A stretch of 36,020 bases of DNA from Ferrimicrobium sp. (GTDB lineage Bacteria > Actinomycetota > Acidimicrobiia > Acidimicrobiales > Acidimicrobiaceae), in contig JALCZJ010000027.1 of NCBI GenBank assembly GCA_022690815.1, positions 1 to 36,020 on the forward strand, read 5' to 3'. The position numbers were made by a program, and so were the translations under genes. Shown here one piece after another: positions 1-36,020 of the stretch (position 1 is the stretch's first letter; each line of letters starts with the position of its first letter). The notes below the pieces were generated by a model. The model made no database searches and was not told the DNA's origin. It saw only the letters and a program-made list of their open reading frames with translations.

Positions 1-513
1 CCAGCGATGGTTCAACGGCAATGATGAAACCATGATGGCCACGCATCGCTTGCATAGGTTCTACTGCGAGCCAACGTCGGAGTCGTTGGTGAACTCGAGC
101 ATCGACACCGATAGTAGTGGGTCGGACAAACCGGAGCACCTGCTGGCGAGATCCCTACCATTGGCGAGTTGAACGCCCACGCGACCTGAGCTAAACATTG
201 CCTTGGCGATGATATACCAGACACGTGTGCAGCCACCGCGCAAGGGATTGTCGGCGAAACCAGCCCCGATCGATTACCGACTTGCCTAAACGGTTTAACG
301 GCGTTGACTCGACTATCGAGCCTTGCACTGCTGGACTATCCGATAGGCGTCATGTGACAACAACCATCACGTACTTGCTAGCCAACGAAGAAGGCCCATT
401 ATCAGACCGAACCATCTCCGCTTCATCAGCGCGAAATCCTCGACCTGCCACCTGTGCTACTCTCTTTTTTTACTTAGGACTCAAGCGCCAGGGGTGATCC
501 CTCACACCAGGGC
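1..513. other. Left-edge region without a convincing gene
   Basis: No open frame here has recognisable protein character. Frame +2 is open from the window edge to a TGA at 170-172 and could be the last 56 codons of a gene starting outside the window, but its translation matches nothing I know. An 11-bp palindrome (TAAACGGTTTA) lies at 287-297. The stretch before 513 is downstream of the MarR gene and shows no clear hairpin followed by a T-run. Confidence 0.4.
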
Positions 514-972
514 CTATGCCTCGCTGTTGGCAACCTCGTCGAGTGCGATCTGGAGACTCATCAGTTCATCGTCACCGAGGCGGTCCGCCAGCATGCGGGT
601 GAGAACTCGATCATGGGTCGATAGTGCCTCCCCTAGCTTGTCCCGACCCGCCTCCGTCAGCACCGCGAAGGTGCCACGTCGATCGGTTGGACAACTTCGC
701 CGGGCGACCCAACCCATCAAAACCAGTGAATCGACTCGCCGAGAAAGGGCGCTGCGCGATAGCAGCGCAAGTTGGGCTAACTCGGACAGGCGCAGTTCAC
801 CACCTTGAGCAGCGTCAAGATGGAGCAGTACCTCAAAGTCCGCAAAGCTTAGGCCATGGCGTTCGTTCAATTCAAGATCCAGCTGCCAAAGCAGCCGGGC
901 GTGCGCAGCCAAGATCGACCGAAAGGCACCAAGCGCCGACGTTTTGACCGATGAACTACCACATTCTCGCAT
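514..972 (-). CDS. MarR-family transcriptional regulator
   Basis: A 152-residue protein with the size and layout of a MarR winged-helix repressor. It has an N-terminal helix (GAFRSILAAHARLLWQLDLE), then the helix-turn-helix part (LRLSELAQLALLSRSALSRR, then VDSLVLMGWVARR), the wing (RRGTFAVLTEAG), and C-terminal dimerisation helices ending in LDEVANSEA. MarR proteins bind palindromic operators as dimers and often control the divergent neighbour, here a YceI protein about 70 bp away. The ATG at 972 is chosen; GTG at 984 and TTG at 990 are also in frame but run into the divergent promoter, and none has a strong ribosome binding site. The ligand is unknown. The family call is firm; regulation of the neighbour is inferred from position. 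Confidence 0.85.
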   Translation of the reverse strand: MRECGSSSVKTSALGAFRSILAAHARLLWQLDLELNERHGLSFADFEVLLHLDAAQGGELRLSELAQLALLSRSALSRRVDSLVLMGWVARRSCPTDRRGTFAVLTEAGRDKLGEALSTHDRVLTRMLADRLGDDELMSLQIALDEVANSEA

Positions 973-978
973 ATTTGG

Positions 979-1037
979 TTGCACCCGCAATTATTTCGTT
1001 TATACTGTGTTTTATTCTAACCGACTTATGAAAGGAA
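979..1037 (+). promoter_or_regulatory. Promoter and ribosome binding site of the YceI gene
   Basis: TTGCAC at 979-984 and TATACT at 1001-1006 are separated by 16 bp and form a good sigma-70-like promoter. Transcription would start near 1013. A Shine-Dalgarno-like AAAGGAAC (1031-1038) precedes the ATG at 1044. The promoter sits between divergent marR and yceI, so it is a likely target of the MarR protein, although I see no clean palindrome. Confidence 0.55.
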
Positions 1038-1043
1038 CAAGAC

Positions 1044-1598
1044 ATGGCAACAACGTCAGCAAAAGATCTCGGAATCACCCCCGGAGCATGGAATCTGGAT
1101 CCCGCTCACTCGAGCGTCGAGTTCACGGTTCGCCACCTTATGGTCTCGAAGGTTCGAGGGCACTTCGAGAAGTTCACGGCTACCACCAACATCGATGATG
1201 ACGTGACCAAGAGCTCGGTCACCGCCTCCATCGAGGTAGGGTCGATCACCACCCGTGATGAAGCACGTGACAATCACCTGCGCAGCGCTGACTTTTTCGA
1301 AGCCGATAAGTACCCAACGATCGAATTTGTCTCCACGGCAATCCGTCCAAACGGCGACGATTGGAAGCTCGTTGGAGACCTCACCATTCGAGGGATCACC
1401 AAGCCTATCGAACTCGACCTCGAATTCAACGGAACCCAAGCCGACCCTTACGGCGGTGTCCGCACTGGCTTTAGTGCCACCGGCGAGCTCTCCCGCAAGG
1501 AGTACGGAATCGAGTGGAATGCTGCCGTCGACGGTGGTGGCGTGGTCGTTGGTGACAAAGTCACCATCAACCTCGAAATCGAGCTCGTCAAGGCCTAA
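1044..1598 (+). CDS. YceI-family polyisoprenoid-binding-like protein
   Basis: A 184-residue protein matching the YceI family, a lipocalin-like beta barrel that in known members binds a long isoprenoid or fatty-amide chain. Typical motifs are present: WNLDPAHSSVEFTVRHLMVSKVRGHF near the N terminus, then DEARDNHLRSADFFEADKYPTIEFVST, LTIRGITKPIELDLEF and GFSATGELSRKEYGIEWN. The family's usual signal peptide is absent, so the protein is probably cytoplasmic, as in many actinobacterial members. The gene has its own promoter and is followed by an intrinsic terminator, so it is probably monocistronic. Its MarR neighbour suggests induction by a small molecule or stress (inference). Confidence 0.93.
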   Translation: MATTSAKDLGITPGAWNLDPAHSSVEFTVRHLMVSKVRGHFEKFTATTNIDDDVTKSSVTASIEVGSITTRDEARDNHLRSADFFEADKYPTIEFVSTAIRPNGDDWKLVGDLTIRGITKPIELDLEFNGTQADPYGGVRTGFSATGELSRKEYGIEWNAAVDGGGVVVGDKVTINLEIELVKA

Positions 1599-1643
1599 GT
1601 CTCCATCAAGGGGCTATGCCTCTGGGACCGATACTAACTATTG

Positions 1644-1690
1644 CCGAGGGGCTATCCGATCATCGATCGAATGGCCTCTCGGCTTTTTTC
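1644..1690 (+). terminator. Intrinsic terminator after the YceI gene
   Basis: CCGAGGGGCT (1644-1653) pairs, with G-U pairs allowed, with GGCCTCTCGG (1673-1682), and a run of six T follows at 1684-1689. It lies about 45 bp after the stop codon. Confidence 0.75.
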
Positions 1691-2253
1691 TAGGTCAGCT
1701 CGATCTCTACGTATGCGTAATAGCAACCGCCTCCCCCGCCACAAGACCAGATGGCCCAGGCAATCAGCCCATGATCTGGGCCAGCCGGTGGCGATTTGGC
1801 CGAGTGGCCGTCTCGTCTCTGACTGAGCGAACCGTGACCACTGGGCACAAAGGAGCCGTCACACCACATTCGCAACCATCAAGCCGGTCGCGATCGACTC
1901 GTTTGCTTACGCAACTGATCCATACAAGCTTGGTCCCATGGCGACAAGGCCCACCACGAGAAACCATCGTAAAGGTGGACCCAAAGACCCTTGATCGAAT
2001 ATCCACGATCCGACAACGACCAATCGAAGGCACTCTCTACGGGATCGAGCGCTCTGTGGGACCGAGCGCTCTGTGGGATCGAGCGCTCTGTGGGATCGAG
2101 CGCTCTGCAGAATGGAAAGGACTAGCACTCGGTCAATGCGAACCCTCGGCGGCGATGCGCTCGGTTATGCAATAATCTGAGTCACCGGCCGCGCGTTACC
2201 CCCGACCCCCGACCGATCAGACGGTCAAGCCAGCCATCTGACAGTCGACGACG
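1691..2253. other. Non-coding stretch between yceI and nfuA genes
   Basis: About 560 bp lie between the YceI terminator and the 3' end of the Nfu gene. Open frames on both strands have no protein-like composition and match no family I know. The only clear structure is the 17-bp tandem repeat at 2041-2108. Confidence 0.5.
2041..2108. repeat. Four tandem 17-bp repeats, each with a GAGCGCTC palindrome
   Basis: The unit GGGATCGAGCGCTCTGT occurs four times head to tail (2041-2057, 2058-2074, 2075-2091, 2092-2108). Unit 2 has one change (GGGACC) and unit 4 ends in C. Each unit contains the perfect 8-bp palindrome GAGCGCTC, so four palindromes recur every 17 bp. The array is too short and has no spacers, so it is not a CRISPR. 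Confidence 0.9.
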
Positions 2254-2871
2254 TTACTTCTTAGCCGGCTGGTAATACGGGTTGTTGCCGGCAGCGTGGT
2301 TGGTCACGTCGACAACCTCGACGATCTCAGGAACGGCATCTTGAATAGCCGTTGCGATGCCCTGGGAAAGCGTCATCGCCGCCAATCCACAACCTTGACA
2401 GCCCCCGCCCATCAGTACGTAGGCTCGGCTGTCCACGACGCCCGCGAGCTCCGCGTAACCGCCGTGTGCGGCAATGGCCGGATTGACCTGCTCCGAGAGA
2501 ATGGCGTTCACCCGCAACGCCAAGTCATTCGCGAGCGCCTCAGGACCGAAGTCGGGCAGATCGCTCGCCTCTGGCGTTGGGGTGTTTGGGTTCACAATCG
2601 CGAGTTCGCCGTCATCACCCACCTCCAGCGTCGCGCCGGTAAGCCGTTCAACAGATGCTTGGGGTACCACCACGTTAAGGTCCCCAAAACGCGACTGCAC
2701 ATCTCCTGGTGTTACCTGAGCAAGCTCTTGGAAATAGACGTCGTAGAGGAATGATGTTCCATCATTACCCGCCACCTCGATCCAAAGCGCGAGCGTATCT
2801 GGCGAACCCTCATCAGCCAACGCCTCTAAGACCACCTCAACCGCTGCATCGGTTACTCGAAAATCGCTCAT
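2254..2871 (-). CDS. nfuA: NfuA-type Fe-S cluster biogenesis protein
   Basis: A 205-residue two-domain protein. Residues 1 to about 95 resemble an A-type (HesB/IscA) scaffold that has lost its cysteines, as in NfuA. Residues about 110-200 form a NifU C-terminal domain with the cluster-binding CxxC at Cys158 and Cys161 (GGGCQGCGLA), followed by a conserved SQGIATAIQDAVPEIVEVVDV helix-strand. NfuA holds a [4Fe-4S] cluster between two monomers and delivers it to client enzymes. It is divergent from an ATP-grasp/radical SAM unit that needs [4Fe-4S] clusters, so the proximity may be functional (inference). The ATG at 2871 is preceded by a purine-rich GGAACGGGAG. Confidence 0.9.
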   Translation of the reverse strand: MSDFRVTDAAVEVVLEALADEGSPDTLALWIEVAGNDGTSFLYDVYFQELAQVTPGDVQSRFGDLNVVVPQASVERLTGATLEVGDDGELAIVNPNTPTPEASDLPDFGPEALANDLALRVNAILSEQVNPAIAAHGGYAELAGVVDSRAYVLMGGGCQGCGLAAMTLSQGIATAIQDAVPEIVEVVDVTNHAAGNNPYYQPAKK

Positions 2872-2884
2872 GGCTCCCGTTCCT

Positions 2885-2932
2885 CACTTCGATGAAGTGA
2901 TATCCTGTCAAGCAGACAACACCTTGGTGTTG
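2885..2932. promoter_or_regulatory. Two palindromes between divergent nfuA and ATP-grasp genes
   Basis: CACTTC-GAT-GAAGTG (2885-2899) and CAACACC-TT-GGTGTTG (2917-2932) are perfect inverted repeats just upstream of the nfuA start. They could be operators or 5' leader hairpins. No known consensus was recognised. Confidence 0.35.
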
Positions 2933-3035
2933 CCCCTTGGAGCACCCAAGCTAACCAATCATCGATCGCTCGATCGACCGGTTCACCTGGTGCCAGCACG
3001 CCAACGTGCATCGCTCATGGTACCATTCTAGACAC

Positions 3036-4253
3036 ATGGAACACATCGTCCTCGTCGTCCCGGCTGAGAGTTACCGGGCGGATGCCTTCCTACAGGCCGC
3101 TCAGCGAGCCTCCCAACAGCTCACGGTCGTCACCGACGCCGAATTACCCCTTGGAGACCAAAACCTCGCAATCGAGAGCATGCAACCAACACCCGAAGAA
3201 CTCGCCCGGATCGAAGAGCTCCTCTTTACCCGTGCTCCCTCGATTGTTCTCGGCGTCGACGAGGTCTCCACTCGGTTGGCAGCCCGACTCAGCGACGCAA
3301 TCGGTCTCACAACCGAGCGATCCGCCATGGTCGAACGCGCCATCGACAAGGCCACGTTACGCGAAGCACTCGCGCTAGCAGAGGTCAATCAGCCCTCGTT
3401 TGTCGTCACTACGATCGCTGCCCTCAAGTCACAAACCCGGAAGGAGTTCGAGACCCTCGTCGACTCCGTTGGTGACGATTTCATTATCAAGCCGACCCAT
3501 GGGACCGCTTCGAGAGGCGTCATCCGTGCCCATCGCAACGATCTCCACCAGGCGCTCGACCTGCTCAGTCGCGTCCAAGACCCGTCGGCACCAGTGCTGC
3601 TAGAACGCTACGTCGAAGGCGCAGAGTTCGCGATCGAAGGCATCGTCCATGGCGATCAACTCGAGATCCTCATGATCTTTGCCAAACCCGACATAGGTAC
3701 TGGACCTTACTTTTGGGAATCGACCTATATCGGGCCTGCGCATCTGACAGAACGAGAACGGCGTGAACTCACCAGCACCCTCGAACGCGGCATCCGAGCC
3801 CTCGGTCTCAAAGATACGCCGATCCACGCCGAACTCCGCCTCGCAAACGAGCGAGCCACCATCCTCGAGATCGCCCCACGCTCCATCGGGGGTCGTTGTT
3901 CAGCGGCCCTGCGCTTTGGTGATGGACAGCGTCTCGAGGACATCATCCTCGCTCGGGCCCTTGGTGACACCCGCATCGCAAGACCGCTACACAAGACCGT
4001 TGGCATCTACATGATCCCGACACCACGCGAGGGGATTCTCGCCGGGGTTGCGGGTATCGATGCTGCGCGTAGCGTCGGTGGGATTGTCGGCATCGAGATC
4101 ACCGTGGCGAATGGGACACACGTGTTCCCACCGCCGTTCACCGATCGCTATCTTGGATTCATCTTTGCCCAAGATCCTGGTCAAAGCCGCGTAAGGCAAG
4201 CGCTCGCCCGAGCAGCGGGCTTGCTCGAGATTCGGATCGACCCGGTCTACTAG
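3036..4253 (+). CDS. ATP-grasp domain protein (carboxylate-amine ligase-like)
   Basis: A 405-residue protein of the ATP-grasp superfamily, which activates a carboxylate as acyl-phosphate and joins it to an amine or thiol. It has an N-terminal Rossmann-like pre-ATP-grasp domain (MEHIVLVVPAESYRADAFL), the ATP-lid region (DDFIIKPTHGTASRGVIRAH), the adenine-site strand (APVLLERYVEGAEFAIEGIV) and the Mg-binding motif (HAELRLANERATILEIAPR with IGGRCS after it). The layout resembles BacD or carbamoyl-phosphate-synthase-like ligases; the substrate cannot be read from sequence. The start MEHIVL at 3036 is preferred over an upstream in-frame ATG at 3006. A TACCAT hexamer lies 9 nt before it. The gene ends 10 bp before a radical SAM gene, and the two probably serve one pathway. 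Confidence 0.85.
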   Translation: MEHIVLVVPAESYRADAFLQAAQRASQQLTVVTDAELPLGDQNLAIESMQPTPEELARIEELLFTRAPSIVLGVDEVSTRLAARLSDAIGLTTERSAMVERAIDKATLREALALAEVNQPSFVVTTIAALKSQTRKEFETLVDSVGDDFIIKPTHGTASRGVIRAHRNDLHQALDLLSRVQDPSAPVLLERYVEGAEFAIEGIVHGDQLEILMIFAKPDIGTGPYFWESTYIGPAHLTERERRELTSTLERGIRALGLKDTPIHAELRLANERATILEIAPRSIGGRCSAALRFGDGQRLEDIILARALGDTRIARPLHKTVGIYMIPTPREGILAGVAGIDAARSVGGIVGIEITVANGTHVFPPPFTDRYLGFIFAQDPGQSRVRQALARAAGLLEIRIDPVY

Positions 4254-4256
4254 ACT
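4251..4256 (+). promoter_or_regulatory. Possible leaderless -10 element for the radical SAM gene
   Basis: TAGACT overlaps the stop codon of the ATP-grasp gene and ends 7 nt before the ATG at 4264. This is the spacing seen at other probable leaderless starts in the window. No clear -35 is visible, so it may only be coincidental sequence inside an operon. Confidence 0.35.
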
Positions 4257-4263
4257 GCTTGGG

Positions 4264-5613
4264 ATGTCTGCACTCTTCGTCTCGACTTATGAGCTTGGCC
4301 ATCAACCCCAGTTTGGAGCCGAACTTGCGGCCGAGATGCCTGAAGGGTCACTCCAGGTTTTGGACCTCACAAAGGTACCCTTTGACGTGGCCCTTGATGC
4401 GATCAACCAGGTTGAACAGCTGGTCATCACGGCTCCCATGCTCACCGGAGCGCTCGTTGCGAAGGATCTGTTAGCCGCGCTCGAGGTGGGTCAGCCCAAG
4501 CGCACCCTGATCGTGGTGGGGCTCTATGCCAACGTCTTGAAAGAATCACTTGCCCATCCCCCCACCGCCATCTGGCTCGATCGTGCGAGCCCTGCCGAGA
4601 TCGCCGCCATCTTAGCGCCGGCCTCGACGACAGCATCGGAGGCCAAACCGCGTGTAACTGGTCGACGGCCCTATCGAGTCGATCGCTCCGTCTTAGCGCC
4701 ACTTGAGCAGTATCGAAGTGTCAGGATCGACGACCGCGACCTCGTGACCGGCTACCTGGAGACGTCGGTTGGTTGCCGACACCGTTGCCTCCACTGCCCG
4801 GTGGCCGCCATCTGGAACGGACGAATCGCCGTCAATGACGCAGAGGCAGTCGTAGCCGACGGCCTCGCCCAGATTGAGGCCGGAGCCCAGCACATCAGCT
4901 TCGGTGATCCCGACTTTCTCAATGCGCCTCGACACTCGCTGGCCGTCCTGCAAGCGTTGGCAGAAAAAGCGCCCTGGGTTACGTTTGACATCACGACCAA
5001 GATTTCAGAGATCCTCCGGCACCGCGATCTCCTTCCACGACTTGGTCAGCACCACGTCAACTTCGTCATCTCCGCCGTTGAAAGCCTCAACGACGAGGTA
5101 CTTGCCCACCTTGACAAGGGCCACCAGGCAGCCGACGTGGCCGTTGCGAGAGACCTCCTCTACCGCCATGACATTGGTATGCATCCAACCTTCGTCCCCT
5201 TTAATCCGTGGGCCGAGATGCATGACCTTGTGGATATCATCGACTTCGTCATCGAGTCGGACGTGATCGAGGTCGTAGAGCCAATCCAGTACTCGATCGA
5301 GCTCCTGACGCCAACCAACTCCCTCCTCCCGATCGGCAACGACGACTTTGGGGCCTACGACGCAGACGTGATGGGCTATCGGGTTCGCTATCGCGATGCT
5401 CGCCTACCCCAACTCCAGGATCGGCTCTATCGCATCGCGAGCGACGCTGGCGATGCGAGCTTTGGCCAAACCTTTCGCCACATCGCCGAGGCGGTCTACG
5501 AAGCCAACGAACTACATGTCCGCGAGGACTATCGGCCACGAGTCGAGGCACCCAATCCGGCGGTGATGAGCGAGCCCTGGTTCTGCTGCGCGGCGCCCGC
5601 CAAACCGCGCTAA
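4264..5613 (+). CDS. Radical SAM protein with C-terminal Cys-Cys tail
   Basis: A 449-residue radical SAM enzyme. Residues 1 to about 130 look like a degenerate Rossmann/B12-binding-type domain without a DxHxxG motif. The [4Fe-4S]/SAM motif is CxxxCxxC at Cys171, Cys175 and Cys178 (CRHRCLHC), followed by barrel strands such as GAQHISFGDPDFLNA, VTFDITTKISEI and HVNFVISAVESLND. The extreme C terminus reads EPWFCCAAPAKPR, with adjacent Cys441 and Cys442. This resembles, from memory, the family named CUAEP/CCAEP-tail radical SAM (seleno)protein, in which the second Cys can be selenocysteine. Both codons here are TGC, so this is the all-Cys form, with CCAAP instead of CCAEP. The ATP-grasp gene 10 bp upstream supports a joint pathway. 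Reaction and product are unknown. Confidence 0.88.
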   Translation: MSALFVSTYELGHQPQFGAELAAEMPEGSLQVLDLTKVPFDVALDAINQVEQLVITAPMLTGALVAKDLLAALEVGQPKRTLIVVGLYANVLKESLAHPPTAIWLDRASPAEIAAILAPASTTASEAKPRVTGRRPYRVDRSVLAPLEQYRSVRIDDRDLVTGYLETSVGCRHRCLHCPVAAIWNGRIAVNDAEAVVADGLAQIEAGAQHISFGDPDFLNAPRHSLAVLQALAEKAPWVTFDITTKISEILRHRDLLPRLGQHHVNFVISAVESLNDEVLAHLDKGHQAADVAVARDLLYRHDIGMHPTFVPFNPWAEMHDLVDIIDFVIESDVIEVVEPIQYSIELLTPTNSLLPIGNDDFGAYDADVMGYRVRYRDARLPQLQDRLYRIASDAGDASFGQTFRHIAEAVYEANELHVREDYRPRVEAPNPAVMSEPWFCCAAPAKPR

Positions 5614-5616
5614 TCC

Positions 5617-7461
5617 ATGGTGGATGCCGAAGAGCTCCTCAGGGGTCTTAGCCGGGAGCAGCGTGAGGCCGTCGTTGCGCCGGCTCCTCTACTCATCGTC
5701 GCGGCGGCTGGCTCGGGCAAGACGCGAGTCCTGACCCATCGCATCGCCTATCAGATCGCTACCCACACGGTGCAAAGCACCCGATCGGTAGCGATCAGCT
5801 TCACCCGAGCCGCGGCATGGGAGGTATCGAGGCGGCTCTATCGCCTTATCGATGAGGCACCACCCCCGTGCGGGACGTTCCACTCACATGCGCTGGGCTT
5901 GGTGCGTGACGGCCTTGGTATGCTCGGTAGGTCGATGCCTCGCCTGATCGGAGACCCCTGGGTGTTGGTGGGCGAGTCCAAACAAAAATTGGGAGAGTCC
6001 CGTCGTCGAGCCGTCGCCGCTGAGATTGACCGCCTTCGTGCCCACGGCCTTAACGCCACCGATCTCAGCGAGCATCGAGATTTCGTAGGTATCGCTGACC
6101 CAGATGAGCTCATTTCCATCATGGTGGCGATGGAGCGGGCGAAAGCGCGCGAGCACCTCATAGACCTCACCGATGTGGTGCGCATCGCGACCGAGCTGGT
6201 CGCACGCAACGACGGGGTTGGGGAGGCACTCCGTCTTCAAGCTCGATGGGTCTACATCGATGAATTCCAAGACGTCAACCCACTACAGCTGCGCTTCATC
6301 GAGCGGTGGATGGGTGGCGACCTGAGCGGGCTGACCGTGGTGGGAGATCCAAATCAATCGATCTATGGTTGGAACGGATCGGATCCGAGGCTCATGGCTC
6401 AGCTTCATGAGCGGGTTCCGACATTGACGCGCGTCGCACTCTCTGTCAACTACCGATCCACCGCCTCACTGGTTGACGCAGCCAACCCGGTCATCGACCC
6501 GGGGCTGGATCTACACGTACGAGCCCAACGCCAAGGGGGGCAATCCCCCCAACTCCTCGAGGCAGCGACCGGGCGAGCCGAGGCCGAGATGGCGGCCCAC
6601 AAGATCCAGGAACTGCACTATCGTGGGGTTAGTTACGCCTCCATGGCAGTGCTGGCACGGACGATTCGGCAGCTAAGAACGGTTGAGGAGGTGTTTGGAC
6701 GCCTCGAGATACCCCACAGCGTCCTCGGCATGACGCCGCTAGCATCAGCGCCAGCCGTGATCGACCTCATGCGCACCGCGCGCACCGAACGCCTGGCAAT
6801 CAGTGAGATCTGCGACATGATCGAGGAGGCCCTGATCGTCTCCACCCCGGAATCTCGGACCAATCAGCGGCTCCTCCTTGAGGTGGCCACCGAGTTGCGG
6901 CGGCAGGATCCAGCCGCCGACTATGGGGCACTCGATGAACTGCTCAGGGGTTTGCAGGTTAAAGGCATCGAAGCCGTCTCCATCACGACGTTCCATCGCG
7001 CCAAGGGGCTCCAGTGGCATCACGTCCACCTCATCGGCATTGGCGACCGCAGCTATCCGTCGCGACGAGGGCTAGCGCAGTCGCTACTCGATGAGGAGCG
7101 TCGCCTGCTCTATGTTGCCATGACGCGCGCGACTGACTCTCTGACGATCAGCTGGTCAAAGCCGAGCACGCGACCGTCGGAGATGCTCACACACCTCCCC
7201 TTTGGCGAGGTCATGACCACCCCAGCCTCCATCGCCACCGGCGGCGCTCCATCGCTGGCAACCAAACTCGATCGCTGGCGTGTCATCGTGGCAAAGGAGC
7301 GCAAGCTGCCGGCCTATCTGATCCTCTCCGATGCCGATCTGAGACGACTCACCCGTCAGCGCCCAAACGATCGACACGCGCTCGTCACCACGCTGACGAC
7401 GCCACTTCTGATGGAGTCGCCACAGCTCATCGACCGCCTCATGGCTGAACTCACCAAATGA
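5617..7461 (+). CDS. UvrD2-like superfamily 1 DNA helicase with HRDC region
   Basis: A 614-residue SF1A (UvrD/Rep/PcrA) 3'-5' DNA helicase. Visible motifs are the Q-motif area (LSREQREAVV), Walker A AAGSGKT (residues 30-36), motif Ia (VAISFTRAAA), Walker B/DEFQD (215-219), motif III (GDPNQSIYGWNGSD), motif IV (SVNYRS), motif V (TTFHRAKGLQW) and motif VI (RRLLYVAMTRATD). About 70 residues at the C terminus (LDRWRVIVAKERKLPAYLILSDADL onward) look like an HRDC domain, as in mycobacterial UvrD2. The protein is somewhat shorter than UvrD2 (about 700 residues) because the 2B insertion is compact. It starts 3 bp after the radical SAM stop codon, so it is co-transcribed with it. Its link with that pathway is probably only positional. 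Confidence 0.92.
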   Translation: MVDAEELLRGLSREQREAVVAPAPLLIVAAAGSGKTRVLTHRIAYQIATHTVQSTRSVAISFTRAAAWEVSRRLYRLIDEAPPPCGTFHSHALGLVRDGLGMLGRSMPRLIGDPWVLVGESKQKLGESRRRAVAAEIDRLRAHGLNATDLSEHRDFVGIADPDELISIMVAMERAKAREHLIDLTDVVRIATELVARNDGVGEALRLQARWVYIDEFQDVNPLQLRFIERWMGGDLSGLTVVGDPNQSIYGWNGSDPRLMAQLHERVPTLTRVALSVNYRSTASLVDAANPVIDPGLDLHVRAQRQGGQSPQLLEAATGRAEAEMAAHKIQELHYRGVSYASMAVLARTIRQLRTVEEVFGRLEIPHSVLGMTPLASAPAVIDLMRTARTERLAISEICDMIEEALIVSTPESRTNQRLLLEVATELRRQDPAADYGALDELLRGLQVKGIEAVSITTFHRAKGLQWHHVHLIGIGDRSYPSRRGLAQSLLDEERRLLYVAMTRATDSLTISWSKPSTRPSEMLTHLPFGEVMTTPASIATGGAPSLATKLDRWRVIVAKERKLPAYLILSDADLRRLTRQRPNDRHALVTTLTTPLLMESPQLIDRLMAELTK

Positions 7462-7824
7462 ATGGTTTACCAAGACTTCCTAACGGTTGGCCCCATGACA
7501 CTGCCTCACTGTTGCTAGCGAAGCCTTTGTTCCAGAAGCTGCCTATCCAAATGATCGACACGGTGGCTGTCATTCGCGCAGCCCCTCGGACCCTTTCCGA
7601 CACCGCCTATCGCTCAAGTCGAACAAGGTTGTAATCGACGCTGTAAACGATCGGTGCCACGACATCAATGACCGCTCAACCATCACCACAGACGCCTTCA
7701 CCAACCGATGATCTGCCATCACATGGACCACCCTGCCAGCACAGCACGACGGTGCTGGCACCACTCACGCGCCCTCGTTGGCGTTGGCACCGAGCGCGAT
7801 CGGTCGTCCACCACCTCAATGGAC
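7462..7824. other. Convergent intergenic region, no gene seen
   Basis: This 363-bp space lies between the 3' ends of the helicase gene (plus) and the exonuclease III gene (minus). The open frames in it have no protein-like composition, and no hairpin followed by a T-run was found on either strand. Confidence 0.5.
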
Positions 7825-8589
7825 TCAGTCGATGCGAAACTCCACGATCACGGGCGCGTGATCAGATGGCTTCGGCGCGGCTCGGGTCTCACGATCAACG
7901 CGATAAGAACCGAGCTGCTCTCGCAACGACGCTGAGGCTAGCACGAGATCGATTCGCATCCCCATCCCTCGGCGAAAGGCACCCTGGCGGTAGTCCCACC
8001 AGGTAAATCGAGGCTCTTGGGTGGTGAGCGCCGTGCCGCAGTCAAACAAGCCAAGGTCGAGAAGGCGACCGAGCGCCGCACGCTCTGGTTCACTCACATG
8101 GGTGGCACCGGCTAGCGCCGACGGATCCCAGACATCCTCGTCGACCGGGGCGATATTGAAGTCCCCAGCCACCACCACTGGGCCTGCGTTCATTGCCTCC
8201 ATCAACCACGTCCTCAGTTGGTCGAGCCACTCAAGCTTGTAGAAATAGTGCGGATCATCGAGCGCACGACCATTTGGGATGTAGGCCGAGCAGACACGGA
8301 TGCCATGCACCTCGCCGGTAATGAACCGAGCCTCTTCGGCATCACCACCAAAACCCAGCGATTGCTCGATCAATGGCTCACGAGTGACGAGCGCGACCCC
8401 ATTCCAACTCGAAACCCCCCAATGAGCAACCTGATAACCAAGATCGCTAAAGAGCGCCTCGGGAAAGTCCTCATCTCGAACCTTCGTCTCCTGAAGACAC
8501 AGGACATCAGGCTGGTGGGTCTCGAGCCAGGCGCTCACCAGCTCGGCGCGTGCGCGTAACGAATTGACATTCCAGGTCGCTAGCAGCAC
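7825..8589 (-). CDS. xth: Exodeoxyribonuclease III (AP endonuclease)
   Basis: A 254-residue protein of the exonuclease III/EEP family, a Mg-dependent enzyme that cleaves DNA at abasic sites and trims 3' ends in base excision repair. Family motifs appear in order: LLATWNVNSLRAR, DVLCLQETKV (metal-binding Glu), VCSAYIPNGR, VVVAGDFNIAP (catalytic Asp/Asn), GMRIDLVLAS and the terminal SDHAPV (catalytic Asp-His). The GTG at 8589 is preferred because GGAG lies 6 nt upstream and the family begins at this residue. An in-frame ATG at 8634 would add 15 unrelated residues overlapping fabZ. The fabZ stop codon is 1 bp upstream of this GTG, so the two genes are probably translationally coupled. Confidence 0.93.
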   Translation of the reverse strand: MLLATWNVNSLRARAELVSAWLETHQPDVLCLQETKVRDEDFPEALFSDLGYQVAHWGVSSWNGVALVTREPLIEQSLGFGGDAEEARFITGEVHGIRVCSAYIPNGRALDDPHYFYKLEWLDQLRTWLMEAMNAGPVVVAGDFNIAPVDEDVWDPSALAGATHVSEPERAALGRLLDLGLFDCGTALTTQEPRFTWWDYRQGAFRRGMGMRIDLVLASASLREQLGSYRVDRETRAAPKPSDHAPVIVEFRID

Positions 8590-8590
8590 G

Positions 8591-9022
8591 TCACGCTCCA
8601 GCGGGCGCGATGATGAAAAAGAGGTTGACCTCACAACAGAGTTCTCCTTCGACGGTGGCCGTGCCTTGGCCTTTGCCGGCGCGCGCGGAAAGGCTCGTCA
8701 TCTCGATCGAGAGTTCCAGCAGATCACCGGGGCGAACGACCCTGCGAAACCGCGCTCGATCAATGCCCCCGAACAGTGGCAACGTCCCTGCGTACCGGGG
8801 ATCGCTTAACACCACGGCCGCACCAAGTTGGGCGATGGCCTCGACCTGATAGACGCCAGGCAGCACCGGGTTGCCCGGGAAGTGACCGGCTAGAATCTCG
8901 AGCTCAGGTGACACCGACAAGCTCCCCTGCCCAAAGACTCCGGGCTCCAGGGTGTCGATGCGGTCGACAAGAAGAAACGGCGGCCGGTGCGGGATGAAAT
9001 CCCGAGGATCGTATGTGGTCAT
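8591..9022 (-). CDS. fabZ: FabZ-like 3-hydroxyacyl-ACP dehydratase
   Basis: A 143-residue hot-dog-fold protein. FabZ dehydrates 3-hydroxyacyl-ACP to trans-2-enoyl-ACP in fatty acid synthesis. The N terminus has the signature IPHRPPFLLVDRI. The catalytic loop GHFPGNPVLPGVYQVEAIAQ contains His47 and Glu61, the expected catalytic pair. The later strand GGIDRARFRRVVRPGDLLEL is also typical. Length matches the family (about 140-150). The gene heads a minus-strand pair with xth. The ATG at 9022 has only a distant purine-rich GAGAAAGG upstream. The role in bulk fatty acid synthesis is assumed, since no other fab gene is in the window. Confidence 0.88.
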   Translation of the reverse strand: MTTYDPRDFIPHRPPFLLVDRIDTLEPGVFGQGSLSVSPELEILAGHFPGNPVLPGVYQVEAIAQLGAAVVLSDPRYAGTLPLFGGIDRARFRRVVRPGDLLELSIEMTSLSARAGKGQGTATVEGELCCEVNLFFIIAPAGA

Positions 9023-9528
9023 TAGTACTGCAAACCTTTCTCACGCTCGCCACAAGACTAACCCAACACCACCTCATCCGACACCACTTGATCCGGCCCG
9101 ACCGACAAGGTCGACACAGCTGCATACGATTCCACGCAAGCTCACCAATGACGAGCCAGTGGGCATCGCGATCGAGCCCACGAGACCGCAACCTCGGGTC
9201 CCTTGACACATCCGCCGACACACAGCGCCCAAGACCCGCATCAAGCTACGATCGCACTTGGATTCGTCGCCCATCAGGACGAACGCAGATCGCACACAGC
9301 GATCGAACGCGATCAGCCACACCCCCACCTCTCCCCGTCCCTGCGGGCACCGCATCACAATGGATGATGGCTCGCCTCCGATCACAGCCGCCACGTAGCG
9401 CTAGCGCAGCTGTTGCGGGAATAGGCGCTCTGTCGTTGACACGGTCAACACCATCGAATCAGCATCACTTCGAACGAGCGATCTCGCGGGTGCGCGAGTA
9501 TCGGGTGATCGATCTACCATCAAGGGTC
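9023..9528. other. Divergent intergenic region between fabZ and shikimate kinase
   Basis: About 505 bp separate two divergent genes. An open frame runs from 9013 into the kinase gene, but its translation upstream of 9529 is low-complexity (rich in R, S, T, P, Q) and belongs to no kinase, so it is treated as non-coding. A 15-bp imperfect direct duplication (ACACCACCTCATCCG, then ACACCACTTGATCCG) sits at 9066-9095. Confidence 0.45.
9515..9520 (+). promoter_or_regulatory. Possible leaderless -10 element of the shikimate kinase gene
   Basis: TACCAT ends 8 nt before the ATG at 9529. No convincing ribosome binding site is placed correctly: AAGGG is only 2-3 nt from the ATG. Confidence 0.3.
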
Positions 9529-10071
9529 ATGATCGACCGATTCGACACGCGCACCTGGCCACAGATCGTACTCACCGGGTTTATGGGTGCAGGCAAGTCC
9601 ACACTTGGGAGCGCCCTGGCCACCCAGCTCGACATACCCTTCTTTGACAGCGACCTCCTCATCGAGGCCGAGACCCACACGAGCATCGCCGACCTGTTTC
9701 GTAAGGTCGGTGAGCCTCGCTTCCGTGAGCTCGAACATGAGTGCATCGCGCGTGTGGCAGCTCGACCCCGAACGGTGCTCGCGCTAGGCGGCGGAGCCCT
9801 CATGCACCCAGGAACCCGATTGCTCCTCGCTCCGTCCTGCGTCGTCTATCTCGAGGTCACGGTCGATACCAGTCGCGTTCGCATCGGTGACCCAGTGGGC
9901 CGACCCCTGGCTCAGAGCGCTAACCTCGAGCGACTCCTCACCGAACGCGATCCAATCTATCGATCCACCGCAACCTTCGTGTTGCCCGAACGAGCTGAGA
10001 CACAAGATGCGACGCTGGCTCGACTTATCACCTCGCTCACCGAGCATCTCTCGCCAGAGCAAACACCGTAA
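9529..10071 (+). CDS. aroK: Shikimate kinase
   Basis: A 180-residue P-loop kinase that phosphorylates shikimate at the 3-hydroxyl in the chorismate pathway. Walker A is GFMGAGKST (residues 17-25). The shikimate-binding DSD motif is at residues 40-42, GEPRFRELEH contains the expected Arg, and the GGGA motif (87-90) is present. The lid region GRPLAQSANLERLLTERDPIY and a C-terminal RDPIYR-type helix complete the family pattern. Length is typical (about 170-180). The ATG at 9529 fits the start of the beta-alpha fold; an in-frame GTG at 9505 is possible. No other aro gene follows, so the usual aroC-aroK-aroB cluster is not conserved here. Confidence 0.93.
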   Translation: MIDRFDTRTWPQIVLTGFMGAGKSTLGSALATQLDIPFFDSDLLIEAETHTSIADLFRKVGEPRFRELEHECIARVAARPRTVLALGGGALMHPGTRLLLAPSCVVYLEVTVDTSRVRIGDPVGRPLAQSANLERLLTERDPIYRSTATFVLPERAETQDATLARLITSLTEHLSPEQTP

Positions 10072-10095
10072 CGGGTTCGTGAAAGCGACGTCACA

Positions 10096-11505
10096 TCAGA
10101 TGGCGTCGGTCGCAATCGATTGATCCGTCAGGGATCCGCTATTAACAAAAATGTCAGCCAGGAAGTTAATGATCCGCTCCATGCGGATGATACCGACGGG
10201 TCTACTCCGCTTGTCAACACAGATGATAGGGTCAAAACGCGTCTCACGGGGACGGCTAAGCGCACGGACCGCGATTTCGCGAATCCCTTCTTCGGGGTGC
10301 ACTACCAGGCTTGGCGCGACTGCCCACGATCGTCCTTCCTCAGAGAGTGATAGTGAACAGATGTTGCCTTTGAGGTCGACCACGCAAATCGTGGCCTGCT
10401 GGCTCGAGGCATTCAGTGGCTCAACCGTTGGATCGTCACGGTTGCATCTTGCGTCTTGGGCTTTATCGTTCACCGTAACGACATGGGACTGCAGGAGAGG
10501 CTCTCCTTTGACCCTCACGGTTAGAGGATCCATCAGCGCCCCAAGGCTATCTACGTGCATTCGTCGAGTGTTCCCGTAACTGCGTAGCCATTGGATCAAA
10601 TCGGCTCGCATGGGTTCGGGAGCCAGCGTTGGCCGCCCGATCGCCCAACCCTGCACCAGAGGTACACCGATCTGCACCACCCTTGCCAGCTCCGATGGTG
10701 TCTCGACCCCTTCGGCCAGGAGCCAGCCGTTGATACGTCCGACAAAGTCTCCAAACGAGGCACACATCAACGCCTTTACCTCGTCGGTGTCGATGCCGCT
10801 GACGAGCTGACGGTCAAGTTTGACGATATCAGGTCGTATTTGGGTCAGCATCGCTAGTCCGGCATAGCCTGAGCCTGCGTCGTCCATTGCAACAAGGGCG
10901 CCCCGGGCCCGCAACCACGTGAGTGAGTCGCGGAGGGCATCGGGGTCTACAATTGGCTGGTGTTCGGTCAACTCAATGACAGCGCCACTCAAGTCACGAT
11001 CGAGAACCATTCGAACCATCGGATGCCCTAGGAGGTGTGGACTTACGTTCACGGTGATAAAGCAATCACGCGGGACACGGCGACGCTCCTGGAACGCACG
11101 GGCCAGTGCCAATGCCTCTAATTCGGCCCCGAGACCAATCCTGTCTGCCTCAAGAAAGACGAGATCAGGCGTTATGAAGGATGGCACATCGAAGCGCGCC
11201 AGCATCTCATAACCAACCACCCTCGGCCTAAAGACGTTGGCAATCGACTGAAAACGCATGGCAAAACGACGTTCGCCGGCCAGCGTCGAGCGTACATACT
11301 CACGCAATTGCATGACATCCTGTCGTTTGACTTCGAGTCGATCAACGACATCTATGCCATCGATCACCCCGAATCGCGGTCTTCCTCTACCCATCCCTAG
11401 AGCTTCGACCCCTGGGCCAAAATTCTTGACCCAGGTGACAATCTGTATAACGGCACGCAAGATGACCGTGGCGACAAGCCAATCAACAAAATACAACCTA
11501 TGCAT
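10096..11505 (-). CDS. EAL-domain c-di-GMP phosphodiesterase with C-terminal CBS-like pair
   Basis: A 469-residue protein. A hydrophobic N-terminal helix (residues about 6-26) may anchor it to the membrane. The EAL domain spans roughly residues 80-310. The EAL motif is EML (Glu100), and the other metal and catalytic residues are present: Asn153 (NVSP), Glu178 (ELTE), Asp208-Asp209 (DDAGSG instead of DDFG), Lys229, Glu265 (AEGVET) and Gln285 (QGW). It is therefore probably an active enzyme that hydrolyses cyclic di-GMP to pGpG. Residues about 370-460 look like a CBS-domain pair (ICVVDLKGNI, PIICVDKRSRPVGIIRMERI) that may sense a nucleotide. No GGDEF domain is present. The gene is divergent from kgd. 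The start at 11505 is uncertain because no ribosome binding site is visible. Confidence 0.85.
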   Translation of the reverse strand: MHRLYFVDWLVATVILRAVIQIVTWVKNFGPGVEALGMGRGRPRFGVIDGIDVVDRLEVKRQDVMQLREYVRSTLAGERRFAMRFQSIANVFRPRVVGYEMLARFDVPSFITPDLVFLEADRIGLGAELEALALARAFQERRRVPRDCFITVNVSPHLLGHPMVRMVLDRDLSGAVIELTEHQPIVDPDALRDSLTWLRARGALVAMDDAGSGYAGLAMLTQIRPDIVKLDRQLVSGIDTDEVKALMCASFGDFVGRINGWLLAEGVETPSELARVVQIGVPLVQGWAIGRPTLAPEPMRADLIQWLRSYGNTRRMHVDSLGALMDPLTVRVKGEPLLQSHVVTVNDKAQDARCNRDDPTVEPLNASSQQATICVVDLKGNICSLSLSEEGRSWAVAPSLVVHPEEGIREIAVRALSRPRETRFDPIICVDKRSRPVGIIRMERIINFLADIFVNSGSLTDQSIATDAI

Positions 11506-11591
11506 GCCTGGTACACCGTTGTGGCGCTACGACGCCCATGACACGCTTCGGCCATGTTATCATCGAGTTTTCCTCGACTAGCAATGATGAC

Positions 11592-11597
11592 TAGACT
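11592..11597 (+). promoter_or_regulatory. Probable leaderless -10 element of kgd
   Basis: TAGACT ends 8 nt before the GTG start at 11606. There is no good Shine-Dalgarno sequence, and no clear -35 was found. Confidence 0.45.
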
Positions 11598-11605
11598 AAA
11601 CAGGC

Positions 11606-14600
11606 GTGGCTGATACTTTTGAAACCGATTTTGGACCTAACGACTGGCTTGTCGAAGAGATGCTCGACCATTACCGAGACAATCCGAGCTCGGTACCACA
11701 GAGCTGGCAACAGTACTTCAAGAGTCACAACATCGAACCTCGCTTCGCCAACAGTACGGTAACCGATGCCGTCGCCACCGAGGGGCGGCTCCCGGCACAT
11801 GATCTGGCGAGTTCTAACCCGGCGGCCACCGATACTATTGCCACCAGCAACGGGGTCTTGACGAACGGCACTGGGTTATCAACCAACGGCCAAGAGCCAC
11901 AGGGTTCGACGCCGCTCACCCCCAACGGCAACAGCGATCGAGTGGCTACCAATGGTGCCTCGATGTCCACGACCCCTCCGGCGACTATGGAGCCAGCTCC
12001 CGCCACCGAGAACGCCTCCGCACCCAACAAGCCTGATGCCCCCACCAGCACGCAGCCGCACTCGGCTCCGGTTAGTCCTGCAGCCAAATCAACTGACGCT
12101 ATCGACGATGCAACTATTAGTCCACTTCGCGGTGCATCCTTGGCGCTTGCCAAAAATATGGACCAATCATTGACGGTACCGACCGCGACAAGCGTGCGTG
12201 CGATACCAGCCAAAGCCCTGGAGATCAACAGGTCCATCATCAACAACCAACTGAGTCGCGAAGGTCGAGCCAAAGTCAGCTTCGGTCACCTCATCACCTG
12301 GGCCATCATCAAGTCCCTCGCCAAGCATCCAAGGATGAACGCCAGTTTTGTACCAGCCAGCGATGGTGCAGCTCCTGCGATCAAAAGTTATGAACACGTC
12401 AATCTCGGCGTCGCCGTCGACATCGTCCGCCGTGACGGACAGCGCACGCTCATGGTGCCAGTACTCAAAGACATCGACACCAAAACTTTTGCTCAGTTCG
12501 TCACCGCTTACGATCAGCTGATCGCAAAGGTTCGCGAGAACCGTGCCACCGTCGATGACTTCATCGGCGCCTCTGTCAGCGTCACCAACCCCGGGACGAT
12601 TGGGACCGAGCATTCCATTCCGCGGCTCATGAATGGCCAAGGGGCCATCATCGGTGTCGGCGCCATCGGGTATCCCGTGGAATTCGGCGCTGCCGATCCA
12701 AGAACACTCGGGGAGCTCGGCATCTCTAAGACGGTTACCCTGACCTCAACTTATGACCACCGCATCATCCAGGGGGCCGAATCCGGTCAGTTCCTTGCTG
12801 ATGCGGCGGCCCTCATCGAAGGTCAAGACCACTTTTACCAGGAGATCTTCGCCTCACTCGACGTCGCCTACGTGCCGGCGATCTACACACCTGACCACAG
12901 CTCGCTTGGCGCCGATTCGCTTGAGCGCCAAGAGAAGCAGATCCACGTCCAGACGCTGATCAACAACTACCGCGTCCGGGGCCACCTGTTGGCACGCCTC
13001 GACCCACTGAATCTGATGAAGCCGACGATGAGCCCTGAGCTCGATCCGGAGACCTATGGGCTCACTCTCTGGGATCTGAGCCGGGTCTTCCTTACCGATG
13101 GGCTCGCTGGGACTACACAACTCACCCTGGCCGATATCCTCCAGCTACTGCGTGACAGCTACTGCGGCTCTATTGGCTATGAGTACATGCATATCCAAAA
13201 TCCAGAAGAGAAGCACTGGATCCAGAACCGGGTGGAGGGAGTCCGCCCCACCATCACCAAAGAGGATCAACTCCGAATCCTGACCACATTGAACGATGCT
13301 GAAGCCTTTGAGAAGTTCCTGTCGACCCGCTACATCGGACAAAAGCGCTTTGGCCTCGAAGGTGCAGAAAGCGCCGTCGTCTTCCTCACCGAAGTGCTCA
13401 ACCAAGCGGTACGCGGTTCGGTCACCTCGGCCGTGCTCGGCATGGCTCACCGCGGTCGACTCAACGTGCTCGCCAACATCGTTGGCAAGTCCTACCGAAT
13501 GATTTTTGAGGAGTTCGAGGGCAACCTCGATCCGTCCTCCGTGCAAGGCTCTGGCGATGTGAAGTATCACAAGGGCTTTGAAGGAACGTACTATACGCCG
13601 GATCGTACCGAGGTGCCCATCACCCTGGCTGCCAACCCATCGCACCTTGAAGCGGTCGATGGGGTCGTCGAAGGCATGGTGCGAGCAACGCAGGACCTGC
13701 GTGGCAACCTCTTCGAGTTTGCCGTGCTCGGGATCTTGGTCCACGGCGATGCCTCCTTTGCTGGCCAGGGAGTCGTAGCCGAGACCCTCAACCTCTCCCA
13801 ATTGCCTGGATACCGCATCGGAGGTACCGTCCACCTGGTCATCAACAACCAGGTGGGCTTTACCACTAACCCCAACGAGGCGCGCTCCTCGGTCTACGCC
13901 AGCGACATCGCCAAGATGATTCAGGCGCCAATCATCCATGTCAACAGTGACGACCCGGAGGCCGTGATGCGAGCTGCCCAGATCGCTGTGGACTATCGCG
14001 AAGCGTTCCATAAGGATATCGTCGTCGACATGATCTGCTACCGGCGCCATGGGCACAATGAAGGTGACGAACCAAGCTACACCCAACCGGTGATGTACCG
14101 GGTGATCGACTCCCAACCTTCAGTGCGAAAGCTCTACCTTGAACGCCTGGTGCGGTCGAAAGCCATTACCGAAGAGGAGGGCGAGCAGGCCCTCGATGCC
14201 TATCTCGCACGCTTACAGCAGGCGCTCGTCGAGACCCGGGAGGCAGCGCCACCCAAGCCGACTGATCTGCCAGCACCTCCGCCACAGAACGTGGCGGTAC
14301 AGAACGTGTCAACCGCGGTTACCAAGGAGCAGCTGGACTACGTCGTCGATGTCCTCAACCGAACGCCCGATGGTTTCACGCTGCATCCAAAGCTTGCCAA
14401 ACAGTTCCAGACAAGGTCAGAGCTGTACGCCGATGGTGAGGTCGATTGGGCTCTCGGAGAGGCCTTTGCCTTCGCTACCGTCATGCTCGATGGACATGAC
14501 GTCCGCCTCTCTGGTCAAGACAGTCGTCGCGGCACCTTCTCACACCGCCATGCCGCACTCTATGACTATCAGAATGGCTCAACCTATCAGCCACTGGCTG

Positions 14601-15514
14601 CGATCCGCGATGATAGCCAGGCTCCGGCATCGGCGACGCCGGGCCGGTTCATGATTTATGACTCCTCGCTCTCTGAATACGCAGCGATGGCCTTTGAATA
14701 CGGGTACTCACTCATCCACAAGCAGGCACTGACGATCTGGGAAGCTCAGTTCGGAGACTTCGCCAATGGCGCCCAGATTGTCATAGACCAGTTCATCGCC
14801 GCCGCCCACGACAAGTGGAAGCAAGAATCTGGACTGACGCTGATGCTGCCACACGGTTACGAAGGTCAGGGGCCAGAACACTCGTCAGCCAGGCTGGAGC
14901 GCTTCTTGTCGCTGGCAGCCGGGCCGAACATGACCATCGCCAATCCGACCAGCGCAGCCCAGCTGTTTCACCTGTTGCGTGCCCAGATTCAACGCCCATC
15001 TCGCCGACCACTCATCATCCTCACACCCAAGTCCCTGCTGCGAGCCAAGCAATCAAGGAGCCCGGTCGCAGACTTTCTCGAGGGAGGATTCCGAGCGATT
15101 CTCGACGACCCAACATTGGCAACCGGCTCCCCAATTCGTTTGGATGTTCGTCGTATCGTGTTGTGTTCGGGCAAGATTGGCTACGAGGCGCTTGCCCAGC
15201 GCGATCGTGGAACTTCGGTGCCGACCGCCATCGTGCGCGTCGAACAGCTCTATCCATGGCCAGAGCGGGAGCTCGTCGAGCTCCTCGAGAGCTACCCTTC
15301 AGCCACCGAGCTTGTGTGGCTCCAAGAAGAACCTGAGAACATGGGGGCATGGCCGTTTGCTCACGCTCGACTCCATCGTGCGGGCGAGCATCGCCTGCGG
15401 TTGGTGCACGTATCGCGCGTTGCGACTGGGTCTCCCGCGACCGGCTCGGCCGCCATGCATGCACTCGAGCAGAGCGACATCCTTGAGCGTGCGGTCTCAA
15501 AGCCACTGAGCTAG
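11606..15514 (+). CDS. kgd: Multifunctional 2-oxoglutarate decarboxylase/dehydrogenase (Kgd/OdhA type)
   Basis: A 1302-residue fusion protein that feeds 2-oxoglutarate into the TCA cycle. Residues 1-45 are the E1 N-terminal segment (FGPNDWLVEEMLDHYRDNP). Residues about 46-185 are a Thr/Asn/Pro/Ala-rich linker. Residues about 190-420 are a succinyltransferase (E2) catalytic domain with YDHRIIQGAESGQF (His385). From about 440 the thiamin-diphosphate E1 domain follows, with GMAHRGRLNVLANI (His615), HGDASFAGQG, NNQVGFTTNP and CYRRHGHNEGDEP. As in mycobacterial Kgd and corynebacterial OdhA, there is no lipoyl domain, so a separate E2 and E3 would be partners. The protein is longer than the mycobacterial form (about 1230), mostly in the linker. 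The start is GTG at 11606. In relatives the enzyme is inhibited by the FHA protein GarA/OdhI; no such gene is in the window. Confidence 0.97.
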   Translation: MADTFETDFGPNDWLVEEMLDHYRDNPSSVPQSWQQYFKSHNIEPRFANSTVTDAVATEGRLPAHDLASSNPAATDTIATSNGVLTNGTGLSTNGQEPQGSTPLTPNGNSDRVATNGASMSTTPPATMEPAPATENASAPNKPDAPTSTQPHSAPVSPAAKSTDAIDDATISPLRGASLALAKNMDQSLTVPTATSVRAIPAKALEINRSIINNQLSREGRAKVSFGHLITWAIIKSLAKHPRMNASFVPASDGAAPAIKSYEHVNLGVAVDIVRRDGQRTLMVPVLKDIDTKTFAQFVTAYDQLIAKVRENRATVDDFIGASVSVTNPGTIGTEHSIPRLMNGQGAIIGVGAIGYPVEFGAADPRTLGELGISKTVTLTSTYDHRIIQGAESGQFLADAAALIEGQDHFYQEIFASLDVAYVPAIYTPDHSSLGADSLERQEKQIHVQTLINNYRVRGHLLARLDPLNLMKPTMSPELDPETYGLTLWDLSRVFLTDGLAGTTQLTLADILQLLRDSYCGSIGYEYMHIQNPEEKHWIQNRVEGVRPTITKEDQLRILTTLNDAEAFEKFLSTRYIGQKRFGLEGAESAVVFLTEVLNQAVRGSVTSAVLGMAHRGRLNVLANIVGKSYRMIFEEFEGNLDPSSVQGSGDVKYHKGFEGTYYTPDRTEVPITLAANPSHLEAVDGVVEGMVRATQDLRGNLFEFAVLGILVHGDASFAGQGVVAETLNLSQLPGYRIGGTVHLVINNQVGFTTNPNEARSSVYASDIAKMIQAPIIHVNSDDPEAVMRAAQIAVDYREAFHKDIVVDMICYRRHGHNEGDEPSYTQPVMYRVIDSQPSVRKLYLERLVRSKAITEEEGEQALDAYLARLQQALVETREAAPPKPTDLPAPPPQNVAVQNVSTAVTKEQLDYVVDVLNRTPDGFTLHPKLAKQFQTRSELYADGEVDWALGEAFAFATVMLDGHDVRLSGQDSRRGTFSHRHAALYDYQNGSTYQPLAAIRDDSQAPASATPGRFMIYDSSLSEYAAMAFEYGYSLIHKQALTIWEAQFGDFANGAQIVIDQFIAAAHDKWKQESGLTLMLPHGYEGQGPEHSSARLERFLSLAAGPNMTIANPTSAAQLFHLLRAQIQRPSRRPLIILTPKSLLRAKQSRSPVADFLEGGFRAILDDPTLATGSPIRLDVRRIVLCSGKIGYEALAQRDRGTSVPTAIVRVEQLYPWPERELVELLESYPSATELVWLQEEPENMGAWPFAHARLHRAGEHRLRLVHVSRVATGSPATGSAAMHALEQSDILERAVSKPLS

Positions 15515-15695
15515 CAAGCGATCTCGTAATTCGACACGAGGCCGTGTTGTCAGAGACTATGCGGTTACAAGCCATGTGGAGAGAGATCATGCCCTTGCTG
15601 GAGACCACATATGTTGGGCATGCGGTTGTTGAGGCGTGGGCGACAACACAACCAGGCAGTAAGTTACTCCGTCAGAGATGGCACTACATGGTGGG

Positions 15696-16466
15696 TCACA
15701 GAACAGTTTCGAACTGTTGACGAAGTACCTCTGCGAGTGCCCCGGGATTGGTGAGGTGTGCGCCATGGCGCGCATGCATGACGCAGTAACTCATCGCGTT
15801 GGTGACCTCCACAAGCTGGGCAAGACCAAATCGATGATGATGCGACGGCCTCTCGGAGATGCCCGCCACGACATCAACCCCGATCGAAGCCAAATCGAAG
15901 GCGATCTCGCCGGTGACCAGTTGGCCAAGCTCACGCAAGAAAACCGCACCCTCTGCTCGTCGCAGTCGCTTGGTGCGATCGGGTAGCCGCTCCCAAACAG
16001 CATCGGAGATCATTCTCCTTAAGAAGGCCTCTGCGAGATCACCAGCACGCTCGACATCGACCCGTCCCAACGCCGCATCGACGGGGTCCACATCCCAATC
16101 CTCCCCCCACCAGGCTCCTCCGGGAAGCGGTGATTCAAAGGTCGACACCCCCAAGACGTTGGGATGGCCCAAAGATGCCAACCATAAGGCATAGGTCCCT
16201 CCCAACGAGTGACCAAAGACAATCGCGGGCTTTTCGTCAAGGATGGCACGGAGATCTCCAAGCTGATCACCAACATCGACTGGCTCGGCATCGAGCGAGT
16301 GAGCATACCCAGCACGATCCCAAATCACCACCTCGATCGGTGCGAGCTGCTGAGCGAGCACGCGAAACGAGTTGCCACGATCCATGGCTCCGTGCACGGT
16401 CACCAACCTCGGTGCGCGAGGGTCCGGGTTGAGAATTTCTCGGTGAATAACAGATCGCAGGGGCAC
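15696..16466 (-). CDS. Alpha/beta-fold hydrolase
   Basis: A 256-residue alpha/beta hydrolase. It has an oxyanion-hole HG (residues 25-26 in VTVHGAMDRG) and a nucleophile elbow GHSLGG with Ser87. A late His lies in HARHGAHLTNP, close to the end, where the catalytic His is expected. The acid may be the Asp in IGVDVVAGISERP. The substrate cannot be predicted: such proteins include esterases, lactonases and haloperoxidase-like enzymes. The start is GTG at 16466, with a TAGGAT -10 hexamer 6 nt upstream and no ribosome binding site, so the transcript is probably leaderless. It converges with kgd and is divergent from a PaiB-like gene. No signal peptide is seen, so it is cytoplasmic. Confidence 0.85.
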   Translation of the reverse strand: MPLRSVIHREILNPDPRAPRLVTVHGAMDRGNSFRVLAQQLAPIEVVIWDRAGYAHSLDAEPVDVGDQLGDLRAILDEKPAIVFGHSLGGTYALWLASLGHPNVLGVSTFESPLPGGAWWGEDWDVDPVDAALGRVDVERAGDLAEAFLRRMISDAVWERLPDRTKRLRRAEGAVFLRELGQLVTGEIAFDLASIGVDVVAGISERPSHHHRFGLAQLVEVTNAMSYCVMHARHGAHLTNPGALAEVLRQQFETVL

Positions 16467-16472
16467 AGATCT

Positions 16473-16478
16473 ATCCTA
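16473..16478 (-). promoter_or_regulatory. Probable leaderless -10 element of the alpha/beta hydrolase gene
   Basis: On the minus strand TAGGAT ends 6 nt before the GTG at 16466. No ribosome binding site is present. Confidence 0.45.
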
Positions 16479-16552
16479 ACTGGCCGACGATCGGCCATCG
16501 AGGCCAAGGTCGTTGCCCAGTCATCGGTCCAATCGACGCCGTGAGCGCCCGT

Positions 16553-16581
16553 GTGCACCATCGAAATGCCTGCGCTAGGCT
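16553..16581 (+). promoter_or_regulatory. Probable leaderless promoter of the PaiB-like gene
   Basis: GTGCAC (16553-16558) and TAGGCT (16576-16581) are 17 bp apart. TAGGCT ends 6 nt before the ATG at 16588, so transcription would start at or next to the start codon. Confidence 0.5.
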
Positions 16582-16587
16582 ACGAGC

Positions 16588-17232
16588 ATGTCACCTGCGA
16601 AGATCTTCTACACCAACGACGAGGCCGAACTTATTGCACTGGCCGAACACTATCCCTTTGGCGATCTCATCACCGTAGGACCAAGAGGTCCCTTGACGAC
16701 AGCCATACCATTGCTCATCACCAAAGTGGATGAACAGGTTGTCATTAAGGGTCACCTCACTCGCACCAACCCCCAATGGCGACAGTCGCAAACCGATGTC
16801 AAGGCACTGGCCGTCTTCCGTGGAGACCATGGCTACGTCTCGCCCCGATGGTATCAGACCTCAGCACAAGACCAACACCACGTGCCGACCTGGAACTATT
16901 CACGCGTGGAGGCCCGTGGTGAGCTTGCGTTCTTCACCGATCCTGAACCACTCAGAGCCCTCGTGAGCGCCCTAACTGCCAAGTTTGAGCCGCCCGTCCC
17001 AGCGGGCTGGAGTCCAAGCCAAAGCCCCCAGGACTATATCGACCGTCAACTCACGGCGATCGTTGGCTTCACGCTGAGGGTTACCGAACTCACCGGCATC
17101 CGCAAACTCTCACAAAACAAACCGCTCGAGGACCGAATTGCGGTGATAGCCTCGTTGCGCGAGCTTGGCGAGGACTCGTTGGCATCCTCGATGTCGGAGC
17201 TGCTCGATGGAACCACCAGCGAGGAGGGATGA
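16588..17232 (+). CDS. PaiB-like FMN-binding protein
   Basis: A 214-residue protein of the PaiB / FMN-binding negative transcriptional regulator family (split-barrel flavin fold). Diagnostic motifs are AEHYPFGDLIT near the N terminus, KGHLTRTNPQWRQ, GYVSPRWYQT, VPTWNYSRVEARGEL and the C-terminal GIRKLSQNKPLEDR. In Bacillus the pai operon represses sporulation and protease genes, but most family members are uncharacterised and probably bind FMN or a related cofactor. It is divergent from the alpha/beta hydrolase, and both genes seem to be leaderless. The start at 16588 is supported by the -10 placement. No DNA-binding domain is visible, so a regulatory role is doubtful. Confidence 0.88.
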   Translation: MSPAKIFYTNDEAELIALAEHYPFGDLITVGPRGPLTTAIPLLITKVDEQVVIKGHLTRTNPQWRQSQTDVKALAVFRGDHGYVSPRWYQTSAQDQHHVPTWNYSRVEARGELAFFTDPEPLRALVSALTAKFEPPVPAGWSPSQSPQDYIDRQLTAIVGFTLRVTELTGIRKLSQNKPLEDRIAVIASLRELGEDSLASSMSELLDGTTSEEG

Positions 17233-17341
17233 ACGTCCCTTCTCGGACGCACTGGACTTGAACTGCCCTCATTTGACCTGCCCCGTTTCCATCTGCTGAG
17301 TTTTGACCCGCTAAGCCTTGCACGGCACCTTATCGAGAAAT

Positions 17342-17450
17342 GCTAGGAGCGTGCTGAATAAGTCATGTTTCAAGAACATCACAGCTCTCTGACCTGGACT
17401 TTTAGCATCTCAGTTTGGCAATAATCGGGCTTATTCAGCACGCTCCTAGC
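17342..17450. mobile_element. 109-bp MITE-like element with perfect 21-bp inverted repeats
   Basis: A 21-bp arm beginning GCTAGGAGCGTGCTGAATAA (17342-17362) is repeated perfectly in inverted orientation at 17430-17450, with 67 bp between. Each arm starts or ends with CTAG, so the element can be read as ends GAGCGTGCTGAATAAG flanked by a 4-bp CTAG target duplication. The ends resemble those of IS5-type elements (from memory: GGAAGGTGCGAACAAGTC). No transposase is encoded. A 19-codon frame starts inside the left end at ATG 17366 and stops early, so this is probably an internally deleted, non-autonomous copy. It could also act as a strong hairpin in convergent transcripts. Confidence 0.7.
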
Positions 17451-17539
17451 CCCTATTGCAACGCGACAACACGCACCTATTGCCAATGGAGGTTCTCGTA
17501 TCGTTGTAACGCCGGGTAACTCTTGACACGGGCACCAAT

Positions 17540-17589
17540 GATCAGCCTTGTGCCCACAGGCACCCTTGCCGATCAGCCTTGTGCCCACA
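17540..17589. repeat. Two direct copies of a 19-bp sequence
   Basis: GATCAGCCTTGTGCCCACA occurs at 17540-17558 and 17571-17589 (period 31 bp). Both copies are followed by AGGCACC within 2 bp, and a further GGCACCA lies just before the first copy. Looks like a small tandem duplication. Confidence 0.8.
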
Positions 17590-17660
17590 CAGGCACCATG
17601 ATCGCTATCTGGCCCTCGTCATGACGCGGTAGGGCATCGCCACACCATGCGAGAGAGACT

Positions 17661-18122
17661 CTAGAGCAGATCGAGATCGACCAGGAGGTTCTCGACATAG
17701 GGAATCATTGCAAGGTCCCCTATGCACTCCTTGGTACACCAACGCAGCTCAGCGAGCTCATTACCATCGGCAACCATCGCGCTATCGTCTACACACCGTG
17801 CACGATAGATCGCCGAGGTGTACTCTACTTTGTCGCCGTTTGGGTAGGCGACGCGATATCGGGGCCCACCCACAACGGTGATTAATTGGGGGCTCAGACA
17901 TCGCAGACCAGTCTCCTCGGCGACCTCACGAATGACGGCCTCAACGGGCGTCTCCCCGAACTCGATGGCACCGCCTGGCAATGACCACCCGTGCATGCCC
18001 ACCTGTCTCACGAAGAGCAACTCTCCCGCATTGCGTTCGATCAGTGCGACCGCACTTGCCAACAAAAGCCAGTCGTGGCCGACGATAGACCGAAGGCGCT
18101 GTACATACTCAGAGATCGCCAT
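17661..18122 (-). CDS. NUDIX hydrolase
   Basis: A 153-residue NUDIX hydrolase, which cleaves nucleoside diphosphates linked to another group, using Mg. The Nudix box fits the consensus exactly: Gly51, Glu57, Arg65-Glu66, Glu69-Glu70, Gly72 (GAIEFGETPV to EETGL). Preceding residues LLFVRQVGMHGWSLPGG are typical of MutT/ADP-ribose-type enzymes. The substrate is not predictable. ATG 18122 is chosen over upstream in-frame starts because the fold begins there and a TAAGCT -10 hexamer lies 7 nt upstream without a ribosome binding site. The upstream option at 18167 would add 15 unrelated residues. Confidence 0.88.
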   Translation of the reverse strand: MAISEYVQRLRSIVGHDWLLLASAVALIERNAGELLFVRQVGMHGWSLPGGAIEFGETPVEAVIREVAEETGLRCLSPQLITVVGGPRYRVAYPNGDKVEYTSAIYRARCVDDSAMVADGNELAELRWCTKECIGDLAMIPYVENLLVDLDLL

Positions 18123-18129
18123 ACCCGTG

Positions 18130-18135
18130 AGCTTA
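18130..18135 (-). promoter_or_regulatory. Probable leaderless -10 element of the NUDIX gene
   Basis: On the minus strand TAAGCT ends 7 nt before the ATG at 18122, and no Shine-Dalgarno sequence is present. Confidence 0.4.
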
Positions 18136-18291
18136 GCGGGGTCCGACGACACGTTTCGGCAAACCACTGCCCTAGCAGATCAATGTTCCACACCATCTGT
18201 AGCTATACTCAACCGACACAAAATTCGTCAAGACGGCCGCGTTCCCCACCGGGCAGCGAGACCTTACTCTGACTTCTCTTACTCTTCGCCA

Positions 18292-19275
18292 TTACTTCTT
18301 GGCGCCCACGAGCGCCTGCAAAGCGGAGGAGAGCGATGTCGACTCGAAGGTAAACCCAGACGACTCGAGTGCTCTTGGAACAATGTTTTGTGAGACCAGT
18401 GCGAGCTCGCGGGCCATCTCCTTGCCGAGGACAAATTCGAGTGCAAAAGCCGGCACGTTAACGACCGCTGGGCGATGCAACACCGCTGCCAGCTCTCTGG
18501 TGAACTCCCGATTGGTCACCGGATTGGGAGCCACGAGGTTCACTGGCCCCTGCACCGACTCAATTGTTAGGCAATGGACAATGGCTCGCACCTCGTCGCT
18601 GAGCGTGATCCAACTCATGTACTGGGATCCACTTGCGAGCCGCCCGCCGAGGCCGGCCCGAAAAAGCGGAAGTAGCCGACCGAGCAGTCCTCCCTTCGTG
18701 TCGAGCACGAGTCCCGTTCGCAGCAGCACCACACGGGCGCCAAAAGCCCGAGCCTTGACGCTTTCGGCCTCCCAGTCAGCAACTACCTTTGCCAGGAATC
18801 CCTCGCCCTGAGACGACTCCTCCGTCAGCTCTTCCGCTCCTCTGTCGCCATAAAAGCCAGATGCTGAGGCCACCAACACCGTCTTCGGAGGCTTCGCAAG
18901 CTCAGAGAGCGCCGTCACCAGCGAGCGCGTTCCATATACCCGCGACGAATAGACACGTGAGCGAATTTGTGCATCCCAACGATGGTCACCGATCGGCTCT
19001 CCTGCCAGATGAATAACCGCGTCGACACCCTCGAGGCCCGCAAAGCTACTCGGACCGCCATCAGGATCAAAAAAAAGCGGTGACGGCTGTCCGCCGTCGG
19101 GATGCTCGACCGAGGCCACCGTTTGGGTTGAATCCGTGGCCGTGGGTGAAGCGTCCGATCCTGTGGCGCGGCTCGCACCGCGTGACACCTCGATGACCGT
19201 GTGGCCAGCCCCAGTCAACTCCCTCGCCAACGCAGACCCAATAAGGCCATGGCTCCCTGTCATTGCAATCTTCAT
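18292..19275 (-). CDS. TIGR01777-family NAD(P)-dependent epimerase-like protein
   Basis: A 327-residue extended-SDR protein of the TIGR01777 (YfcH/SulA-related) family. The N-terminal nucleotide-binding motif is MKIAMTGSHGLIGSALAREL. The family pattern continues with VDAVIHLAGEPIGDHRW, IRSRVYSSRVYGTRSLV, SASGFYGDRGAEELTE, VVLLRTGLVLDTKGGLL, WITLSDEVRAIVHCL and NLVAPNPVTNREFTREL. Substrates are not established for most members; a role in envelope or cell division is often suggested. The start at 19275 has GGAAGG 7 nt upstream, clearly better than the in-frame ATG at 19377. A roughly 40-residue low-complexity insertion after the first strand pair (SRATGSDASPTATDSTQTVA) is unusual. Confidence 0.9.
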   Translation of the reverse strand: MKIAMTGSHGLIGSALARELTGAGHTVIEVSRGASRATGSDASPTATDSTQTVASVEHPDGGQPSPLFFDPDGGPSSFAGLEGVDAVIHLAGEPIGDHRWDAQIRSRVYSSRVYGTRSLVTALSELAKPPKTVLVASASGFYGDRGAEELTEESSQGEGFLAKVVADWEAESVKARAFGARVVLLRTGLVLDTKGGLLGRLLPLFRAGLGGRLASGSQYMSWITLSDEVRAIVHCLTIESVQGPVNLVAPNPVTNREFTRELAAVLHRPAVVNVPAFALEFVLGKEMARELALVSQNIVPRALESSGFTFESTSLSSALQALVGAKK

Positions 19276-19530
19276 CTTGACGCCTTCCAGCACGCTTGCC
19301 TGTCTTTGAGCTATAGCACCTGGATGGGGGTAAACATTCCGCCTCATCGTCATCTGGCCCCCGCTGAGCTCCGACACGCTGGTCGAGTTCCAGCCACTCA
19401 GCGGCTGCCCACCTCATCCGACACGAGCACAACCACGACACGCCTTGTTGGGCCCAACAGCGCCGCAGCTCACTGACCAGCTGTAGACCCAGAAGGTCGC
19501 AGCCGGAACCACGACCTCGACGAAGCACTG
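19276..19530. other. Intergenic region upstream of the epimerase gene
   Basis: About 255 bp (324 bp counting to the hsp20 stop) lie between the epimerase start and the hsp20 terminator. No recognisable gene is present. It should hold the epimerase promoter, but I could not identify a convincing -35/-10 pair. Confidence 0.4.
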
Positions 19531-19570
19531 TTTATCTAAAGACAAGACTGGCTCGACATCGCCGAGCCAG
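19531..19570 (-). terminator. Intrinsic terminator after hsp20
   Basis: CTGGCTCG (19548-19555) and CGAGCCAG (19563-19570) form a perfect 8-bp stem with a 7-nt loop. Read on the minus strand, the stem is followed by the T-rich TCTTGTCTTTAG. It lies about 30 bp after the hsp20 stop codon. Confidence 0.65.
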
Positions 19571-19599
19571 CCATCATCGAGTCACTATCGCCCAAGACC

Positions 19600-20019
19600 T
19601 TAACTAGCGATCGCAGCCTTGGAAGGCTGATGATTCACAGCGATACGGCGTGGCTTTGCCGCCTCATGCACCGGAATCGTCACAGTCAAAACTCCGTCGA
19701 CGTAATCGGCCACAACACCTTGGGGATCCAGATCAGAGCCGAGATAGATCGACCGCTCGAGCGATCCACTGAAGCGCTCAGCGACCACCATCTGCTCCTC
19801 CTCCTTATGTTGCACTTCGCGGCGAGCCCTCACCGTCAAAACATTGCGTTCGACGGTGACCTCCAGACCATCTGTAGCAATACCAGGGAGATCAAACTGC
19901 ACCACGTAGCTGTCATTCACGCGATAGGCGTCCACCGGCATGGTGGAACGGGCATCTCGCTGAACAAGCGACTGGAACATCCGATCGAACTCCCGATATG
20001 GGTCGATACGCATAACCAT
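19600..20019 (-). CDS. Hsp20/alpha-crystallin small heat shock protein
   Basis: A 139-residue small heat shock protein, an ATP-independent holdase that binds unfolding proteins. It has a short N-terminal arm (MRIDPYREFDRMFQSLVQRD), the alpha-crystallin domain from about residue 25 (VDAYRVNDSYVVQFDLPGIATDGLEVTVERNVLTVRARRE) and a closing strand GVLTVTIPVHEAAKPRRIAV, which contains the conserved GVL and a PRRIAV-type tail motif. Three ATGs lie at 20022, 20019 and 20013. A perfect AGGAGG sits 6 nt before 20019, which is therefore chosen. A HAIR-like operator lies upstream and an intrinsic terminator downstream, so the gene is probably a single heat-inducible unit under HspR (inference). Confidence 0.95.
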   Translation of the reverse strand: MVMRIDPYREFDRMFQSLVQRDARSTMPVDAYRVNDSYVVQFDLPGIATDGLEVTVERNVLTVRARREVQHKEEEQMVVAERFSGSLERSIYLGSDLDPQGVVADYVDGVLTVTIPVHEAAKPRRIAVNHQPSKAAIAS

Positions 20020-20095
20020 CATGTACCTCCTGTTATCAACAGGCAGCTCTCGCTGCACACCCATTGTAATGCTCTATGGCGAGCATCTATTCCAC

Positions 20096-20130
20096 AGTAT
20101 ACAAGATTTCTTGAGTGCATACGACTCATA
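20096..20130 (-). promoter_or_regulatory. HAIR-like (HspR) operator and -10 element of hsp20
   Basis: CTTGAGT-GCATACG-ACTCATA at 20110-20130 matches the HspR-associated inverted repeat CTTGAGT-N7-ACTCAAG. The left arm is perfect, spacing is exactly 7, and the right arm matches 5 of 7. On the minus strand a TATACT -10 (20096-20101) follows it, so the operator would cover the -35 area of the hsp20 promoter. Confidence 0.7.
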
Positions 20131-20171
20131 TTTACTACATAGTAAGCCATAGCTTTTCTAAAGCCAAACTT

Positions 20172-21521
20172 CTAAGCTCGAGCATCTCGGGTTCGTTGCC
20201 AGCGTTGCTCCTCCTCACCTATCAGCGTCGTCGGAGGAGCAGCGACAAATGGCCAGATCTCGCTCGCCACCTCCCGCCAGTTTGCCGTCGCCTCAAGGTA
20301 GCCAAGCAGGGCATAGAGGCCGAGGTTGATGCGCTGCAGCACGACAAAGGCCCGCGGCACGTTGAGGTACTTCGACACTGGGTGCGAGTGATCGAAGGTA
20401 TGGTGCAACAACTGACTCGCATACGCGCTGGTCACGGTGAAGGGACGATCCTCGAGCACGATATCGTAGAAGTCACGGAAGAAGTCTGCCACCTCATCCG
20501 GGTCGAGATCGTCAGCAGTGACCAGTCCCGCCTCATGCACGACCTTACCAAAGCGCACGCGATCATGTTCTATCACCATCGACTCGATCATCGACTCAAA
20601 GATCGCAATCTCCCCGGCCGTGAACTCCTTGGTAAATCCAAAGTCGAGAAAACCGATGCGACCACCGTCGAGGAAGAGATAATTACCTGGGTGTGGATCT
20701 CCGTTGAAGAGTCGGAGTCGATAGAGACTACGGAAAACGAACCTGAAGAGCACCTCACCATAGGCGTCACGAACCTCTTGGGGTTCGGACAAGATCTCAT
20801 CGAACCTACGGCCATGCAAATACTGGGTGGTCAAGACGTGGGCCGATGAGAGTCGGAAGAACACGCGGGGAACGACGATCCGGGGGTGCCCCTGGTAATA
20901 ATCGGCGAACGTCTGAGTACGCTGGGCCTCCTTGGTGTAATCGAGCTCCTCACCAAGGCGAATTACAAGTTCGTCAGCCATCTCGCCGGTCGCCATGGAT
21001 GGGAAGAGCAGCTTTAACGCCCCGGTCACGAGGCCAGCATTGGAGAGGTCGGCGCGAATCAGCGCTGCGGCGTCGGGAAACTGAACCTTGATCGCCACCT
21101 CTTCACCACTGCGCAGGCGTCCCCAGTGCACCTGCCCGATCGATGCGCTCGCGATAGGAACAGGATCGATTTCGCCGACAACTCGGTAGAAATCTGGCAG
21201 CTCCGCAAGAATACTTTGCTCCACCAACGCAAACTCCATCGTCGGTGCGTCACGTTGAAAACTCGCCAACGCTCCACGCAGCTCAGCGTCGACACCGGCG
21301 TCGAGATACCCTGCCATCTGGGCGAGCTTGGTCATGACACCTCTTGTCTCGGCGAAACGCTCTTTGATGTCGGCAGCGGTAGCGATACGAGCGCGCTCGA
21401 GTGCTGCCTCCCGCTTGGATCGTGGCACAAGCTTGACACCTGCACGCCGAATCGACGTCCGCGCCATGAGACCAGAGAGCATCGATACCGAACGATAAAG
21501 ACGACGCACATTGAGACCCAT
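20172..21521 (-). CDS. ABC1/ADCK/UbiB-family atypical kinase
   Basis: A 449-residue UbiB/ABC1 protein. Members have an atypical protein-kinase-like fold and in known cases support isoprenoid quinone or lipid handling through ATPase activity. The KxGQ motif appears as KLAQ (residues 65-68). An Ala-rich loop replaces the P-loop (ASASIGQ, 124-130). The lysine VAIKVQ is Lys145, ExD-type ELDYTKEA is at 191-198, the catalytic loop is NGDPHPGNYL (from 272), and the metal motif is LDFGF (Asp292). No clear C-terminal membrane helices are seen, unlike UbiB of Proteobacteria. The gene is divergent from a tryptophanase-like gene, and a TAGGCT hexamer lies 6 nt before its ATG. The physiological substrate is unknown. 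Confidence 0.9.
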   Translation of the reverse strand: MGLNVRRLYRSVSMLSGLMARTSIRRAGVKLVPRSKREAALERARIATAADIKERFAETRGVMTKLAQMAGYLDAGVDAELRGALASFQRDAPTMEFALVEQSILAELPDFYRVVGEIDPVPIASASIGQVHWGRLRSGEEVAIKVQFPDAAALIRADLSNAGLVTGALKLLFPSMATGEMADELVIRLGEELDYTKEAQRTQTFADYYQGHPRIVVPRVFFRLSSAHVLTTQYLHGRRFDEILSEPQEVRDAYGEVLFRFVFRSLYRLRLFNGDPHPGNYLFLDGGRIGFLDFGFTKEFTAGEIAIFESMIESMVIEHDRVRFGKVVHEAGLVTADDLDPDEVADFFRDFYDIVLEDRPFTVTSAYASQLLHHTFDHSHPVSKYLNVPRAFVVLQRINLGLYALLGYLEATANWREVASEIWPFVAAPPTTLIGEEEQRWQRTRDARA

Positions 21522-21527
21522 ACCGCC

Positions 21528-21533
21528 AGCCTA
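21528..21533 (-). promoter_or_regulatory. Probable leaderless -10 element of the UbiB-like gene
   Basis: On the minus strand TAGGCT ends 6 nt before the ATG at 21521. No clear -35 is visible. Confidence 0.45.
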
Positions 21534-21568
21534 CGGTCGCTGCGCAGCTCTGGGAGCCACCGTCGAGC

Positions 21569-21597
21569 TTGGAGGGTCGAGGGCATTGGCCTAGAAT
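21569..21597 (+). promoter_or_regulatory. Leaderless promoter of the tryptophanase-like gene
   Basis: TTGGAG (21569-21574) and TAGAAT (21592-21597) are separated by exactly 17 bp. The -10 ends 7 nt before the ATG at 21605, placing the transcription start at the start codon itself. No ribosome binding site is present. Confidence 0.6.
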
Positions 21598-21604
21598 CCA
21601 TCCC

Positions 21605-22984
21605 ATGAGCTATCAGACCATCATCGAACCCTTCCGAATCCACTCGGTGGAGCCGATTCCCATGACGACCCAGGCTGAGCGCGTCGACGCGATCAAGGCC
21701 GCCCACTACAACCTCTTTCAGCTCCCAGCCCGCAACGTCATGATCGACTTACTCACCGACTCAGGCACTGGGGCGATGAGCCGCGACCAATGGGCAGCTA
21801 TTCAACACGGAGACGAGTCCTATGCTGGCTCACCTTCATGGGAGATTTTCGAGACCGCCGTCCACGACCTCTTCGGCTTTCGCCACATCATTCCAACCCA
21901 TCAGGGCCGTGCTGCCGAGCGCATCCTCTTCTCGGTGCTTGGAGCACCCGGCAAGATCGTGCCCGCGAACACCCACTTTGACACCACTCGGGCCAACGTC
22001 GAATATACCGGTGCCCAAGCCATCGATCTGCTCTGCGCTGAGGGTCTCGACCCCGAGCTCGAAGCGCCGTTCAAAGGTAACATCGATCTCATTGCACTCG
22101 CCAAGTTGCTCGAGCAACACGCAAGCGACATCCCTGCGGTCATTATGACCATCACCAACAACTCGGGAGGCGGCCAGCCGGTATCGATGGCGAACATCCG
22201 AGCAACCAGCGAACTGTGTCATCGCTACGGCGTCAGGCTCTATCTTGACTCCTGTCGCTTCGCCGAGAACGCCTGGTTCATCCGTCTGCGTGAACCGGGC
22301 TACGGGACAAAATCGGTCACCGAGATCGTCCATGAGATGTATTCTTACGCCGACGGAATGACGATGAGTGCCAAGAAGGACCCGATGGCAAACATCGGCG
22401 GTTGGCTAGCCACCAACGACGAGGCCCTCGCCGAGCAGGCACGAACCATGCTGATCCTCACGGAGGGTTTCCCGACCTACGGCGGCCTCGCGGGACGAGA
22501 TCTCGAAGCCATCGCCCAAGGCTTGCGTGAGGCGGTGTCGCACGACTACCTTGAGTATCGCATCGCCTCCACCGCCTACTTGGGGGATGCCCTCGACGAG
22601 ATGGACTTCCCGGTGGTACGACCGAGTGGCGGGCACGCCATCTACCTCAACGCTAAGCGTCTACTTCCCCAGATCCCACCACTTGAGTACCCTGGTCAAG
22701 CGCTCGCCGTCGCTCTGTACGAGCTTGGCGGCGTTCGGGGATGCGAGATCGGATCGGTGATGTTTGGACGGCAACCCGATGGCAGCGAGCTGCCTAGTGC
22801 CCTCGAACTCGTTCGCCTCGCCATCCCCCGGAGGACCTATACCCAAAGCCATATCGATTACGTCATCGAGGTATGTGACGCGGTGCTCAAGGTCGCTCCC
22901 ACGCTACACGGTTACCGCATCACCAAGGAGCCGGCCTCATTACGGCACTTTACGGCACAGTTTTTACCGATCGAACATGGGTAA
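21605..22984 (+). CDS. Tryptophanase / tyrosine phenol-lyase family PLP enzyme
   Basis: A 459-residue beta-eliminating lyase, a PLP enzyme that splits tryptophan to indole or tyrosine to phenol plus pyruvate and ammonia. Family blocks are clear: IDLLTDSGTGAMSRDQW, GDESYAGSPSW, FGFRHIIPTHQGRAAERI, TNNSGGGQPVSMANI, YLDSCRFAENAWF, and the PLP lysine Lys258 in MSAKKDPMANIGG. As I recall, tyrosine phenol-lyases have Arg (MERGAV) where tryptophanases have Ile; here it is Ile382 (CEIGSV), which favours tryptophanase. Other parts (FGFRHI, NIGGWLA, IPRRTYT) resemble tyrosine phenol-lyase, so specificity is open. No permease or TnaC-like leader accompanies it. ATG 21605 is set by the promoter spacing; an upstream frame to 21569 overlaps that promoter. 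Confidence 0.88.
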   Translation: MSYQTIIEPFRIHSVEPIPMTTQAERVDAIKAAHYNLFQLPARNVMIDLLTDSGTGAMSRDQWAAIQHGDESYAGSPSWEIFETAVHDLFGFRHIIPTHQGRAAERILFSVLGAPGKIVPANTHFDTTRANVEYTGAQAIDLLCAEGLDPELEAPFKGNIDLIALAKLLEQHASDIPAVIMTITNNSGGGQPVSMANIRATSELCHRYGVRLYLDSCRFAENAWFIRLREPGYGTKSVTEIVHEMYSYADGMTMSAKKDPMANIGGWLATNDEALAEQARTMLILTEGFPTYGGLAGRDLEAIAQGLREAVSHDYLEYRIASTAYLGDALDEMDFPVVRPSGGHAIYLNAKRLLPQIPPLEYPGQALAVALYELGGVRGCEIGSVMFGRQPDGSELPSALELVRLAIPRRTYTQSHIDYVIEVCDAVLKVAPTLHGYRITKEPASLRHFTAQFLPIEHG

Positions 22985-23023
22985 TCGACCGACACCGGCT
23001 CCGAGACTCGTGCCCGTTGCACA

Positions 23024-23029
23024 TAGAAT
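23024..23029 (+). promoter_or_regulatory. Probable leaderless -10 element of the exonuclease gene
   Basis: TAGAAT ends 8 nt before the ATG at 23038, without a ribosome binding site. The -35 region shows no match. Confidence 0.4.
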
Positions 23030-23037
23030 CTAAGACG

Positions 23038-23736
23038 ATGCTTGACACCAGCAACCTGCTCGGCTTTGATCTCGAGACCACTGGGCTCTCGCTCACACAA
23101 GACGAGCCGGTTTCGTACGCCTTGACCTGGCACAACAGTGATGGCGTTTGCGACGACTACAGCCTGGTTGCCCCAACGCGGCCGATCGCTCCCGAAGCGA
23201 CTGCCAAACACGGGATCACCGATGAAATGGCTGCCCGCGATGGACAGCCTCTACGCGAGGCATTGCAACGCATCGGCAACCAACTGGTCAAAGCCGGTCG
23301 ACAAGGTTGGTTACTCGTTGGCATGAATATCTCGTTCGATCTCAGCATCGTCGATGCACAGCTCAAACTGCACTTTGACAAGGGGCTCTACGAGGTTGGT
23401 TGGCGGGGTCCGGTGCTCGACATCTACGTCATCGACCGAGTATTTGGGGGGCCACGACGCGGCTCACGTCAACTCGATGCCCTCTGTGAGTTTTACGGAG
23501 TTGAGCTCACCGACGCCCATAACGCGCTCGGTGATGCCCGTGCAACCGTCGAGATTGCACGGCGCCAGCTCGCTAGCTACCCACGCATCGAGACGATGGA
23601 CGGCCCAACGCTCATGCACTTTCAGGAGCGAGAACATCTCAAATGGCTCCGCAACCTCGACGCCTACCGTAGAGAACGTAACCAGGATCCGATCAAAATT
23701 CCCAACAGCTGGCCGATCGACACCAGGGAGTCCTAA
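23038..23736 (+). CDS. DnaQ-like DEDDh 3'-5' exonuclease
   Basis: A 232-residue exonuclease-superfamily protein (DnaQ/RNase T fold). ExoI motif FDLETTGL supplies Asp11 and Glu13. ExoII lies in VGMNISFDLSIVD and ExoIII in DAHNALGDARATVEIAR, so all DEDDh residues are visible. In mid-protein, ATAKHGITDEMAARDG is typical of the family. The C-terminal about 45 residues (HFQEREHLKWLRNLDAYRRE) resemble the tail of actinobacterial exonuclease-like proteins. It may proofread or degrade single-stranded nucleic acid. No polymerase subunit gene is next to it. ATG 23038 is preferred over an in-frame TTG at 23017. A membrane-protein gene follows after 2 bp, so they are probably co-transcribed. Confidence 0.9.
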   Translation: MLDTSNLLGFDLETTGLSLTQDEPVSYALTWHNSDGVCDDYSLVAPTRPIAPEATAKHGITDEMAARDGQPLREALQRIGNQLVKAGRQGWLLVGMNISFDLSIVDAQLKLHFDKGLYEVGWRGPVLDIYVIDRVFGGPRRGSRQLDALCEFYGVELTDAHNALGDARATVEIARRQLASYPRIETMDGPTLMHFQEREHLKWLRNLDAYRRERNQDPIKIPNSWPIDTRES

Positions 23737-23738
23737 CA

Positions 23739-24758
23739 ATGGATCGACATCTTTTGCAGTGGCGACGATCACCCTTGCTCTGGGGTTGTGGTGTGCTCAT
23801 TGCCGTCGCCATCATGGCTGGGGTCGTCACTATCTTTCACGAGTCGGTCATGATCGTGCCAGAGGTCGGTGCCGTCTCAGCCGGGCTGCTCTTTTTTCGC
23901 ATCAGCGCTTGGCGCGAAGGTCCATTGCCCTTTTATTTGGTGATCTGTGGCGCTGCCTTTCTCGGCGTCGAGATCGCCCGCTACCTGAGCATCACGCTCG
24001 TCGAACAGATCATCCTCGCCCTGGCGCTCATTCTTGCAGCGGTGCTCTTCTTTCGCGTCCCCGCGTACCCAGCACTCTCAGCCGGGCTGCTTCCCGTCTA
24101 TCTCCACCTCGTCTCCCCCTTCTACGTGGTCGCAGTCGTGATCTTCATGGGCATCCCGACAGCATTCATCCTCATCACCGAACGCCCAGGCATTGGAGCC
24201 GGACCAAAGATTGTGATACGTCCAAGAACCATCGGCATCATCGTCGGCTCACTCGCGCTGATGGTCATCGCCGTCTGGCTTACTCGATCACCTCTCGCGG
24301 TCTTACCGCCGCTCTTTGTCGCCGCCGTCGAAAATGCCAATGCACCGACCGCGAGAGGCCCACGCCAACTCTCGATGACGGCGCTCGCGTTGTTGTGCAC
24401 CATCGAACTCACCATCGTTCTCTTTGTCAACCTGAACGTAGTGTTCGTCATCTTGATCACCATCGCGTTGGCCCTGATCGCGACCGCCAAGTTCGAAATC
24501 GAGAGTCCTCCAATCCTCGCACTCGCGATCATTCCAACCGTCTTTCCTCATGCAACTGATCTGCGGATCAGCTATCTCATCCTCATCGGCATCGCGCTCT
24601 CCCAGGTCGGGCCACCAGCCATCGCCTGGAGCCTCGATCGCATCTGGGCACTACCAACCTCTTCAATGGTGCCCGACTTCGATCAGGCCAGCGACAACCA
24701 GATCGGCATGAACGAGGCTTGCAGGGGTCACAACATCGAAATGAACCCGGGTGAATGA
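23739..24758 (+). CDS. Polytopic membrane protein of unknown function
   Basis: A 339-residue integral membrane protein with roughly nine hydrophobic segments, for example CGVLIAVAIMAGVVTIF, LVICGAAFLGVEIA, IILALALILAAVLFF, FYVVAVVIFMGIPTAFILI, TIGIIVGSLALMVIAVWL, LCTIELTIVLFVN and VVFVILITIALALIA. The last about 40 residues (SMVPDFDQASDNQIG onward) are polar and probably cytoplasmic. I do not recognise the family. It starts 2 bp after the exonuclease, with AGGGAG 8 nt before ATG, and its stop overlaps the start of the DprE2-like reductase by 4 bp (ATGA). The coupling suggests a shared role with that reductase, perhaps handling a lipid-linked sugar at the membrane; this is inference from position only. 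Confidence 0.75.
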   Translation: MDRHLLQWRRSPLLWGCGVLIAVAIMAGVVTIFHESVMIVPEVGAVSAGLLFFRISAWREGPLPFYLVICGAAFLGVEIARYLSITLVEQIILALALILAAVLFFRVPAYPALSAGLLPVYLHLVSPFYVVAVVIFMGIPTAFILITERPGIGAGPKIVIRPRTIGIIVGSLALMVIAVWLTRSPLAVLPPLFVAAVENANAPTARGPRQLSMTALALLCTIELTIVLFVNLNVVFVILITIALALIATAKFEIESPPILALAIIPTVFPHATDLRISYLILIGIALSQVGPPAIAWSLDRIWALPTSSMVPDFDQASDNQIGMNEACRGHNIEMNPGE

Positions 24759-25582
24759 CATGGCGCAACCGAGCAGCAGCCATACCAATGACCCAGGCTC
24801 CGTCTGCTATGGCTGACGAGGCGCGCTTAGGTCACCCAGGAATTGGTCGTGGGGTGCTTGTGATCGGGGGAGGATCCGAGATCGCGCGGGCTCTCCTCAA
24901 TCGACTGGTCGGTGGGTTCGATACCGTAATGCTCGCCGGGCCGCACGCCGAGGGGCTTGCGCAAACACGCGACGAGCTCCGCGCGCGTAATCCTTCGGTA
25001 CCAGTCACGACCACGCACCTCGACCTCACCGACCTCAACAGCCTCGAGGAGGCTTTGGGTCGGATATTCGCCAACGTCGACCACCTCGACACCGTCATCA
25101 TGGCTGCCGGCTCCCTCGGCAACCAGCCAAACGACGAGCACGATCCTGTCAAAGTCGCCCATGCCATCACCGTCAACTTCACCGGACCAGCTATGGCGCT
25201 CACAAGCTGTAGCGAGTACCTCTCTGCACAAGGGCGAGGGCTGATGATCGTGCTCTCCTCGGTGGCCGGAGAACGTGTACGGCGCTCGAACTACATCTAT
25301 GGCGCCGCCAAAGCGGGCCTCGATGGCTTTGCTCTCGGGCTCGCTGAGCGTCTTAGCCCAAAGGTACGCGTCGTGGTGGTGCGTCCCGGCTTTGTCATCG
25401 GATCAATGACGCGCTCACTCCCCACGCCACCGCTGGCGACTCATCCCCAACGGGTTGCCCTCGACATCATCCACGGCATCGACACCAAAGCGACCATTGT
25501 GTGGAGCCCCCCGATCATGCGCCCGATCATGGCGCTCTATCGCCATCTTCCCCGCCGCATCGCCCGCCGGCTGCCCTATTGA
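24755..25582 (+). CDS. SDR oxidoreductase similar to DprE2
   Basis: A 275-residue short-chain dehydrogenase. The NAD(P)-binding glycine motif is VIGGGSEIA (residues 36-44); the catalytic Ser is 158 or 159 (VLSSVAGE) and YxxxK is Tyr172/Lys176. It matches the mycobacterial DprE2 pattern closely from SSVAGERVRRSNYIYGAAK through GLDGFALGLAE, VVVRPGFVIGSMT and the terminal RHLPRRIARRLPY. DprE2 reduces the keto intermediate made by DprE1 to decaprenylphosphoryl arabinose, the donor for arabinan in the mycobacterial wall. No DprE1 gene is visible here, so the substrate may differ. The 4-bp ATGA overlap with the membrane-protein gene indicates coupled translation. The first 25 residues are extra; a later ATG at 24788 or 24809 is possible. 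Confidence 0.88.
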   Translation: MTWRNRAAAIPMTQAPSAMADEARLGHPGIGRGVLVIGGGSEIARALLNRLVGGFDTVMLAGPHAEGLAQTRDELRARNPSVPVTTTHLDLTDLNSLEEALGRIFANVDHLDTVIMAAGSLGNQPNDEHDPVKVAHAITVNFTGPAMALTSCSEYLSAQGRGLMIVLSSVAGERVRRSNYIYGAAKAGLDGFALGLAERLSPKVRVVVVRPGFVIGSMTRSLPTPPLATHPQRVALDIIHGIDTKATIVWSPPIMRPIMALYRHLPRRIARRLPY

Positions 25583-25880
25583 CCCAACCGATTCGATTGC
25601 GCCTATCGTCGTGCTTGCGATCGGACACAGATATGTTCTACTGGGCTCGACATGGCCAGCCAACCGAGAGATAGGTGACACGGCCATGACGTAGCCTGGG
25701 ATCCATGGCATCCGATGTAGTCCAATATGGATCGTCCACGCCAAACAACCCGTCGTATACCCAGCAACGCCGTGGACTCCTCGAGGCAGCGCGCCTTCCC
25801 CGGTCAACCCAGTGAAGGCGACCACCACTCAACCATGACGGTGCTATCGAAGCTCGAGCGATCAGCTTCGGGGTGCTCGC
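25583..25880. other. Convergent intergenic region, no gene seen
   Basis: About 300 bp between the reductase gene (plus) and the SpoIID-like gene (minus). No protein-like frame and no clear terminator hairpin with a T-run was found. Confidence 0.4.
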
Positions 25881-28085
25881 TCAGCTGACGGCCGTGCCAC
25901 CCACGATCGGGGCACCATGGCCGGTGGTGGTTGCACCAAGTGCCGGAGCGCTTGGACCGCCGTTGAATCCGACCGCCTGGCCGTTGGAGAGGATGATGCT
26001 ATAACCTTGGCCGTTCGGTCCCTGGATGATGGCCACGGCCGCAGGGTTTGCCTTGATCGAACCAGTGGACGGTGCGTCTCCAAACCCATAGGTCGCTCCG
26101 TCAGCGGCAAGGACTGTGTAGCCTTGGCCAGTTGGTGACGCGACGATACCAACGAACTTCGCACCCCCAGCCGCACTCTTGGAGACGTCGCCATAGAACT
26201 GTGCAGCCCCAAACGAGAGCACCGTGCCGTTAGCCTCGAGCAGCCAGTAACCGTTGCCATCCGGGGTGGAGGCGATGCCAACGACCGGAGCCGCTAAGGG
26301 GTGTGCACCACCAAGGCCGGTGAATCCCTTCGAATACGCCGATCCTTGATAGGTGGCATCGCCAAAATCGAAGACACCACCATCGGCAGCGACGAGCCAA
26401 TAGCCCTTGCCATCTCGCGTCGAAGCGATGCCGACAATCGGGGCGTTGAGGGGGCGAGCGCCAGAGAGGCCCGTGATGCCATAGGTATAGGTGCTGCCAT
26501 AAAAATGGGCATCGCCAAAATCGAAGACACCACCATCGGCAGCGACGAGCCAATAGCCCTTGCCATCAGGGGTTGAGGCCACCCCAACTACAGGGGCGTT
26601 GAGGGGGCGAGCGCCAGAGAGGCCCGTGATGCCATAGGTATAGGTGCTGCCGAGGTCGGTAGCTCCGTCCTCGGCAGCTGTGCCCCCATCGTTGGAGGCG
26701 ACGATGATGCCGGAGGTGACCGAGGGCCCAGGTGGATCGTTCGGTGCTCCGCCTCCTCCATCGTTATTGATTGTCAGAGGTCCACTCACGCTGAACCAGT
26801 CTGAGTGAAGGCCCAACTTGGAGGCGAACTCGGCACCTGGTATCGTGGTCGAACCGCTCGAGCCTACGACCTGGATCGAGAGGATTCGCCCACCGTCGGT
26901 ACCATTGCCCGATCGCTGTAAGACGTTGATGGCCTGGGGTGTCCCAAGCTGTGGGAACGCCTGCTCAAACGTGGCCAGACTTACCGTTTGGGTCCAGGGA
27001 TCCCAAGGGTCACAGATCGACGCGTAGCAACCAGCATCGTAGGGGTCTGGCACGGCTGGGAAGTCACCACCCGCGGTATAGCCACCGTCCGAGGCTGAGT
27101 ACTGTGTGAAGGCCGGTGCCCCACTGGCCTGGGTAAGGATCTGACCGGCCGTATCCACCTCGGCAGCGTCGATCAGCGCCTGCTCTTGGGGGTTCTGGCG
27201 TGAGTTGAAGCCACCATAGACCTGACAGTAGTCAGAGTCACAGATCTGTGCAAAGCTGTACGAGTTCCCCACCGCCAAGGCGTAGGTGCGAGCCTCAACC
27301 GCTTGCGCTTCAAGGGCCTGAAAGCCCCACGCTTGTCCCTGGGGGCCAGCGCTACCCAGCGTGCCCCAAATGGCGGGCATCTCGTTGCCGATGACGCCGC
27401 GGACATAAGACTCAAGTCCAAGCTCGTTGGTCAGAACCTGTTGTCCCTGCTGGTTAACGGTGACACCGAGGCTACCGCGGACCAACTCGACGGATCCACC
27501 AGGCTTACACCAAGCGAGCGCTTGGGCACTCGACTCGTCAATCATCGATCCAAGTGACTCAAGGTTCAACGGTTGGACGGTCAAGCTACCAGTAGCACTG
27601 GTCAGTGGGGTCCATGCGCTCGGCGCCGAGCACTCCGACCCAGAGGGACCTTCTCCGACGCTGATAGTGCCGTTGTTGTCGGTCACCTCGATCGGCGTGT
27701 TCGGGGCGACCGTCACGCCATTGACCACCAGGCCCTCGCCTGCGTACACCGTCAACGGTTGACCGGTGCCGGCGGTGAGCCACACGGCGATCAAACGATC
27801 GCCAATGGTAGTCAAATTGGTACCACCATAGAAATGGGCAAGGATCTGCTGGTAGGTGAGGTGGCCCTGGCTGGCATAGCCAGCCTCTCCGAATTGACTC
27901 GCCCCGTTGCCCGAACCGACACCGTAGCCGGTGAAGGTCAAGGTGGTGGTAGCCGCAAAGCCCGTCGCAGGCAAGACCAGTGCCCCTGAGGTGATGCCAA
28001 GCAGTGCGCCAGTCGCGACCATGGCACTGGTGCGACCCGAAGGTAATACAAACGATCGGCGCTTTGAATGCAGACCCCGACGCAT
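25881..28085 (-). CDS. Secreted SpoIID-domain protein with C-terminal 51-residue repeats
   Basis: A 734-residue exported protein if started at ATG 28085. Residues 1 to about 44 are a signal peptide: a basic start (MRRGLHSKRRSF), a hydrophobic core (AMVATGALLGITSGALVLPA) and a GFA-ATT cleavage site. The middle carries a SpoIID/LytB-type domain: FTGYGVGSGNGASQFGEAGY, HFYGG, ELGLESYVRGVIGNEMP, QALEAQAVEARTYAL, CDSDYCQVYGG and FTQYSASDGGYTAGG. SpoIID of Bacillus is a lytic transglycosylase acting on denuded glycan. From about residue 480, beta-rich repeats occur (STYTYGITGL to GYWLVAADGGVFDFGDA, about 51 residues each; two near-identical, others degenerate). These repeats are typical of Acidimicrobiia surface proteins in my recollection. 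A TTG at 28178 would add 31 residues without a clear signal-peptide start. Confidence 0.85.
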   Translation of the reverse strand: MRRGLHSKRRSFVLPSGRTSAMVATGALLGITSGALVLPATGFAATTTLTFTGYGVGSGNGASQFGEAGYASQGHLTYQQILAHFYGGTNLTTIGDRLIAVWLTAGTGQPLTVYAGEGLVVNGVTVAPNTPIEVTDNNGTISVGEGPSGSECSAPSAWTPLTSATGSLTVQPLNLESLGSMIDESSAQALAWCKPGGSVELVRGSLGVTVNQQGQQVLTNELGLESYVRGVIGNEMPAIWGTLGSAGPQGQAWGFQALEAQAVEARTYALAVGNSYSFAQICDSDYCQVYGGFNSRQNPQEQALIDAAEVDTAGQILTQASGAPAFTQYSASDGGYTAGGDFPAVPDPYDAGCYASICDPWDPWTQTVSLATFEQAFPQLGTPQAINVLQRSGNGTDGGRILSIQVVGSSGSTTIPGAEFASKLGLHSDWFSVSGPLTINNDGGGGAPNDPPGPSVTSGIIVASNDGGTAAEDGATDLGSTYTYGITGLSGARPLNAPVVGVASTPDGKGYWLVAADGGVFDFGDAHFYGSTYTYGITGLSGARPLNAPIVGIASTRDGKGYWLVAADGGVFDFGDATYQGSAYSKGFTGLGGAHPLAAPVVGIASTPDGNGYWLLEANGTVLSFGAAQFYGDVSKSAAGGAKFVGIVASPTGQGYTVLAADGATYGFGDAPSTGSIKANPAAVAIIQGPNGQGYSIILSNGQAVGFNGGPSAPALGATTTGHGAPIVGGTAVS
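26361..26650. repeat. 153-bp direct repeat inside the SpoIID-like gene
   Basis: Two copies lie one 153-bp period apart (26361 onward and 26514 onward). The first 54 bp are identical, the next about 26 bp have diverged, and the following 58 bp are identical again. In protein this is a 51-residue repeat. The mosaic pattern suggests duplication or gene conversion. Confidence 0.85.
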
Positions 28086-28370
28086 CAGCGGTGAACCCGT
28101 CCCACGCGAAATCGTTGGTCCATCCTGGCTCCAGGGATCGTCCTCATGTCTAGTGTCATCGGAACTCCGCAACCCCAACTTGATCGGCGTCGCGCCAAAT
28201 GCGAATCACCCATCATGTCAACCTCTCCACGTTAGCAGGGCAGACGTCATGATCACTGCCCTGTCTCGTCACAAGCGGTGCTCTGAGTTGTCCCATTAGC
28301 CCCAAGACCTTGGAACGCCAAAGCCACCGAGAGTCCAGCACTACTAAGATCAAGCCCTAACGGACGAACA

Positions 28371-28376
28371 GGGAGG
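28371..28376 (+). promoter_or_regulatory. Ribosome binding site fixing a TTG start
   Basis: GGGAGG lies 5 nt before the TTG at 28382 and supports this rare start codon for the first gene of the polysaccharide cluster. Confidence 0.65.
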
Positions 28377-28381
28377 CCGAC

Positions 28382-29326
28382 TTGGAATCGCAGGCATCGG
28401 AGCTCAAAAAGCGACTCGAGCTCGAGATCGTGAAGCTACGCCGTAGTGGTGTTGTGTTGCCATCCCTGGAGGCGAAACTCGCCCAAGCTGTCAATGAACT
28501 CAAACCTCGACTCCGCTTTGACTCAACTCGAGACCGGCTCTTCAACCTCGAGGCGACCTCCTATATCGATACGGCGGTACCCACCGAATCCAAGAAGCCT
28601 GGAGTTGCCTACGTCAAACGAGCCATCAAGGCTAGTGTAGGGTGGTATTTCACCTACATCACCCAACAGGTCAATAACTTCAACTTTGAGGCAGTTGGCC
28701 TGTTGAACGCCCTCGAGCTCCGACTCGTCGAGCAAGAACGGCGCCTCGCCCGCATCGCCCCCGAGCTCGAGCTCCGTACCGTCAGGGACCACTTCCCCGC
28801 CGATGAGCAGGCTGATGAGGCAGTCCTTGAGATCCTCGCGCACTCACCATTTACCCGACCAATCCTGGTCACCGAAGCCGGAGCCGACCAGTTGCTGGCT
28901 CGACTTGAACAACGGCATCAAGATCTCGCCTATGGCCTCGAAGAGGACCCTGCCCTCGCCGATGACGGTGCTACCCAAGGGCTCGACATCCGCAACCACG
29001 CACTGCTGTGGCACCTTGAGCATTGTGGCGACGCGTCACTTGACGCGATCGTCGCCCGCGGGGTTGCGCTCGAGTGTTCGCCGGTGTGGTTCAAACGGGT
29101 CGTACTGACTGAAATCGCGCGGACTCTCACACCAGATGGGTGTGCGCTGCTCATCCACCACGAGCCCACAATTCTTACCCAATCGCCTGCACTCACCGCG
29201 GTCGCCGCGATCCGGGGAGCACCAATCAGCACCGAGGCGTGGCACCTTCTCGCACACGATGCCGGCTTTGACCCGACGACCACCAAGATCGACGATCACA
29301 CCTCACTCACAAGGCTCGGCCGTTGA
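28382..29326 (+). CDS. Coiled-coil protein with methyltransferase-like C terminus
   Basis: A 314-residue protein that I do not fully recognise. Residues 1 to about 45 form a charged helix (ELKKRLELEIVKLRRSG). Residues about 50-130 resemble the linker segment found before SAM methyltransferases in glycan clusters (YVKRAIKASVGWYFTYITQQVNNFN, then LLNALELRLVEQERRL, which should form a coiled coil). The C-terminal part (DASLDAIVARGVALECSPVWFKRVVLTEIARTLTPDGCALLIH) has the layout of the late strands of a class I methyltransferase (LxxxLKPGGxLL), but no GxGxG SAM motif is seen. It may be a degenerate or scaffolding relative. The TTG start has a good ribosome binding site, and the gene overlaps the next glycosyltransferase by TTGA, so it opens the plus-strand operon. 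Confidence 0.6.
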   Translation: MESQASELKKRLELEIVKLRRSGVVLPSLEAKLAQAVNELKPRLRFDSTRDRLFNLEATSYIDTAVPTESKKPGVAYVKRAIKASVGWYFTYITQQVNNFNFEAVGLLNALELRLVEQERRLARIAPELELRTVRDHFPADEQADEAVLEILAHSPFTRPILVTEAGADQLLARLEQRHQDLAYGLEEDPALADDGATQGLDIRNHALLWHLEHCGDASLDAIVARGVALECSPVWFKRVVLTEIARTLTPDGCALLIHHEPTILTQSPALTAVAAIRGAPISTEAWHLLAHDAGFDPTTTKIDDHTSLTRLGR

Positions 29327-30369
29327 GCACGATTGTCCAGCTCATCCCCTCCTTCGCTCGTTACGACGCTATCGGAATCCATACCCGTCGCCTCGATGCC
29401 CTCCTCACGGAGCTCGGCCATGAGACCGCGATCTATGCCGACGAGTTCGATCCATCACTTGGGGCACTGGCCGAGCCATTTGCCAAAATACGACGTCGCC
29501 CACCGCGAGGGGCCTGGTATCTCTACCAAGCCTCCACCAACTCGCGAATCGCGAACTGGCTCCGTGATCGGCCTCGAGTCATCGTGAACTACCATAATGT
29601 GACGCCACACGAGCTGACCAAGCCGTGGGAGCCATCGATCGCTAGAGTCCTTTGGCAAGCTAGGCGCGAGATAGGCGGTCTGGCCCGCACCACCCAGCGC
29701 GCCTTTACCGTTTCGCACTACAACGCCCATGACCTCTTTGAACTGGGCTTTCTCCATTCCCTTGTCGCGCCTCCACTCCTTGACCTACCGGCCGTCAACC
29801 ACCCAACCCCAAGCACCCGCGACAACTGGCTCTTCGTCGGCCGTATCTTTCCCAACAAAAATCAACTCTTTCTGCTCGAGGCGTTCAGCCTCTATCGTTC
29901 GCTGTTTGCGCCCGAAGCGACACTGACGCTGGTGGGCCAGACCGCTTCCGAGTCCTATCGCACGGCGATAGTCTCAACGCTCGAGTCTGAGGATCTGTGT
30001 CGATCCGTCCGCCTCCTATCAGGCCTCAGTCCGGAGGCACTGGCTACCGAGTACGCAACGGCAACGGTCTTTGCCAGCGCCTCGTTGCACGAAGGTTTTG
30101 GCTTCCCGTTCATCGAGGCTTTTGCAGCTGGCCTCCCAGTTCTGGCCCTGAACACCTCTGCCGTCGGCGAAACCGTCGGCGAAGCTGGCTGGCTTCTTGG
30201 ACAACCCGACCCGCTCTCCTTCGCCACCGCCGCCCATCTGATCGCCACCGACCCAAGCATCCGCGATGGACTCATCGCACGCGGTCGAGCCCGGCTGAAC
30301 GTCTTCGCACCCCAATCGCTTACGGAGCGCTACGCCACGCTCTTTGAAAGGATGCTCGGCAATCCATGA
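29323..30369 (+). CDS. GT4-family glycosyltransferase
   Basis: A 348-residue GT-B glycosyltransferase. The N-terminal half binds the acceptor (IVQLIPSFARYDAIGIHTRRL, IVNYHNVTPHELTKPWEP). The C-terminal half is a glycosyl transferase group 1 domain with NWLFVGRIFPNKNQLFLLEAF, TLTLVGQ and the E-x7-E motif in HEGFGFPFIEAFAAGLPV. It probably transfers a nucleotide-activated sugar to a growing surface polysaccharide in the cytoplasm; sugar and acceptor are unknown. The start codon is TTG, overlapping the upstream stop (TTGA), and its own stop overlaps the next gene's ATG (ATGA). It is closely similar in layout to the following gene, so the two may be ancient duplicates. Confidence 0.9.
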   Translation: MSTIVQLIPSFARYDAIGIHTRRLDALLTELGHETAIYADEFDPSLGALAEPFAKIRRRPPRGAWYLYQASTNSRIANWLRDRPRVIVNYHNVTPHELTKPWEPSIARVLWQARREIGGLARTTQRAFTVSHYNAHDLFELGFLHSLVAPPLLDLPAVNHPTPSTRDNWLFVGRIFPNKNQLFLLEAFSLYRSLFAPEATLTLVGQTASESYRTAIVSTLESEDLCRSVRLLSGLSPEALATEYATATVFASASLHEGFGFPFIEAFAAGLPVLALNTSAVGETVGEAGWLLGQPDPLSFATAAHLIATDPSIRDGLIARGRARLNVFAPQSLTERYATLFERMLGNP

Positions 30370-31451
30370 CCATCCACCAGTTCGTCCCCGTGCTCCTTCC
30401 CCATGACGCCGTCGGTAACTGTGCTCGCGAGCTCCAAAAGCGCCTCAGCGTCACCCAACCCACGACGCGCATCTACGTCGAGGACATCAAACGCTCCGAC
30501 CCGGAGCTGGCTACACCAGTTGGAGAGATGAAGTTGGGACCCGACGACGTGGTGATCTATCACTACGCAAATTTTTCTGCCCTTGCCCCAACAATTCTGG
30601 CGCAGGGTCAGACCATCCTTTATTATCACAACATCACGCCAGAAGAGTACTTTGTCGCCTGGGACGCCGACACCGCGATCGCCCAGCGACGGGCTCGTCA
30701 ACAGCTCGAACGCCTCGTTCATCAAGCCATCGGCTGCCTCTCAGTCTCCGCCTTCAACGCTAACGAGCTGCATCGCTATGGTGCCCCAACCGTGGCAACC
30801 GTCGGTCTCTTTGCTCACTATGACCAGCTCCTCAGTGAGCCCACCACCCAACGGCTTGAACGGCTCAAACAAAGCTGGCAGCATCGCGGTGAGCCAACTG
30901 ACTGGCTCTTTGTTGGGCGACTTGTTCCGAACAAGGCCCAGGAGGATCTCCTCGCCGCCTTTGCCCTGTATCGAACGATCACGGGCGAAGATAGCTCGCT
31001 GACGTTGATCGGGCGCCCCTTTCAGGCGGACTACCTCCACGGTCTACGCACGCTCGCTAGCAAACTCGGGATCAGCCATCGCGTGCACCTCCTGACCGGC
31101 GGGTTGCGAGCCCGCTATCTCGCTGATCACTATCGCGGGGCTCGCCTCTTCGTGTCCGCATCCTTGCATGAGGGTTTTGGTGCACCGCTCCTGGAGGCCA
31201 TGTCCCTTGGTCTTCCCGTCGTCGCTGTGAACTCTTCAGCCATCGGCGAAACCGTCGGTGATGCCGGTCTCCTCGTCCCGCCCCACGACCCCCTTGCCAT
31301 CGCCGCCGCTGCCCAGATGGCCAGCTCCGATCCCTTGCGCGGTCAGCTCGTCGCCAATGGCTATCGACGGGTCGCCGATTACGACAACGATGCGGTGTGG
31401 GAACGCTTCGCGCCAGCACTTACCCAGCTGACCCGAACGAAGGTCATCTGA
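30366..31451 (+). CDS. GT4-family glycosyltransferase
   Basis: A 361-residue GT-B enzyme, parallel to the preceding gene. The acceptor half contains VIYHYANFSALAP and TILYYHNITPEEYFVAWD. The donor half has DWLFVGRLVPNKAQEDLLAAF, SLTLIGRPF and the E-x7-E motif in HEGFGAPLLEAMSLGLPVVA, then SAIGETVGDAGLLVPP. The ATG overlaps the previous stop by 4 bp (ATGA), and its own TGA shares a base with the next ATG (TGATG), so the three genes form a translationally coupled set. It probably adds one sugar in an undefined surface glycan. Confidence 0.9.
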   Translation: MTIHQFVPVLLPHDAVGNCARELQKRLSVTQPTTRIYVEDIKRSDPELATPVGEMKLGPDDVVIYHYANFSALAPTILAQGQTILYYHNITPEEYFVAWDADTAIAQRRARQQLERLVHQAIGCLSVSAFNANELHRYGAPTVATVGLFAHYDQLLSEPTTQRLERLKQSWQHRGEPTDWLFVGRLVPNKAQEDLLAAFALYRTITGEDSSLTLIGRPFQADYLHGLRTLASKLGISHRVHLLTGGLRARYLADHYRGARLFVSASLHEGFGAPLLEAMSLGLPVVAVNSSAIGETVGDAGLLVPPHDPLAIAAAAQMASSDPLRGQLVANGYRRVADYDNDAVWERFAPALTQLTRTKVI

Positions 31452-32590
31452 TGCATCTCGCCGTTGTCACTCCCCGCTACGGCAACGCCATCGTCGGCGG
31501 GGCCGAGTCAGCCGCCCGCTCATTTGCGACTCGGATCGCCGCGCGCGGTCATCGGGTCGAGGTCATCACCTCAACCTCGACCACCCTCGAGTGGGAGGAT
31601 CAGCTCGAGGCTGGTGCCGCCGTCGAAGACGACGTTATCGTCCATCGTCTTCGACCGCGACACCCACGTCACCCACGGTTTTCTACCATCTACGCTCGCC
31701 AAATCGCGACCGGACGATTCGGCGAGCCCGAGCTTGCACAGCAGTACCTGATCGACCAAGGTCCGGTACTCGACGGCCTTGGAGATTTGCTCGATCACAT
31801 CAACCCCGACCGCGTCATGAGCTATCCGGCGCTCTATTGGCCAAACCTAGAGGCGATACGCTGGAACCCAGCCAGGGCGGTACTCCACCCGGCCGCCCAT
31901 CCTGAGCCGATACTGAGCAGCTCGATCTACGCCGAGACGATACCAATGGCGCACAGGATCGTGTTCCAGACCCGCGCTGAGCAACAACTCCTCAATAGCC
32001 TGGTTCCGTTGGCGCCCACCAAGCAAATCGTGCTCGGCCTTGGCGCCCAGCCCACGATGCGTATCGTCCAACCTGACCAGCCAGCGCCCCCAACAAGAGG
32101 CGGCTATCTGCTCACGATAGGACGGATGCAGGCTGATAAAGGGGCACAGCTCCTCAGTGCGCTCTATCGTCTTTGCCGCCCCTCCCTCGACCTTGTGATC
32201 GCGGGGCCGGTCACGGAAGAGTTCGACGTCGCCGCCGGCATCGAACTCGCAGGCATCGTCTCCGATGCCGAGCGTAATCTGCTCCTGGCCAACGCCAGAG
32301 CCGTCGTCATCGCCTCGCGATACGAGTCGTTCTCCCTCGTGGCCATCGAGGCGATGGGTGCCGGCGTGCCTCTCATCGTCAACGGACACAATCCGGTCCT
32401 CGTTGAACAGATCAAGAACTCAGGCGCCGGTGTTGCTTTTCACGATGCCACCGAGCTGCTCGGAGCCATCGAGCTCATCGCAACCGATGCTTTCCTAGCT
32501 ACGACACTTGGGGAAAACGGTCGTCGTTACGTCGCAGCGAGCCCATCATGGGATACGATCATCGACCGGTACTTGGCCTTCCTCGCATAG
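31451..32590 (+). CDS. GT4-family glycosyltransferase
   Basis: A 379-residue GT-B enzyme that differs more from the two upstream genes. It starts with MHLAVVTPRYGNAIVGGAES, the glycine-rich loop typical of GT4 proteins, followed by VITSTSTTLEWEDQL. The donor half shows GGYLLTIGRMQADKGAQLL, LDLVIAGPV and the E-x7-E motif in SRYESFSLVAIEAMGAGVPL. ATG 31451 is preferred over an in-frame ATG at 31397 because it begins at the canonical first strand and overlaps the upstream stop (TGATG). It is the last gene of the plus-strand unit and converges with the ABC transporter. Confidence 0.9.
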   Translation: MHLAVVTPRYGNAIVGGAESAARSFATRIAARGHRVEVITSTSTTLEWEDQLEAGAAVEDDVIVHRLRPRHPRHPRFSTIYARQIATGRFGEPELAQQYLIDQGPVLDGLGDLLDHINPDRVMSYPALYWPNLEAIRWNPARAVLHPAAHPEPILSSSIYAETIPMAHRIVFQTRAEQQLLNSLVPLAPTKQIVLGLGAQPTMRIVQPDQPAPPTRGGYLLTIGRMQADKGAQLLSALYRLCRPSLDLVIAGPVTEEFDVAAGIELAGIVSDAERNLLLANARAVVIASRYESFSLVAIEAMGAGVPLIVNGHNPVLVEQIKNSGAGVAFHDATELLGAIELIATDAFLATTLGENGRRYVAASPSWDTIIDRYLAFLA

Positions 32591-32740
32591 TCTTACCGGC
32601 ATCGCTGGCACTCCACGTGTGGCGACGGAAGTGAACGACCCGATGACGAATCCTGCTGGATGGTCCAACCCTGACCGGACGCCATCTCCTTTGTCCCTCA
32701 GATATCGTCGCCAAAGTGCCACCACAGCACATGATCGGGT

Positions 32741-33970
32741 TTAGAGGAAGTTGCGGCTCGACACCTCTTTGACGAAAACGGAGGCCTCAGCAGCGATGAT
32801 TCCTCCAACGCCCTTCTGGCCGCCGACAATCATGATAGCGTTGTCCCACCTCCGGCTCTCTATCATCATGCCACTGTAGGGATGATAAAGGTTAACCTGC
32901 ATCGAGTACGAGCCGACCGCCAATGAGAGCGATCCGAACTGAACGACCACCTCGACGGTACCACGAACCAGAATCGGCTCCATGTCCATTTCCCGCGAGT
33001 GCGCCCGAATAAGCGCCACCCCCGCCGCATTGTAAATGAGCACCTCGAGGTGACAGGCTCCAGCCAAGGACGCCACGTCCTCGATCACAATAGCGAGCTC
33101 AACTTGGCTCATCGCCTGGAGTTCGACGCCACGGTCAGCATCGACACCGTTAACAAATAGGGCGTCCAGATGGATATCCCGGCTTATGGCCGCCTCAAGA
33201 CGGTGATCCTCGGTGCTTGGATCGTGGTTGAGGCCAGAACCTGATAGTTGGAACTTCTGCAACAGCGCGACCGCCTCGGCGGTTGGGCCCTGACCCACGA
33301 GACGTCCATGGTCGAGCACGAACGCAGTCGAACAGACCGCTCGCACTAAATCAGGCGAGTGTGAGACAAAGATGATGGTTCGCCCTTCCTCCTGGAACTC
33401 TCGAATTTTGGCAAGACACTTGAGCTGAAAGTTCGCGTCGCCAACCGCGAGCACCTCATCGACCAGCAAGATATCGGGGTCCATGTTCACCGCCACGGCA
33501 AAACCAAGGCGAGCATACATTCCGGACGAGTAAAACTTTACCTGATTTTCGATAAAGCCACCGAGTTCTGAGAACTCGACGATATCGGCAAAACGAGCAT
33601 CGACCTCCTTGCGCGAGAGACCCATGAGTGCCGCATTGAGATAGATGTTGGCCCGTCCAGAGAGATCGGGGTGAAAACCAGCACCAAGCTCGAGCATGGC
33701 AGCGATGCGTCCCCGGATGCGGATCTCTCCCTGTGACGGAGTCAGAATCCCGGCGATGCACTTAAGCAGCGTTGACTTACCCGAGCCGTTGTGTCCAAGC
33801 AGACCGAGGGTGACACCTTGCTCAACCTCGAAGCTGATATCCGTCAGAGCCGGAAACACCTCATGGGGCACCTTCCCGAAGTGGATGGCCTTCTCCTTCA
33901 AGGATGTGTATTTTTCTTGAAAAAGGCGGAAGGTCTTCGAGACCGAAACCACCTCAACTGCAGTCGCCAC
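32741..33970 (-). CDS. Wzt-like ABC transporter ATP-binding protein with C-terminal Wzt-C domain
   Basis: A 409-residue ATPase of a polysaccharide ABC exporter. The nucleotide-binding domain (residues 1 to about 240) has Walker A GHNGSGKST, a degenerate signature YSSGMYARL as in Wzt/TagH proteins, Walker B ILLVDEVLAVGD and switch His in IFVSHSPDLVRAV. Residues about 270-405 resemble the Wzt-C beta sandwich that recognises the glycan end (VELAIVIEDV, GSLSLAVGSYSMQVNLYHPYSG). The start is GTG at 33970, with GAGGAG 5 nt upstream. It overlaps the permease stop by one base (TAGTG). It should pair with the upstream permease, exporting the glycan built by the glycosyltransferases 150 bp away. Confidence 0.92.
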   Translation of the reverse strand: MATAVEVVSVSKTFRLFQEKYTSLKEKAIHFGKVPHEVFPALTDISFEVEQGVTLGLLGHNGSGKSTLLKCIAGILTPSQGEIRIRGRIAAMLELGAGFHPDLSGRANIYLNAALMGLSRKEVDARFADIVEFSELGGFIENQVKFYSSGMYARLGFAVAVNMDPDILLVDEVLAVGDANFQLKCLAKIREFQEEGRTIIFVSHSPDLVRAVCSTAFVLDHGRLVGQGPTAEAVALLQKFQLSGSGLNHDPSTEDHRLEAAISRDIHLDALFVNGVDADRGVELQAMSQVELAIVIEDVASLAGACHLEVLIYNAAGVALIRAHSREMDMEPILVRGTVEVVVQFGSLSLAVGSYSMQVNLYHPYSGMMIESRRWDNAIMIVGGQKGVGGIIAAEASVFVKEVSSRNFL

Positions 33971-34911
33971 TATAACTCCTCTGCAAAGTTCCCTTCCAGA
34001 CGGCCGAAGATGTATACAGAGACCAGGAAGAAGATGAAACTTAAGACGATAATGGCCCCGATCACCGCCAAGTACCACATCGGGCCATAACTCGGGAGAA
34101 TGTGCACGATCGTTCCGTTGGTCCCGAGCGGATTCGCCTTCACATAAAAGGCCCTCTGAAAGGTCAGGGTAACGGGAGTCGTTGGGTTGGCAAGGTAGAG
34201 CCAGAGCAACCCATGCCTATTGAGTTGCTTGAAGATTTCCATGAACGGATACACGACTGGGGTCGCCCAAAACCACGCCTGCAACAGAATCTCCATGAGA
34301 TGCTGCATATCACGCAGGTAGACGTTGATGCCAGAGAGCAACACTGCGAGCGCAGAGGCGAACAACAACAGGGCGATCAGAGCCAATGGGACTAGCCAAA
34401 CGAACCTCGGCGAGGGGACCACCCGAAAGATGACTAAAAAGATCGCGAGCACGACCGTCTGGAAGAGAAAGAAGATAAACGCCGATCCAACCGAGGCGAG
34501 TGCGAGAATCTCCCTTGGGAAGGCGACCTTCTTCACCAGACCGCTGTTGTTCACCACCGATCCAGTCGCACCGAGCACACCGGATTGAAACAGGTTCCAA
34601 GCCAGGAGACCGGTCGCCAGATAGATGGCGAACAACGGGATCCCGTTCTTCAAGATCTTCTGGAAGACGATGTAGTAGATCAAGATGAACATGGCAGGAT
34701 TCAAGAGGCTCCAGATGAAGCCAAGCGCTGAGTCCTTGTACTTGACCTTGATCTCCTTGGCTACCAGGTCCTTGAGCAGATCCCGATATCTCCAGATGTT
34801 GGCGATCCGCTGTGGAACCGTCTGCGAGGGCCGAACAAGGTGCGTCGGCAACTCCCGATCACGCTGATAACCCGAAGGCGTCGGCGACGCCCCACTACGG
34901 TCAGTCTTCAC
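33970..34911 (-). CDS. Wzm-like ABC-2 polysaccharide export permease
   Basis: A 313-residue ABC-2 type permease with about six membrane segments, including GFIWSLLNPAMFILIYYIVF, IPLFAIYLATGLLAWNLF, AFIFFLFQTVVLAIFLVIF, LVPLALIALLLFASALAVLL and YLAVIGAIIVLSFIFFLVSVYIF. The stretch DLLKDLVAKEIKVKYKDSALGFIWSLLNP is the hallmark of Wzm/TagG/RfbA permeases, and the loop LSGINVYLRDMQHLMEILLQAWFWATPVVYP is also typical. The GTG at 34911 overlaps the clpP stop (TAGTG), the same junction as with the next gene. Together with the ATPase it should export a lipid-linked polysaccharide across the membrane. It is co-oriented with clpP and perhaps co-transcribed. Confidence 0.93.
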   Translation of the reverse strand: MKTDRSGASPTPSGYQRDRELPTHLVRPSQTVPQRIANIWRYRDLLKDLVAKEIKVKYKDSALGFIWSLLNPAMFILIYYIVFQKILKNGIPLFAIYLATGLLAWNLFQSGVLGATGSVVNNSGLVKKVAFPREILALASVGSAFIFFLFQTVVLAIFLVIFRVVPSPRFVWLVPLALIALLLFASALAVLLSGINVYLRDMQHLMEILLQAWFWATPVVYPFMEIFKQLNRHGLLWLYLANPTTPVTLTFQRAFYVKANPLGTNGTIVHILPSYGPMWYLAVIGAIIVLSFIFFLVSVYIFGRLEGNFAEEL

Positions 34912-35543
34912 TAGGAGCCAGACCCACCTGAGTTCGCGCCATACGAGTTGGTCCGGATCACCTGGTCGATGAAGCCATACTCTTGCGCTTCATCGGCGGT
35001 GAACCACCGATCACGCTCCGAGTCAGCCTGGATCTTCTCGACGGGTTGCCCCGTGTGGAACGCGATTCGTTCAGCGAGTTGTCGCTTCAAATACATGATC
35101 TGCTCGGCTTGGATAGCGATGTCGGCCGCCTGCCCCTGCATCTGCGCAAGAGGCTGGTGCATCAGGATCCGGGCGTGTGGCAATGCAAAACGCTTACCAT
35201 GGGCACCCGCACACAAGAGGAACTGACCCATGGAGGCCGCCATCCCGATGGTGATGGTGGACACGTCACAGCTCACGTATTGCATCGTGTCATAGATTGC
35301 GAGTCCGTCGTAGATGGACCCTCCGGGCGAGTTGATGATAAAAGAGATGTCGCGCTCGGCATCCTCGGCCGCTAAGAGGAGCAGCTGAGCACAGATCGCA
35401 TTGGCGCTGAGCTGGTTGACCTCCGATCCCAAGAAGACAATCCGCTCTTTCAGCAGTTGTTGGTAGACGTCGCCTCCACGGTCTGCACCTGCAGCATCCT
35501 TCAAGTCAGCGACGGAACCGGCAGTGAGGTCATTGTGATACAT
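34911..35543 (-). CDS. clpP: ATP-dependent Clp protease proteolytic subunit
   Basis: A 210-residue ClpP serine protease. The catalytic triad is Ser104 (GMAASMGQFLL), His129 (ARILMHQPL) and Asp174 (ADSERDRWFTADEA). Other family motifs are DVYQQLLKERIVFLGSEVN, IINSPGGSIYDGLAIYDTMQ and the handle helix PLAQMQGQAADIAIQAEQIMYLK. ClpP forms tetradecamers and degrades proteins unfolded by ClpX or ClpC. Usually a second clpP or clpX lies downstream; here the next genes encode the polysaccharide exporter, with a TAGTG overlap. The ATG at 35543 is preferred to a TTG at 35576: a TAACCT hexamer lies 7 nt upstream and no ribosome binding site is present. Confidence 0.95.
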   Translation of the reverse strand: MYHNDLTAGSVADLKDAAGADRGGDVYQQLLKERIVFLGSEVNQLSANAICAQLLLLAAEDAERDISFIINSPGGSIYDGLAIYDTMQYVSCDVSTITIGMAASMGQFLLCAGAHGKRFALPHARILMHQPLAQMQGQAADIAIQAEQIMYLKRQLAERIAFHTGQPVEKIQADSERDRWFTADEAQEYGFIDQVIRTNSYGANSGGSGS

Positions 35544-35550
35544 GGTGACT

Positions 35551-35556
35551 AGGTTA
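35551..35556 (-). promoter_or_regulatory. Possible leaderless -10 element of clpP
   Basis: On the minus strand TAACCT ends 7 nt before the ATG at 35543. A weak TTTGCG lies about 17 bp upstream of it. Confidence 0.35.
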
Positions 35557-35668
35557 ATCGGACGCGGCACTCGCAAAGTTCACTCGGACAGGGTAAGCCG
35601 CCCTATCGGATCCTCACGCAGTCAATGGAGCCGAATTTGATCTGGGTCCGCTAGGATTTGCCTCCAAA

Positions 35669-35753
35669 GCGGGCGTGGCGAAATTGGCAGACGCGCGAGG
35701 TTTAGGTCCTCGTGTCGAGAGACGTGGGAGTTCGAGTCTCCCCGCCCGCACCA
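35669..35753 (+). tRNA. tRNA-Leu (anticodon UAG)
   Basis: The acceptor arm GCGGGCG (35669-35675) pairs with CGCCCGC (35743-35749), followed by an encoded ACCA. The anticodon loop TTTAGGT carries TAG, reading CUA-type leucine codons. A long variable arm (about 12 nt, TGTCGAGAGACGTG area) identifies a class II tRNA, and the T-arm GTTCGAGTC is present. The total length of 85 with CCA fits tRNA-Leu. Confidence 0.95.
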
Positions 35754-36020
35754 GTACGCCTCTAGACCGCATACCCACTGCGCACGCGGATAACGCCGTA
35801 CCAAGTGGAGCAAGACCGACGCGACGGGCCCGACGGCACAGCGGCCATCACCGGCTCGTTGCGAACAACGGTATGTCTTGGCCGCTCCAAAAGACATCTA
35901 CATTTACCTGCACCTCTTGTGTTGTCGCTCTCCAGCCGCCTGTGAGTGTTCTGCCCTCTCCACAGGGACAGAACGAGCCCAAGTCGATGCTTGACCACCT
36001 CCTAGGTCCAACTTGCGTTG
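35754..36020. other. Right-edge region, no gene seen
   Basis: About 267 bp after the tRNA hold only short open frames without protein character. No repeat or attachment-site structure at the tRNA 3' end was found. Confidence 0.4.

Follow-up and report, generated by a model that had tools for sequence, protein, structure and literature searches.

A recurring ATP-grasp ligase and ArsL-like radical SAM protein with a Cys-Cys or Cys-Sec tail, and their likely Nfu partner

In the DNA of Ferrimicrobium sp. analysed here (the window, a stretch of 36,020 nucleotides), an ATP-grasp ligase gene is followed by a gene for a radical SAM protein that ends in two adjacent cysteines. The question raised by this locus is whether the two enzymes serve a common pathway, as the original prediction suggested, and what chemistry such a pathway might carry out. 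Just as predicted, the two open reading frames share a direction (+ strand) and are separated by 10 nt. The ATP-grasp frame opens with GTG at 3006, but its start was taken as the Met of 3036, as in relatives. An NfuA-like gene is divergently oriented to the ligase gene on the opposite strand, and a UvrD helicase gene lies 3 nt downstream of the radical SAM gene. The ORF caller was crude and sometimes picked antisense frames, as it did across the Nfu gene at locus L062. The features are:

2254..2871, - strand: NfuA-like Fe-S carrier of 205 aa and likely third partner (TIGR03341, PF01106, neighbourhoods)
3036..4253, + strand: ATP-grasp ligase, 405 aa, L-amino-acid-ligase-like, ATP-grasp_4 + LAL_C2 (Pfam, phmmer, AF2)
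3477..3905, + strand: ATP-grasp_4 domain, residues 148-290 (Pfam)
4011..4238, + strand: L-amino acid ligase C-terminal domain 2, residues 326-401 (Pfam)
4264..5613, + strand: ArsL/CUAEP-type radical SAM protein, 449 aa (NCBIfam profiles, AF2)
4774..4797, + strand: CxxxCxxC (C171, C175, C178), predicted [4Fe-4S] cluster site (sequence; A3 alignment)
5578..5610, + strand: C-terminal tail WFCCAAPAKPR (sequence; alignments to relatives and ArsL)
5584-5586 and 5587-5589, + strand: codons of C441 and of C442, the latter being the Cys/Sec position in relatives (sequence)

The radical SAM protein and its tail

The radical SAM protein consists of a Rossmann (B12-binding-like) N-domain, a radical SAM core and the Cys-Cys tail, and scores 33.2 bits against PF04055 (cut-off 29.5). 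Its motif CRHRCLHC (Cys171/175/178) holds the CxxxCxxC of NF040546, the CUAEP/CCAEP-tail family, which is invariant in the A3 alignment and also present in four ArsL-type sequences. The proposed resemblance to this family was right in kind, with homology over the full length (341.2 bits) and a WFCC tail; the score, however, lies below the curated equivalog cut-off of 500, and the tail reads CCAAP, not C(C/U)AEP. Because 341 bits fall short of the NCBI cut-off, the protein is, as judged from its sequence, a divergent relative of NF040546 and not a curated member. The 500-bit cut-off was exceeded in one of the 41 kin-set genomes. The family name states neither function nor partner. In the open-access PMC literature no paper was found on the CUAEP/CCAEP tail names or on the combination of selenoprotein, radical SAM and ATP-grasp, and a search for ACP, radical SAM and selenocysteine showed none apparently on this set.

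The nearest characterised family by sequence is ArsL (NF040542), proposed to join the 3-amino-3-carboxypropyl (ACP) group of SAM to arsenic, a prediction made in PMC8552651. The window protein scores 182.1 bits against NF040542 (cut-off 450), and the third-best NCBIfam family reaches 28.8 bits. ArsL-type proteins are 23-29% identical to it, and 56 of 112 highly conserved columns in the N-domain, core and tail are identical in four of them, including the tandem Cys at the extreme C-terminus. ArsL differs in its ars operon context and in its RCCLKC tail, of whose three cysteines two are shared and the third is Pro in the window; its CCLKC aligns with CCAEP, although little weight can rest on an alignment of so few residues. 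Beyond CxxxCxxC, the two tail cysteines are the only conserved ones in both the A3 and the ArsL-type alignment. The AF2 model (pLDDT 90.4; about 56 in the last block of the tail) has OxsB (Z 26.1) and AprD4 (Z 25.0) as its nearest folds, and is also close to CysS, MgmA, TsrM and MiaB (MiaB/RimO, Z 22).

The tail, W439-F440-C441-C442-A-A-P-A-K-P-R449 in the window, is kept by homologues. The form WFC(C/U)(A/S)EP was found in 80 of 80 named relatives, which are the best-scoring 80 of 554 confirmed, come from several phyla and were picked by core motifs, not by tail. The kin set, own genome included, retains the tail in 25 of the 25 complete sequences among 26 strong matches, the 26th being broken off by a contig end. 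The Glu of AEP is lost in genera g1, g5 and g7, with WFCC and Pro retained, and C441/C442 are invariant in the 54 rows of the A3 alignment (Cys-tailed only by design). An in-frame TGA (selenocysteine) replaces the second Cys in 27 of the 80 tails (best 80 of 554). The pair singled out in the original prediction is thus no chance feature, being Cys-Cys or Cys-Sec in all complete sequences examined, and genomics shows the second Cys to be interchangeable with Sec, with a minimum of 11 changes on a quick tree. Among the genomes checked, SelB passed its cut-off in all 5 complete genomes with a TGA tail, against 2 of 13 with a Cys tail; G025 was counted separately, its tail being cut off, and the T. 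roseum plasmid record gave no match. In-frame TGA and SelB are found together in relatives such as G008, whereas the window's own genome has Cys at position 442 and a best SelB match of 204 bits, under the cut-off of 242.

The ATP-grasp ligase, Nfu and other neighbours

Both domains of an L-amino acid ligase are over gathering in the ATP-grasp protein (PF13535, 80 bits, cut-off 27; PF18603, 51.6 bits, cut-off 29.4), and the overall fold is the same. The best PDB match by phmmer is 3vot, L-amino acid ligase BL00235 (E 6.7e-19), to which the AF2 model (pLDDT 93.0) aligns over 373 residues with VIA-align Z 37.3 and rmsd 3.2, the next match having Z 31.9. BL00235, BacD and RizA are dipeptide makers not known to have a radical partner; despite the shared LAL_C2 domain and the whole-fold match to 3vot, identity to them is about 20%, and the window-type ATP-grasp forms a separate clade. 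An ATP-grasp_4 protein also stands next to the ArsL-type radical SAM protein in three of the four ArsL-type clusters inspected (Alicyclobacillus, Priestia and Pantoea; not Pseudomonas amygdali), but these arsinothricin-type ATP-grasps (AACI_RS16110 and kin) form a separate lineage that shares 21-27% identity with the ATP-grasp of the window.

The partnership of the two enzymes is well supported. The ligase was predicted to recur beyond close relatives, and indeed the two go together across phyla, unlinked cases included. In a sample of 296 Actinomycetota genomes, 27 carry the ATP-grasp clade, as do 21 of the 22 with the radical SAM protein; in 201 Chloroflexota genomes the figures are 68 and 50 of 51, the Fisher tests of this co-occurrence ignoring the relatedness of genomes. 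The two genes are often unlinked: of those 50 Chloroflexota genomes, 15 carry them on separate contigs or with over 5 kb between them. At the named radical SAM loci (best 80 of 554), the ATP-grasp is present in 51 of 80, counting L083, where it is only a contig-edge fragment, and in 76-77 of 80 once whole-genome searches are added. For the other 29 loci, 28 whole genomes were searched, of which 24 have the ATP-grasp at 346 bits or more and one has a partial copy at the edge of a contig; the 29th, L124, shares an assembly prefix with L123, which has it. Whole-genome searches found no ATP-grasp for L063, L072 and L110. The set is present in the closed genome G012, and in G018 a single 855-aa ORF fuses ATP-grasp and radical SAM, which could be an assembly error, the source being a fragmented MAG, 71% complete.

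The NfuA-like gene is likely the third partner. Its product scores 85.2 bits against TIGR03341, below the curated cut-off of 269.35, and 67.5 bits against the NifU domain PF01106 (cut-off 27); a search of the window's genome found one other NifU-domain gene. That NfuA belongs with the pair, as first proposed, is borne out by neighbourhoods though not in every genome: an Nfu-like gene lies within 2 kb of either enzyme in 46 of 80 loci (best 80 of 554), including L113, where length and sequence indicate an A-type carrier rather than Nfu, and none was found within 2 kb in the other 34. All 6 Actinomycetota genomes with the ATP-grasp but no detected radical SAM protein have Nfu next to the ligase gene. 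Nfu also adjoins 18 of 30 ATP-grasp loci distant from a radical SAM gene (absent beside 12), and stays with the radical SAM gene in L085, L096, L117 and L120, where the ATP-grasp has moved away.

Neighbour clustering gave no constant biosynthetic neighbour besides Nfu. DUF169 (PF02596) was considered as a fourth member and kept peripheral; clustering places it at 21 of the 80 loci (best 80 of 554; Pfam run on three of these), and it occurs in 18 of 41 kin genomes but is absent from the window's genome. The passages on it in PMC5322559 and PMC8762117 give no function, and no open-access PMC paper was found on DUF169 with radical SAM. UvrD was not counted as part of the set; it belongs to the block at 22 of the 26 kin loci, which all come from the window's family. 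As named from translations, LipA-like and PDH-E1-like (AceE-like) genes follow the set in nine Chloroflexota loci, an AceE-like gene adjoins the radical SAM gene in L112, L119, L135 and L140, and the set of L123 sits amid SUF-like genes. Arsenic genes are no regular neighbour. Fifteen proteins of four ars clusters (ArsM, ArsC, transporter, ArsH, ArsQ, ArsN, GTP-binding protein, ArsR, aquaporin, CMD) served as queries against 132 flanking loci and the window; an arsenic operon was not adopted because the only matches were ArsM at one of the 132 loci (L138), ArsC at two (L057, L148), ArsR at L084 and aquaporin at L148.

A proposed pathway and its alternatives

The three genes recur across many phyla and therefore plausibly form one undescribed small-molecule pathway, combining an ArsL-like radical step, amide ligation and Nfu, a reading to which we give slightly less than an even chance. 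By analogy with ArsL-type proteins, the radical SAM protein would perform a radical step of ACP type, while its C-terminal Cys-Cys/Cys-Sec arm, a mobile dithiol or thiol-selenol, would fold back to the cluster and either hold the acceptor atom or supply product-releasing electrons. The ATP-grasp would activate a carboxylate as acyl phosphate and then form an amide, so that a modified dipeptide or a cofactor-like small peptide would result, and Nfu would supply the oxygen-sensitive cluster or repair it between turnovers. Since the ATP-grasp is found without the radical SAM protein and the reverse almost never, the ligase may act first, its product being the radical SAM substrate, an order only slightly favoured over its opposite. 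Pyrrolysine biosynthesis likewise couples a radical SAM amino-acid step (PylB) to an ATP-grasp amide ligase (PylC); this is a likeness and not a membership, as PylB and PylC presumably differ in radical SAM subfamily and in having neither Cys/Sec tail nor Nfu.

Other radical chemistry would also fit, because the radical SAM fold is common to B12-dependent and methylthio enzymes. Ordinary 5'-deoxyadenosyl radical chemistry (of C-C, C-S or epimerisation type), with the ligase supplying a peptide substrate and the tail serving purely as a redox relay, is suggested by the closest folds, OxsB, AprD4, CysS, MgmA, TsrM and MiaB, none of which is known as an ACP enzyme. One tail position can be either Cys or Sec, as is typical where a residue has a redox or nucleophilic role, and the tail lies at the C-terminus with pLDDT down to about 56. 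Both features are consistent with a relay that re-reduces enzyme or product, similar to the Cys-Sec arm at the C-terminal end of mammalian thioredoxin reductase. ArsL, however, is far closer in sequence (182 bits versus at most 29) and shares the tandem Cys, and we regard this alternative as rather unlikely. For sulfur or selenium insertion, the radical SAM protein would give up a cluster, or a (per)sulfide bound to the tail, which Nfu would then rebuild, as NfuA does for the cluster of lipoyl synthase. Such a role would suit the recurrence of Nfu next to either enzyme, the LipA-like and PDH-E1-like genes of the nine Chloroflexota loci, the SUF-like genes around L123 and the MiaB/RimO similarity (Z 22); it is nevertheless improbable, given that the tail holds the only conserved Cys available to an auxiliary cluster and that Nfu accompanies the ATP-grasp also where no radical SAM protein was found.

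An arsenic pathway, in which an arsinothricin-like amino acid is made by the radical SAM protein and capped by the ligase, would draw on the ArsL homology with its aligned tail and on the ATP-grasps of three of four ArsL-type clusters. It is most improbable in view of the rarity of ars genes near the loci, the separate lineage of the arsinothricin-type ATP-grasp and the placement of the set in a long-kept chromosomal gene block within the window's family. That same block, which holds unrelated genes such as UvrD, could mean that the genes are neighbours through shared ancestry alone, without joint function; already disfavoured, this account has hardly any likelihood left against co-occurrence in unlinked genomes, several phyla and differing gene orders.

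The preferred reading of one pathway would, more tentatively, extend to a widespread undescribed metabolite or cofactor in several phyla, made with an ArsL-like radical SAM protein whose Cys-Cys/Cys-Sec arm carries the acceptor or electrons, together with its own ligase and Nfu. If true, environmental bacteria would possess a radical SAM selenoenzyme pathway, whose product, once found, would probably be a common metabolite overlooked in them. For a radical SAM family named for its tail, two likely partners emerge along with a specific and testable connection to ArsL chemistry, and the Cys/Sec switch on the C-terminal tail offers a handle on the use of thiols and selenols by radical enzymes.

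The gene set and its Cys-Cys or Cys-Sec tail

The set occupies three genes in the window, a contig of 36,020 bases:

2254-2871, minus strand, NfuA-like gene (Nfu)
3036-4253, plus strand, ATP-grasp gene with the domains ATP-grasp_4 and LAL_C2
4264-5613, plus strand, radical SAM gene, 10 nt after the ATP-grasp gene, with a product ending WFCCAAPAKPR

Against NCBIfam, the window radical SAM protein scored highest with the CUAEP/CCAEP family NF040546 (341 bits, cut-off 500), followed by the arsinothricin-biosynthesis enzyme ArsL (NF040542; 182 bits, cut-off 450) and a third family at 29 bits. Because it falls under the NF040546 cut-off and also lacks the exact NF040546 tail, it was not classed as a curated member of that family.

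A radical SAM match at E 0.001 or better was found in 30 of 41 related genomes, and 26 rows (L002-L027, own genome counted) were strong, at 283 bits or more. The tail is WFCC, or WFC-TGA-SEP in genome G008, in all 25 strong rows with a complete end; in the 26th, G025, the contig ends inside the gene, leaving the tail unseen. A contig scan confirmed at least 554 relatives, the best 80 of which were kept as named loci; these were picked by likeness to one query, come nearly all from MAGs, and overlap slightly with the related genomes (L062, for example, is a contig of G032). Labelled phyla among these best 80 are Actinomycetota, Chloroflexota, Nitrospirota, Poribacteria, KSB1, Acidobacteriota/Blastocatellia, Gemmatimonadetes and Rokubacteria, and all 80 carry the tail, as CCAEP in 40, CUAEP in 27 and CCSEP in 13.

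All 27 TGA tails stay in register past the TGA with AEP kept; that of Thermomicrobium roseum reads WFC-TGA-GCG-GAG-CCG. In a search of 20 records, SelB was above cut-off in all five whole TGA-tail genomes (G008, G041, G042, G043, G046) and in two of 13 Cys-tail genomes (G028, G045); it did not exceed the cut-off in G025 (tail unseen), and the T. roseum plasmid record, covering just a portion of a TGA-tail genome, gave no match. A minimum of 11 Cys/Sec changes is required by a quick tree built from 85 rows with the tail left out; 27 of the 82 inner branches of this tree are open, and the window row has a long branch (1.89). Thioredoxin reductase is a possible comparison for the tail.

The ATP-grasp partner and its co-occurrence with the radical SAM protein

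The ATP-grasp is the next upstream gene in 24 of the 26 strong related genomes, counting G018, where the two are fused, and G013, where a short, doubtful ORF was called between them on the opposite strand. It lies 3.4 kb from the radical SAM gene in G032, and the G019 contig stops where it would be. In G018 one 855-aa open frame (L034:3142-5709, minus strand) joins the two, and this may reflect a stop lost by error since the MAG is 71% complete.

An ATP-grasp of the same clade is found in 51 of the 80 named loci, within 200 nt of the radical SAM gene in 40, and within 5 kb in 26 of the 41 loci that have 5 kb of flanking sequence to either side. For 28 of the 29 remaining loci the whole genome was searched: 24 gave an ATP-grasp scoring at least 346 bits, one gave a contig-end piece, and in three no match was found; the 29th, L124, shares its assembly prefix with L123, which carries an ATP-grasp. 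Adding loci, whole-genome matches and L124/L123 gives 76 of 80, or 77 counting the piece. The pair also occurs in a MAG record labelled Bifidobacterium breve (L100), a bin that is probably mislabelled.

Co-occurrence was counted in evenly drawn samples of 296 Actinomycetota and 201 Chloroflexota genomes. The ATP-grasp clade stands clearly apart from other ATP-grasps in Actinomycetota (at least 340 versus at most 178 bits); its boundary is less clean in Chloroflexota, where full matches reach at least 415 bits, split pieces were counted in (G390, 322 and 181 bits; G502, 231 and 175 bits), and genomes with a sole match of at most 163 bits were left out. On their scores, 8 of 35 genomes were excluded in Actinomycetota and 3 of 71 in Chloroflexota. 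Both genes occur in 21 Actinomycetota genomes versus 2.0 expected (radical SAM 22, ATP-grasp 27) and in 50 Chloroflexota genomes versus 17.3 expected (51 and 68), with Fisher values that ignore kinship. In 15 of those 50 the pair is far apart or on separate contigs. The ATP-grasp occurs without the radical SAM protein in 6 of 27 Actinomycetota and 18 of 68 Chloroflexota genomes, and the reverse in 1 of 22 and 1 of 51. Because the ATP-grasp is found alone far more often than its partner, we infer that the radical SAM protein is dependent on the ligase, perhaps through the product that the ligase makes. The PylB/PylC pair is a possible comparison for such a radical SAM and ATP-grasp set.

Nfu and other neighbours

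Within 2 kb of either partner, 46 of the 80 loci carry an Nfu-like gene, counting L113, whose carrier is A-type and not Nfu; none was found within 2 kb in the other 34, many on short contigs. Nfu also adjoins 18 of 30 ATP-grasp loci away from the radical SAM gene, including all six Actinomycetota genomes in which the latter was not detected. For four of the 12 Nfu-less lone ATP-grasp loci (L190, L194, L199, L206), Nfu sits at the radical SAM locus of the same genome (L120, L096, L117 and L085, respectively). Relative to the ATP-grasp, Nfu is co-directional in two Nitrospirota loci and mostly divergent in Actinomycetota and Chloroflexota. Since the genome of the window has one more NifU-domain gene, the window Nfu may be dedicated to the set. 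Lipoyl synthase with NfuA is a possible comparison for this pairing.

Several further neighbours were named by reading translations. A 1302-aa ORF in the window (11606-15514) resembles a 2-oxoglutarate dehydrogenase E1/E2 fusion, with relatives near the set in 19 of 26 related loci, the window's own counted. LipA- and AceE-like genes follow the radical SAM gene in nine Chloroflexota loci (L079, L081, L082, L087, L089, L090, L091, L099, L101), with a LipB-like gene in six and E2- and E3-like genes in eight; AceE-like genes also flank it in L112, L119, L135 and L140. The KSB1 locus L123:6914-15865 holds an uninterrupted series of ATP-grasp, MoaA-like, Nfu and Sec-tailed radical SAM genes, then Rieske-, MIP18-, SufS- and SufU-like genes.

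In five Actinomycetota loci (L064:6672-7493, L071, L074, L109 and L125:11623-12327) the radical SAM gene is followed, in L109 after one intervening ORF, by a gene for a conserved protein that is rich in Cys and 234-313 aa long; the L125 member, the sole one searched, had no Pfam match. A DUF169 (COG2043) protein is encoded near the set in L136:11480-12220 and 20 other loci, and in Nitrospira between the radical SAM and ATP-grasp genes.

Fold, likeness to ArsL and a proposed mechanism

The radical SAM model (pLDDT 90.4) resembles OxsB, AprD4, CysS, MgmA, TsrM and MiaB (Z 26 to 22), with a radical SAM core and a predicted N-terminal Rossmann domain of cobalamin-binding type. Four ArsL-type proteins taken from annotated plasmids were aligned with 54 Cys-tailed rows; of the 112 columns that are 90%-conserved in the family, 56 are identical in all four, among them CxxxCxxC and the tandem tail Cys. 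ArsL has a third tail Cys, whereas the window protein has Pro445 at the matching column.

As points against the proposed mechanism, arsenic genes were scarce around the 132 loci searched, and the ATP-grasp of arsinothricin-type clusters belongs to a different lineage from that of the set. The sole ArsM match among the 132 is in L138:7318-8501, where an ArsM-like gene and a small helix-turn-helix regulator, identified by reading, lie about 2 kb from a Sec-tailed radical SAM gene.

According to PMC8552651, arsL alone is enough for AST-OH formation from arsenite in E. coli, and transfer of the 3-amino-3-carboxypropyl group of SAM by ArsL is proposed there. The ATP-grasp model (pLDDT 93.0) has the L-amino acid ligase 3vot as its top structural match. 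Based on the radical SAM fold, the columns and tail shared with ArsL, the ArsL chemistry and the ligase-like ATP-grasp model, the set would combine an ArsL-type radical step with an amide ligation, acting on a presumed substrate in a presumed order to yield a presumed product.
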